Assembly (NCBI GenBank): GCA_007134775.1
Contig: SLKC01000172.1
Location: 1-53,104, forward strand
DNA: 53,104 nt
Direction of reading: 5' to 3'
DNA from: Ectothiorhodospiraceae bacterium
GTDB taxonomy: Bacteria > Pseudomonadota > Gammaproteobacteria > XJ16 > Halofilaceae
Shown: one piece after another, positions 1-53,104 of the stretch
Layout of the letters: each line of letters starts with the position of its first letter
Position numbering within the stretch: the first letter of the stretch is position 1
Program-made: the position numbers and the translations under genes
Notes under the pieces: generated by a model
The model's database searches: none
The model's input: the letters and a program-made list of their open reading frames with translations, nothing else
What the model was told of the DNA's origin: nothing

Positions 1-1
1 C

Positions 2-877
2 GAGGCCCGCTTCGGCGTTGCCCCCACCGGCTGCTGGCCCTCCGAGGGCGGCGTCTGCGATGAAACCCTCGCCCTCATCGCCGAGGCCGGCTTCAACTGG
101 GCGGCCAGCGGCCAGCAGGTCTTGCGCCACAGCATCGATGCCGCCCTCGCGGAGGACGAGGAGGCCGCCGACGATCTCCACCGCCCGCGGCGAGTGGCCG
201 ATGGTGAGCTGGTCTGCTTCTTCCGTGACGACGGGCTCTCCGATCGCATCGGCTTCACTTACCAGGGCTGGCACGCCGAGGATGCCGCCGCCGACTTGCT
301 CGAACACCTGGAGACCATCGCCAGCACCGGCGCTGCCGGGCGGGTGGTGCCGATCATCCTCGACGGCGAGAACGCCTGGGAGCATTACCCCGCCAACGGG
401 GCCTATTTCCTCGCCGCCCTCTATCGCGGCCTGGTGGGGCACCCCGGTATCGAGTTGGTCACCTTCGCCGACTGTGTGGCCGACGCAGGCGTCGAGGCCC
501 CGCCGCTGGATCACGTCGTCGCGGGCAGTTGGGTCTACGGCGACCTCACTACCTGGATCGGCGACTGCCAGAAGAACCGCGCCTGGGAACTGCTGCTTGC
601 CGTCCGTGCCGCTGTGGATGCGGCGGTCGCAGAGGGCCTGGAGTGGACCCCCGAGCTCGATCGCCAACTCGCCGTGTGCGAGGGCTCGGACTGGTTCTGG
701 TGGCCCGGGATCTACAACCCGGCCGAGACGGTCGCCGCCTTCGATGCGCTCTTCCGCCGTCACCTCGCAGGCCTCTGTGACCTGGCGGGTGTGGAGCCGC
801 CCGCCGAGCTCGCCCACTCCTTCGCCGAGGGCCACGGCCACCCGGCCAGCGGTGGCGTTATGCGCCCCGGCGAATAG
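2..877 (+). CDS. Glycoside hydrolase family 57 protein, C-terminal part (5' end outside window)
   Basis: The reading frame is open from the first bases and ends at the TAG at 875-877, so about 291 C-terminal residues are visible and the start lies to the left. Near the left edge is the segment GCWPSEGGVCDE, followed by LALIAEAGFNWAASG and later FFRDDGLSDRIGFTYQGW; these are typical of GH57 alpha-glucan hydrolases/transferases (WPSEG motif). The predicted role is cytoplasmic alpha-1,4-glucan hydrolysis or transfer. malQ begins 18 nt downstream on the same strand and glgP converges on it, which supports a role in glycogen or maltodextrin metabolism. The exact activity (amylase, amylopullulanase or glucanotransferase) cannot be decided from this fragment. 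Confidence 0.82.
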   Translation, partial: EARFGVAPTGCWPSEGGVCDETLALIAEAGFNWAASGQQVLRHSIDAALAEDEEAADDLHRPRRVADGELVCFFRDDGLSDRIGFTYQGWHAEDAAADLLEHLETIASTGAAGRVVPIILDGENAWEHYPANGAYFLAALYRGLVGHPGIELVTFADCVADAGVEAPPLDHVVAGSWVYGDLTTWIGDCQKNRAWELLLAVRAAVDAAVAEGLEWTPELDRQLAVCEGSDWFWWPGIYNPAETVAAFDALFRRHLAGLCDLAGVEPPAELAHSFAEGHGHPASGGVMRPGE

Positions 878-895
878 CGCCTCTGGCCTCCGTGC

Positions 896-2242
896 ATGGA
901 CCCAACCACGCGAGCCGCTGGCGTTCTGCTCCACCCGACCTCGCTGCCCGGACCCGCCGCGCATGGGCGCCTGGGTAGCGCCGCCGACGCCTTCGCCGAG
1001 GCGTTGGCCGGTGCCGGTTTCCGCTGGTGGCAGATGCTCCCGGTCGGGCCGGTCGACCGGATGGGGTCACCCTATCAGTCGGCCTCTGCCTTCGCCGGTC
1101 GGCCCGGTTTCCTCGATCCGAGCGGCCCCGCCCCCGAGGCCGGAGACCGCGATCGCTTCCGTGCAGAGAACGCCTTCTGGCTCGATGACTGGACGCTGTT
1201 CACCGTGCTGCGTCGCCACTACCGCCGTCCCTGGCCCGAGTGGCCCGCAGCACTGCGCGACCGCGATGCGAGCGCGTTGGCGGCAGCCCGCCGCGATCTG
1301 GCCGGTGAAATCGACGCCGCCGAAGGCATCCAGTGGCGCTTCGACGTCCAGTGGCACCGGCTCAAGGCGCGCGCCAACGCCCTCGGGGTCGGGCTGATCG
1401 GTGATCTGCCATTCTACTGCGCGCTCGACAGTGCGGATGTTTGGGCCCAGCGGGACTGGTTTGCCGTGGATGCACGGGGTCACGTCACCGCCGCCGCCGG
1501 CGTGCCGCCGGATGCCTTCGCCGCTCGCGGTCAGTTTTGGGGCCACCCGCTGCACGACTGGGACGCGCAGGCCGCCTCCGGCTGGCAATGGTGGGTCGAG
1601 CGGGTGCGCACACAGGCGCGGCGCTTCGATCTGCTGCGGATCGACCACTTTCGCGCCTTGGTCGCGGCCTGGTCCATCCCGCCGGCGGAGCAGGACGCCC
1701 GCAATGGCCACTGGACGCCGGGGCCGGGGCGGGCGCCGTTTGACGCCATCGCCGCACGCCTCGGCAGCCTGCCACTGATCGCCGAGGATCTCGGCACCAT
1801 CACCCCCGATGTCGAGACCCTGCGTTGCGAACTGGGTCTGCCCGGCATGCGCGTGCTACAGTTCGCTTTCGACGGTGGCGATGACAATCCGCACCGCCCG
1901 CACAACCACACCGCGGACACCGTGGTCTACACCGGTACCCACGATAACGACACCAGCCTGGGCTGGTGGCACGATCTGGCAGGGGAGGTGCGGGCACGGG
2001 TCAAGGCCGAGCTTGGCACGGACGGCCACGACATGCCGGCCCCACTCATCGACGCCGCCCTGCAATCACCGGCCCGCATCGCTATCCTGCCCCTGCAGGA
2101 CCTGCTCGGCCTCGGCAGCGAGGCACGGATGAATGTCCCCGGCACCGAGGCCGGCAACTGGCAATGGCGTTACCGCGAGGGCGATCTCGAGCGGGCCTTC
2201 AACCGCGCAATCCGTCAGCGGCTGCACCGCTGCGGCCGCTGA
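896..2242 (+). CDS. malQ: 4-alpha-glucanotransferase (amylomaltase, GH77)
   Basis: This 448-residue protein belongs to the GH77 family, which disproportionates maltodextrins by moving alpha-1,4-glucan segments in the cytoplasm. Visible hallmarks are LHPTSLPGP near the N-terminus, GLIGDLPFYC around 166-175, the nucleophile in LLRIDHFRA (Asp250), the acid/base in LIAEDLGTI (Glu297) and YTGTHDNDT near 340. The length suits the short bacterial type without the N-terminal extension of E. coli MalQ. It lies 18 nt behind the GH57 gene and is probably co-transcribed with it. The glgP gene converges from the other side; MalQ plus GlgP is the usual pair for breaking down linear glucans. Confidence 0.93.
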   Translation: MDPTTRAAGVLLHPTSLPGPAAHGRLGSAADAFAEALAGAGFRWWQMLPVGPVDRMGSPYQSASAFAGRPGFLDPSGPAPEAGDRDRFRAENAFWLDDWTLFTVLRRHYRRPWPEWPAALRDRDASALAAARRDLAGEIDAAEGIQWRFDVQWHRLKARANALGVGLIGDLPFYCALDSADVWAQRDWFAVDARGHVTAAAGVPPDAFAARGQFWGHPLHDWDAQAASGWQWWVERVRTQARRFDLLRIDHFRALVAAWSIPPAEQDARNGHWTPGPGRAPFDAIAARLGSLPLIAEDLGTITPDVETLRCELGLPGMRVLQFAFDGGDDNPHRPHNHTADTVVYTGTHDNDTSLGWWHDLAGEVRARVKAELGTDGHDMPAPLIDAALQSPARIAILPLQDLLGLGSEARMNVPGTEAGNWQWRYREGDLERAFNRAIRQRLHRCGR

Positions 2243-2243
2243 T

Positions 2244-2261
2244 TCGCGAGCTTGCTCGCGA
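2244..2261. repeat. Perfect 8-bp inverted repeat just after malQ
   Basis: TCGCGAGC and GCTCGCGA flank a 2-nt TT spacer immediately after the malQ stop codon. This is a strong stem-loop in the 79-nt space between convergent malQ and glgP. No T-run follows on either strand, so it is not a classical intrinsic terminator. It could be a bidirectional mRNA-end hairpin or a REP-like unit; copies elsewhere in the genome would decide. Confidence 0.5.
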
Positions 2262-2321
2262 GCAGGCCCGGTACACCCGTTTAGGCTCCCGCCCACGCAC
2301 GCCAGCACGAGCGCGGTGCGT

Positions 2322-4877
2322 TTACAACCAGGTCATATACCCGGTCTCGAAGGGATGGGCCAGATGCGGATGATTCGGGCAGGCCCGCACCTGGAAGTGG
2401 ATCAGGCCATTCGGCGGGTTCTCCACCACCAGGCTGAAACGCGCCTCCTGGCTGTCTTCACGCTCCAGGGTGAAGGCATGTGACTCCGACGGCGCCACGC
2501 CGTCGTCCGCCGGCAGTTCGAGCACACATTCGACGTGCAGATCCTCGGCATTCAGCCCGTTCGTCTGCACGCCCAGCCGCAACGTGACGCTGTCGCCCGT
2601 GTGCACCTGCCTCGGGGGCGGGTCCAGCCAGCGCAGTGCCACGCCGCTCCAGCGCTCGCGCACCCGCTGCTTCCAGCGCGCGAGTTCGCGCGCCGGCGCG
2701 CCCTCGTCGGCGGCAAGCGCCCGGCCATGGGTACTGGCCGGTGCATACATGCACTCGACATAGTCCACGAGCATGCGCTGGGCATTGAACCGCGGCAATA
2801 TCGTCTGCATCGAGGCCTTCGCCCGGCGCATCCAGGCCTCGGAGAATCCGCTGCCGTCGTCATTGAACCAAGTCGGGATCACCTCGTACTCAAGCAGGTC
2901 GAGCAGCTCTTCGGCCTCGGCGGCATCGCGCTCCTCGGGATCCGTGTCCGGTCCGTGGGGTTGGATGGCCCAGCCGTTGTCGCCGTCATACGCCTCGGCC
3001 CACCAGCCATCGAGCACGCTCAGGTTGACCGAACCGTTCATGGCTGCCTTCTGTCCCGAGGTCCCGCAGGCCTCCAACGGATATTCCGGGGTGTTCAGCC
3101 AGACATCGACGCCAGCGACGAGCGCGCGTGCCAACGTCATGCCGTAGCCCTCGACAAAGAATACCCGGTCGCGGAACGGCGGCTCATCCGAGCGTTGGAC
3201 GATCTCCTGGAGCAGTGCCTGTCCGGGCTCGTCCGCCGGGTGCGCCTTGCCGGCGAAGACAACGATCACCGGGCGCTGCGGATCGCCGAGCAGCCGCGCC
3301 AGGCGCTCCTCATCGCGAAACAGCAGCAGGGCGCGCTTGTAGGTAGCGAAGCGGCGGGCAAAACCGATGACCAGGGGGTGTACGTTCTCCCCATGGAGCA
3401 CGGCGCGCATCGAGCGGATGCGGCTGCGGCTGATCTGGCGGCGCTCGTACTCCGCTGTCAGGCGTTCGCCCAGCCTCTCCAGCAGCCGGCTCTTGAGCAA
3501 ATGGCAGATGGAGCGGAAGCGGTTGTCGGGGATCTGCGCGACCTGTTCGGCCCAGAAGTCCGGTTCATGCACATGGCTGCGCCAGCCCGGCGCGACCGCG
3601 TCGAACAGCTCCAGCCATTCCCGCGCGAGGAAGGTCGGGATGTGCACGCCGTTGGTGATGTGCTGCAGTGGATTCTCCGCCGGCGGCACCTGCGGCCAGA
3701 TGAAGCGCTCCATGTGCGCGGCGACTTCGCCATGGATGCGGCTGACACCGTTGTGCCAGCGTGAGCCGCGCAGCGCAAGCGCGGTCATATTGAATTGGTC
3801 CTGATTGTCCGGTGATGCGCCCAGCTCCAGAAACCGCTCCAGTGTCGTGCCCAGGGTGGGGACGAATTCGCGGAAGTGGCGTGTCACCATCACGTGCGGG
3901 AACAGATCGTGACCCGCCGCCACCGGTGTGTGCGTGGTGAACACCGTCGCCGCCGCCACAGCTTGCAGCGCGCTGTCGAAATCCAGCCCCGCGGCCACCT
4001 GCTCGCGGCAGCGCTCGAGGATGCCGAAGGCCGGGTGGCCCTCGTTCAGGTGCCAGACGGTGGGCTCGATGCCGAGTGCGCGCAGCGCGCGCACGCCGCC
4101 GATGCCCAGCACCATCTCCTGCGCCATGCGCAGCTCGCGGTCGCCGCCATAGAGCTGGTAGGTGATGCTGCGGTCGCCAGGGGCGTTGGCCGCCAGCTCG
4201 GTGTCGAGCAGGTAGAGGCGTACATGGCCGACCGCCGCCACCCACACCCGCGCCTGCACCTCGCGGTCGGCGAGAGGAATGGACACGCGGACCTCGTCGC
4301 CGGACGGTGTCATCGCCGGGCGCACCGGCAGATTGGCGAGTTCAACCGGGTTGTACACGGCCTCCTGCTCGCCGGCGGCATTGATGCGCTGGGTGAAGTA
4401 GCCCTGGCGGTACATCAGCCCCACCGCCACGAACGGCAGGCCGAGATCGCTGGCCGCCTTGCAGTGGTCGCCGGCGAGGATGCCGAGACCACCGGAATAG
4501 AGCTGCAGGCTCTCGTGCAGGCCGTATTCCATGCAGAAATAGGCGATGGTGTCGTTCGCCGCGTCGAGGCCCTCACAGCCCGTGGTCGCCGCCCCGCTCG
4601 CTTCCAGGTACTGATCGAAGGCCGCCATCACCGTGTTCAATTCCTGCAAGAAGTCGCTGTCCTCGGCGAGGGCGTCGAAGCGCGCCTGCGGGACGCGGCG
4701 CAGGAAAATGGTCGGGTTGTGTTCGCACTGCTCCCACTGGTACACGTCGATGCGGCGGAAGAGCGCGCGCGTGCGCCGGTCCCAGGAATAGAACAGGTTG
4801 CCGGCGAGCTCCTCAAGCCGGGCGAGGTTGTCCGGGATGACCGGCCGGACTTCTAGTGGGTAACGGTTACCCGCCAT
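2322..4877 (-). CDS. glgP: Alpha-glucan (glycogen/maltodextrin) phosphorylase
   Basis: This 851-residue GT35 enzyme releases glucose-1-phosphate from the non-reducing ends of alpha-1,4-glucans using pyridoxal phosphate. The N-terminal ~110 residues (NLARLEELAGNLFYSWDRR) match the DUF3417 domain that marks the shorter bacterial/archaeal GlgP type, unlike E. coli GlgP/MalP. Also visible are FCMEYGLHESLQLYSGGLG, TVWHLNEGHPAF, and the PLP lysine region GTSGQKAAMNGS near residue 610. The start ATG at 4875-4877 is 30 nt after the rpoD stop, with only a weak ribosome-binding site, so read-through from rpoD is possible. Confidence 0.95.
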   Translation of the reverse strand: MAGNRYPLEVRPVIPDNLARLEELAGNLFYSWDRRTRALFRRIDVYQWEQCEHNPTIFLRRVPQARFDALAEDSDFLQELNTVMAAFDQYLEASGAATTGCEGLDAANDTIAYFCMEYGLHESLQLYSGGLGILAGDHCKAASDLGLPFVAVGLMYRQGYFTQRINAAGEQEAVYNPVELANLPVRPAMTPSGDEVRVSIPLADREVQARVWVAAVGHVRLYLLDTELAANAPGDRSITYQLYGGDRELRMAQEMVLGIGGVRALRALGIEPTVWHLNEGHPAFGILERCREQVAAGLDFDSALQAVAAATVFTTHTPVAAGHDLFPHVMVTRHFREFVPTLGTTLERFLELGASPDNQDQFNMTALALRGSRWHNGVSRIHGEVAAHMERFIWPQVPPAENPLQHITNGVHIPTFLAREWLELFDAVAPGWRSHVHEPDFWAEQVAQIPDNRFRSICHLLKSRLLERLGERLTAEYERRQISRSRIRSMRAVLHGENVHPLVIGFARRFATYKRALLLFRDEERLARLLGDPQRPVIVVFAGKAHPADEPGQALLQEIVQRSDEPPFRDRVFFVEGYGMTLARALVAGVDVWLNTPEYPLEACGTSGQKAAMNGSVNLSVLDGWWAEAYDGDNGWAIQPHGPDTDPEERDAAEAEELLDLLEYEVIPTWFNDDGSGFSEAWMRRAKASMQTILPRFNAQRMLVDYVECMYAPASTHGRALAADEGAPARELARWKQRVRERWSGVALRWLDPPPRQVHTGDSVTLRLGVQTNGLNAEDLHVECVLELPADDGVAPSESHAFTLEREDSQEARFSLVVENPPNGLIHFQVRACPNHPHLAHPFETGYMTWL

Positions 4878-4907
4878 GGGTGTGGTCTCTTGACCCGTTA
4901 ATAATGT

Positions 4908-6740
<1,833 letters not shown>

Positions 6741-6795
6741 AAGCTCGGGACCCACAGACGGTTCAATGGTACGTTGGACGCGCAGGTAATCTTCC

Positions 6796-6825
6796 AGTAT
6801 AGCAGCAGGCGGTTCCGCGTGCCAT
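6796..6825 (-). promoter_or_regulatory. Sigma-70-like promoter of rpoD
   Basis: On the minus strand a -35 ATGGCA (6820-6825; 4/6 to consensus) is separated by 18 bp from a -10 TATACT (6796-6801; 5/6). Transcription would begin near 6789, giving a leader of about 50 nt before the rpoD ATG at 6740. This supports the shorter rpoD start. Confidence 0.55.
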
Positions 6826-7083
6826 TGCGGAGGTGGCGTCACGTCCTTGCACTTGCCGTCTGCGTCGCTGTCGGCGACAATTCGCGGTTCTCCGCGCGGG
6901 GGCTTTCCACAGGCCCCGGCGGCTGCGGTGTCGATGCCGCGGCCAGCGGCCGCAAAGGGCCGCTCCCATTCGTTGAATGGAGGCGACGGCGCCTGCCGTC
7001 AAGCCCCCTTTCGGCTGTTCCGGGGCCGGAGATGAGGAGCCGCCGCGTGCCCTGGTTCTGCCGGCAGTTGGGGAACAACGCTC
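6826..7083. other. Intergenic region between divergent rpoD and tkt, with REP-like hairpin
   Basis: This non-coding stretch separates the rpoD promoter from tkt. AGCGGCC (6945-6951) and GGCCGCT (6958-6964) form a perfect 7-bp stem around GCAAAG, followed by CCCATTC, then GTT, then GAATGG, a second small hairpin. The first resembles gammaproteobacterial REP units in layout. A weak sigma-70-like candidate for tkt is TTGCCG (6853-6858), 17 bp, GACAAT (6876-6881), far upstream of the gene. I see no gene here. Confidence 0.4.
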
Positions 7084-9090
7084 ATGCCCGCCCGTCGTGA
7101 CCTCGCGAACGCGATCCGTGCACTCAGCATGGACGCCGTCCAGCAAGCCAAATCCGGCCATCCCGGCATGCCGATGGGCATGGCCGATATCGCCGAAGTC
7201 CTGTGGAATGACTATCTGCGGCACAATCCCGCCAACCCGCACTGGCCGGATCGTGATCGCTTCGTGGTCTCCAATGGCCACGGCTCGATGCTGCTCTATT
7301 CCCTGCTCCACCTGACCGGTTACGACGTGCCGCTCGATGAGCTGCGCAATTTCCGCCAGTTGCACTCGATGACGCCGGGGCATCCCGAGTATGGCGACAC
7401 GCCCGGTGTCGAGACGACGACCGGGCCGCTCGGCCAGGGACTGGCCAATGCGGTGGGCATTGCCCTGGGCGAGAAGGCGCTGGCGGCGCGCTACAACCGC
7501 CCCGGTCACGAGATCATCGACCATTGGACCTATGTCTTCACCGGTGATGGCTGCCTCATGGAGGGGATCTCGCACGAGGCCTGCTCGCTTGCCGGCACGC
7601 TGGGTCTGGGCAAGTTGATCGCCTTCTATGACGACAATGGTATCTCTATTGACGGCGATGTCGGCGGATGGTTCACCGACGATACACCGGGTCGTTTTGC
7701 GGCGTATGGCTGGCAGGTGATCCCCGCGGTCGATGGCCACGATCCCGAGGCCGTGCGCACGGCGATCGAGGCGGCGCGCGCCGACACCGCGCGCCCGACG
7801 CTGATCTGCTGTCGTACGGTCATCGGTTGGGGCTCTCCCAACAAGGCAGGCAAGGAGGAGGTGCACGGCGCTGCGCTCGGCGAGGAGGAGGTCGCCCTGG
7901 TGCGCGAGACCATCGGCTGGCCCCACCCGCCGTTCGAGGTCCCCGACGAGATCCGCACCGGCTGGGAGGCCCGCGAGCGGGGGGCGGAACTCGAGTCGGA
8001 CTGGAATGCCCGGTTCAGTGCCTATCGCGACGCGCATCCCGAACTGGCCAGTGAACTGGAGCGGCGCCTGGACGGCGCGCTACCGGCGGACTGGGACGCG
8101 CACGCCCGCCGTCTGCTGGAGAATGCGGTCGAGGCGGCCGACTCTCCGGCGACGCGCAAGGCTTCGCACAAGGCGCTGTCCGGCTTCGCCGAAGTCCTGC
8201 CCGAACTGATCGGCGGCTCGGCGGATCTGACCGGCTCGAATCTCACCCGCTGGAGCGGGGCACAGGACATCACCGCGGCTGACGCGTCGGGCGGCTACGT
8301 CTACTTCGGCGTGCGCGAATTCGGCATGGCCGCGATGGTCAACGGCCTGGCGCTGCATGGCGGCTTCCGTCCCTTCGGTGCGACTTTCCTGATCTTCTCC
8401 GACTATGCGCGCAACGCGCTGCGCATGGCGGCGCTGATGCGCGTGCCCAGCATCTTCGTGTTCACCCATGACTCCATCGGCCTGGGCGAGGACGGCCCCA
8501 CCCACCAGGCGGTCGAACAGCTCTCGAGCCTGCGCCTGATCCCGAACATGGAGGTGTGGCGGCCCTGCGATGCGGTCGAGACGGTGGCCGCCTGGAAGCG
8601 CGCGCTTGAGCGCCGTGATGGCCCGGTTGCGATGGCCTACTCGCGCCAGGGGCTGCCCCATCAGACGCGCTCCGAGAAGCAGGTCGAAGCGATCGCGCGC
8701 GGTGGTTACGTCCTTGCTGAGGCCGGCGACTCCCCCGATGTCGTCCTCATCGCCACGGGCTCGGAGGTGCATCTGGCGACGGAGGCCGTCGAGCCACTGC
8801 GCGAGGCCGGGATCGCCGCGCGCGTCGTTTCGCTGCCCTCGAGTGAGGTCTTCGACAGCCAGGAGGCCGCCTATCGCGACGCCGTGTTGCCGCCCGGGGT
8901 CCCGCGGGTTGCCGTCGAAGCGGGGGCGAGCGACTGGTGGCGACGCTACGTCGGCCTCGAAGGCGACGTCGTCGGTATCGATACATTCGGCGCCTCTGCG
9001 CCCTCGGGCGTGGCAATGGCACACTTTGGGTTTACTGTGGAGCGTGTGGTGGCGACCGCTCGGGCCGTCGTCGATCGCACACGCGGCTAA
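7084..9090 (+). CDS. tkt: Transketolase
   Basis: This 668-residue, full-length enzyme transfers C2 ketol units in the pentose phosphate pathway and Calvin cycle with thiamine diphosphate and a divalent metal. The motifs fit E. coli TktA position for position: SGHPGMPMG (His26), SNGHGSM (His66), GPLGQG, the ThDP motif GDGCLMEG (Asp155) and the pyrimidine-domain [16 protein letters not shown]. The C-terminal domain is complete. gap, pgk and pyk follow on the same strand, so this is probably the head of a lower-glycolysis/Calvin-type transcription unit. The 93-nt gap to gap contains GC-rich inverted repeats but no T-rich terminator. Confidence 0.97.
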
Positions 9091-9183
9091 TATCGGGCCG
9101 GCTGCACGAGGCCGGCAGGATGGACCAACCTGCGGCGGCAGCCGACGAGCGGCGCCGCCCGACTGCAAGAGGAACCGTGACCT

Positions 9184-10194
9184 ATGGCTATCAAAGTTGG
9201 AATCAACGGCTACGGACGCATCGGCCGCAACATCCTGCGCGCCCTGTACGAGTCCGGTCGTAACGAGGAGATCCAGATTGTCGCGATCAACGATCTGGGC
9301 GACGCCGCCACGAACGCCCACCTGACTCAGTACGATACGGCCCACGGGCGTTTCCCCGGAGAGGTGTCGGTCGACGGCGATGCGATGGTCGTCAACGGGG
9401 ATCGCATCCGCGTCTGCGCCGAGCGCGATCCGGCGAAGCTGCCGTGGGGAGAGCTCAATGTCGATGTCGTGATCGAGTCGACGGGGCTGTTCACCAGCAA
9501 GGAGAAGGCCTCGGCGCACGTGAGCGCGGGCGCGAAAAAGGTCCTGATCTCGGCGCCGGGCGGTTCGGATGTGGACGCCACAGTGGTCTACGGCGTCAAC
9601 GATGGCGATCTCCGCGCCGAGCACGAGGTGGTATCGAACGCCTCCTGCACGACCAACTGCCTCGCGCCTGTGGTCAAGGTGCTCAACGACGGCATCGGTG
9701 TCGAGCATGGCCTGATGACCACGGTGCACGCCTACACCAATGACCAGGTCCTGACCGACGTCTATCACAAGGACCTGCGCCGGGCGCGCTCGGCCACGCA
9801 CTCGATGATCCCGACGTCGACCGGTGCGGCGAAGGCGGTCGGTCTGGTCCTTCCCCAGCTGGAGGGGCGGCTCGACGGCTACGCCATCCGCGTGCCGACG
9901 ATCAACGTCTCCGTGGTCGATCTCACCTTCACGGCGAGCCGTGCGACCAGTGTTGATGAGATCAACGACCTGATGAAGCGCGCCGCCGAAGGTCCCTTGC
10001 GCGGGGTGCTCGGTTATAGCGAGGAGCCGCTGGTCTCGGTCGATTTCAATCACAACCCCGCCTCCTCGATCTACGATGCGCCGCTGACCAAGGTCACCGG
10101 CGGGACACTGGGCAAGGTCGTCGCCTGGTATGACAACGAGTGGGGCTTCTCCAGCCGCATGCTCGATGTCGTTGCAGCCTGGATGAAGGCATGA
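9184..10194 (+). CDS. gap: Type I glyceraldehyde-3-phosphate dehydrogenase
   Basis: This 336-residue enzyme interconverts glyceraldehyde-3-phosphate and 1,3-bisphosphoglycerate. It shows the Rossmann start [17 protein letters not shown], the acidic residue in INDLGD near 37 that suits NAD binding, the catalytic SNASCTTNC (Cys155) and His182 in [10 protein letters not shown], and a complete C-terminal domain ([12 protein letters not shown]). The AGAGGA site sits about 8-10 nt before the ATG. The stop codon overlaps the pgk start as ATGA, so translation of the two is probably coupled. NADP use cannot be excluded. Confidence 0.97.
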
Positions 10195-11378
10195 GCGCCA
10201 TGCTGCGCATGGCGAACCTCGACCTGGCCGGCAAACGGGTCCTCATCCGTGAAGATCTGAACTCGCCGGTGGTCGATGGCCGTGTGACCAGCGATGAACG
10301 CATCCGCGCCTCCCTGCCGACCATCCAGGCGGCGATGGATCAGGGCGCGCGCGTGGCGATCATGGCGCATCTGGGGCGGCCGAAGGAGGGTGAGCCCACG
10401 CCCGAGAGTTCGTTGCGGCCCGTCGCCGACCGCCTCGGCGAGCTGCTCGGCCAGGAGGTGCCGCTGATCGAGGACTGGCTCGACGGCCTGCCCGAGATCG
10501 CCCCCGGTGGGGTCGTGCTCTGCGAGAACGTGCGCTGGTGTGTCGGCGAGAAGGCCAACGACGAGCAACTCGCCCGGCGCATGGCCGCGCTCTGCGATGT
10601 CTACGTCATGGACGCCTTCGGTGTCGCCCACCGTGCCCAGGCGTCGACGCACGGGGTCGCCCGCTTCGCCCCGATCGCGTGTGCCGGCCAGCTCCTCGTG
10701 CGCGAACTCGAGGCGCTCGCGGTCGTGCTGGAGCACCCGCGTCGGCCCCTGATCGCGATCGTCGGTGGCGCCAAGGTCTCGACCAAGCTCGGCGTGCTCT
10801 CGGCCCTGCTCGAGCAGGTCGATCGCCTGATCGTCGGCGGCGGGATCGCCAACACCTTCATCGCCGCGCGCGGTTACGCGGTCGGCAGCTCGCTGCACGA
10901 GGCCGATCTGATCGACGACGCCCGGGCATTGCTGGACAAGGCGGCAGCGGCGGGCGTCGATGTCCCGCTGCCCACGGATGTGGTGGTGGCGCCCGACGTC
11001 AAGACCGAGGGCAGCGCGCGCGTCAAGGAGCTGGAGGCGATCACCCCGGGTGACTGCATCCTGGATGTCGGCCCGGCGACCCGCTCACGCTACGCCGAAC
11101 TCGTCGCCGGCGCCGGCACGATCTTCTGGAACGGGCCCGTCGGCGTGTTTGAGGTCGCGGCCTTCGCCGAGGGCACGCGCGCACTCGGCGAGGCGATCGC
11201 GGAATCGGCGGCCTACTCGATCGCGGGCGGCGGGGACACCTTGTCGGCGCTGCGTACATTCGGTCTCAGCGACCGGATGTCGTACATCTGCACCGGTGGT
11301 GGCGCCTTCCTCGAATATGTCGAACATCGAACCCTGCCAGCGGTGGAAATCCTTGAACAACGAGCCTGCGAGCAGTAA
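10191..11378 (+). CDS. pgk: Phosphoglycerate kinase
   Basis: This 395-residue monomeric kinase transfers phosphate between 1,3-bisphosphoglycerate and ADP. The N-terminal [17 protein letters not shown], the [13 protein letters not shown] substrate segment, [23 protein letters not shown] and the nucleotide-binding GGGDTL loop are all present. The frame is open further upstream inside gap, but the ATG at 10191 overlaps the gap stop (ATGA), has GGATGAAGG just before it and gives the family's usual N-terminus. A further ATG at 10200 is possible. Its 3' end overlaps the start of pyk. Confidence 0.96.
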
Positions 11379-12861
11379 TACGACGCTCTACCTCGATCCC
11401 ACCCAGCCCCTGCGTGGGCGGCGAACCAAGATCGTCGCGACCCTCGGGCCCGCCACCGCCACGCCCGCGATCCTGGAACAGATCATCGCCGCGGGGGTCG
11501 ATGTCGTGCGGCTGAACTTCTCCCACGGCAACGCCGACGAGCAGCGTGCCCGGGTGCAGCAGGTGCGCGCAGTGGCCGAGGACAGTGGGCGCAGCATCGC
11601 CATCTTGGGGGATCTGCAGGGGCCGAAGATCCGGATCGAGCGCTTCGCTGATGGCGAGGTTGAGCTCGCCGACGGTGCCGCATTCTTCCTCGATCCGGCG
11701 CTGGCGCGCGATGGGGGCGACGTCCACGGCGTCGGGGTGAGCTATGCCGCGCTGCCCGACGATGTCGCCAGCGGCGATTGCCTGCTGCTCGATGACGGCC
11801 GGCTCGTGCTCACCGTCGATCGGGTCGAGGGCACGCGCATCCACACCCGCGTGGCCTCGGGCGGTGTGCTCTCCGATCACAAGGGGATCAACCGCCAGGG
11901 TGGTGGGCTGTCCGCGCCGGCGCTCACCGACAAGGATCGCGCCGATATCCGCCTCGCCGCGGAGCTCGACGTCGACTATCTCGCCATCTCCTTCCCGCGC
12001 GATGCGAGCGATATCGACACGCCGCGTGAGCTGTTCGAGGCGGCAGGGGGGCAGGGCGGTATCGTCGCCAAGGTCGAGCGTGCCGAGGCGGTGGCGAACA
12101 GCGCCGCGATCATCGCCGCGAGCGATGCGATCATGATCGCCCGTGGCGACCTCGGTGTGGAAATCGGTGACGCCGAGCTGCCCGCCGTACAGAAGTCGCT
12201 GATTCACGAGGCACGCCACGCGAACGTGCCCGTGATCACCGCTACGCAGATGATGGAGTCGATGATCACGCAGCCGTTGCCGACGCGCGCAGAGGTCTTC
12301 GACGTCGCCAACGCCGTGCTCGACGGCACCGATGCGGTCATGCTCTCGGCCGAGACCGCGGCCGGTTCCTATCCGGTTGAGGTGGTTACGGCGATGCATC
12401 GGATTTGTGTCGGCGCCGAGCTCCATCGCAGCGCCCTCGTCTCCGATCACCGCATCGACAGCCAGTTCACTCGCACCGACGAGGCGATCGCGATGGCGAC
12501 CATGTACACGGCCAACCATCTGCAGGTGCGCGCCATCGCCGCGCTGACCGAGTCGGGTTCGACGACGCTGTGGATGTCGCGCATCAGCTCGGGGATTCCG
12601 ATCTATGCCCTGACCCGCCACGAACGCACGGCCCGCCGTGTGAGCCTGTATCGCGGCGTCTATCCGTTGCGCTATCCGCTCGTGCAGATCCAGCCGGCCG
12701 AGGCCAACCGCAAGGCCGTCGATGTCCTCGTCGAAGAGGGCGTGGTCAGCCCCGGTGATCGGGTCATCATCACCAAGGGCGACCTGATGGGCGTTCACGG
12801 CGGCACGAACTCCCTCAAGATCGTCGAGGTCGGGGCCGACGGGACGCTGCAGACGGGGTAA
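11353..12861 (+). CDS. pyk: Pyruvate kinase
   Basis: This protein of about 502 residues converts phosphoenolpyruvate and ADP to pyruvate and ATP. Signatures include [30 protein letters not shown], the pyruvate kinase signature around [23 protein letters not shown] and TQMMESMI. I chose the TTG at 11353 because GGTGGA precedes it by 5 nt; it overlaps pgk by 26 nt. An in-frame ATG at 11317 (12 residues longer, weaker ribosome-binding site) is the alternative. No fructose-bisphosphate aldolase follows; purC converges 20 nt away. Confidence 0.94.
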
Positions 12862-12881
12862 CGGCGGGATTCCGCGCCGCT

Positions 12882-13781
12882 TCAGCCGGTCAGGCGCTGC
12901 ACCGCCTCCTCGTACTTCTGCCTTGTGCACCCCACGATCTCCGGCGGCAGCTCGGGCCCGGGGTCGGTCTTGTCCCACGCCTGCGTCTCCAGCCAGTCGC
13001 GCACGAACTGCTTGTCGAACGAGGGCGGGTTCTCGCCGGGCTGCCAGCCATCGAGCGGCCAGAAGCGCGACGAGTCGGGCGTGAGCGCCTCGTCGATCAG
13101 CACCAGCTCGCCCTGGTCGTCGAGGCCGAACTCGAACTTGGTGTCGGCGATGATGATACCGCGCGCGCGGGCGTACTCGGCCGCCTCGCGATAGAGGCGC
13201 AGGCTGACCTCGCGCACCCTCTCGGCGAGATCCGAGCCGACGCGCTCGACGAGGTCGGCGAAGCCGATATTCTCGTCATGTTCGCCCGGTCCGGCCTTGG
13301 TCGAGGGCGTGAATACCGGATCGGGCAGGGCGTCGGCGAGTCGCAGGCCTGGTGGCAGCGCGACATCGCCGATGGTGCCGGTGGCCCGGTAGTCGCGCCA
13401 GCCGGAGCCGATGATGTAGCCGCGCACGATCGCCTCGACCGGCAGCGCCTGCAGTCGGCGTGCGACCACCGCCCGCCCCTCAAGGGGCGCGCGCTCATCG
13501 GCATCGGGCAGGACCTCGGCGAGGTCCGTGTCGAGCAGGTGGTTGGTAACGATGTGGCGAGTGCGGGCGAACCAGAAATTCGACAGCTGCGTGAGCATCC
13601 GGCCCTTGCCAGGGATCGGCGTCGGCAGCACGACATCGAACGCCGAGACGCGATCCGAGGCCACGATCAGCATGCGCGCGGCGTCGATCGCGTACAGATC
13701 GCGCACCTTGCCGCGATGCAGGTGCGCCAGCGAGTGGATCTCGGGGTGGAACAGGGCGTCATCGCTGTACGCGTCGGTCAC
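12882..13781 (-). CDS. purC: SAICAR synthase (phosphoribosylaminoimidazole-succinocarboxamide synthase)
   Basis: This 299-residue ATP-dependent ligase joins CAIR and aspartate in purine synthesis. It shows LHRGKVRDLYAID, SDRVSAFDVVLPTPIPGKGRML, EAIVRGYIIGSGW and the C-terminal IIADTKFEFGLD and LIDEALTPDSSRFW segments. The length fits the longer, yeast-like PurC group rather than the ~237-residue E. coli type. GGGAG lies upstream of the ATG. The 195 nt between it and bfd hold no recognisable gene. purE-purK lies about 1.7 kb away on the other strand, so purine genes are clustered loosely rather than in one operon. Confidence 0.96.
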   Translation of the reverse strand: MTDAYSDDALFHPEIHSLAHLHRGKVRDLYAIDAARMLIVASDRVSAFDVVLPTPIPGKGRMLTQLSNFWFARTRHIVTNHLLDTDLAEVLPDADERAPLEGRAVVARRLQALPVEAIVRGYIIGSGWRDYRATGTIGDVALPPGLRLADALPDPVFTPSTKAGPGEHDENIGFADLVERVGSDLAERVREVSLRLYREAAEYARARGIIIADTKFEFGLDDQGELVLIDEALTPDSSRFWPLDGWQPGENPPSFDKQFVRDWLETQAWDKTDPGPELPPEIVGCTRQKYEEAVQRLTG

Positions 13782-13976
13782 GGTGGGTCTCCCGTGCGGA
13801 AAAGCCGCCAGCCAATCAGAGCAGGGGCGCGATTGTCCGGTTTCGTGGGCGTGAGGGGAAGGGCAGTCGTCCGGACATTACGGATTGGCGCGCTTGCTGC
13901 CCGCGCGGGATGGTACAAGCGGTTGAGCGCTTTGCCTGGGGCAGCAAGCCGCTTCGCAGCGCTGTGAAGTCCCTGT

Positions 13977-14204
13977 TCAGGCGAATGCGCAGGCTCGACT
14001 GCGAGGCAGGACCACCGCTTTGGGTCGTTCGGGGAACTCGTCGCCCAGGGCCTCGGCCATGACCTGTTTCGCGGTCGGCGCGCAGCGGCCGCAGCAGGTG
14101 GCAACGCCCAGCTCCATGCGCAATTCGCGGAAGCTGATGATGCCGTCGCGGACCGCGCAGCGGATCTGGTGGTCCGTCACGGCCTTGCAGACACAGACGT
14201 ACAT
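13977..14204 (-). CDS. bfd: Bacterioferritin-associated ferredoxin
   Basis: This 75-residue protein begins MYVCVCKAVTDHQI and has a second pair in VATCCGRCAPTAKQ; the Cys-x-Cys and Cys-x2-Cys arrangement binds the [2Fe-2S] cluster of Bfd-type ferredoxins. In the known system Bfd reduces the ferric core of bacterioferritin to mobilise iron under iron limitation. The C-terminal ~20 residues are basic and unlike the compact E. coli protein (64 residues). A Fur-like box overlaps its promoter (14242-14273), fitting iron-starvation induction. No bacterioferritin gene is adjacent. Confidence 0.92.
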   Translation of the reverse strand: MYVCVCKAVTDHQIRCAVRDGIISFRELRMELGVATCCGRCAPTAKQVMAEALGDEFPERPKAVVLPRSRACAFA

Positions 14205-14241
14205 GCTGGATCGTCCCGGGAGGCCCGAAGTGAGCGTTCAG

Positions 14242-14273
14242 TCTATAGACAATTGATAATGATTCGCAATGGC
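14242..14273 (-). promoter_or_regulatory. bfd promoter with overlapping Fur box
   Basis: On the minus strand TTGCGA (14264-14269) and TATAGA (14242-14247) are separated by 16 bp. On the plus strand 14255-14273 begins GATAATGAT and matches the 19-bp Fur consensus (GATAATGATAATCATTATC) at 13 positions by my count. The box covers the -35 and spacer, which is the expected place for Fur repression of bfd. Confidence 0.7.
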
Positions 14274-14341
14274 TTTCTTTCTCGGGCCGCCATGCGGGGC
14301 GTTGCGACTCCGCGGCGAAGTCGCGACGAGCCTTGCGGTCC

Positions 14342-15286
14342 CTACGGGCCCAGTGTTTCGACCAGCAGATCCGCGTTGCGCCGCATCATCTCGATGTAGC
14401 TCGCCGCCGCGCTATCGGCGCCGCCGAGTGAGTCGACGTAGAGGGGGCCGGCAATCGGCGTGTCGGTATCATCGGCGATACTGCGCACGTACCGGTCACT
14501 GATCGTGCTCTCCCAGAACAGGGCCGCGGGTCGGCGCTCCTCGATGACGTCGATGATGCGGGCGATTTGCCGCGGGGTTCCCTCCTCTTCGGCATTGCTG
14601 CCCCAGACGCCATCATGGACGAAGTCGTAGGCGTCCGCGAAATAGGGGAAAGCGGCTTCGCTGCTGATCAGTACACGGCGTTCGGTCGGGATGTCCGCGA
14701 ATCGCTCCGCCAGTTCGTCGTGGAGGGCTTCGAGGGCTACCTGATAACGCTGGGCGTTGTGGCGATAGGCATCGGCGTGTGCCGGATCGGCGTCGGCCAG
14801 TGCCTCGGCGAGTACCTCGACCTGCGCGTGCGCGGCCCGTGGATCCATCCACTGGTGCGGATCAGGCTCGCCCTCGAACTCACCGATCCGGATTGGCTGG
14901 GTCGGGTAACCCGCCGCATCGGCCAGGGCCACGATCGGTGTACCGGCCGGGACCGTCGCCTCCACCTGCCCCATCCACTGTTCCAGCCCGAGGCCGTTGG
15001 CGAAGACCAGATCCGCCTCTTCGAGGGCAACGAAGTTGTTCGGCTTAAGCTCCCATTCGTGGACCTCTGCCCCCACCGGGGTCAGGGAGGTGGGCTCGAC
15101 GTGCTCGCCACCGATTGTCGCTACCCAGTCATCGATGATTGTGAACGTCGACACGACCCGCAGACGCTCGCCCCCCTGTGCGCTGAGCGCGGTAGTGAGC
15201 AGCACGATGGCAACGGCAAGCTGCAGCCAACCGGCCCGCCTGCGGGTGGGCGGCAGGCTACCGGCAGTGTGGTGGCAGATCGACAT
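14342..15286 (-). CDS. Metal ABC transporter substrate-binding protein, manganese/iron type (cluster A-I)
   Basis: This 314-residue periplasmic protein has a signal peptide (hydrophobic [16 protein letters not shown] at 21-36). The likely metal ligands are His76 (EVHEWELKP), His144 (DPHQWMDP), Glu210 ([11 protein letters not shown]) and Asp285 (YVDSLG). This His-His-Glu-Asp set, with [15 protein letters not shown], is characteristic of MntC/SitA/PsaA-like Mn/Fe binders rather than ZnuA, which has a third histidine and a His-rich loop. The ATG has GAGGAG 7 nt upstream. No permease or ATPase gene is nearby, so the transporter core must be elsewhere. A large palindrome (15350-15383) covers its promoter. 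Confidence 0.88.
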
Positions 15287-15349
15287 GGTGGAACTCCTCG
15301 CTCACGGGGGGCAACAGCGCCGTCCGTACGGGCCGTATTTGAAGCCTCT

Positions 15350-15383
15350 CCCAATAAGTTAAGCCTAGGCTATATTTATTGGG
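15350..15383. promoter_or_regulatory. 34-bp palindromic operator over the promoter of the Mn-type binding protein
   Basis: The two 17-nt halves around 15366/15367 match at 14 of 17 positions; outer arms CCCAATAA/TTATTGGG and the core AAGCCTAGGCT are visible. On the minus strand TTGACG (15385-15390), 17 bp, TAGGCT (15362-15367) forms a -35/-10 pair, so the palindrome covers the spacer and -10. The core with AT-rich flanks resembles DtxR/MntR-family operators; assignment to MntR is inference. Confidence 0.65.
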
Positions 15384-15484
15384 CCGTCAACGGCCTCACG
15401 ACTCCAGGAGGCGGGCGCGCGGGGCTGGCGCGAAGCGCGGCAATCGCGCAAAATACAGGGTTTTCCCTGCGGAGGGTGGCGGCC

Positions 15485-15979
15485 ATGACGGAGCCGCTCG
15501 TCGGCGTCGTAATGGGCAGCGACAGTGACTGGCCCGTCATGCGCTACGCGGCCGAGCGCCTGGAAGCGCTCGACGTGGCGCATGAGGCGAGGGTGGTGTC
15601 CGCTCACCGCACGCCCGATCTCCTGTTCGACTACGCGCAGGCGGCAGCCGGTCGTGGCTTGCGCTGCATCATTGCGGGCGCTGGTGGCGCCGCACACTTG
15701 CCCGGCATGCTCGCGGCGAAGACAGCGCTGCCCGTGCTGGGTGTGCCTGTGCCCTCGAAGTACCTCGCGGGGCAGGACTCGCTCTACTCGATCGTTCAGA
15801 TGCCTCGCGGCATCCCGGTCGCCACCTTCGCCATCGGTGAGGCGGGTGCTGCGAACGCAGGCCTGTTCGCGGCGGCGATGCTGGCGACGGGGGATCCGGC
15901 ACTGGCTGAACGCCTCGATGCCCTGCGCAACGCCCAGCGTGATGCCGCACTCGCGATGAGGCTACCCCCCGATGAGTGA
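15485..15979 (+). CDS. purE: N5-carboxyaminoimidazole ribonucleotide mutase
   Basis: This 164-residue protein is a class I PurE, which converts N5-CAIR to CAIR. It shows [34 protein letters not shown] and a conserved [18 protein letters not shown]-like segment. The ATG at 15485 has GGAGGG 9 nt upstream; the frame is open far upstream, but that part is antisense to the metal-binding protein gene. A short hairpin, CAGGG (15456-15460) with CCCTG (15465-15469), stands just before the ribosome-binding site. purK follows, as expected for the two-step N5-CAIR route. Confidence 0.96.
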
Positions 15980-16012
15980 ACCCACCCGTGCGCTGTGGCG
16001 GGTCGTGTTGTC

Positions 16013-17152
16013 ATGATCGCCCCCGGCGCGACGCTCGGCATGCTCGGCGGCGGCCAACTCGGGCGGATGTTCACCGTCGCCGCGCGCACGATGGGCTATC
16101 GGGTGGTTGTCCTCGATCCCGATCCTGCGAGCCCCGCCGGCGCGCTCGCCAATGAGCACATCGCCGCCGATTATCGTGATGCGGGCGCCCAGGACCGCCT
16201 CGCGAGCGCCTGTGCGGCCATCTCCACCGAGTTCGAGAATGTGCCGGCGGACGTGCTCGAACGCCTCGCCGCCTCCTGCATCGTGCGACCGGCGGCGGCC
16301 TCGGTTGCGCCGGTGCAGGACCGCATCGAGGAGAAGGCCCTGCTCGACCGTCACGGGTTGCCGACCGCGCGCTGGGCCGCCGTGCACGGTGCGGACGACA
16401 CGGCGGCCGCGGTAGCCGCGGTCGGTACCCCGGCCGTGCTCAAGCGCGCGCGCGGCGGCTACGACGGCAAGGGGCAGGCGGCCGTGCCCGCGGCGGAGGC
16501 GGCCGCAGGCGCCCACGCCCAGCTAGGCGAGGCCCCGGCGATCCTGGAGCAGCGCGTCGACCTCGCGCGCGAGCTCTCCGTGATCGTCTGCCGGGCCGTG
16601 GACGGCGCGATCGCCTGCTATCCGCCCGTGGAGAACGTCCATCGCGACGGCATCCTCTTCTCGACGCTGGCCCCGGCCGCGATCGATGCCGCGCTCGCGC
16701 GGCGCGCCCGCGAGATCGCGACGGCGGCGGCCGAGGCACTCGACTACGTCGGTGTCCTCGGCGTCGAGATGTTCGTCAGCGGTGACGACGATCTCCTGAT
16801 CAACGAGATCGCTCCGCGGCCGCACAACTCGGGGCATTACACCCTCGATGCCTGTGCGACGACGCAGTTCGAGCAACAGGTCCGCCTGCTCTGTGGTCTG
16901 CCGCCGGGCGATACGGCGTTGCTCACGCCCGTAGCGATGGTGAACCTGCTCGGTGATCTCTGGCTCAATGGCGACCCCGACTGGGCCGCCGTGCTGCCCG
17001 ATCCTCGTGCCTGCCTCCACCTCTACGGCAAGCGCGAGGCACGCCCCGGGCGCAAGATGGGCCATCTCAACGTGCTCGGCGACGCCGGTGCGGCCGCACT
17101 CCAGCGGGCGGCGGCCCACCATCGCAGATTGGCCGTGGGCGCGACGCGGTAA
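16013..17152 (+). CDS. purK: N5-carboxyaminoimidazole ribonucleotide synthase
   Basis: This 379-residue ATP-grasp enzyme makes N5-CAIR from AIR, bicarbonate and ATP. Visible are the N-terminal TLGMLGGGQLGRM, FENVPADVLERL, the ATP-grasp KRARGGYDGKGQ, ELSVIVCR and the metal-binding INEIAPRPHNSGHYT. I start at the ATG at 16013, giving the usual short N-terminus; a GTG at 15995 would add six residues. It lies 33 nt behind purE and is presumably in the same operon. The Asp/Glu content is moderate and the length is normal. Confidence 0.95.
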   Translation: MIAPGATLGMLGGGQLGRMFTVAARTMGYRVVVLDPDPASPAGALANEHIAADYRDAGAQDRLASACAAISTEFENVPADVLERLAASCIVRPAAASVAPVQDRIEEKALLDRHGLPTARWAAVHGADDTAAAVAAVGTPAVLKRARGGYDGKGQAAVPAAEAAAGAHAQLGEAPAILEQRVDLARELSVIVCRAVDGAIACYPPVENVHRDGILFSTLAPAAIDAALARRAREIATAAAEALDYVGVLGVEMFVSGDDDLLINEIAPRPHNSGHYTLDACATTQFEQQVRLLCGLPPGDTALLTPVAMVNLLGDLWLNGDPDWAAVLPDPRACLHLYGKREARPGRKMGHLNVLGDAGAAALQRAAAHHRRLAVGATR

Positions 17153-17169
17153 GGCGCGAGGCTTGCGTT

Positions 17170-18201
17170 TCAGGCGGCCGCGAGGCCGTCCGGCTCGAAT
17201 CGCTCCATCAGGTGGCAGAGGCAATCCTGGCGGATGATGCGCGCGCTCGGGGTGAGCAGCGAGGGCATCGCGCTGCGCTTGAGGCGGAGCTGACCGGCCC
17301 GGATTTCGAAGAAGCGATCACTGATCTCGCGGCCGTCGGGCGCGGTCACCCGGATCGGCCAGCGCTCGGCCCGTACCTCCCCGAACGCCGTGCCGGCAGG
17401 GAGCTGGCGAAAGTTCAGGCGATCGATCCCGCTGTCGAGCGCGAACTCCGCACTCGCGTCGCCGCCACCCACGGAAAAATGCACATCGGGCCGGATCTCG
17501 ACCAGCCCGATGCTGCGCAGCAGCTGCAGCGCGCTGGGCTCTGGTGCCCCCTGCGCGATGGTGTCGCTGTGCAGCAGGCCGTCGAGATAGGCGCGGGCGG
17601 CCTCCACGCCGGTTTCGCCGCCGACGCGGCCACACTCCAGGACCACCGCTGGGCAGAGCTCGAGAAAGGCCTGCGCCTGCAGGCCCCGCGGGCGCGTGAA
17701 ATAGACCGCGGTATCGGCGAATCGCGCCGCCAGTTGCAGACAGGTGGGGTCGAGTGTGTTGACGCAGGCGTAGACGGGGTTGTCCCCGCTGGTGTTGTGG
17801 ATATCGACGCTGGCGAAGAGGGGGCGCCCACGGACCGCGTTGAACACCTCGGAGAGGAGGATCGTGGCATCGTTCTGCGCCAGATCGGTGCCGGGCCAGC
17901 AGCGGTTGAAATCGGGTTGCCCGTCGAGGCGGCGATGGCCCGCCTGCGCCGCCATCGGATTGGCGATGAACAGGGTCAGCGCCCGGGGCAACGGCCGCCC
18001 CGCGTAATCCGCAAGTAGGCGCTGGATCGCGCGCAGACCGGAGTCCTCGTTGCCGTGCTGCAGCACACTGACGAACAGGGGGTCCGGGCGCTCCCCGGGT
18101 AGGTCGACCAGCGTCGGACCGGGAAGCAGCCGATAAAGCTCGCGCGCCGACGCGACCAGGAAGCCCGGAGGCAGCTCGTTGCGGTAGCTCAGTGCTTGCA
18201 T
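17170..18201 (-). CDS. Succinylglutamate desuccinylase/aspartoacylase-family zinc deacylase (M14-like)
   Basis: This 343-residue protein has the zinc site of the AstE/AspA branch of the M14 carboxypeptidase fold: His and Glu in VLQHGNEDSG, the arginine in FNRCWPGT and the third ligand in SVDIHNTSG. These enzymes hydrolyse N-acyl bonds of amino acids such as N-succinylglutamate or N-acetylaspartate. No arginine succinyltransferase genes surround it, so the substrate is unknown. The ATG at 18199-18201 has GGAG 5 nt upstream; a longer reading to 18324 lacks this support. It is the last gene of a minus-strand run after a GCS2-type ligase, suggesting related gamma-glutamyl or N-acyl chemistry (inference). 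Confidence 0.8.
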   Translation of the reverse strand: MQALSYRNELPPGFLVASARELYRLLPGPTLVDLPGERPDPLFVSVLQHGNEDSGLRAIQRLLADYAGRPLPRALTLFIANPMAAQAGHRRLDGQPDFNRCWPGTDLAQNDATILLSEVFNAVRGRPLFASVDIHNTSGDNPVYACVNTLDPTCLQLAARFADTAVYFTRPRGLQAQAFLELCPAVVLECGRVGGETGVEAARAYLDGLLHSDTIAQGAPEPSALQLLRSIGLVEIRPDVHFSVGGGDASAEFALDSGIDRLNFRQLPAGTAFGEVRAERWPIRVTAPDGREISDRFFEIRAGQLRLKRSAMPSLLTPSARIIRQDCLCHLMERFEPDGLAAA

Positions 18202-18274
18202 CGGTCTCCGGTCGTAGTGGTCACAAGCGTCGCGGGCGCGCACGACGCCAGCGGGCGAATGCGGATGGAGCGCC

Positions 18275-19711
18275 TCACAGCGGCCAGCGGTGGACGGGGT
18301 CACCCGAGGTCTGGCGTTCGGCATAAGCGGCCGTCAGCGCGGTCATGTCACGGCCGTGGCGGCCAACCCAGGCGCGCTGCCAGGCCGCGCCGTTGCGGCC
18401 GCTGACCACGCGATCCTCGATGATCCCGATGTAGTGGTCAACGTCGCTGCTATCAAGCCCGAGATCGCGCAGCCCCTGGCGGGCGCAGGGCAGGAGGTGG
18501 TCGACCAGCATGCGGTCGATCCGCTCGTGACGGCCGTCGCTGCGCACGGCGCGCGCTTCGAGGCCCAGCCGCGCGCACTCGTAGAAGTTATCGCGGACGA
18601 TGGGGAAGGCCAGGATGGTCCCGGCGTGTCCCGGCTCCTCGGCGTAGAAGTGCGCCAGGCCGAAGTAGAGCGCGGCGTTCGCGAGGGCATCCGTGCCCGT
18701 GGGCCCGCTCGGCAGCGTGCGGTGCTCGATGCGGATATGGGGCGTGCCGGCGGCGTCGAAGCCGATCAGCGGGCGGTTCCAGCGCCAGATCGTGCCGTTC
18801 TGCAACTGCAGGTGGGGCAGACGGTCGCGCTCCTCGTCGTCGAAGCACATCGGCAACAGGACCGGGAAGTGCTCAAGGCTTTCGCGGAAGTATTCGGTGA
18901 GCGACTCGCGCAGGAAGCCGCTGCCGAAACCGACCCGGCGCGGCGGGCCGTGCGCGGCATCGGCGAACCCCCCGGTCTCCACCGCCTGCTCGAACAGTGG
19001 GACGCGCGTCTCCGCCCAGAGATCGCGCCCGAACAGGAAGGGGGAATTCGCCCCCGCGGCGACGAGCGGCGCCGAGGCGAGCAGTGAAGCGTTGAAATAG
19101 TCGGCGGCGCGGCTCGCCGGCACCTGCATGTGGACCTGGAACGAAGTCGCGGCCGATTCGAGCATCACGTCGGGGTGTGTGGTCTCCAGGTGCTCGTGAC
19201 CGACGATCTCGATCTGCAGGTCCTCGCCGCCGCGCTGGCGCAACACCTGATCGTTGAGCGCCTTGAAGCGCGCGATCGGCGTCATCGCCGCCCGGGTCAG
19301 ATCGGCCTGGCCGACGGTGGGCAGGATGCCGATCGTGACCAGGTGGCCACCGAGGTCTTCGACACCGGCCCTGCAGCGCTGCCACGTCGCGTCGAGACCT
19401 GTCTGCATCGTGCGCAGGGTATTGCCGCAAAGCGCTGCCGGTTCCGTGTTGAGCTCGATATTGAAGCGCGCGAGTTCCGTGGTCAGCAGCGGATCCTGCA
19501 GGTGGCGGAGGACCTCCTCGTTGAGGGGGGCGGGGCGAAAGTCATGGTCGGTGAGCCACGCCTCGAGTTCGAAGCCGCCAACCGGATGGGCTTCACAGAA
19601 GTAGCCGTCGGCGAGCCAGCGCTCGAGCGTCTCTGTATCGCTCTTCAGCCGCTCGCTGAAGGCAGCGAAATCGGCATCGGTGAATGAGCGGCTGGCGATG
19701 TCCCGGCCCAT
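18275..19711 (-). CDS. GCS2-type glutamate-cysteine ligase-like carboxylate-amine ligase
   Basis: This 478-residue protein has hallmarks of the GCS2/YbdK carboxylate-amine ligase superfamily: VGGFELEAWLTDHD near residue 45, ELARFNIELNTEP, ESAATSFQVHMQVP and the basic HIRIEHRTLPSGPTG. Family members use ATP to make gamma-glutamyl bonds; glutamate-cysteine ligase is the best-known activity. It is about 100 residues longer than E. coli YbdK and does not look like the E. coli GshA type. GGGAGG lies 8 nt before the ATG at 19709-19711. It is followed 73 nt later by an AstE-like deacylase. Whether it makes gamma-glutamylcysteine or another amide is open. Confidence 0.75.
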   Translation of the reverse strand: MGRDIASRSFTDADFAAFSERLKSDTETLERWLADGYFCEAHPVGGFELEAWLTDHDFRPAPLNEEVLRHLQDPLLTTELARFNIELNTEPAALCGNTLRTMQTGLDATWQRCRAGVEDLGGHLVTIGILPTVGQADLTRAAMTPIARFKALNDQVLRQRGGEDLQIEIVGHEHLETTHPDVMLESAATSFQVHMQVPASRAADYFNASLLASAPLVAAGANSPFLFGRDLWAETRVPLFEQAVETGGFADAAHGPPRRVGFGSGFLRESLTEYFRESLEHFPVLLPMCFDDEERDRLPHLQLQNGTIWRWNRPLIGFDAAGTPHIRIEHRTLPSGPTGTDALANAALYFGLAHFYAEEPGHAGTILAFPIVRDNFYECARLGLEARAVRSDGRHERIDRMLVDHLLPCARQGLRDLGLDSSDVDHYIGIIEDRVVSGRNGAAWQRAWVGRHGRDMTALTAAYAERQTSGDPVHRWPL

Positions 19712-19772
19712 CGTCACACCTCCCCGGCGCCCTGGGTTGAGCTGCGCATCATGCAATAAAGCGGCGCCGCAA

Positions 19773-20447
19773 TCACCAGGCCGGTCCGGCCAGTCGCTGC
19801 GTGAGGGCAGAGAGGCGGTTCGGGGTGCCGACATCATGCCACTCCCCCCGGTAGTGTTCGCCCGCGAGGCGCCCCGCAGCGGCGGCCGCTCGCAGCAGCG
19901 GCGCCAGCGGTGCCGTGACCGCGGGCTGGTCGGCGAACAGGGCCGGGCTGTAGACGCCGATGCCGGCAAAGGTCAGGCGGGGACCGCTGCCGCAGTCGAC
20001 GCGGTCGCCGCGGAGCGCGAAATCCCCCGTCGGGTTATGGGCCGGGTTGTCGACCAGCACCAGGTGGGCGAGGTCTCCGCCCTGGGGCGGGGCCAGGCGC
20101 TCTCGCGGATAGTCGGTCCAGATATCGCCGTTGATCACCGCGAAGGGTTCGGGCCCGAGCAACTCCAGCGCTCGCACGATGCCACCGGCCGTCTCCAGCG
20201 CCTCTTCGCCCTCGTCACTGAAGTGAATCCGCAGGCCGTGCGCACCGCCGTCGCCGACGGCGGCGCGGATCTGTCCGCTGAGCCAGGCGATGTTGATAAT
20301 GACTTCCCGGAAGCCCGCCTCGGCGAGCGCGCTGAGGTGCCAGTCGAGCAGGGTGCGGCCGCCGGCGCGCAGTAGCGGCTTCGGCGTCGCGTCGGTGAGC
20401 GGACGCAGGCGTTCGCCGCGCCCCGCCGCCAGGATCATCGCCCTCAT
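19773..20447 (-). CDS. murU: N-acetylmuramate alpha-1-phosphate uridylyltransferase
   Basis: This 224-residue nucleotidyltransferase starts MRAMILAAGRGERLRPLTDATPKPLL, the nucleotide-binding signature of sugar-1-phosphate nucleotidyltransferases, and has FAVINGDIWTDY and GEWHDVGTPNRL. MurU makes UDP-MurNAc from MurNAc-1-phosphate and UTP in the salvage route first described in Pseudomonas, which bypasses fosfomycin-sensitive MurA. Its start overlaps the amgK stop by 4 nt, and that pairing makes MurU much more likely than a hexose-1-phosphate enzyme. Confidence 0.92.
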   Translation of the reverse strand: MRAMILAAGRGERLRPLTDATPKPLLRAGGRTLLDWHLSALAEAGFREVIINIAWLSGQIRAAVGDGGAHGLRIHFSDEGEEALETAGGIVRALELLGPEPFAVINGDIWTDYPRERLAPPQGGDLAHLVLVDNPAHNPTGDFALRGDRVDCGSGPRLTFAGIGVYSPALFADQPAVTAPLAPLLRAAAAAGRLAGEHYRGEWHDVGTPNRLSALTQRLAGPAW

Positions 20448-21460
20448 CGGGACGCGCTCCCCACGGGCGCCGGCAAGTGGGCCAGCACGGCGCGCAGCGG
20501 CGCGAGTTCGGGCCAGTCCGCCGTCTCGCGTTCAAGGTAGCGCAGGAATCGGGGCACGTCGGCCAGGTAGCCGGTCTTGCCGTCGCGGTGGTAGAGGCGA
20601 GCGAAGATCCCGATGACCTTGAGATGCCGCTGCGCCGCGGTGAAGTCGACGGCGCGCTGCAGGTCGAGCGGCTGGCTGGGTATCGCTATCCCGGCCGCGA
20701 GGGCGCGCTCGCGGTAGGCGAACAGCCAACGCCGTTCGGTCTCCAGCGGCCAGGAGATGAAGGCGTCGCGCACCAGCGAGACCCAATCGTACGTGACCGG
20801 CCCGAGGACGGCGTCCTGGAAATCGATCACGCCGGGATTGGGTTCGGCGAGCATGAGGTTGCGCGGTGTGAAGTCGCGGTGGACCCAGACCGCGGGCTGC
20901 GCCTGCACGGCCGCGATGAGCGTGGTACAGGTATTCTCCCAGTCGGCCCACCAGTGGGGTGGCGGCTCATGGCGCAGGTGGCGGCGTACGTACCATTCGG
21001 TAAACAGATCGAGTTCGCCGCGCAGCAGGGTCTCGTCGTAGCGCGGGAGCTCGTCGGCCTGGGTCGCCGCCTGCAGTTGCACCAGCGCATCCAGGGCATC
21101 ATGGATCAGTGGCTCCGGGTCGCAGTCGGCAAGACGCTCCAGATAGGTCTCCGAGCCGAGGTCCTCGAGCAGCAGGTAGCCCTGCTCGACATCGCTGGCG
21201 CGGATCCGCGGGACATGCAGCCCGGCGCTGCGCAGCAGCCCGGCGATGCGGACAAACGGCGCCGGGTCCTCGCGCGTCGGCGGGGAATCCATCGCGATGG
21301 CGCTGCCGCCGTCGGGCAGCGTCATGCGGAAGTAGCGACGGAAACTGGCATCGGTGGAGGCCGGGATCAGCGAGGGCGGTACCCCACCACCGAGCTGTTC
21401 ATGCAGCCACGTACGCAACTGTGCGAGCCGTTCGTCGCCCGCGTCTGATCGATCGGCCAT
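20444..21460 (-). CDS. amgK: Anomeric MurNAc/GlcNAc kinase
   Basis: This 338-residue protein has the aminoglycoside-phosphotransferase fold: nucleotide-binding ASFRRYFRMTLPDGGSAIAMD, LLLEDLGSETYL, the catalytic loop WVHRDFTPRNLML and metal-binding GVIDFQDAVLGP. AmgK phosphorylates MurNAc at C1 and feeds MurU. The ATG at 21458-21460 is preferred; the longer frame to 22453 runs antisense to yfaZ and mazG. It is first in the amgK-murU-GCS2-deacylase run and diverges from yfaZ over 108 nt. Confidence 0.92.
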   Translation of the reverse strand: MADRSDAGDERLAQLRTWLHEQLGGGVPPSLIPASTDASFRRYFRMTLPDGGSAIAMDSPPTREDPAPFVRIAGLLRSAGLHVPRIRASDVEQGYLLLEDLGSETYLERLADCDPEPLIHDALDALVQLQAATQADELPRYDETLLRGELDLFTEWYVRRHLRHEPPPHWWADWENTCTTLIAAVQAQPAVWVHRDFTPRNLMLAEPNPGVIDFQDAVLGPVTYDWVSLVRDAFISWPLETERRWLFAYRERALAAGIAIPSQPLDLQRAVDFTAAQRHLKVIGIFARLYHRDGKTGYLADVPRFLRYLERETADWPELAPLRAVLAHLPAPVGSASR

Positions 21461-21568
21461 TGGTTGTGTACCTTTCTGCTTCACCCACAAAATATTGGGG
21501 TGTGCTTGATCGCCCCCGGGCCAGCCTCTACCATGCGCGGGAGCCCGCCGTGCGTGAGGATACCCCCG

Positions 21569-22129
21569 ATGAGGAAGGTCTGTCTGTTGCTGCTCGGGCT
21601 GTTGTTCAGTCCACCGAGCGTCGCCGTCGGGATCGACCTCAGCCTCAGCGACAAGACGGCCAACTTCCAGTTCCTCTTCGACTCCGCGAGTCTCGGCTAC
21701 GGCGGCGCCGATATCGGTGTGGGCGCGTTCTACAACGAGAACAACGACTGGATGACCAGCGGCAATCTGCTCGTGAGCAGCAACCCGCCTTCCGGCAACC
21801 CGTGGCAGTTCGGCGTCGGGGCGAAGGCGTACCATGCCGAGCTCGATATCGACGAATCTGCGAGCGCGATCGCGATTGGTGGCCTGGTACGCTACATCGT
21901 TCCGGCGGACACGCCGCTCGGTTTCGCGGTTGAGGGCTACACGGCGCCGAGCGTGACCAGTTTCAGCGACACCGAGCGTTTCCACGAAGTGATGGCGCGG
22001 TTCGAGGTCGAAGTGGTGCCCTCGACCCGCGGCTATATCGGTTACCGCTGGATGGAGACGCGTGTCGAAGATGTCGGCCGCTACCGCCTCGATGATGAAT
22101 TCCACGTCGGCATACGCTTGTTCTTCTAG
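21569..22129 (+). CDS. YfaZ-like outer-membrane beta-barrel protein
   Basis: This 186-residue protein has a cleavable signal (MRKVCLLLLGLLFSPPSVAVG), then alternating polar/hydrophobic strands with glycines and aromatics, and ends in Phe-Phe (GIRLFF), an outer-membrane barrel signature. Segments such as NFQFLFDSASLGYGGADIGVGAFYNENNDW resemble the YfaZ family of unknown function. GAGGA lies 9 nt before the ATG; the longer frame from 21464 would destroy the signal peptide. mazG begins 15 nt after it. Confidence 0.75.
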   Translation: MRKVCLLLLGLLFSPPSVAVGIDLSLSDKTANFQFLFDSASLGYGGADIGVGAFYNENNDWMTSGNLLVSSNPPSGNPWQFGVGAKAYHAELDIDESASAIAIGGLVRYIVPADTPLGFAVEGYTAPSVTSFSDTERFHEVMARFEVEVVPSTRGYIGYRWMETRVEDVGRYRLDDEFHVGIRLFF

Positions 22130-22144
22130 GGTGGCTCCAGTCCC

Positions 22145-22945
22145 ATGACGCACGATCCGCGCACCGCCATGGATCGGGTCCTCGCCATCATGTCGGCCCT
22201 GCGCGATCCCGAGCATGGTTGTCCCTGGGATATCGCCCAGGATTTCCATTCGATCGCCCCGCATACGATCGAGGAGGCGTACGAGGTGGCCGATGCCATC
22301 GAGACCGGCGATCGCGGCGCGCTGCGCGATGAGCTGGGCGACTTGCTGCTGCAGGTGGTTTATCACGCCCGCATGGCCGAGGAGGAGGGCAGCTTCACCT
22401 TCGCCGAGGTCGCCGAGCAGCTCGCGGACAAGCTGGTGCGCCGTCACCCCCATGTCTTCGGGGACACCGCGACCACCACCGCTGACGAGCGCGAGCAGAT
22501 CTGGGAGCGCGAGAAGGCCGCTGAGCGCGCCCGCAAGGGAAGCGCGGATACCAGCGCCCTGGCCGGCGTGACGCGTGGACTGCCGGCACTGACGCGTGCG
22601 GTCAAGCTACAGCGCCGTGCCGCGCGTGTCGGCTTTGACTGGCCCGATGCCACCGGTCCGCGAGCCAAGATCGACGAGGAGCTGGGCGAGCTTGACGCGG
22701 TCGGCGAGGATGACCCCGCAGCGTGCGAAGCCGAGATCGGCGATGTGCTGTTCTCCGTGGCCAATCTGGCCCGCCACCTCAACATCGACCCCGAGGCGGC
22801 ACTGCGCCGCGCGGGGAACCGGTTCGAGGCGCGCTTCCGGGCGCTGGAGGGGAGGGCGCGGGCGTGCGGGGAGGCACCTGCCGATCTCGATCTCGAGCGG
22901 CTCGAGACCCACTGGCAGGCCGTGAAGCACGACGCGGGCGAGTGA
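22145..22945 (+). CDS. mazG: Nucleoside triphosphate pyrophosphohydrolase MazG
   Basis: This 266-residue two-domain MazG hydrolyses NTPs/dNTPs to monophosphate and pyrophosphate. The N-terminal domain shows the metal-binding helix pattern with CPWDIAQDFHSIAPHTIEEAYEVADAI split over residues 24-50 (EExxE at 43-47) and ELGDLLLQVVYHARMAEE. The C-terminal domain repeats it (KIDEELGELDAVGE, EIGDVLFSVANLARHL). The length is typical. It is transcribed with yfaZ (15-nt gap) and may be in the same unit as the membrane protein that follows. Confidence 0.94.
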   Translation: MTHDPRTAMDRVLAIMSALRDPEHGCPWDIAQDFHSIAPHTIEEAYEVADAIETGDRGALRDELGDLLLQVVYHARMAEEEGSFTFAEVAEQLADKLVRRHPHVFGDTATTTADEREQIWEREKAAERARKGSADTSALAGVTRGLPALTRAVKLQRRAARVGFDWPDATGPRAKIDEELGELDAVGEDDPAACEAEIGDVLFSVANLARHLNIDPEAALRRAGNRFEARFRALEGRARACGEAPADLDLERLETHWQAVKHDAGE

Positions 22946-23017
22946 GCGCGAGCGCTGCGGCTTTCGCGCGGGGTCGCGCCCCGGTACCGTATTGAACCCC
23001 CGGACCGGATCGTCGCT

Positions 23018-23788
23018 GTGATGCAGTTCGCTGGCCCCCACTCAGCCCTTGCGCGCGGCCTGCGCGGGCTCCGCTGGTGCGTGCTGATCGTTTGCCTCGG
23101 GATCGCATCGCTGTTTGCCGGGTGGCACGCGCTGGCAGCGGGCAACTTCGGCTACGCGCTCTGGTACGACCTGCTCGACATCGAGCAGACCATCGCCACC
23201 TACGGTCCGGTCAACGAGATCCGTCCCGGTTTCGAGGAGACGGAACGCGCCGAGCGCGAGCGCCTGTTCGCCGCGATCGTCGATGCCATCCACGACGATG
23301 GCGACGGGCTGGGCACACTCGTTTATCACGATCCCGCGGGCGAGCCGCTCGGGCACTTGCTCACCGACGACGAGATTGTCCATCTCGAGGATGTCGCCCA
23401 CCTGATCAACACCTTTACGCTCGTCAACTGGGTCGCGGTCGCCGCTTGCCTGCTCCTCGCGGGCGCTGCGCTGTTGCGGGGTGAGCCACCACCGAGCGGC
23501 AAGCGTGTCGCGGTGACCATGGCGGGGATCCTCTTCGGCGGCGGCGCGATCGTGTGGCTCGCCGGGCCGGTGCGGGTCTTCTACTGGTTGCACGAAGTCC
23601 TCTTCCCGCCCGAGCACGAGTGGTTTTTCTATTACGAGGAGTCGCTGATGGCGCAGATGATGCAGGCGCCGAACCTGTTCGGACCGATCGCGGTCAGCTG
23701 GGTCGGATTCGCGCTCGCCATCGGCTTCGCCCTCTGGGTCGCGTTCACCGGACTGTTGCGCCGGCGGGTGGCCCACGCGCGGTCGTGA
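23018..23788 (+). CDS. DUF1461 (TIGR01906-like) integral membrane protein, possible Lit-type lipoprotein acyltransferase relative
   Basis: This 256-residue protein has about four membrane segments (20-40, 133-153, 166-190, 221-246) and a polar extracytoplasmic loop at 45-130. LTDDEIVHLEDVAHLIN (His122) and YWLHEVLFPPEHEWFFYYEESLM (His192) match my memory of DUF1461/TIGR01906. That family includes Lit, the lipoprotein intramolecular transacylase of some Firmicutes, which depends on two conserved histidines. A similar role here is inference: gammaproteobacteria normally use Lnt, so the substrate may differ. It follows mazG by 72 nt. Confidence 0.6.
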   Translation: MMQFAGPHSALARGLRGLRWCVLIVCLGIASLFAGWHALAAGNFGYALWYDLLDIEQTIATYGPVNEIRPGFEETERAERERLFAAIVDAIHDDGDGLGTLVYHDPAGEPLGHLLTDDEIVHLEDVAHLINTFTLVNWVAVAACLLLAGAALLRGEPPPSGKRVAVTMAGILFGGGAIVWLAGPVRVFYWLHEVLFPPEHEWFFYYEESLMAQMMQAPNLFGPIAVSWVGFALAIGFALWVAFTGLLRRRVAHARS

Positions 23789-23896
23789 CGCCCCTGACGT
23801 CGCCGGAGAAGACCGGGTATTGGCTCACACCGGCTTTGGCGTCGCGGCCGTTTTGCGCGATGCTGGGCTGAATGATGAGAGCGACAGGGGATGGTG

Positions 23897-24388
23897 ATGA
23901 AGGAGCTACTGATCATCCGGCACGCGAAGTCGAGCTGGGACGAACCCGTCCAGGGCGATCACGAGCGCCCACTCAACCCGCGCGGTCGCCAGGCCGCACC
24001 GGAGATGGGGCGTCGGTTGGCGGCACGCGGCCTCATACCGGAGCGACTGGTGAGTTCCGATGCGCGGCGCGCCCGCGAGACCGCTGAGCGGATGGCGCAG
24101 GCGATGGGGCTGGACGACGAGCACGTCATCCTCGAGCCGCGCCTCTACGCCGCCGAAGCCGATGATTGCCTGCAGATCATCCGCGAACTGCCGGACGAGC
24201 ACGCGCGGCTCGCGATCGTGGGCCACAATCCAACGCTGCACGAACTCGCGGACTACCTGGTGGGTCTGGCCGTGACCAAGTTTCCGACCGCGGCCGTGGT
24301 CCACGCCCGTTTCGACGTCGATCGCTGGGCCGAGGTCGGCCCCGATACCGGCGAGTGCCTGGACTTCGACTACCCGAAGCGCAAATAA
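23897..24388 (+). CDS. sixA: SixA-like phosphohistidine phosphatase
   Basis: This 163-residue histidine-phosphatase-superfamily protein starts MKELLIIRHAKSSW, with the catalytic Arg8-His9, then LVSSDARRARETAERMA, and the second catalytic histidine in AIVGHNPTLHELADYL. SixA dephosphorylates phosphohistidine on HPt domains or on nitrogen-PTS proteins. I chose the second ATG (23897), which has AGGGGA 6 nt upstream; the ATG at 23891 would sit on that site. ptsP of the nitrogen PTS lies about 18 kb away. The region after the stop has only a weak hairpin followed by five Ts. Confidence 0.88.
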   Translation: MKELLIIRHAKSSWDEPVQGDHERPLNPRGRQAAPEMGRRLAARGLIPERLVSSDARRARETAERMAQAMGLDDEHVILEPRLYAAEADDCLQIIRELPDEHARLAIVGHNPTLHELADYLVGLAVTKFPTAAVVHARFDVDRWAEVGPDTGECLDFDYPKRK

Positions 24389-24428
24389 CCCGCCGACACG
24401 CGGAAGTGACTCCGACTCCTTTTTGGCG

Positions 24429-24887
24429 TCAAGCCGCCGGTGGTCGCCCCGTCGTGTCCTGCACGAGCTGGCGGACCCCGTCGAGGTAGCGCGTCTCGTC
24501 AGGCTGCATGCCGGTGCGCTGGGCATGCCACAGCGCCGCACCGAGCGGCTCCATCAGTTGGTGCTCGGCCTCGTGGCGGTCGCCGGTGAAGGCAGCCAAC
24601 TGCTCGGTCAGCGCCTGCATCCCCGGAGGGCGGTCGCTCCCGGCCTGCTCGCGTAGGGCGATATGCATGCCCATGTGCAGGAAGGGGTTGGTCTGCCCGT
24701 CCTCGGGGGTGTAATCGTGGTCAACGACCTCTTCCGGGCCCGACTCCAGTAACGGATGGTACTCCGGGTGCTCGGCGATGACGCCGGCGACGAGCTGCTC
24801 CATCGCCTCGAGCTGGGTGCCCGCCCGTGCCTTCTGCCAGGTGTCGATGAAGTAGCGGCGCAGGCTTTCGCGATCGTTACCGAACAT
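24429..24887 (-). CDS. DUF1841 family protein
   Basis: This 152-residue soluble protein begins MFGNDRESLRRYFIDTWQKARAG and contains HPEYHPLLESG, TPEDGQTNPFLHMGMHIALREQ and HEAEHQLMEPLGAALWHAQRTG. These match the DUF1841 family, known from beta- and gammaproteobacteria, of unknown function. The several His/Glu pairs (HxxxHxxxRE, HEAEH) could bind metal, but this is inference. It lies 11 nt downstream of nth on the same strand, last in the RnfB-like-nth-DUF1841 run. Confidence 0.85.
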   Translation of the reverse strand: MFGNDRESLRRYFIDTWQKARAGTQLEAMEQLVAGVIAEHPEYHPLLESGPEEVVDHDYTPEDGQTNPFLHMGMHIALREQAGSDRPPGMQALTEQLAAFTGDRHEAEHQLMEPLGAALWHAQRTGMQPDETRYLDGVRQLVQDTTGRPPAA

Positions 24888-24898
24888 CGTCTCAGGCC

Positions 24899-25534
24899 TC
24901 AGGTGTTGGTCTTGTGCGGATATTCGCACAGATCGGCGATCCGGCAGGAATCGCATTGCGGCCGCCGCGCCAGGCAGGTATAGCGGCCGTGGAGAATGAG
25001 CCAGTGGTGGGCGTGGCGCAGGTACGGCTGCGGGATCACCGCGAGCAGGCCGTCCTCGACTGCGCGCACGTTCTTGCCCGGCGCCATCCCGGTGCGGTTG
25101 GCCACACGAAAGATGTGGGTGTCGACCGCAATCGTGGGCTCGCCGAAGGCCGTGTTGAGGATGACGTTCGCCGTCTTGCGACCCACACCGGGCAGGGCCT
25201 CCAACGCCCGGCGCGTGCGCGGGACCTCGCCGCCATGCTGCTCGACCAGGATGCGGCAGGTCGCGATGACGTTCTTTGCCTTGGTGTTGTACAGCCCCAG
25301 CGTGCGGATGCACTCCGCCACCTCCTCCTCGCCGAGCGCGAGCATCTGCTCGGGGGTGCGCGCCTGCGGGAAGAGCCGCGCCGTCGCCTTGTTGACGCCG
25401 ACATCGGTCGACTGCGCCGAGAGCACGACCGCGATGAGCAGCTCGAACGGGCTGGAGTATTCGAGCTCCGTGGTCGGCTCGGGATCGACCTCGGCGAGCC
25501 GGCGCATGATTTCGCCACAGGTCTCCGGCGTCAT
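24899..25534 (-). CDS. nth: Endonuclease III
   Basis: This 211-residue DNA glycosylase/AP lyase removes oxidised pyrimidines in base excision repair. It shows [14 protein letters not shown], the helix-hairpin-helix [13 protein letters not shown] with the catalytic lysine, the catalytic aspartate in AVDTHIFRV, and the [4Fe-4S] ligands in [17 protein letters not shown] (Cys-x6-Cys-x2-Cys-x5-Cys). The start overlaps the stop of the RnfB-like gene by 4 nt. An nth-rnf association is common in gammaproteobacteria, where nth often closes the rnf/rsx operon. Confidence 0.97.
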
Positions 25535-26187
25535 GACGACGAACCCTCGCGGGCCCGCCGCCGGCGTTCGCGGGCACGTTCGACCGCGGCGGCGATCTCG
25601 GCTTGTCGCGCATCCTTCTGCGGGGTGCCGTCATTGGCGCCAGCTTCCAGTCGCTGGCGCTTGGCCTCGCGGCGGGCCTGGCGCTCGCGCTTTTTGCGCA
25701 CGAGGCGGTCGTTGCGCGCCTCATAGCGGGCGCGGAACTGCGCCGCGCGCTCGCGCAGCGGCGTCGGGTCCGGGTTCGGCGTCAGATCGATGCAGTCCAC
25801 GGGACAGGGCGGGATGCACAGCCCGCAGCCGGTGCACTCAGCGGCAATCACGGTGTGCATGTACTTCGGCGCCCCGACGATGGCGTCGACCGGGCAGGCC
25901 TGGATGCACTTCACGCAACCGATGCACAGCGACTCATCGATGACCGCCACCTGCGGCTGGGTTACCGGTTCGCCGCATTCGGGCGCGATCGGGATGACCT
26001 CGCGGCCGAGCAATCGCGCCAGTGCCGCCACGCCCTCGTCGCCCCCCGGCGGACAGCGGTTGATGTTCGCCTCGCCGCGAGCGATGGCCTCGGCATAGGG
26101 CCGACAGCCGTCATAGCCGCACAGCGTGCACTGCGTCTGCGGCAGCTCGGCGTCGATCTGGTCGGCAAGTCGCTTGGTGGTACTCAA
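25531..26187 (-). CDS. Soluble RnfB/RsxB-like iron-sulfur protein without membrane anchor
   Basis: This 218-residue protein starts [35 protein letters not shown] split as a DUF-type [4Fe-4S] motif (CxxCxxxxC plus the Cys in INRCPPGG), then two ferredoxin motifs ([12 protein letters not shown] and [12 protein letters not shown]). This is the RnfB cluster order, but the hydrophobic N-terminal anchor of true RnfB/RsxB is missing. The last ~75 residues are extremely Arg/Lys/Glu-rich and helical. No rnfA, C, D, G or E gene is adjacent. Electron transfer is certain as a class; the partner is unknown. Its stop overlaps the nth start by 4 nt. Confidence 0.8.
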
Positions 26188-26227
26188 GGGTTCGCGGGTC
26201 GCTGCGGGTCGGTAGCGGAGTATGCGG

Positions 26228-26252
26228 GCCCTGCCGGTATGCCGGCAAGGGC
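26228..26252. repeat. REP-like imperfect inverted repeat
   Basis: TGCCGG (26232-26237) and CCGGCA (26242-26247) pair around a TATG loop. The stem extends with GCCC/GGGC after one bulged A. It lies between the RnfB-like gene and the porin Pho boxes, with no T-run. It may be a REP-type unit or an mRNA-protecting hairpin. Confidence 0.35.
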
Positions 26253-26265
26253 GGGCATCAGAACA

Positions 26266-26321
26266 CCTTCACGCAATCGTCACGCCTCTGCCACGGCCGT
26301 TTCATTTCGTGCGAGCACAGT
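26266..26321 (+). promoter_or_regulatory. Tandem PhoB-box array and -10 upstream of the porin
   Basis: Four 7-nt units spaced every 11 bp are visible: CCTTCAC (26266), TCGTCAC (26277), CTGCCAC (26288) and GTTTCAT (26299). They resemble the PhoB half-site CTGTCAY. A -10-like CACAGT lies at 26316-26321, 10 nt after the last unit, the spacing of PhoB-activated promoters that lack a -35. The pstS array has the same layout. Binding by PhoB is inferred. Confidence 0.65.
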
Positions 26322-26369
26322 CTCGCGTGTCGTGTTCACTGTTCTTCCACACGCAGGGGTAGCAACACA

Positions 26370-27404
26370 ATGAGAGTACTTGCGAAGCATTCCGTCCTTT
26401 CCACGGCGCTGATCGGGGCCCTGGCCGCCACCTCGGGTGTGGCCAGCGCCGATGTTTCGATCTATGGCCGTGCACACATCTCGGTCGATCATCTCGACAA
26501 TGGTGTGGACAGCGCCAACAATCTGTCGAGCAACTCCAGCCGCATCGGCTTCAGGGCGTCGACGGATGTGCTCGATAACCTCACAGCGATGGCGCAGATC
26601 GAGCAACAGGTCAACTTCGACACCAATGGCACGAGCTTCGCCACGCGAGATACCTTTGCCGGTGTCGAGGGTGACTTCGGCATGATCCGCGCGGGCAAGT
26701 TCGATACGCCGCTCAAGCGCGTGCGCTCGGCCGTGGATCTCTTCGGCGACCAGGTCGGTGATGCGCGCAACATGGTGCGCAGTCGCACCGGCGCGCCGGG
26801 TGCGTCCAGCCTCGACGAACGCTATCCGAACAGCCTCCACTACCAGTCGCCGCGGTTCGGTCCGGTCGAACTGAACCTGCAGTACGCGACGAATACCACG
26901 GGCTCCAGCGCGGATCTGGAGGATGACGAGGACGGGCTGAGCGCGTCCGCGATCTTCCGCCAGGATGATCTCTATCTCGTGCTCGCGCATGAGACCAAGG
27001 GTGAGGACGTCGGCGACCGCTCGGCCACGCGCCTGGGTGCCTACTACGATCTGGCTGCTCTGCGTCTGACGGGTTTCTACCAGGCGGTGAGTGAGGATGG
27101 GGATGGTTTCGAGGATAACGATGCCTTCGGTGCTGGTGCCCGCTACCGCATCGGCAAGAATGACCTCAAGGCGCAGTACTATGCCTTCAGTTCCGATGCC
27201 GATGATGCCGATGCCAGTATGATCGCCGTCGGCGTGGATCATCACATATCGAGTGACCTGCGCTTCTACGCCGTCTACGGCCAGACCAGCAACGATGATA
27301 ACGCCGCCTTCGTGCCCTATCGCGAGGCGCGCTCGGCCGGCACGCCGCGCGTCGCAGGTGAGGATGCGAGTGCCCTCTCGATCGGCATGCGCTACGACTT
27401 CTAG
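26370..27404 (+). CDS. Gram-negative general-type porin, probably PhoB-induced
   Basis: This 344-residue protein has a signal peptide (VLSTALIGALAATSGVASA) and then DVSIYGRAHISVDHLD, SSRIGFRASTDVLDNL, FAGVEGDFGMIRAGKFDTPLK and a C-terminal SIGMRYDF ending in Phe. This is the standard OmpC/Porin_4 layout of a 16-strand trimeric barrel. The protein is rich in Asp, as in halophilic envelope proteins. The 11-bp-periodic Pho-box array upstream (26266-26305) suggests induction by phosphate starvation, functionally like PhoE or OprP; sequence alone does not show anion selectivity. A strong terminator follows. Confidence 0.9.
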   Translation: MRVLAKHSVLSTALIGALAATSGVASADVSIYGRAHISVDHLDNGVDSANNLSSNSSRIGFRASTDVLDNLTAMAQIEQQVNFDTNGTSFATRDTFAGVEGDFGMIRAGKFDTPLKRVRSAVDLFGDQVGDARNMVRSRTGAPGASSLDERYPNSLHYQSPRFGPVELNLQYATNTTGSSADLEDDEDGLSASAIFRQDDLYLVLAHETKGEDVGDRSATRLGAYYDLAALRLTGFYQAVSEDGDGFEDNDAFGAGARYRIGKNDLKAQYYAFSSDADDADASMIAVGVDHHISSDLRFYAVYGQTSNDDNAAFVPYREARSAGTPRVAGEDASALSIGMRYDF

Positions 27405-27448
27405 AGCGCGCGCGGTATTTGCGCCGATGGACTTCAGGTGAGGAATTT

Positions 27449-27485
27449 GCGGGACCGGGGAACTCAACGGTCCCGCTTCTTTATT
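27449..27485 (+). terminator. Intrinsic terminator of the porin gene
   Basis: GCGGGACC (27449-27456) and GGTCCCGC (27469-27476) form a perfect 8-bp stem around a 12-nt loop, followed by TTCTTTATT. It starts 45 nt after the porin stop and just before the 3' end of convergent metG. Confidence 0.88.
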
Positions 27486-27516
27486 GCATCAGCGGCACTG
27501 GGCGCCGTCGTATTCC

Positions 27517-29559
27517 TCAGCGGATACGCTGACCCGGTTGTGCGCCGCTGTCCGGTGACAGGATGGCGATTTCGTCACCGTCGCCGGCGGCGAGCACCAT
27601 GCCCTCGGAGGTGCCGAAGCGCATCTTGCGCGGTGCGAGGTTGGCGACCATCACGGTGAGGCGTCCCTCGAGTTCCTCGGGGCGATAGGCGGCGCGGATG
27701 CCGGCAAAGACGGTGCGCGTCTCGCTACCGAGGTCGAGCGTAAGCTTGAGCAGCTTGTCCGCGCCCTTGACCGCTTCGGCAGCGGTGATGCGCGCGACGC
27801 GCAGGTCGACGCGGGTGAAATCGTCGATGGTAATCTCGTCGGCGATCGGCTCGCCGCCGGGTGGTGCGGCGTCCGCTTGCGCCGCATCGTCGGCGCCACT
27901 GCCCGTGGGCTGCAGGTCGGCACGTGCGGACTCGAGCATGGCATCGATCGTGCTGCGCTCGATGCGGGTGAGCAGCGGTTTGAACTTCGCGATCTCGTGG
28001 TCGAGCAGGGGCTGTTCGAGCCGCTGCCAGTCCAGTGGTTCGCACTGCAGGAAGGCCTCGGCGCGCGCCGCCGTCTGTGGCAGCACCGGCTTGAGGTAGC
28101 CGATGAGCACACGGAAGAGGTTCAGGCCCTGGCTGCACACGGCTTGCACCTCCGCCTCCCGTCCTTCCTCGCGGGCGAACTCCCATGGCTTGCGCTCGGC
28201 GATCCAGGCGTTGGCGCGATCGGCCAGGTCCATGATCTCGCGCATGGCGCGGGCGAAGTCGCGGCCCTCATAGGCGGCGGCGACGCGCTCGCCCGCGGCG
28301 ACAAAGTCACCGTAGAGTTCGGGTTCGACCAGCTCCGCTGCCAGCCGGCCGTTGAATTGTTTCGTAATGAAACCGGCGCAGCGGCTGGCGATGTTGACCA
28401 GTTTACCGACGAGGTCGGCGTTCACGCGCTGGATGAAGTCATCCAGGTTCAGATCGAGGTCATCGACACCCGGGCCCAGCTTGGCGGCGAAGTAGTACCG
28501 CAGGTACTCGGGATCGAGATGGTCGAGATAGGTGCGGGCGCGGATGAAGGTTCCACGCGACTTCGACATCTTCTGGCCGTCGACGGTCAGGAAGCCGTGG
28601 CAGAACACCCCGTCGGGCATGCGGAAGCCGGCGCCGTGGAGCATGGCCGGCCAGAATAGTGTATGGAAATAGGCGATGTCCTTGCCAATGAAGTGGTAGA
28701 GCTCGGTGTCGCTGTCGGGCTCCCATGCCGCGGCGAAATCCTCGCCGTGGTGGGCGCACCAGTTCTTGTGGCTGGCCATGTAGCCGATCGGGGCGTCGAG
28801 CCAGACGTAGAAGTACTTCCCGGGGGCGTCGGGGATCTCGAAACCCCAGTAGGGGGCGTCGCGGGAGATATCCCAGTCCTGCAGCCCGGCCTCGAACCAC
28901 TCGTCGAGCTTGTTGGCGATCTCGCGCTGCAGGTGGCCGCCGCGGGTCCACTCGCGCAGCAGCTCGCCGAAGTCGGCCAGGCGGAAGAACAGGTGCTCGG
29001 AGCTGCGCGTCACCGGCGCTTCCCCCGAGAGCACGGAGACCGCGTCGATCAGTTCGTTGGGCGAATAGGTGGCCCCGCAGGCCTCGCAGGAGTCGCCGTA
29101 CTGATCGGCAGCGCCGCAGCGCGGACACCGCCCCTTGATGAAGCGATCGGGCAGGAACAGGCCCGCTTGCTCGTCGTAGGCCTGCTCGATCGTGCGCGTA
29201 ACGATGTGGCCGTTGTCGCGCAGGCGCTCATAGATCAGCTCGGCGCACTCGCGGTTCTCGGTCGAGTGGGTGCTGTAGTAGTTGTCGAAGCCGATGAGGA
29301 ACCCGCCGAAATCGCGCTGGTGCTCGGCGCTGTAGTGCTCGATGAGCGCCTCTGGGGTGGTGCCCAGCTCGCGGGCCTTGAGCATGATCGGTGTGCCGTG
29401 GGCGTCGTCGGCGCAGAAATAGCGGCAGTCGTGGCCGCGCAGCCGCTGGTAGCGCGCCCAGATATCGGTCTGGATGTACTCCACCATGTGGCCGATGTGG
29501 ATCGAGCCGTTGGCGTAGGGCAGGGCACTGGTCACCAGGATCCGGCGCTTCGCGCTCAT
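27517..29559 (-). CDS. metG: Methionyl-tRNA synthetase
   Basis: This 680-residue class I synthetase charges tRNA-Met. Visible are the HIGH motif in [14 protein letters not shown], the zinc-binding cysteines ([20 protein letters not shown]), KMSKS in [12 protein letters not shown], and a C-terminal EMAP/Trbp111-like tRNA-binding domain ([33 protein letters not shown]). Thus it is the dimeric, long-form MetG. GGAGG lies about 10 nt before the ATG. It diverges from apbC, as is common in gammaproteobacteria. Confidence 0.97.
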
Positions 29560-29760
29560 CGCTGTCTAGCCTCCACGGCATGGGCGAGGGGCGCAAACCT
29601 ACCAGTAATGTCGGATGCTCGCCAGATGAGCGCGGCGCAAGACCCGCGCGCGCTCGCACCGGCCGGTCGACGTCCAAGCCGGGCTCGACGGGCTCACCGA
29701 TTCGTCGCCCTCGAAGCGCGCAAGCCGCAGCTCCCACCTTGTGGTCGGCGCATGCGTGTC

Positions 29761-29789
29761 CTGACTGAATGGGACGCGGCTGGTATCAT
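29761..29789 (+). promoter_or_regulatory. Sigma-70-like promoter of apbC
   Basis: CTGACT (29761-29766; 4/6) and TATCAT (29784-29789; 5/6) are separated by 17 bp. Transcription would begin about 25 nt before the apbC ATG. The rest of the 262-nt metG-apbC intergenic region shows nothing I recognise. Confidence 0.5.
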
Positions 29790-29821
29790 CTCTGCGCCTC
29801 AGCAGCCGCGATCGATCAACC

Positions 29822-30910
29822 ATGACAATGCCGACACGTGAAGCCATCGAAGAGGCGATCTCCGGCTGGGTCGACCCCGACCTGGATCGCGACTTTGTCT
29901 CGGCGGGCTGCCTTGCCGAACTCGAACTCAATGGTGGGCAGGTTCGGGTGCGTGTGCGTACCGGTTATCCGCTGGCCAGCGTCCTCGAAGAGCGCGCACG
30001 CGAGCTGCGCGAGCGCATCGAGGCGGTCGACGGCGTCGAGCGTGCCGAGGTGGCCATTGACTGGTCGATCGAGACGGGCGCCGTCCAGGAGGGAGCGCAA
30101 CGGCTCGACGCGGTGAAGAACATCATTGCAGTCGCCTCCGGCAAGGGGGGGGTCGGCAAGTCGACCGTCGCTGCCAATCTGGCCCTCGCCCTGCAGGCGG
30201 AGGGCGCCAGCGTCGGTGTCCTCGATGCGGACATCTACGGCCCCAGCCAACCGCGGATGCTGGGGATTGAAGGCCGTCCGAGCAGTGCCGACGGCCAGAC
30301 CCTGGAACCGCTGCAGGGGCACGGCCTGCAGGTGATGTCGATCGGTTTCCTGGTCGATCCCGAGAACCCGATGATCTGGCGCGGGCCGATGGTGACCCAG
30401 GCGCTGGAGAAGATGCTCTACAACACCCGCTGGCGCGAGCTGGACTATCTCGTCGTCGATTTGCCGCCGGGCACCGGCGATATCCAGCTCACGCTGGCGC
30501 AGAAGGTCCCGCTCGCCGGCTCGATCGTGGTGACCACGCCGCAGGACATCGCCCTGATCGATGCACGCAAGGGGCTGAAGATGTTCGAGAAGGTGGCCGT
30601 GCCGACACTCGGCCTGGTCGAGAACATGAGTGTTCATGTCTGCAGCAACTGCGGCCACGTCGAGCCCATCTTCGGCGAAGGTGGCGGTGCGGCCATGGCC
30701 GAGGATTTCGGCGTGCGCCTGCTCGGGCAGTTGCCCCTGACGCTCGCGATTCGCGAACAGTCCGACGGTGGCAAGCCCACGGTCATCGCCCAGCCCGACT
30801 CCGAAGCCGCCAACACCTTCCGCCAGATCGCCCGCCGCGCCACCGCCCGTCTGGCGGGTGCCGGCGCCCTGCCCACGGGCTTCCCGAAGATCCGGATTGT
30901 CGACGACTGA
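29822..30910 (+). CDS. apbC: Mrp/ApbC iron-sulfur cluster carrier ATPase
   Basis: This 362-residue cytoplasmic protein has an N-terminal DUF59/MIP18-like domain (about residues 5-85) and a deviant Walker A P-loop, VASGKGGVGKSTVAANLA. It also has the VLDADIYGPSQPRMLG segment and the cluster-binding pair in HVCSNCGHVE. ApbC/Mrp proteins bind and pass on [4Fe-4S] clusters. The ATG has no clear Shine-Dalgarno sequence, so initiation may be weak or leader-dependent. Its P-loop region contains a run of eight G residues. A GC-rich inverted repeat follows 20 nt after the stop. Confidence 0.95.
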   Translation: MTMPTREAIEEAISGWVDPDLDRDFVSAGCLAELELNGGQVRVRVRTGYPLASVLEERARELRERIEAVDGVERAEVAIDWSIETGAVQEGAQRLDAVKNIIAVASGKGGVGKSTVAANLALALQAEGASVGVLDADIYGPSQPRMLGIEGRPSSADGQTLEPLQGHGLQVMSIGFLVDPENPMIWRGPMVTQALEKMLYNTRWRELDYLVVDLPPGTGDIQLTLAQKVPLAGSIVVTTPQDIALIDARKGLKMFEKVAVPTLGLVENMSVHVCSNCGHVEPIFGEGGGAAMAEDFGVRLLGQLPLTLAIREQSDGGKPTVIAQPDSEAANTFRQIARRATARLAGAGALPTGFPKIRIVDD

Positions 30911-31282
30911 GTCGTTTTCCATCGGGCAAGATGGCCGGAATCCCGCGAGCGGCCCCACCGGCCATCACCTTCCGAGCTGACGTGAGACGCGTTGGCGTAG
31001 CCCCGCTCAAGCCATCCATGGGCGCACCCCCCCCCCTCCGCAGAGCCGCCCGAATCCGGCTTTGTGCGCCATGTCGCGACCGCCGCGCCGTGCCACGTTC
31101 GTCCTACGTTACGGCCTTCCTGACCAGCGATTCTTCATGGTCCTGTCGTGAAACTGACGGGAGACGCGCTGTAACATCACGCTCGCCGGTGTGGAGGAAC
31201 CGAATCCGGTGACAGCCCTGGGCTGCGCAAGCCGGAATCGATTCAGTCACTGCCATCCCCTGCCAGTGCCACCCCGCACTTC
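30911..31282. other. Non-coding region between apbC and the pstS Pho boxes
   Basis: I see no gene here. GATGGCCGG (30930-30938) and CCGGCCATC (30958-30966) form a perfect 9-bp inverted repeat with a 19-nt loop, probably ending the apbC transcript though without a U-tract. A homopolymer of ten C lies at 31027-31036. Two half-site-like units, CTGTCGT (31143-31149) and CTGACGG (31154-31160), are also spaced by 11 bp and could be an upstream, weaker PhoB site. Confidence 0.45.
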
Positions 31283-31338
31283 CCGTCATCGAAACGTCAC
31301 ATGGTCTTCACGCTGCTGTCAGCCCTCGCGCGCAGAGT
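31283..31338 (+). promoter_or_regulatory. Tandem PhoB-box array and -10 upstream of pstS
   Basis: Units CCGTCAT (31283), ACGTCAC (31294), TCTTCAC (31305) and CTGTCAG (31316) repeat every 11 bp. CAGAGT (31333-31338) is a -10-like element exactly 10 nt after the last unit. The downstream leader is about 70 nt before the pstS ATG. This is the expected control site of the high-affinity phosphate uptake operon. Confidence 0.78.
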
Positions 31339-31410
31339 TTCGCCCGTCAGCCGCCGGGACTCGTCGGCTGAACTGGTCACCGACAATTTGCACACTTGGG
31401 GAGAACACCC

Positions 31411-32370
31411 ATGAAACTCCGCATGACGACGATCGCCACTGCGCTGGCGCTGGCAAGTGGCGCCGCCCTGGCCGAAATCGACGAGAACCTGCCGACCTAC
31501 GAGCGTGTGTCCGGCATCTCGGGCAACCTGTCCAGCCAGGGCTCGGATACGCTGAACAACCTGATGACGCTGTGGGCGGAGGAGTTCAACGACTTCTACC
31601 CCAACGTCAACATCCAGATCGAGGGCGCGGGTTCCTCGACGGCGCCGACCGCGCTCGCCGAGGGCACAGCCAACTTCGGCCCGATGAGCCGCCGGATGCG
31701 CGAGTCCGAGATTCAGGCGTTCGAAGAAGCGCACGGTTATCCGCCGACGCTGGTGCGTACCGCCATCGACACGATCGCCGTGTTCGTCAACCAGGACAAT
31801 CCCATTGAAGGCATGTCCATTCCCGAGGTCGATGCAGTCTTCTCAGAGACTCGGCGCTGCGGCCATCACGAGGACATCACCCGCTGGGGGCAGCTCGGTC
31901 TCGACGGCTCCTGGGAGAATCGCGATTTCACGCTCTACAGCCGTAATGCGGTGTCCGGTACCTACGGCTACTTCCGTGAGCACGCGCTGTGTGATGGTGA
32001 CTACAAGGATGCCATCAATGAACAGCCGGGTTCGGCGTCCGTGGTCCAGGGCGTGACCGAGTCACTCAACGGCATCGGCTACTCCGGCATCGGTTACAAC
32101 ACTTCCGGGGTACGTGCCATCGCGCTGGGCGAAGGTGATGAACACTTCGAGCCGACGGCCGAGAACGCGGTCTCCGGCGACTACCCGCTGGCGCGCTTCC
32201 TCTACGTCTACGTCAACAAGGATCCGAACGAGGAACTGCCGCCGATCGAGCGCGAATTCCTTCGTCTGGTCCTCTCCGAGCAGGGCCAGGATGTCACCCT
32301 CCGTGACGGTTTCATTCCGCTGCCGGAGAGTGCGGCAAGCCGCGAGCGTGACAACCTGGGTCTGAACTGA
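31411..32370 (+). CDS. pstS: Phosphate ABC transporter, periplasmic phosphate-binding protein
   Basis: This 319-residue protein has a signal peptide (MTTIATALALASGAALA) and no lipobox cysteine, so it is soluble in the periplasm. The phosphate-binding signature elements are ISGNLSSQGSDTLNNLM, EGAGSSTAPTALAEG, NFGPMSRRM and the SRNAVSGTYGYF loop. It is the Pseudomonas-like PstS type, distinct from E. coli PstS. GGGGAGA lies 8 nt before the ATG at 31411. It heads the pst operon under a Pho-box promoter; a strong 11-bp stem-loop follows 22 nt after the stop. Confidence 0.95.
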   Translation: MKLRMTTIATALALASGAALAEIDENLPTYERVSGISGNLSSQGSDTLNNLMTLWAEEFNDFYPNVNIQIEGAGSSTAPTALAEGTANFGPMSRRMRESEIQAFEEAHGYPPTLVRTAIDTIAVFVNQDNPIEGMSIPEVDAVFSETRRCGHHEDITRWGQLGLDGSWENRDFTLYSRNAVSGTYGYFREHALCDGDYKDAINEQPGSASVVQGVTESLNGIGYSGIGYNTSGVRAIALGEGDEHFEPTAENAVSGDYPLARFLYVYVNKDPNEELPPIEREFLRLVLSEQGQDVTLRDGFIPLPESAASRERDNLGLN

Positions 32371-32392
32371 TCCGGCAGCAAGCCTGTGTGAT

Positions 32393-32418
32393 CCGGGGCG
32401 GCGCAGTCGCCGCCCCGG
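32393..32418 (+). other. Strong GC stem-loop at the 3' end of pstS mRNA
   Basis: CCGGGGCGGCG (32393-32403) and CGCCGCCCCGG (32408-32418) form a perfect 11-bp stem with a CAGT tetraloop, 22 nt after pstS. No U-tract follows. It may protect the pstS mRNA end or attenuate read-through into pstC, giving more binding protein than permease. Confidence 0.65.
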
Positions 32419-32438
32419 GCCTGGTGGCTTGTGGCCAC

Positions 32439-32492
32439 CTGTCACGCAAGAATCACCCGCATGTAACGCGACTGTCATCTGGCGGGAATAAT
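32439..32492 (+). promoter_or_regulatory. Second tandem PhoB-box array, upstream of pstC
   Basis: Units CTGTCAC (32439), GAATCAC (32450), ATGTAAC (32461) and CTGTCAT (32472) repeat every 11 bp. A -10 AATAAT (32487-32492; 5/6) lies 8 nt after the last unit. Transcription would start near 32499, about 34 nt before pstC. This implies an independent PhoB-driven promoter for the permease and ATPase genes. Confidence 0.72.
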
Positions 32493-32532
32493 TTCCGCGT
32501 CAGTCCTGTCCACGACCCCGGCGAACCGCACC

Positions 32533-34872
32533 ATGGCAAGCATGGATCCCGCAACTGATCCCGCAAACGGCACTTCGGCGCCTGGGCGTTTCATGCCAAC
32601 CGCGGAGCAGCGTCGCCGGTTGCGCAAATGGCGCGCCGTCAAGGACTGGGCCAGCAAGGGAACGATCGCGACTTTCGGCATCGCAGTGATCGGCACGCTG
32701 GTGCTGATGTTCGTCTACCTCTTCTCGGAGACCGTGCCCATCTTCGGCAGTGCCAGCATGGAGCCGGTCACCGGCTATGAGGCACCAGGTGGTGGCAACA
32801 CGGTTCACACCGCGATGGAGCGCTATCGCGAGGTGGCCGTTCGTTTCACCGAGGAGGCGGAGGCCATCTTCTTCGATCCGAACGACGGCAGCATCATCAA
32901 CCGCGAAGCCCTGGAGCGGACCGAGGGATCGCAGGTCACCAGTTACGCCACCGGCGAGGCCCGCAGTCGCTTGATCGGGTATGGGCTCGACGATGGCCGT
33001 GCCATATTCGCCCGCCATGATTACGACATTACGTACCCCGGTGGGCAGCGCACGATCACTCCCAGAATCTCCTACGTGGCGGATACGCCCGAGCCGCTGG
33101 AAGTCTTTGCCGCGGATGAATACCGCCTCGACGCCATCGGTGTCCAGCGCGGGCGTCGCGGCACCGCCGTGGTCGGCGCCAATAATGAACGTCAGCAATT
33201 GCGCATCGTGCTGTTCGAGGAAGATGAGGATTTCCTCACCGGCGCCGTGACGGTCGAGCGCAAGGTCCACGAGGTGCCCTGGCCGGGTGACGACGTCGAA
33301 GTCACCCAGATCCTGATGGATACGACCATGCGCAATCTGTTTGTCGGCGGTGACGACGGCAGGTTGCACTACTACGACATCGCGCAGATGAACAATCCGC
33401 GACTCATCGCGAGTGAGCGCGCCATCGATCAACAGGCGGCCGAGGATGCCGGCGAGCAGGCCACGGTAACGGCACTGGACTTTCTGCTCGGCGCGCAGTC
33501 GCTGATCAGTGGTGGTTCCGATGGCTCCGTCGCCCAGTGGTTCCTGACCCAGGGCGACGATGGCAGCCGACGTCTGACCCGAATTCGCGAATTCGACGGC
33601 CATGAGGCACCCGTGACCTCCATCGGCCCCGAGCATGCCCGCAAGGGCTTCGCCACCGCCGCGGCGGACGGCACCGTCAAACTGCACTATGCCACCTCCC
33701 ACCGGACGCTAGCGCACGTCGACCTCGGCGACGACATCGCGATCGACTCCGTCTCCCTGGCGCCACGTCACGACGGCCTGATGATCGTCGGCGAGGATGG
33801 CACGTTCCGCTATCTCGATGTCGACAACCCCCATCCCGAGGTTTCCTTCAGCGCCCTGTGGCAGAAAGTCATGTATGAGGGGCGCAACAACCCGGACTAC
33901 GTATGGCAATCGTCGTCCGCCACGCAGGAGTTCGAACCCAAGTTCTCGATGGTGCCGCTGACGATCGGCACGTTGAAGGGGGCGTTCTACGCCATGCTCT
34001 TTGCCATCCCGGTGGCCGTGCTGGCGGCGATCTACTCCGCCTATTTCATGTCCTCGCGCATGCGCACCCTGACCAAGCCGACCATCGAGATCATGGAAGC
34101 GCTGCCGACGGTCATCCTCGGTTTCCTGGCCGGGCTCTGGGCCGCACCCTTCTTCGAGCGCAACCTGCCGGCGGTCTTCAGCATCCTGATTCTTCTGCCC
34201 CTCGCGTTCGTGGCCATGGCCTGGATCTGGTCACGGTGGGTGCCGTCGAGTTGGCGCCAGCGGATCCCGGGGGGCTGGGAGGCAGCGATCCTCGTGCCGG
34301 TTGTCCTGCTTGTAGGCTGGTTCGCCGTAACCATGAGTCCCTACATCGAGCTTGCCCTGTTCGATGGTGACATGCGCCAGTGGTTGACCGAGCAGGGCAT
34401 CAACTATGACCAGCGCAACGCGCTTGTGGTCGGCATGGCCATGGGCTTCGCCGTGATCCCGACCATCTACTCGATCTCCGAGGATGCCATCTTCAACGTG
34501 CCCAAGCACCTGACCCAGGGGGCGCTGGCGTGCGGTGCCACCGCCTGGCAGGCAATGGCCACCGTTGTGCTGCTCACAGCCAGCCCGGGTATTTTCTCGG
34601 CGGTGATGATCGGCTTCGGGCGCGCGGTTGGCGAGACCATGATCGTGCTCATGGCGACCGGCAACAGCCCGGTCACCAACTTCAACATCTTCGAGGGCAT
34701 GCGCACGCTCTCGGCGAACATTGCCGTGGAGATGCCGGAAGCCGCCGTCGGTGGCACCCACTTCCGGCTGCTCTTTTTCGCCGCGCTTTTCCTGTTCCTG
34801 CTCACTTTCGTGCTCAACACGCTGGCGGAGATCGTGCGCCACCGTCTGCGCCGCAAGTACAGCAGTCTGTAA
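32533..34872 (+). CDS. pstC: Phosphate ABC transporter permease PstC with large extracytoplasmic insertion
   Basis: At 779 residues this is more than twice the E. coli PstC length (319). TM1 lies at about 45-66, followed by ~410 extracytoplasmic residues (about 67-476) with WD40-like repeats (LISGGSDGSVAQWF near 325; FDGHEAPVTSIGP near 355; FATAAADGTVKLHYA). The permease domain begins near 477 (TIGTLKGAFYAMLFAIPVAVLAAIYSAY) with the ABC-coupling loop LACGATAWQAMATVVL and GFGRAVGETMIVLMATG. Enlarged PstC proteins are known in Pseudomonas and relatives. It pairs with PstA and PstB downstream. Confidence 0.93.
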   Translation: MASMDPATDPANGTSAPGRFMPTAEQRRRLRKWRAVKDWASKGTIATFGIAVIGTLVLMFVYLFSETVPIFGSASMEPVTGYEAPGGGNTVHTAMERYREVAVRFTEEAEAIFFDPNDGSIINREALERTEGSQVTSYATGEARSRLIGYGLDDGRAIFARHDYDITYPGGQRTITPRISYVADTPEPLEVFAADEYRLDAIGVQRGRRGTAVVGANNERQQLRIVLFEEDEDFLTGAVTVERKVHEVPWPGDDVEVTQILMDTTMRNLFVGGDDGRLHYYDIAQMNNPRLIASERAIDQQAAEDAGEQATVTALDFLLGAQSLISGGSDGSVAQWFLTQGDDGSRRLTRIREFDGHEAPVTSIGPEHARKGFATAAADGTVKLHYATSHRTLAHVDLGDDIAIDSVSLAPRHDGLMIVGEDGTFRYLDVDNPHPEVSFSALWQKVMYEGRNNPDYVWQSSSATQEFEPKFSMVPLTIGTLKGAFYAMLFAIPVAVLAAIYSAYFMSSRMRTLTKPTIEIMEALPTVILGFLAGLWAAPFFERNLPAVFSILILLPLAFVAMAWIWSRWVPSSWRQRIPGGWEAAILVPVVLLVGWFAVTMSPYIELALFDGDMRQWLTEQGINYDQRNALVVGMAMGFAVIPTIYSISEDAIFNVPKHLTQGALACGATAWQAMATVVLLTASPGIFSAVMIGFGRAVGETMIVLMATGNSPVTNFNIFEGMRTLSANIAVEMPEAAVGGTHFRLLFFAALFLFLLTFVLNTLAEIVRHRLRRKYSSL

Positions 34873-34903
34873 CCCCAGATTGTAACCCCGGGATCCGAGT
34901 CTG

Positions 34904-36568
34904 ATGCGTGATTGGTTCAAACAGGGAACACCCTGGATCTGGCTCAACGCCGGGGCCGTGGCACTGTCGCTGGTCATGGTGATCGGCCTGGTCGGGCACA
35001 TCGCCTTCAACGGCCTGCAGCACTTCTGGCCGCGTGATCTGGTGGCGTTCGAATACTCGGAGCCCGATCGCGATCCCGTGCAGGTTCTGGGTGAGGTGGA
35101 CCGCACCGAAAGCCTGACAGGCCGGGCTGCGGCCGAGCGCGGTTTCAGGCTGGAAACCGAGGACGAGCTGGTAACCCGTCATCGCATCAAGCGCGGCAAC
35201 CGCGATGTCACGGATCGCGATTTCGTCTGGTACCTCGAGCAGCATATGGGGGCGTGGCATTACCCCGAGGATGCGGTCCGCCTGGAACGTCGGCAATGGG
35301 GTGACTTCTACGGCTTTCTCGACGAGGTGCGAGTCGATGGCGAAGTCGTCGCTGAAGGCGAAGCCGCGTGGGATCGATTCGAGGAGCTGTTTGCCGAGAA
35401 TCGGCCGCGGATTCAGGAGATCGGCCGTATCGAGCGCATCGAGATCGGCAACGTCAATGCCGAACTCGAGGAGGTGCGGCTTGCGCAGCGTCGGCTTGCG
35501 GCCGACGAGACCATCACGCAGGAGGCACGCACCGAACGCGAGGCGGCACTGCAAATCCAGCGTGACGAACTGGAAGAGCAATACGCGGAACTCGAGGATC
35601 GCCGCAATGAACTCCTGGAGCGGATTGCCCGCTATCAGGTGGTGCTGTCGACCATCGAGGGCCACGAAGTAACCCACGGCATGGGCGATATCGTCAAGCC
35701 GAGCCGCCCGAATCAAATGAGCGTGGTGGACAAGTCGATCTTCTATGTCGGCGAGTTCTGGGACTTCGTCTCCGGTTATCCGCGCGAGGCCAATACCGAG
35801 GGCGGCATTCTGCCGGCCATTTTCGGCACCGTGCTGATGACCCTGATCATGGCCGTTTTTGTCACGCCGTTCGGCGTGCTTGCGGCCATCTATTTGAGTG
35901 AATATGCGAAGCAGGGGCCGCTCGTGCGGATGATCCGGATCTCGGTGAATAATCTGGCGGGGGTGCCATCGATTGTCTTCGGCGTCTTCGGCCTCGGCTT
36001 CTTCGTCTACTTGCTGGGCGGAGCGATCGATGAGCTCTTCTTCGCCGAACGCCTGCCCGCGCCCACGCTGGGCAAGGGTGCCGTGTTGTGGGCTTCGCTC
36101 ACGCTGGCGCTGTTGACGCTACCGGTGGTCATCGTGTCGACCGAGGAGGGACTGTCACGCATCCCCGGCTCGATTCGCCACGGCTCGCTCGCCCTGGGTG
36201 CGACCAAGGCGGAAATGCTCTGGCGCACGGTGTTGCCACTGGCCACGCCGGCGATGATCACCGGGCTGATTCTCGCCGTCGCGCGCGCGGCTGGTGAGGT
36301 GGCACCACTGATGCTGGTGGGGGTGGTCAAGCTAGCGCCGCAGCTGCCGATTGACGGCAATTTCCCCTTCATCCATGTGGATCGCAGTTTCATGCATCTG
36401 GGGTTCCATATCTACGACGTGGGCTTCCAGAGCCCGAATGTGGAGGCCGGACGACCGCTGGTATATGCGACGGCACTGATCCTGGTGATGGTGATCATTG
36501 TGCTCAACCTGACCGCGGTGGCCATTCGCAACCGCCTGCGCGAAAAATATCGCGCGGAGAGTGATTGA
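34904..36568 (+). CDS. pstA: Phosphate ABC transporter permease PstA with coiled-coil insertion
   Basis: This 554-residue permease is about 260 residues longer than E. coli PstA. TM1 lies at 12-36, followed by a periplasmic region with a highly charged coiled coil at about 155-250 (repeated Glu/Arg/Leu, e.g. RDELEEQYAELEDRRNELL). The transport domain starts near 302 (LPAIFGTVLMTLIMAVFVTPFGV) and has the coupling motif LALGATKAEMLWRTVLP and AVARAAGEVAPLM. PstC has its own insertion, so the two may interact outside the membrane. The ATG lies 31 nt after pstC. Confidence 0.93.
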   Translation: MRDWFKQGTPWIWLNAGAVALSLVMVIGLVGHIAFNGLQHFWPRDLVAFEYSEPDRDPVQVLGEVDRTESLTGRAAAERGFRLETEDELVTRHRIKRGNRDVTDRDFVWYLEQHMGAWHYPEDAVRLERRQWGDFYGFLDEVRVDGEVVAEGEAAWDRFEELFAENRPRIQEIGRIERIEIGNVNAELEEVRLAQRRLAADETITQEARTEREAALQIQRDELEEQYAELEDRRNELLERIARYQVVLSTIEGHEVTHGMGDIVKPSRPNQMSVVDKSIFYVGEFWDFVSGYPREANTEGGILPAIFGTVLMTLIMAVFVTPFGVLAAIYLSEYAKQGPLVRMIRISVNNLAGVPSIVFGVFGLGFFVYLLGGAIDELFFAERLPAPTLGKGAVLWASLTLALLTLPVVIVSTEEGLSRIPGSIRHGSLALGATKAEMLWRTVLPLATPAMITGLILAVARAAGEVAPLMLVGVVKLAPQLPIDGNFPFIHVDRSFMHLGFHIYDVGFQSPNVEAGRPLVYATALILVMVIIVLNLTAVAIRNRLREKYRAESD

Positions 36569-36643
36569 ACAATCGCGGACAGCTGTGCCGAGCGAATTGA
36601 TGCAGACATCCAATGGACCGATGACGACTGGGTTGGGAGCGAC

Positions 36644-37492
36644 ATGACGGAGCAACAACAGAATCAGGGCGCATCGCACGGCTTCAATGCCGGTGCGCGC
36701 AAGCAGGGGCCGCACGCTCGTCGTGATATCCGGTCGGAGGATATCGCGATCGAGGTCGATAAACTCAGCCTCTGGTATGGCAATGATCAGGCGCTAAAGG
36801 AAGTCTCGATGCAGATTCCGCGCAAGCGTGTCACGGCGTTCATCGGGCCCTCCGGCTGTGGCAAGTCGACGCTTCTGCGGTGCATGAATCGGATGAACGA
36901 GCTGATCGATACCTGTCGCATCAGCGGTCAGATCCGCCTGGATGGCAATGACATCGACGATCCGGCGATGGATGTGCCGGAACTGCGCCGACGCGTGGGC
37001 ATGGTCTTCCAGAAACCGAATCCGTTCCCCAAGTCGATTTACGAGAATGTCGCCTATGGTCTGCGTTTGCAGGGTGTCAGGAAGCGCTCGATCCTGGATG
37101 AGGTGGTCGAGAAGTCACTCCGGCGCGCGGCGCTCTGGGACGAGGTCAAGGATCGTCTGAACACGAACGCCTTCGGGCTCTCCGGTGGCCAGCAGCAGCG
37201 CCTGGTGATTGCGCGCGCGATCGCGATCGAGCCGGAAGTGCTGCTGCTTGATGAACCGGCTTCGGCGCTCGACCCGCTGGCGACGCTGAAGATCGAGGAG
37301 CTGATGTTCGAGCTCAAGGAGTACTACACCATCGTGATTGTCACCCACAACATGCAGCAGGCCGCGCGCGTATCCGACTACACGGCGTACATGTACCTTG
37401 GTGAAATGATTGAGTTCAACGATACCGATACCCTGTTCACCAATGCCGCGCGCAAGGAAACGGAAGACTACATCACGGGGCGTCATGGCTGA
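36644..37492 (+). CDS. pstB: Phosphate ABC transporter ATP-binding protein
   Basis: This 282-residue ATPase powers phosphate import. Walker A is GPSGCGKST, the Q-loop is in [20 protein letters not shown], the signature is [14 protein letters not shown], Walker B is [13 protein letters not shown] and the switch histidine is in [14 protein letters not shown]. The N-terminal ~35 residues are polar and extra relative to E. coli PstB. GGGAG precedes the ATG by 5 nt. Its 3' end overlaps the start of the Yip1-like gene by 8 nt, so that gene is translated with it. Confidence 0.97.
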
Positions 37493-38138
37493 GCGTCTCC
37501 ACAATCACACGACGCACGCCGGGGGTGCCGCGCCAACTTGGTGCTGGCGCGCGGTGCGGGGTGTGTTCACATGCCCGCGCGCGACCTTGCGCGAGTGGCA
37601 TGCGCGTGACCCGGAGCCGCGGCAGCTGCTCGTCTGGTTCACCCTCCCGATGGTGATTGCCAGCGTCATGCTGGCCGGCTGGGCCAATGAAGCCATCCCC
37701 ACCGGATTCCCGCCGGAAACCCGGCCCGACCCGATCGCCTTCGGGATTTACAGTGGCCTGACGCAGATGGTGGGGTTGCTGGCCCTTGCTGCCTGCGCAC
37801 ACTTCCTGTGCGATCTGTTCCAGGGGCGATCGGATTTTCGTCGTGGCCTGGCCGCCGTATCCGTGGCACTGGTGCCTGCGTGGGTCGGCAATGTCCTGGC
37901 GGCGCTGCCCTGGCCCTACGGCGCGCACCTCGCGCTCGCCGGCATTGTGTACAGTCTGGTGCTGCTGTTCGCGGCCTTCGCGGTCATCCTGGAGATTCGC
38001 AAGGGACAGCGGATCGCGCATTTTCTGCCGACACTGGCCGGCGCACTCTTGATTACCTTTGCCTTCGCCTGGCAGGCGGTCAGCCTGATTCCGGGGGCGG
38101 CGCCAGCGGTGCGGCTGGGAACGACATGGCTGATCTGA
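37485..38138 (+). CDS. Yip1-family integral membrane protein in the pst operon
   Basis: This 217-residue protein has about five membrane helices (near 52-72, 87-110, 126-146, 150-176, 185-205) after a polar N-terminus. The segments [26 protein letters not shown] and [30 protein letters not shown] fit the Yip1/DUF1282 domain of unknown function. GGGG lies 4 nt before the ATG at 37485, which overlaps the pstB end by 8 nt. The E. coli operon has phoU at this place; here phoU is after phoR. The location argues for a role in phosphate uptake or signalling, but no activity can be assigned. Confidence 0.72.
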
Positions 38139-38152
38139 CGGGGCACGCCGTA

Positions 38153-38208
38153 TGGTCATGGTATTGTCATTGCCGTGACAGATTGGGGTCATCCCGGCGC
38201 GATCTAAT
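38153..38208 (+). promoter_or_regulatory. Tandem PhoB-box array and -10 upstream of phoB
   Basis: Units TGGTCAT (38153), TTGTCAT (38164), GTGACAG (38175) and GGGTCAT (38186) repeat every 11 bp. TCTAAT (38203-38208; 5/6) lies 10 nt after the last unit. This fits PhoB autoactivation of phoB-phoR-phoU. Confidence 0.74.
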
Positions 38209-38235
38209 CGCGTTTCGTGTTGCAACCAGGTGACG

Positions 38236-38931
38236 ATGATGCAGGCGACGATTCTGCTGGTCGAAGATGAGCCGGAAGTCCGCGAGATGGTCAGCCGAAC
38301 GCTGTCGCGCGAGGGGTTCGATATGGTGACGGCCGCTGATGCGGCTGAAGGTTATCAGAGGCTGTCGGAAAAGGTACCCGACCTGATGCTGGTGGACTGG
38401 ATGCTGCCGAGTTCGAGCGGTCTCGACTTCGTTAAGCGCTGCAAAAGAGACGAGTTCACGCGCGATGTGCCGGTCATCATGCTCACTGCACGCGCAGAGG
38501 AGACCGATCGCCTCCAGGGGTTCGAGACGGGTGCCGACGATTACGTGACCAAACCGTTCTCACCGCGAGAACTCGCCGCTCGGATCCGCGCGGTGCTGCG
38601 TCGCACGACCGGGCAGGACAGCGAGGGCATCTTCACTGCCGGCAGGATGGAGCTCAACGCCATTTCCCACCGCCTGTACATTGATGGTGAAGCCGTGGAC
38701 ATCGGCCCGACTGAGTTCCGCCTGCTGCGGTTCTTCATGGCCCATCCCGAGCGCGTCTACAGCCGTGCCCAGCTACTCGATCATGTCTGGAGTCGCGACG
38801 TGTATGTCGAGGAGCGAACGGTCGATGTCCATGTGCTGCGCCTGCGCAAGCTACTGAAGCCCTGGGGCTGCGACAACTACATCCAGACCGTGCGCGGTGT
38901 CGGTTACCGGTTCTCTGTGGACACAGGATGA
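38236..38931 (+). CDS. phoB: Phosphate regulon response regulator
   Basis: This 231-residue OmpR/PhoB-family regulator has a receiver domain with acidic residues in LVEDEPEV, phospho-acceptor Asp54 (MLVDWMLP), Thr84 and Lys106 (VTKPFSP), and a C-terminal winged helix (IGPTEFRLLRFFMAHPERVYSRAQLLDHVW, TVDVHVLRLRKLLKPWG, TVRGVGYRF). I chose the ATG at 38236, with AGGTG 3 nt upstream; an ATG at 38239 and a GTG at 38230 also exist. phoR overlaps by 4 nt. Four Pho-box arrays in this window are its likely targets. Confidence 0.97.
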   Translation: MMQATILLVEDEPEVREMVSRTLSREGFDMVTAADAAEGYQRLSEKVPDLMLVDWMLPSSSGLDFVKRCKRDEFTRDVPVIMLTARAEETDRLQGFETGADDYVTKPFSPRELAARIRAVLRRTTGQDSEGIFTAGRMELNAISHRLYIDGEAVDIGPTEFRLLRFFMAHPERVYSRAQLLDHVWSRDVYVEERTVDVHVLRLRKLLKPWGCDNYIQTVRGVGYRFSVDTG

Positions 38932-40394
38932 GTAGCCGCGCGTGGTGGGTCGAACTTTGGCGGCTGCTCGGTGTGACGCTGCCGGCGGGTTTGCTCGGTT
39001 TCGCCGTAGGAGCGCCCGGGTGGCTGTTGGCTGCGGCGCTGTTGCTCTTGCTGGGTTGGCATGCTCGGCAGGCCGCGCGACTGTTGCAGTGGTTGCGCGT
39101 CGGCGCGAAAAGTAACAGGGCGCCCCTGCTGGGCGGACTATGGGGTGAATACGTGGAAGACATCGAGCGCCGCCAGGAATGGAGCCGGCAACGCCGCGAT
39201 CGACTTGAGGGGATGCTGGAAAGATTCCAACGCACGGCCGAGGCGCTCCCGGACGGCGCGGTCGTGCTCGGCCCGAACCACGAGATCGAATGGGCCAATC
39301 GCGCCGCGCGCAGACTGCTCGGTATCGACAGCACCGGCGATCAAGGCACCCGTATCCAGAATCTATTGCGCGACCCGCGTGTCTTTTCCTACCTGCATAC
39401 GGAGGACCGCGGGGACGATGACTCGGTAGACATCCCGTCACCGATGAATCCGCGCATCGAACTCAACGTGCGCGTGATTCCTTATGGTGAGGGCCAGCAC
39501 CTGCTTATGGCGCGCGATGTGAGCAATCTGCGGCGCCTGGAGACGGTTCGCCGCGACTTCGTCGCCAATGTGAGTCACGAGCTGCGCACGCCGCTGACCG
39601 TCATCCGTGGCTATGCCGAGTCGTGCACCGACGAAGAACTGCCCGAGTCGGTCCAGGACGGCATCGCCGCAATCAGTCGCCAGGCGGCTCGCATGCAGGC
39701 GATCGTGGAAGATCTGTTGACGCTGTCGCGGCTCGAGCTCGACCCCGTCGATCCGGATGCCGCGGAGTGGGTGGCGGTGGCAGACCTGCTACCGGGCATG
39801 GTGCGTGACGCGCAGAGCCTGTCCGTCGAGCGCGGCCATGAGTTGACCCTGGAAGCCGATGCGGCAATCGGCCTGCGGGCCACGGCCACGGAGTTGAACA
39901 GCGCATTTGGCAATTTGATCAACAATGCGGTCCAGCATACGCCCGCCGGTACGGCGATTCGGGTCGTTTGGGCCCGAGAGCGCGGCGGCGCGGTGCTGCG
40001 AGTGGAGGACGATGGCGAGGGCATTGCGCCCGAGCATTTGCCGCGGATCACCGAACGTTTCTATCGCGCCGACCCGGGACGCTCCCGTGCGAGCGGCGGC
40101 ACCGGCCTGGGCTTGGCACTGGTCAAGCATGCGGTGGCGCGCAATGGCGGCCGCCTGGAGATCGACTCGGAGCCGGGCGAGGGGGCGGTGTTCGCCTGCC
40201 ATTTTCCGTCGGAGCGGGTCATCGATTTCGGCGATTTCGATGCGGAATCCGCACCGGCAGGGGATGGTGCGGTGGCGGATCAGTGCCGTCTGCGAGGTGC
40301 TAGCGCAGAGCAAGGCGCGGACGCGGGCGGGCGTGCCCAAGAACTCGGTAATCAAGAGTCCGGCTCGAACCGCCGGCGGGAGCAAGATCCATGA
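38928..40394 (+). CDS. phoR: Phosphate regulon sensor histidine kinase
   Basis: This 488-residue kinase has two close N-terminal membrane segments (about 10-45), a charged linker, a PAS domain (about 100-200; LPDGAVVLGPNHEIEWANRAARRLLG), the HisKA box VSHELRTPLTVIRGYA (His217) and the ATPase domain with N box FGNLINNAVQHTP, G1 VEDDGEGI and G2 GTGLGLALVKHA. It lacks a periplasmic sensor domain, as PhoR proteins do. About 65 polar residues after the ATPase core form an unusual tail. It overlaps phoB and phoU by 4 nt each. Confidence 0.96.
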   Translation: MSSRAWWVELWRLLGVTLPAGLLGFAVGAPGWLLAAALLLLLGWHARQAARLLQWLRVGAKSNRAPLLGGLWGEYVEDIERRQEWSRQRRDRLEGMLERFQRTAEALPDGAVVLGPNHEIEWANRAARRLLGIDSTGDQGTRIQNLLRDPRVFSYLHTEDRGDDDSVDIPSPMNPRIELNVRVIPYGEGQHLLMARDVSNLRRLETVRRDFVANVSHELRTPLTVIRGYAESCTDEELPESVQDGIAAISRQAARMQAIVEDLLTLSRLELDPVDPDAAEWVAVADLLPGMVRDAQSLSVERGHELTLEADAAIGLRATATELNSAFGNLINNAVQHTPAGTAIRVVWARERGGAVLRVEDDGEGIAPEHLPRITERFYRADPGRSRASGGTGLGLALVKHAVARNGGRLEIDSEPGEGAVFACHFPSERVIDFGDFDAESAPAGDGAVADQCRLRGASAEQGADAGGRAQELGNQESGSNRRREQDP

Positions 40395-41137
40395 CAGAGA
40401 GACAATCGCCTTTCGGGCGCCATATCTCGACCCAGTATGACGAGGAGCTCGAAGCGATCCGTCAGAAGCTGCTGGCAATGGGCGGTTTGGTTGAGAGGCA
40501 GCTGGACGAAGGACTGCAGGCGTTGCTGCGCGGCGATAGTGATCTCGGCGAGGCGATGGTCCGGCGCGACGTCGATGTCAATGCGATGGAAGTGGATATC
40601 GACGAGCAGTGCACGCGGATCATCGCCCGGCGTCAGCCGGCGGCGGGGGATCTGCGCATCATCCTGGGCATGCTCAAGTCGATTACCGATCTTGAACGGG
40701 TCGGCGATGAGGCGTGCAAGCTTGGCAAGGCCGTGATTGAGCCCTCGGTGGAGCCGCCCCTGGACCGCGCCATCGCCCAGGGGGTTCAGCGATTGGGACG
40801 TCATGTGCAGCAGATGCTACATGATGCGCTCGACGCCTTCGCCCGGCTCGACACCGAGGCGGCGCTACGGATTGCGCGCGAGGAGTCCCGCGTGGACGAA
40901 GAGTACGATGCGCTGACACGCCAGTTCGTCACCTACATCATGGAGGATCCCCGCACGATCCAGCGCGTGCTCGGGATGATGTGGTCGGGGCGGGCTCTCG
41001 AGCGGATCGCTGACCATGCCCGCAATCTGTGCGAATATGTCGTCTACGTGGCCGAGGGCCAGGATATCCGGCATCAGAGCCTGGATGCTGCGCGGGCTGC
41101 TCTGGAAGCAGGTAGTCAGGGGGCCAGGGCCGAGTGA
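40391..41137 (+). CDS. phoU: Phosphate signalling protein PhoU
   Basis: This 248-residue all-helical protein consists of two PhoU repeats of three helices. It shows FGRHISTQYDEELEAIRQKLLAMGGLVERQL, EVDIDEQCTRIIARRQPAAGDLR, and ERVGDEACKLG in repeat 1 and ERIADHARNLCEYVVYVAEG in repeat 2; the E/D-x3-D motifs bind metal clusters. PhoU couples Pst transporter state to PhoR and limits phosphate uptake. It starts 4 nt inside phoR. The end converges with a HAD phosphatase gene. Confidence 0.96.
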   Translation: MTERQSPFGRHISTQYDEELEAIRQKLLAMGGLVERQLDEGLQALLRGDSDLGEAMVRRDVDVNAMEVDIDEQCTRIIARRQPAAGDLRIILGMLKSITDLERVGDEACKLGKAVIEPSVEPPLDRAIAQGVQRLGRHVQQMLHDALDAFARLDTEAALRIAREESRVDEEYDALTRQFVTYIMEDPRTIQRVLGMMWSGRALERIADHARNLCEYVVYVAEGQDIRHQSLDAARAALEAGSQGARAE

Positions 41138-41162
41138 CGACGAATCCCTGCGAGGGGCTAGC

Positions 41163-41846
41163 TCAGGCCGGGGCGTGGGAGTCGTGCAGGCTGATGACCG
41201 GCCAGCCCCGTTGCTGAGCGGTGGCCGTGAGTTTCGGATCGGGGTCGACGGCCACCGGATGCGCGACGCGCTCGAGCAGCGGCACGTCGTTGTGTGAATC
41301 GCTGTAGAATGTACTGGCTGACAGCGGATCGGAAGCGTTGAAGGACGTGCTCGCCAGCCACTGCTCGAGCCGCGTAATCTTCCCTTCACGGAAGCAGGGC
41401 GTACCGGTGACCTCGCCCGTATAGCGCCCCGCCTGCCACTCCGGCTCGGTTGCGATCAGGGTGTCGACGCCGAGCAGTTCCGCGATCGGTTCCGTGACAA
41501 AGCGGTTGGTGGCGGTGATGAGCACCAGCCGATCCCCGGCCTCGCGGTGTCTGGCGACGAGATCGGGCGCCCCCCGGGCGATCCGTGGCCGAATCCATGC
41601 GTCGATGAACTCGCGGCGCCAGGCGCGCAGGTCTGCCGGGTCGTGGCGTGCGAGTACGTCGAGAGAGAAGCGGAGGAAGGCATGGATGTCGAGAGAGCCC
41701 GCCTCGTATTCGCGCAGGAAGCGGTCGTTCTCGCGGCGATAGTGCGCGCCATCGACGATGCCCCGCACGGCCAGGAATTCGCCCCAGAGATGATCGGAGT
41801 CCCCGGCGAGGAGCGTGTTGTCTAGATCGAATAGCGCGAGCGACAT
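41163..41846 (-). CDS. HAD-IB family phosphatase (SerB-like)
   Basis: This 227-residue hydrolase has the HAD motifs: I in LALFDLDNTLLAGDS (nucleophile Asp8, acid Asp10), II in LVLITATNRFV, III lysine in REGKITRLEQWL, and IV in FYSDSHNDVPLLE. It fits subfamily IB, which includes phosphoserine phosphatase and is often annotated as histidinol-phosphatase in this context. The ATG at 41844-41846 is the only one that puts motif I at the usual position, though its ribosome-binding site is poor. It diverges from rppH-ptsP; from memory the same arrangement occurs in Pseudomonas. The substrate is unknown. Confidence 0.85.
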   Translation of the reverse strand: MSLALFDLDNTLLAGDSDHLWGEFLAVRGIVDGAHYRRENDRFLREYEAGSLDIHAFLRFSLDVLARHDPADLRAWRREFIDAWIRPRIARGAPDLVARHREAGDRLVLITATNRFVTEPIAELLGVDTLIATEPEWQAGRYTGEVTGTPCFREGKITRLEQWLASTSFNASDPLSASTFYSDSHNDVPLLERVAHPVAVDPDPKLTATAQQRGWPVISLHDSHAPA

Positions 41847-41953
41847 ACGGCGGGTGGGATCTCTCAGGGTGCTACGCGAGTATACCATAGGCGCCATTTG
41901 GCTTGGGCGGACCACTTGTGGAACAATCACCGTGGACCGTGTTGCGAACTGCG

Positions 41954-42475
41954 ATGACGCAAGTGATTGATTCGAAAGGCTACAGGCTGAACGTCGGGAT
42001 CATTTTGGCGAATGATGCCGGCCGCGTGTTCTGGGCCAGACGGGCCGGTCAGCAGGCGTGGCAGTTTCCGCAAGGGGGGATCCGGCGCAACGAGCAGCCC
42101 GTCGAGGCGATGTATCGCGAGTTGGCCGAGGAGACGGGCCTGCAGCCGCACCAGGTTGAGCTGATGGGGCAGACGCGGGAGTGGCTGTATTATCAGTTGC
42201 CAGCGCGCTACATTCGGCGCCGTTCGTACCCCGTGTGCATCGGCCAGAAACAGTGCTGGTTCATGCTGCGGCTGATCGCGGACGATCGCCATGTGGACGT
42301 GGCCGCCACGGACCAGCCCGAGTTCGATGACTGGTGCTGGGTCGACTACTGGCAGCCGCCGCAGGAGGTGATCTTCTTCAAGCGGGCGGTGTACCGCCGC
42401 GCGCTGCGTGAGCTGGAACCACTCCTGTTGTCTGCGCACGCGGCCAAGCAGGCGGCCGCGGCTGCCCGCGGCTGA
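41954..42475 (+). CDS. rppH: RNA pyrophosphohydrolase
   Basis: This 173-residue Nudix enzyme removes pyrophosphate from mRNA 5' ends to trigger RNase E decay. It begins [18 protein letters not shown], has WQFPQGGI, and a Nudix box reading [20 protein letters not shown] plus TGL (GX5EX7REUXEEXGU intact). The C-terminal [17 protein letters not shown] is typical. The ATG at 41954 gives the standard start; no good Shine-Dalgarno sequence is visible. ptsP follows after 62 nt, the usual order. Confidence 0.95.
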
Positions 42476-42537
42476 ATGGCGAAGCGCAACCGCGGCCTCC
42501 CCCGAACACTTCCACCCATTCCTCCGGACGATCCCCA

Positions 42538-44808
42538 ATGCTGTCGACGCTCCGACGAATCGTCCAGGAAGTCAGCGTAGCGCCCGATCTCGAGGCGGCG
42601 CTGGATATCATTGTGCGCCGGGTCCGTACCGCGCTTGAAGCAGACGCCTGCTCCGCCTACCTCACGCACCTTGAGGACGGGCCACAGCGCCTCGTGCTGC
42701 GCGCGGGCCAGGGCGTCAATCCCGAGGCGATCGGCAAAGTGTCCGTGGGCTTCGGCGAAGGCCTTGTGGGGCTCGTCGCCCAGCGTGCGGAACCGCTCAA
42801 CCTGGAGCGCGCTACAAGCCATCCGCGCTACCTGCAGACGATTACCTACGGCGATGAGCAGTTCGATGCCTTCCTCGGGGTTCCCATCATCCACCAGAGT
42901 CGCGTGCTCGGGGTCCTCGTCGTCGCCCAGCACGAGGGGCGCCGTTTTGACGAGGACGTCGTCACGTTTCTGGTCACACTGGCGGCGCAGCTTGCCGCGA
43001 GCATCATGCAGGCCGTGGTCGGCGAAGATGCCTTCCAGGTGCAGCATGGCCAAGCTGGCAGCGCCGGTATTGTCAAGGGGCTATCCGGTGCCCTCGGGGT
43101 CGGGATCGGCGAGTGCGTCGTGGCTTATTCTCCGGAAGCGCTCGACGATGTGCCGCAGCGCCGAGGTATGGGCGTGGAGGCGGAGCGTCGGCGCCTGCGC
43201 CAGGCGATGGATGCCACGCGCGACGAACTCAAGGCGCTCTCCGAAGAGATGCGGAGCATGCTGCCCGACGAGGAGCGCGCCCTGTTCGACGTCTACGTGA
43301 TGATGCTCGATGGGGACTCACTCTGGGCGGACGCCGACCGGGTGCTGGAGCGCGGCCATTGGGCGCCCTACGCGCTGCGTGAGTCGATCCGTGCGCATGT
43401 TCGCCAGTTCCAGGAGATGGATGACCCCTATCTTGCGGAGCGGGCGGACGACATCCGTGACCTGGGCCGCCGCATTCTGATGAAGCTCACGGCAGAAGAC
43501 GATGGACCGCGCGAATACCCCGAGCGGACCGTCCTCGCCGGCCACCAGATCAGTGCCGCGCAGATCGCGGAAGTGCCCACGGAGCGCCTCGCCGGCATTG
43601 TCTCGATGCGCGGGTCGGGGTCTTCGCATGTGGCCATCCTCGCGCGTGCACTCGGTGTGCCGACGGTCATGGGCGCCAGCGATTTGCCGCTGGCGCGACT
43701 GGAAGGCAAGGAACTCGTCGTCGATGGTTACCTCGGCTGGGTGTTCGTCCAGCCCGATGACGACATCAAGGCGGAATTCGTCCGCCTGGCCGCAGAGGAA
43801 CGCGAACTCTCCGATCAGCTCCAGGCGCTCAAGGACCTGACCACGGAGACCACCGACGGGGTTCGGATCTCATTGATGGCCAACACGGGGCTGCAGACGG
43901 AGATTAGCCCGGCGCTGATCGAGGTCTCCGATGGTCTTGGCCTCTACCGCACCGAGATGCCCTTCCAGGTGCGGGATCGTTTCCCGGGCGAGGAGGAACA
44001 GCTCGGCATCTACCGGCGGCCGCTCGCGGCCTTTGCACCGATGCCGTGCGTGCTGCGCACGCTCGATATCGGCGGCGACAAGATGCTGAGCTACTTCCCG
44101 TTCGAGGAGGATAACCCCTTCCTCGGCTGGCGCGGCATCCGGGTAACCCTCGACCACCCGGAGATCTTCCTGACGCAGGTGCGGGCCATGCTGCGGGCGA
44201 ACGAGGGGTTGGGCAATCTCAGCATACTCCTGCCCATGGTGACGCGCCTGGAAGAGCTGCAGCAGTCGATGGCGCTGATCCAGCGCGCCCATCGGGAGAT
44301 CCTTGATGAAGGGCTGGATACGCCGCTGCCGCCGGTTGGGGTGATGATCGAGACGCCCGCGGCCGTCTACCAGATCGAGGCGATCGCCAAGCGAGTGGAT
44401 TTCATTTCGGTGGGTACGAACGACCTCACCCAGTACATGCTCGCCGTCGATCGGAATAACGAACGCGTCGCCCGTATCTACGATAGTCTCCACCCTGCCG
44501 TGATCGCCTCGCTGGTCCAGATCAAGCGGGGTGCCGAACGTCACGGCAAATCGGTCAGTATCTGTGGAGAGTTCGCCGGCGATCCGCTGGGTGCCCTGCT
44601 GTTACTGGGGATGGGAATCGACAGCCTGTCGATGAGCGCGGGCAGCCTGCTGCGCATCCGGTGGGTGGTCCGCTCGTTCTCGTACGCCCACGCGCGCGAG
44701 GTACTCGAGCGTGCGCTCGGCATGGAGGACGGGCGCTCGGTTCGTCAGATGCTCGTCGATGAACTCGAACGGGCGGGGATTGGCGGGCTGATCCGCGCCG
44801 GCAAGTGA
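42538..44808 (+). CDS. ptsP: Phosphoenolpyruvate-protein phosphotransferase PtsP (enzyme I of the nitrogen PTS)
   Basis: This 756-residue protein has an N-terminal GAF domain (about 1-165), then the enzyme I domains: HPr-binding helices (about 175-340), the phosphohistidine domain with RGSGSSHVAILARALG (His364), and the PEP-binding barrel with DIGGDKMLSYFPFEEDNPFLGWRG in pieces, FISVGTNDLTQYMLAVDRN and SICGEFAGDP. It phosphorylates NPr and, through it, EIIA-Ntr, linking nitrogen status and potassium/phosphate stress responses. It is the second gene of rppH-ptsP and converges with hemJ. Confidence 0.96.
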   Translation: MLSTLRRIVQEVSVAPDLEAALDIIVRRVRTALEADACSAYLTHLEDGPQRLVLRAGQGVNPEAIGKVSVGFGEGLVGLVAQRAEPLNLERATSHPRYLQTITYGDEQFDAFLGVPIIHQSRVLGVLVVAQHEGRRFDEDVVTFLVTLAAQLAASIMQAVVGEDAFQVQHGQAGSAGIVKGLSGALGVGIGECVVAYSPEALDDVPQRRGMGVEAERRRLRQAMDATRDELKALSEEMRSMLPDEERALFDVYVMMLDGDSLWADADRVLERGHWAPYALRESIRAHVRQFQEMDDPYLAERADDIRDLGRRILMKLTAEDDGPREYPERTVLAGHQISAAQIAEVPTERLAGIVSMRGSGSSHVAILARALGVPTVMGASDLPLARLEGKELVVDGYLGWVFVQPDDDIKAEFVRLAAEERELSDQLQALKDLTTETTDGVRISLMANTGLQTEISPALIEVSDGLGLYRTEMPFQVRDRFPGEEEQLGIYRRPLAAFAPMPCVLRTLDIGGDKMLSYFPFEEDNPFLGWRGIRVTLDHPEIFLTQVRAMLRANEGLGNLSILLPMVTRLEELQQSMALIQRAHREILDEGLDTPLPPVGVMIETPAAVYQIEAIAKRVDFISVGTNDLTQYMLAVDRNNERVARIYDSLHPAVIASLVQIKRGAERHGKSVSICGEFAGDPLGALLLLGMGIDSLSMSAGSLLRIRWVVRSFSYAHAREVLERALGMEDGRSVRQMLVDELERAGIGGLIRAGK

Positions 44809-44852
44809 CCGGAGCAGAAGCGTAGAGGGCTGAGCGTGTACAGGGCCCCGTA

Positions 44853-45278
44853 TCAGAAGGGGCGTACCACAGCGAGCACGACGATGGCGATCAACAGCAC
44901 GGTCGGGGCTTCGTTGAACAGGCGATACCAGACATGCCCGCGCCGGTTCTCGCCGCGTGCGAACACACCGACGAGCAGTCCACACCAGACGTGGTAGCCG
45001 ATGAGGACGCCGACCAGGACCAGCTTGACGTGGAGCCACCCCCAGGTCAGCGCGGCCTCGCCGTAGCCCACCATCAGCGCGATGCCGCTCGCAACGGTGA
45101 CGACGCCGCCGGGCGTGGTGATCGCACGGTAGAGCTTGCGCTCCATGGTGCAGAAGCGCTCGTGGCCCGCCGGATCGTTTTCCAGCATGGCGTGGTAGAC
45201 GAACAGCCGCGGCAGGTAGAAGAGCCCGGCGAACCAGGTCACCATGGCGATGACGTGCAGGGCCTTGATCCAGAGCAT
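44853..45278 (-). CDS. hemJ: HemJ-type protoporphyrinogen IX oxidase
   Basis: This 141-residue membrane protein has four helices and the HemJ pattern: WIKALHVIAMVTWFAGLFYLPRLFVYH at the N-terminus with the heme-ligand histidine, TMERKLYRAITTPG, GWLHVKLVLVGVLIGYHVWCG and FNEAPTVLLIAIVVLAVVRPF. HemJ oxidises protoporphyrinogen IX in haem synthesis in many proteobacteria lacking HemG or HemY. It is translated after the TlpA-like gene (19-nt gap), so both may belong to cytochrome assembly or haem supply. Confidence 0.9.
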   Translation of the reverse strand: MLWIKALHVIAMVTWFAGLFYLPRLFVYHAMLENDPAGHERFCTMERKLYRAITTPGGVVTVASGIALMVGYGEAALTWGWLHVKLVLVGVLIGYHVWCGLLVGVFARGENRRGHVWYRLFNEAPTVLLIAIVVLAVVRPF

Positions 45279-45297
45279 AGGGGAGGCGCCCGTCGGT

Positions 45298-45804
45298 TTA
45301 GAGCATGGGCACGATGCGCTCGCGCAATTGCGAATGGTCGGTGCTGCCGATATGGCGCATGCGCATGCGCCCCTCGGGGTCGACGAGGAGTTTCGTCGGG
45401 GTTACCCGTATCTGGTCGAAGGTGCGGGCGAGTCCCCCCCCCTCATCAACGACGACCCTGAACGGGAGGTCGCGCTCCTGTTGCACGCGGCGGACATCGT
45501 TGGGGTCGTCATGCGACATGGCGACGGCGATGAGTTCGAGTCCGCGGTCGGCGAGATCCTCGTACATCGCCACCAGGTCGGGCAGCTCACGGATGCAGGT
45601 CACGCAGTCCGTTGCCCAGAAGTAGACGATGACGGGGCTGCCGCGCAGGTCGGACAGCAATACCTCGTCCCCGGCCAGGGTCTGGAAGCGGGCCTCGGGG
45701 GCGCGCTGGGCACTGTCGCCCAGCCATGCCCATGCAAGCCCGGCGAGCAGGCCGGCAAAGACCATGCCGATGGCGATGTCGCGGCGTGCCTGGAATTGGG
45801 CCAT
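45298..45804 (-). CDS. TlpA/ResA-like membrane-anchored thioredoxin
   Basis: This 168-residue protein has an N-terminal anchor ([18 protein letters not shown]) and a periplasmic thioredoxin fold with the active site [15 protein letters not shown] (Cys-Val-Thr-Cys) and the cis-proline region [15 protein letters not shown]. Such proteins reduce disulfides, often in cytochrome c maturation. I chose the ATG at 45802-45804; the longer frame to 45903 adds a stretch without coding character. The gene carries nine consecutive C/G bases (45434-45442) encoding Gly residues, a possible frameshift-prone site. hemJ follows. Confidence 0.85.
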
Positions 45805-45856
45805 GTTGGCGCGGGGCTCCGGTATACTCGTTACATTACGATACCACGCTGCGCCT

Positions 45857-45884
45857 TTTACCGGTGACGGGGCGCCGGTATGAT
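45857..45884 (+). promoter_or_regulatory. Sigma-70-like promoter of argC
   Basis: TTTACC (45857-45862; 4/6) and TATGAT (45879-45884; 5/6) are separated by 16 bp. The inferred start near 45891 gives a leader of about 30 nt before the argC ATG. Confidence 0.45.
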
Positions 45885-45920
45885 GCCTGCTTCTGCCAGC
45901 CAAACCGGATTGTGAGCACC

Positions 45921-46952
45921 ATGGTCCGTATCGGGATCGTCGGCGGCACCGGCTACACCGGTGTCGAGCTGCTGCGCCTTCTGAGCAACCATACCCGTGT
46001 CGAGGTTGGGTTCGTGACCTCCCGCGGTGCCGCGGGCACGCGCGTTGACGCGGCCTTCCCCAATCTCCGCGGCTTCTGCGACCTGGAGTTTGTCGACCCC
46101 GGGCGGGCGCCCTATCGGACGTGCGACGTCGTTTTCTTTGCCACGCCGAACGGTACGGCGATGCAACAGGTGCCGGAGTTGCTCAACGCCGGGGTCCGCG
46201 TCATCGATGTCTCCGCGGATTTTCGGCTGCGCGATGCCGCGCTGTGGGCGCGCTGGTACGGGCAGGCACATGCCTGTGCGGAGTACCTGGACGAGGCGGT
46301 CTATGGCCTGCCCGAGCTGCATCGGGGCGCAATACGTGATGCGCGGCTGGTGGCGAATCCGGGATGCTACCCGACAGCGGTGACGCTGGGCTTCCTGCCG
46401 CTGCTTGAGGCCCGTGGCGCGGGGAGTGGTCCGCTGATTGCCGACGCGAAGTCGGGGGCGACGGGGGCCGGGCGCAATGCGCGCGTGGATACCCTGCTGG
46501 CAGAGCAAGGTGACAATCTGCGGGCCTACGCCGCCAGCGGGCATCGCCATCTGCCCGAAATCCGGCAGGCCCTCACGGACGGGGCCGGCGAGGCGATCGA
46601 TCTGACCTTCGTGCCGCACCTGGTGCCGCAGGTGCGGGGCATCCATGCGACGCTGTATGCGGAACTGGCACCGGACGTGGATGCCCAATATCTGTTTGAG
46701 AACCGCTTCAGGGATGAGGCGTTTGTCGATGTCATGCCTGCCGGCAGCCACCCGCAGACCCGCAGCGTGCGCGGTGCGAACGTGTGCCGCCTCGCCGTGC
46801 ATCGGCCGGACCCGGGGAGCCCCCGCGTCGTCGTCCTTGCAGTGATCGATAATCTGGTCAAGGGGGCTGCGGGGCAGGCGATCCAGAATCTCAATCTGAT
46901 GTGCGGTTTCGAAGAACAAGCGGGACTGGTCGTGCCGGGGCTATTGCCCTGA
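45921..46952 (+). CDS. argC: N-acetyl-gamma-glutamyl-phosphate reductase
   Basis: This 343-residue NADPH-dependent enzyme carries out the third step of arginine synthesis. It starts [21 protein letters not shown] (Rossmann dinucleotide fold), has the catalytic cysteine in [11 protein letters not shown] (Cys149), [12 protein letters not shown] and the C-terminal [24 protein letters not shown] chose the ATG at 45921; an in-frame GTG at 45912 is possible, but the open frame further left is antisense to tlpA. No other arg genes are near. The next gene starts 31 nt later on the same strand. Confidence 0.96.
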
Positions 46953-46983
46953 TGGCTCGTCCGGGACACGTCGACTGAAAATC

Positions 46984-47733
46984 ATGGCCGATTACCCCTA
47001 TAGTGAATCGGGATCGTTCCGTGTGCGGCCGTATCGGCCCGGGCGAACCATCGCCCTGATGGGCGTTCTTGCCGTAGGGGCAATTTTCGGCGGTTGGTCG
47101 CTCTACGAGCTTGGGCGCACCCACGGGGGGGCCGATCAGCGGATGTCGCAGGCCACCGAGGCGCGTCTGCGTATCCAGATCGAGGACCTGCGCGAGCGCG
47201 TGTCCGAGTTGGTGCACGAACGGGCGTTGCTGGAGCGCTCCCGCAGTATCGATGAGAGCGCCTTCGATCGGCTGGAAGGACAGCTGGAGAGGCGCGAACA
47301 ACATATCGGCCACCTTGAAGAGGAACTCGCGTTCTATCGTAGCCTGGTGTCATCCGCGGATGCGGAGACGCAGACGGGCATGAACGTGGAGCGCTTCTCG
47401 CTTTTCGACCAGGGCGATGGCGAATACCGCTACGAACTTGTATTGACCCGGCTCGATCACGATGACACCGAAGCCACGGGTCACGTAGACTTGGAAATAG
47501 AGGGGGCGAAAGACGGTGCGTCGGTACGCATCGCGTGGGCCGACGTCATCGTCGATGAGAGTGCCTCGAACGACTTTGACTTCAAGTATTTTCAGGCTTT
47601 GTCCGGTCGCGTCCGCCTGCCCGACGGCGTTGATCCGGAGACGGTTCATGTCCGTGTCCGACCCGACGACAATGACATTGATGAGGTTGACGAGGAGTTC
47701 GCCTGGGACTCCCTGACCTCTGGAGGCTCTTGA
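46984..47733 (+). CDS. DUF6776-like single-pass coiled-coil membrane protein
   Basis: This 249-residue protein has a short cytoplasmic start, one membrane helix (TIALMGVLAVGAIFGGWSLYEL, about 22-43 in two parts), a coiled coil at about 50-120 (Leu/Glu/Arg heptads) and an acidic C-terminal beta-rich domain. The layout resembles a family now called DUF6776, which I recall beside argC and bactofilin genes in gammaproteobacteria; that identification is from memory. Its stop codon directly abuts the bactofilin ATG, so the two are almost surely translated together. It may anchor or position the bactofilin (inference). Confidence 0.65.
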   Translation: MADYPYSESGSFRVRPYRPGRTIALMGVLAVGAIFGGWSLYELGRTHGGADQRMSQATEARLRIQIEDLRERVSELVHERALLERSRSIDESAFDRLEGQLERREQHIGHLEEELAFYRSLVSSADAETQTGMNVERFSLFDQGDGEYRYELVLTRLDHDDTEATGHVDLEIEGAKDGASVRIAWADVIVDESASNDFDFKYFQALSGRVRLPDGVDPETVHVRVRPDDNDIDEVDEEFAWDSLTSGGS

Positions 47734-48198
47734 ATGCTGGGTAGCAACTCGAAGAAATCCAAGACCACCGGCGCCAAGGTGGATACCGTGATAGGCCACC
47801 AGACGGAGATCAACGGTGATGTCCGTTTCACCGGCGGCCTCCATATCGACGGGGTCATCCGTGGTAACGTCTATGCGGATGCCGATACGGAAGCTGTCGC
47901 TATCGTCAGCGAGCGGGGGCGTATCGAGGGGGAGCTGCGCGTGCCGAGCCTGCTGATCAACGGCCACGTCGCGGGTGATGTCTATGCGTCCGAGCGCCTC
48001 GATCTGGCCAAGGAGGCCCGTATCAAGGGAGACGTCTACTACGCTACGCTCGAGATGGCCGGGGGGGCGGAAATCAACGGGAAGCTGGTGCGTCTCGACG
48101 AGGATAGCCAGCGTTTCCTCGAGCACCAGGAGCCGGCGGCGGGATCGACTGGCGCCGCGGGTGGTGATGGCGAGGCGGCTGGCGAGCGTGAATCTTGA
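47734..48198 (+). CDS. Bactofilin family cytoskeletal protein
   Basis: This 154-residue protein has the bactofilin beta-helix core at about 15-115, with short repeats built on G-x-(I/V/L) turns: TEINGDVRFTGGLHIDGVIRG, RIEGELRVPSLLINGHVAGDV, RIKGDVYYATLEMAGGAEINGKL (each 10-23 residues). Disordered polar tails flank it. Bactofilins polymerise without nucleotides and scaffold cell-wall enzymes, frequently M23 peptidases. It begins right after the stop codon of the coiled-coil membrane protein. An M23 peptidase gene lies about 1.6 kb downstream on the other strand. Confidence 0.9.
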   Translation: MLGSNSKKSKTTGAKVDTVIGHQTEINGDVRFTGGLHIDGVIRGNVYADADTEAVAIVSERGRIEGELRVPSLLINGHVAGDVYASERLDLAKEARIKGDVYYATLEMAGGAEINGKLVRLDEDSQRFLEHQEPAAGSTGAAGGDGEAAGERES

Positions 48199-48268
48199 CC
48201 GGCTTGTTGCGTCCCGCTATTGTGGAGCTAATTGAGGCATTTTGCCGACATCTTAGAGAGTCCAGCTG

Positions 48269-48625
48269 ATGGCGCACGAAGCGGCGATGGCCGAGGAATC
48301 CCCGCTCATTTTTACCGAGAGCGCGGCCCATAAGGTCAAGGGCCTGATCGAGGAAGAGGGTGATCCGAACCTGATGCTGCGCGTCTTCGTCGCGGGCGGA
48401 GGCTGTAGCGGCTTCCAGTACGGCTTTACCTTCGACGATGAGGTCCAGGACGGCGACACCGAGGTCGAGAATGGCGGTGTCAAGCTGCTCATCGATCCGA
48501 TGAGCTTTCTCTACCTGCAGGGCGCGGAGATCGATTACACGGAGGGGCTCGAGGGGGCCCAGTTCGTGATCCGCAATCCCAACGCCGTAACCACATGCGG
48601 GTGCGGCCAGTCCTTTTCGGCCTGA
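48269..48625 (+). CDS. erpA: Iron-sulfur cluster insertion protein ErpA
   Basis: This 118-residue A-type carrier has the three cluster cysteines: Cys46 in [12 protein letters not shown] and Cys110/Cys112 in [11 protein letters not shown]. The N-terminal [17 protein letters not shown] and the [18 protein letters not shown] segment match ErpA rather than IscA or SufA. It delivers [4Fe-4S] clusters to apoproteins such as IspG. AGAGAG lies about 10 nt before the ATG. With apbC it is the second Fe-S trafficking gene in the window. It converges with anmK. Confidence 0.93.
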
Positions 48626-48654
48626 GCCGGCCTGAATTGGGTCGCAGGCGCGCC

Positions 48655-49791
48655 CTACTGTGGAGCCCGGGTGTGGGCCCCCAGTACTAGGCTCTGACGT
48701 GCTCCCGTAACGGCAGGGAGGTTGCCGGCGCGACAGAGCAGCCGCTGACGGGCCAGCCAGGCGAACGCGGCCGCCTCCACCTGTTGCGGGGGGAGGCCAT
48801 ACGGGGCCGTTGATTCGACGACGGCGCCGGGCAGCAGGTGTGCGAGACGTCCCATCAGATGCCGATTGTAGGCCCCACCCCCACACACCAGTAAGCGCTG
48901 GGCCTGTGGCATTTCCGCCGCCAGCGCATCGGCGACCGTGCGCGCGGTCAGCTCGGCCAGCGTCGCTTGCACGTCGGCAGCGGCGACGGTGGCTGGTACT
49001 TTCGCGCGTCTGGCGTCGAGCCAAGCCGCATTGAAGTGCTCGCGTCCCGTGCTCTTCGGCGGTGACCGCGAAAAATAGGGGTCATCGAGCAGGTGCGCGA
49101 GCAAGCGTTCATCGATCTGGCCGCGTGCGGCTTGCGCGCCGTCATGGTCGTAAGTGGCGCCGGTCGTGCGCGTGCACCAGAGGTCGAGCAGGACGTTGGC
49201 GGGCCCGGTGTCGAAACCGCGTATTGGGGCGTTGCCGGCAGCCGGCAGTAGGGTCAGATTGGCGATCCCGCCGAGGTTGAGGACCGCGCGTGCCTCGTCC
49301 TGGGCAGTAAACATTGCGGCATGGAAGGCCGGAGTCAGCGGAGCCCCCTCGCCACCAGCGGCGATATCGGCACGGCGGAAGTCGGTGACGATGTCGACGC
49401 CGCTGAGTACGGCGAGGCGATTCGGGTCCGTGATCTGGACACTCGTCGGGTAGTCCGCCTTCGGCTGGTGGAGCAATGTGGGGCCGTGGCAGCCGATCGC
49501 GCGGATCGGGTTTGCGTCGATGTTTCGGCCTTCGACAAGCGAGTGCGTCACGGCGGCGGCCTCGTCGGCGAGCCGCGCGTCCAGCTCGGCGGCGTCGACC
49601 AGGCTTGTGCTCCGCATCGCAGCCAGGATCCGCTCGCGCAGCGTCGGGTCAAAAGGGTAGTAGCGATGTGCGATGACCTGCGTGGGCGTGTCGTCGCCCA
49701 GGGCAACGAGGCAGCCGTCGATACCATCGGCGCTGGTCCCCGACATCAAGCCAATAAAGAGGCCGTCGGCTTCACTGCTCGGCGGCGGCAT
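48655..49791 (-). CDS. anmK: Anhydro-N-acetylmuramic acid kinase
   Basis: This 378-residue ASKHA-fold kinase cleaves and phosphorylates 1,6-anhydroMurNAc to MurNAc-6-phosphate in peptidoglycan recycling. It shows LMSGTSADGIDGCLVAL, AIGCHGPTLLHQP, AVLNLGGIANLTLLP, GFDTGPANVLLD and LLVCGGGAYNRHLM. Its start overlaps the 3' end of the M23 peptidase gene by 20 nt. With amgK and murU elsewhere in the window, it supports the route anhMurNAc to MurNAc-6-P to MurNAc to UDP-MurNAc; the MurNAc-6-P phosphatase MupP is not recognised here. Confidence 0.95.
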   Translation of the reverse strand: MPPPSSEADGLFIGLMSGTSADGIDGCLVALGDDTPTQVIAHRYYPFDPTLRERILAAMRSTSLVDAAELDARLADEAAAVTHSLVEGRNIDANPIRAIGCHGPTLLHQPKADYPTSVQITDPNRLAVLSGVDIVTDFRRADIAAGGEGAPLTPAFHAAMFTAQDEARAVLNLGGIANLTLLPAAGNAPIRGFDTGPANVLLDLWCTRTTGATYDHDGAQAARGQIDERLLAHLLDDPYFSRSPPKSTGREHFNAAWLDARRAKVPATVAAADVQATLAELTARTVADALAAEMPQAQRLLVCGGGAYNRHLMGRLAHLLPGAVVESTAPYGLPPQQVEAAAFAWLARQRLLCRAGNLPAVTGARQSLVLGAHTRAPQ

Positions 49792-51145
49792 GGGTGCGTT
49801 CGAGCGCTTCCAACTGGGCCATGAGCGGTGATGCTGTTGCCGCGAAATGATCCCGGTATTCGTGGGGAACCGGGTCGCCGCTGGGTAGTTCGACGGTCTC
49901 CGGATCGCGATGGATGCCGTCGATCAGGAACTCGTAGTGGACGTGGGGGCCGGTCGCCAACCCACTCTCACCGACATAGCCGATGATATCGCCCTGGCTG
50001 ACACGGCTCCCGTGATCAACGCCCGCGCGGAATCGTGACAGGTGTGCGTAGAGCGTTCGATAGCGCTCGCCATGCTGGATCACGACCGTGCGGCCATAGC
50101 CCCCGTTCCAGCCGCGTTGGACGAGGCGGCCATCGCCAGTCGCCCGAATCGGTGTGCCCGGCGCTGCTGCATAATCGACCCCCGTGTGATCGCGGATCTC
50201 GTGCAACTCCGGATGGCGTCGTGGTCCGAAGCCGGAGGTGATACGCGTGTATTCCACCGGGGCCCGCAGGAAAGCCCGTCGAACCGAGGTGCCCTCGGGG
50301 GTGAAGTAGTCGGTGTCGCCGTCGGGATCGGTGTAGCGCACCGCGCGATACGTATCTCCCCGGTTCACGAATTTTGCAGCAAGCACTGCGCCATCGCGGA
50401 CATGATCGCCGTCGAGGTAGAAGGATTCGTAGATGACATGGAAACGGTCGCCCTTGCGCAGGTCCAGCGCAAAATCGATATCCCAGGCGAAGATATGGGC
50501 AAGGTCGAGTGTGGTGCCGTCGCCGAGGCCGGCCGCGTTGCCGGCCTGCATCAGCGAGTGCCGAATGGTCCCCGAGGCGTGGTGGACGCGTCGCTCAAGG
50601 GGGATTTCGGTCTCGCGGCTACTGAAGCCCTCGTCGTGGCGTTCGAACCGGAGTCGGCTTGATGCCGATGGCTCATGGACGAGCTGCCTCAATGCCTCGT
50701 CGGCGTCCAGCCCAAGGTGGATGACCTCACCCGGGCGCAACGTTGCAAGGCGTCCGCCGTGCTCCGTGGTTTGCGTCAGTTGGTGTACGGTTGCCGGCGA
50801 GATACCCTCGTTGGCCAACAGCCTGGATAGCGTGTCACCGGAATCGACGGTCACCGTGTGCCAGGTGAGCTGCCGGTCCGTGTCCGATGATTCGCCCGAT
50901 TGCTTCGTTGCCGTGGACGCAGAAGAAGCGACGCCATTGCTTGACAGCAAGTCGTCAATGGGCGCCTCGCCGGACGGCACGGTATCCGCCCAGCCCGGGC
51001 CGGAGATCGCGAAAAGAATGAGAAGTGCCCCCGCAATCGACGTGCCGGCCGAACCAAGCTTGCGGAATGGGCCGCTGGACAGGCACAAACCGTCTGCCTG
51101 CCTAGTCATCCTTGTACCGGGATGCTGCCAGGATGTTGGAGTCAC
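49772..51145 (-). CDS. LysM-M23 family peptidoglycan DD-endopeptidase (MepM-like)
   Basis: This 457-residue envelope protein has an N-terminal hydrophobic segment (SIAGALLILFAISGPGWA), a LysM/OapA-like module at about 95-150 (VDSGDTLSRLLANEGISPATV), a middle domain and a C-terminal lysostaphin-like M23 domain with zinc ligands in DHTGVDYAAAPGTPI and TGPHVHYEFLIDG. It probably cuts 3-4 cross-links to allow wall growth. The start is uncertain: the GTG at 51143-51145 has GAGAG upstream; an ATG at 51107-51109 would shorten it by 12 residues. anmK follows with a 20-nt overlap. Confidence 0.9.
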   Translation of the reverse strand: MTPTSWQHPGTRMTRQADGLCLSSGPFRKLGSAGTSIAGALLILFAISGPGWADTVPSGEAPIDDLLSSNGVASSASTATKQSGESSDTDRQLTWHTVTVDSGDTLSRLLANEGISPATVHQLTQTTEHGGRLATLRPGEVIHLGLDADEALRQLVHEPSASSRLRFERHDEGFSSRETEIPLERRVHHASGTIRHSLMQAGNAAGLGDGTTLDLAHIFAWDIDFALDLRKGDRFHVIYESFYLDGDHVRDGAVLAAKFVNRGDTYRAVRYTDPDGDTDYFTPEGTSVRRAFLRAPVEYTRITSGFGPRRHPELHEIRDHTGVDYAAAPGTPIRATGDGRLVQRGWNGGYGRTVVIQHGERYRTLYAHLSRFRAGVDHGSRVSQGDIIGYVGESGLATGPHVHYEFLIDGIHRDPETVELPSGDPVPHEYRDHFAATASPLMAQLEALERTHAAAEQ

Positions 51146-51162
51146 GATCAGAATCTCTCGGG

Positions 51163-51176
51163 AGGTAGCGCTACCT
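51163..51176. promoter_or_regulatory. 14-bp perfect palindrome upstream of the M23 peptidase gene
   Basis: AGGTAGCGCTACCT is a perfect palindrome 18 nt before the GTG start of the M23 gene, in the 220-nt space shared with tyrS. It could be an operator or a hairpin in the mRNA leader. No regulator family is recognised. Confidence 0.4.
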
Positions 51177-51365
51177 TGCCGAACTGGATTGAGGGGGTCA
51201 ATAGCTCGATGTCGAGGTGTGGCGGTCCGGCCGTGAAGCGGATGAAGGGATTCCGGCGAGTCGCTACAATGGCCTGCTTACGCGCATGCCTGCGGCCTCG
51301 TGACCCACGGCCCGGCTCGCGTTCGCTTAGCCCGCCTTGTGGCTTCAGCCGGAGACAGATGAACC

Positions 51366-52571
<1,206 letters not shown>

Positions 52572-52593
52572 CGTTGCAGTGCCCTCGGGGTTG

Positions 52594-52621
52594 TTGACCT
52601 CCGCCAAACCGCTTGTATAAT
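52594..52621 (+). promoter_or_regulatory. rrn promoter P1
   Basis: TTGACC (52594-52599), 16 bp, TATAAT (52616-52621), followed by the GC-rich discriminator GCGCGCC. The near-consensus boxes and the GC-rich start suggest a strong, stringently controlled rRNA promoter. Confidence 0.85.
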
Positions 52622-52690
52622 GCGCGCCTCGCCGGCCGGGCCGGCCGCCCGAAACCTCGGCGCTCTTCCTAACTTGGTGAGTTGCACTGG

Positions 52691-52718
52691 TTGACGGTCG
52701 GAGTCGCGGATGTATAAT
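52691..52718 (+). promoter_or_regulatory. rrn promoter P2
   Basis: TTGACG (52691-52696), 16 bp, TATAAT (52713-52718), followed by ACGCGCTCC. It lies 97 bp after P1 with the same spacer length, a typical tandem rrn promoter. Confidence 0.85.
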
Positions 52719-52770
52719 ACGCGCTCCTCGCTACGGCGAGCCGACTGAGCCGAGTCGGATGAACAGGGGG

Positions 52771-52799
52771 TTGACCTTGGGGATTCGGCTCAGTAAAAT
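52771..52799 (+). promoter_or_regulatory. Possible third rrn promoter P3
   Basis: TTGACC (52771-52776), 17 bp, TAAAAT (52794-52799). It is close to consensus but immediately precedes the boxB/boxA antitermination element; the discriminator is not GC-rich, so control may differ from P1 and P2. Confidence 0.6.
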
Positions 52800-52810
52800 G
52801 TGAAGGCTCA

Positions 52811-52838
52811 GCCAGGGGCACCTGGCGCTCTTTGACAA
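52811..52838 (+). promoter_or_regulatory. rrn leader boxB-boxA antitermination element
   Basis: GCCAGG (52811-52816) and CCTGGC (52821-52826) form a boxB-like hairpin with a GGCA loop. GCTCTTTGACAA (52827-52838) directly follows and matches boxA (TGCTCTTTAACA in E. coli). Such leaders bind NusB/NusE for rRNA antitermination. Confidence 0.85.
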
Positions 52839-52987
52839 TTCGGATCGAGTGACTTGTGTGGGCGCTCATGTCGGACGTTTGCAGTACGTAAACGATTCGG
52901 TGGAAGCGTCCCGGAACTTGCTTTGAGCAAGCCGGGTCAGCCTCTTCACCCAGCAGTTTCGCAGTCATCCGTGACTGCAACCGCTTT
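52839..52987 (+). other. 16S rRNA leader with processing hairpins
   Basis: This leader follows boxA and ends at the mature 16S 5' end. CTTGCT and AGCAAG (52917-52931) form a 6-bp hairpin, and GCAGTCA and TGACTGC (about 52962-52979) form a perfect 7-bp hairpin just before the 16S gene. They are probably part of the RNase III processing structure, whose other strand lies beyond the window. No protein gene is present. Confidence 0.55.
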
Positions 52988-53104
52988 AAACTGAAGAGTT
53001 TGATCCTGGCTCAGATTGAACGCTGGCGGCATGCTTAAGACATGCAAGTCGAACGGTAACGGGCCCTTCGGGGTGCCGACGAGTGGCGGACGGGTGAGTA
53101 ATGC
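52988..53104 (+). rRNA. rrs: 16S ribosomal RNA, 5' part (runs off the window)
   Basis: The sequence from AAACTGAAGAGTTTGAT onward aligns with the E. coli 16S start AAATTGAAGAG. It contains the universal 27F primer region AGAGTTTGATCCTGGCTCAG, then GAACGCTGGCGGCATGCTTA, CATGCAAGTCGAACGG, the V1 loop and GTGGCGGACGGGTGAGTAAT. The first 117 nt are visible. GGCGGCATGCTTAA is typical of Gammaproteobacteria. Confidence 0.98.

Follow-up and report, generated by a model that had tools for sequence, protein, structure and literature searches.

A Porin_4 gene near the pst-pho genes of an Ectothiorhodospiraceae bacterium carries a four-unit Pho array and very probably encodes a phosphate-starvation porin

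Introduction

Does a porin gene about 5 kb from pstS belong to the Pho regulon, and what would its product admit? The question is raised by a 53,104-nt stretch of DNA (hereafter, the window) from an Ectothiorhodospiraceae bacterium (GenBank assembly GCA_007134775.1, contig SLKC01000172.1), for which an initial annotation had proposed such membership. PhoB binds 11-bp direct repeats in place of a -35 element, and the porins PhoE and OprP are PhoB targets.

Results

Pho array and promoter of the porin gene

The features around the porin gene are as follows.

26255..26261, + strand: degenerate fifth unit GCATCAG, in the 11-bp register upstream of the porin array
26266..26305, + strand: Pho array of the porin, four 7-bp units with an 11-bp period (starts at 26266, 26277, 26288 and 26299)
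26316..26321, + strand: porin -10 hexamer CACAGT, exactly 10 nt past the last array unit
26370..27404, + strand: porin gene, 344 aa, Porin_4, Omp32-type barrel, predicted signal peptide (about residues 1-27), C-terminal Phe
27449..27476, + strand: probable terminator, a 9-bp G+C-rich hairpin followed by TTCTTTATT (folding, z -4.4; segment -24 kcal/mol)

Direct reading of the sequence placed the units CCTTCAC (26266-26272), TCGTCAC (26277-26283), CTGCCAC (26288-26294) and GTTTCAT (26299-26305) and the hexamer 10 nt downstream exactly where they had been annotated, with the gap TTCGTGCGAG (26306-26315) between the last unit and CACAGT and with the porin ATG at 26370, downstream of both. The gene therefore has the 11-bp direct repeats of 7-bp units upstream and the fixed spacing from last unit to -10, without a -35, that mark Pho-regulon members. 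Note that CACAGT is a weak -10 (3/6 positions versus TATAAT) and that the third unit, CTGCCAC, was counted against a Pho reading. A consensus promoter scan found no consensus -35/-10 pair upstream of the porin; its sole promoter-like match (26494-26522) falls within the porin reading frame and was set aside.

Gene neighborhood

The gene order in the window is rnfB-like (-), porin (+), metG (-), apbC (+), pstS, pstC, pstA, pstB, a gene for a Yip1-domain protein, phoB, phoR and phoU. The pst-pho features are listed below.

31283..31322, + strand: Pho array of pstS, with -10 CAGAGT at 31333-31338
31411..32370, + strand: pstS (TIGR02136 above cut-off)
32439..32478, + strand: Pho array of pstC, with -10 TAATTT
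32533..37492, + strand: pstC, pstA and pstB (pstA and pstB above cut-off, pstC just below its own)
38153..38192, + strand: Pho array of phoB, with -10 TCTAAT
38236..41137, + strand: phoB, phoR and phoU (PhoB, TIGR02154, 328.8 bits with a cut-off of 296.2; PhoR, TIGR02966, above cut-off; PhoU, PF01895)

The arrays of pstS, pstC and phoB are identical in geometry to the porin array, with their -10 hexamers 10 nt later, in agreement with the likeness to the pstS array and its -10 that had been pointed out before. A cognate PhoB/PhoR pair is encoded alongside, both proteins scoring above their cut-offs. The Yip1-domain membrane protein (37485-38138) is encoded between pstB and the phoB promoter.

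The porin is probably transcribed as a single gene, since the strong hairpin at 27449-27476 would end its transcript. A consensus terminator scan flagged nothing after the porin, its loop limit being shorter than the loop of this hairpin.

Specificity of the array in the genome

Two matrices, both excluding the porin array, were used for scoring: one built from E. coli-type units only, and the other from the pstS and pstC arrays. With the E. coli-type matrix, the porin array ranked third of 106,130 four-unit positions in the window, tied with pstS, and with the pst matrix it ranked third of the same 106,130, behind both training arrays. A pattern search of the whole 3.06-Mb genome for four TCAY cores spaced 11 nt apart, allowing one mismatch at most, returned only the porin, pstS and pstC arrays. 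Exactly two mismatches added four matches, two outside the window and the others corresponding to the phoB array and to the porin array shifted by one unit, and a reversed control pattern gave no genome match even at two mismatches. First-order Markov sequence matching the window in composition (30 Mb) contained no copy of the pattern with up to one mismatch, and its positions scoring as high as the porin array numbered 0 for the pst matrix and 2 for the E. coli matrix. The porin array thus ranks at the top together with pstS and pstC, and equal-scoring matches in coding DNA were absent, which is the outcome that the check proposed in the initial annotation called for.

Other sites were noted in the same genome. 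A three-unit Pho array (L162:1498-1526; G000:C176:11466) lies shortly upstream of a gene for a Na+/Pi cotransporter (PF02690), which is a probable further member of the Pho regulon. A three-unit TMAY array (L158:1498-1526; G000:C136:7033), which precedes a BCCT betaine-type transporter gene by about 100 nt, is a candidate, perhaps a chance match. No array accompanies the genome's second Porin_4 gene (G000:C180).

Conservation among homologous porins

Genomes of the class (369) and named genomes supplied the homologues, 76 of which were placed in a tree. Of these 76 porins, 21 show a clear Pho array in the upstream 300 nt. The window porin falls into a 10-member group (SH-aLRT 97), eight members of which carry an array that precedes the start codon by 64-100 nt, even though the proteins are just about 40-49% identical to the window porin, indicating that the site is conserved before the relatives of the gene, as in a Pho regulon. 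In a second, separate set of the tree, arrays precede 10 of 14 porins, with two more ambiguous. The Pho label requires 9 changes on the tree versus 18.7 after shuffling, and none of 500 shuffles was as low. The two array-less members of the group, from Alishewanella longhuensis (L031) and Alkalilimnicola AK92 (L032), had no array within 300 nt and no pst-pho cluster in the porin neighborhood; belonging to the group is therefore not enough to imply Pho control.

Twenty porins have clear four-unit arrays. These arrays stop 64-117 nt short of the start codon, and in 16 of the 20 promoters an xAxxxT hexamer stands exactly 10 nt past the last unit; each of the remaining offsets between 0 and 29 has such a hexamer in 0-4 promoters. 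Strict spacing between the pho box and the core promoter is reported to be required in E. coli (PMC10294691), so that the fixed -10 register across the porins matches what PhoB-dependent promoters require. In a separate case, a very strong four-unit array (CTTTCAT TCGTCAC CTGTCAT TTGTCAT, L012:335-374) lies about 1.1 kb ahead of a porin homologue that itself lacks an array.

These data bear on whether the array could have arisen by chance or be a PhoB site without activity. Some PhoB sites in E. coli are not active, and many are transcriptionally inert, though mainly intragenic (PMC10294691). However, the porin array is intergenic and exactly spaced from its -10, its pattern has no match in the 30 Mb of Markov sequence, and it is kept before porins sharing only 40-49% identity, so that chance or inertness is extremely unlikely.

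In several relatives, the porin gene lies inside the pst-pho cluster. The order is phoB-phoR-porin-pstS-pstC-pstA-pstB-phoU in L117, pstC-pstA-pstB-phoU-porin in L119 and L121, and pstC-pstA-pstB-porin-phoB-phoR in Arsukibacterium (L030). Because of these arrangements, the separation of 4-5 kb between porin and pstS in the window looks like a tighter linkage that has loosened.

Regulators of the OmpR family share a common fold and often bind direct repeats. The array might bind another member of this family (e.g., an OmpR or CpxR homologue) instead of PhoB. Nevertheless, the porin site shares its code with the arrays of pstS, pstC and phoB, both in this genome and in relatives, and the relatives have their porin in pst-pho clusters. 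This leaves the alternative very improbable and PhoB the preferred regulator.

Same-genus genomes

No orthologue of the window porin was found in the two other genomes of the genus examined (G001 and G002). Their PhoB is 78% identical to that of the window, and in G001 arrays of the porin-array form occur at pstS, phoB and a porin; the PhoB of the genus is thus predicted to read the same site code as the window arrays. In both genomes, a mismatch-free four-unit array (L135:1498-1537, + strand; L134:1281-1320, - strand), with TAATGT or TAATCT 10 nt later, precedes a different Porin_4 porin, which is about 25% identical to the window porin. Different lineages thus seem to act as the Pho porin among members of a single genus. 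Next to the array-bearing Porin_4 gene of G002 there is a Porin_O_P (PF07396) gene.

The pst loci of the genus differ as well. PstC (779 aa) and PstA (554 aa) of the window (32533-36568) are of a long type common to distant relatives, whereas G001 and G002 have a short-type locus with two tandem pstS genes. The 78% identical PhoB alongside the differing pst type suggests that the transporter genes alone were replaced. Also in G001 and G002, a Pho array with one core mismatch (L147:1501-1540, - strand, and L152) precedes a gene for a calcineurin-like phosphoesterase followed by a glycosyltransferase-like ORF, and we take the two to resemble the PlcP/Agt lipid-remodelling pair.

The array could instead serve the rnfB-like gene (25531-26187, minus strand), which diverges from the porin and shares the 182-bp intergenic region in which the array sits. 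The array is directional, however, with its -10 on the porin side, and in relatives such arrays accompany the porin, whose neighbors are pst-pho genes and not rnfB. Furthermore, in G001 the rnfB-like gene adjoins metG with no porin between them. Control of the rnfB-like gene in place of the porin is thus barely credible, and the porin stands as the target.

Family, fold and charge of the porin

The window porin matches Porin_4 (PF13609) with 168 bits against a cut-off of 27, versus only 52 bits for Porin_1. Its predicted model is a barrel (pLDDT 89) with Omp32 (2fgq, TM 0.83) as the best PDB match, and its sequence ends in RYDF, so that profile, porin barrel and C-terminal Phe are all those of an Omp32-type Porin_4 protein. 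Among solved structures, Omp32 and neisserial PorB are nearest in sequence (E 4e-12; about 24% identity). An identity with OprP/OprO was rejected, as the porin has no PF07396 match and the same profile library recognized such a protein in G002. Orthology to PhoE was likewise rejected on the Porin_1 and Porin_4 scores and on the PDB sequence relatives, which are Omp32 and neisserial PorB and not enterobacterial.

Residues R58, R93 and R151 align with R38, R75 and R133 of Omp32 (R93 with R75 by ungapped reading), which we take to be the eyelet arginines of Omp32. Other positions are characteristic of the Pho groups: position 34 is basic in 100% of both Pho groups versus 38% elsewhere (R in the group of the window porin, K in the second), R119 occurs in 100% of the window's group versus 4%, and R133 in 100% of both Pho groups versus 62%. 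The K+R content of Pho porins is 9.9% versus 7.6% (p 1e-5, a statistic that ignores kinship). Note that the mature porin is acidic (pI 4.5; 28 K+R versus 50 D+E), so that anion selectivity is not obvious from total charge.

The channel might accordingly be PhoB-controlled and yet a general-diffusion porin that replaces the main porin during starvation, with no preference for anions or phosphate. It belongs to a general porin family, it is acidic overall, and the Omp32-type arginines are common also in homologues without arrays (R58 89%, R93 91%, R151 89%). On the other hand, the extra basic positions R34, R119 and R133 mark the Pho groups, Pho porins are richer in K+R, and the closest fold is Omp32, whose other PDB entry is titled anion-selective porin. 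We regard the general-diffusion channel as the less likely option, albeit one of real weight, and, from the Omp32-aligned arginines and the basic residues of the Pho groups, consider an anion preference of the porin fairly likely.

Discussion

The porin is very likely a direct PhoB target and a phosphate-starvation porin. The membership of the Pho regulon proposed for it is supported because the array is specific genome-wide, recurs with its 10-nt spacing before homologues at about 40-49% identity, and accompanies pst-pho synteny. We infer PhoB binding and low-phosphate induction of the gene, and an anion preference of its product, in the following way. When phosphate is scarce, PhoR would phosphorylate PhoB, both being encoded 11-14 kb downstream of the porin. 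PhoB~P would bind head-to-tail on the four repeats at 26266-26305, substitute for the missing -35 and recruit sigma-70 RNA polymerase to the -10 at 26316-26321. The presumed monocistronic transcript would then raise outer-membrane permeability for phosphate, and probably for other small anions, and the phosphate entering through the porin would feed PstS and the PstCAB transporter, driven by the sister arrays.

Porins of this kind are already known (PhoE, VCA1008, OprP). In the part of the literature that was searched, this porin lineage and its location within pst-pho seem to be undescribed, and no paper dealt with Pho regulation of an Omp32-type porin from a pst cluster. A bolder proposal would be that these porins form an undescribed, widespread Omp32-type phosphate porin group that is a genuine part of pst-pho, with R34, R119, R133 and R137 conferring a phosphate preference unlike the arginine ladder of OprP and with the slot refilled by distant lineages even within a genus; we hold this to be doubtful as a whole. 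PhoB control appears to accompany at least two lineages of Porin_4 porins, and the same-genus species add a third. The sequence rule (four 11-bp repeats, 10 nt, xAxxxT) would single out phosphate-starvation porins in a large family usually annotated simply as porin, and it opens the outer-membrane stage of phosphate uptake by these bacteria to direct tests.

The comparison with PhoE and OprP drawn in the initial annotation holds for function and fails for family. Like PhoE of E. coli, which is strongly PhoB-dependent (PMC10294691), the window gene encodes an outer-membrane, trimeric-type porin preceded by PhoB direct repeats. Unlike PhoE, the protein is of the Porin_4/Omp32 type, with enterobacterial porins as weaker fold matches, and its gene is linked to pst-pho in relatives. 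VCA1008, an OmpU paralogue of Vibrio cholerae, is described as a low-phosphate, anion-selective, PhoE-like porin (PMC13157583, PMC3511308); in its low-phosphate role it would resemble the window porin, whose model has OmpU and OmpT folds among its matches. With OprP and OprO (PF07396; phosphate and polyphosphate porins), the window porin shares the presumed role of anion entry in phosphate starvation. Omp32 and PorB are not known to be Pho-regulated. Omp32 of Delftia/Comamonas acidovorans and PorB of Neisseria are closest by sequence and fold, with aligned eyelet arginines, whereas the window porin, at about 24% identity to them, bears a Pho array.
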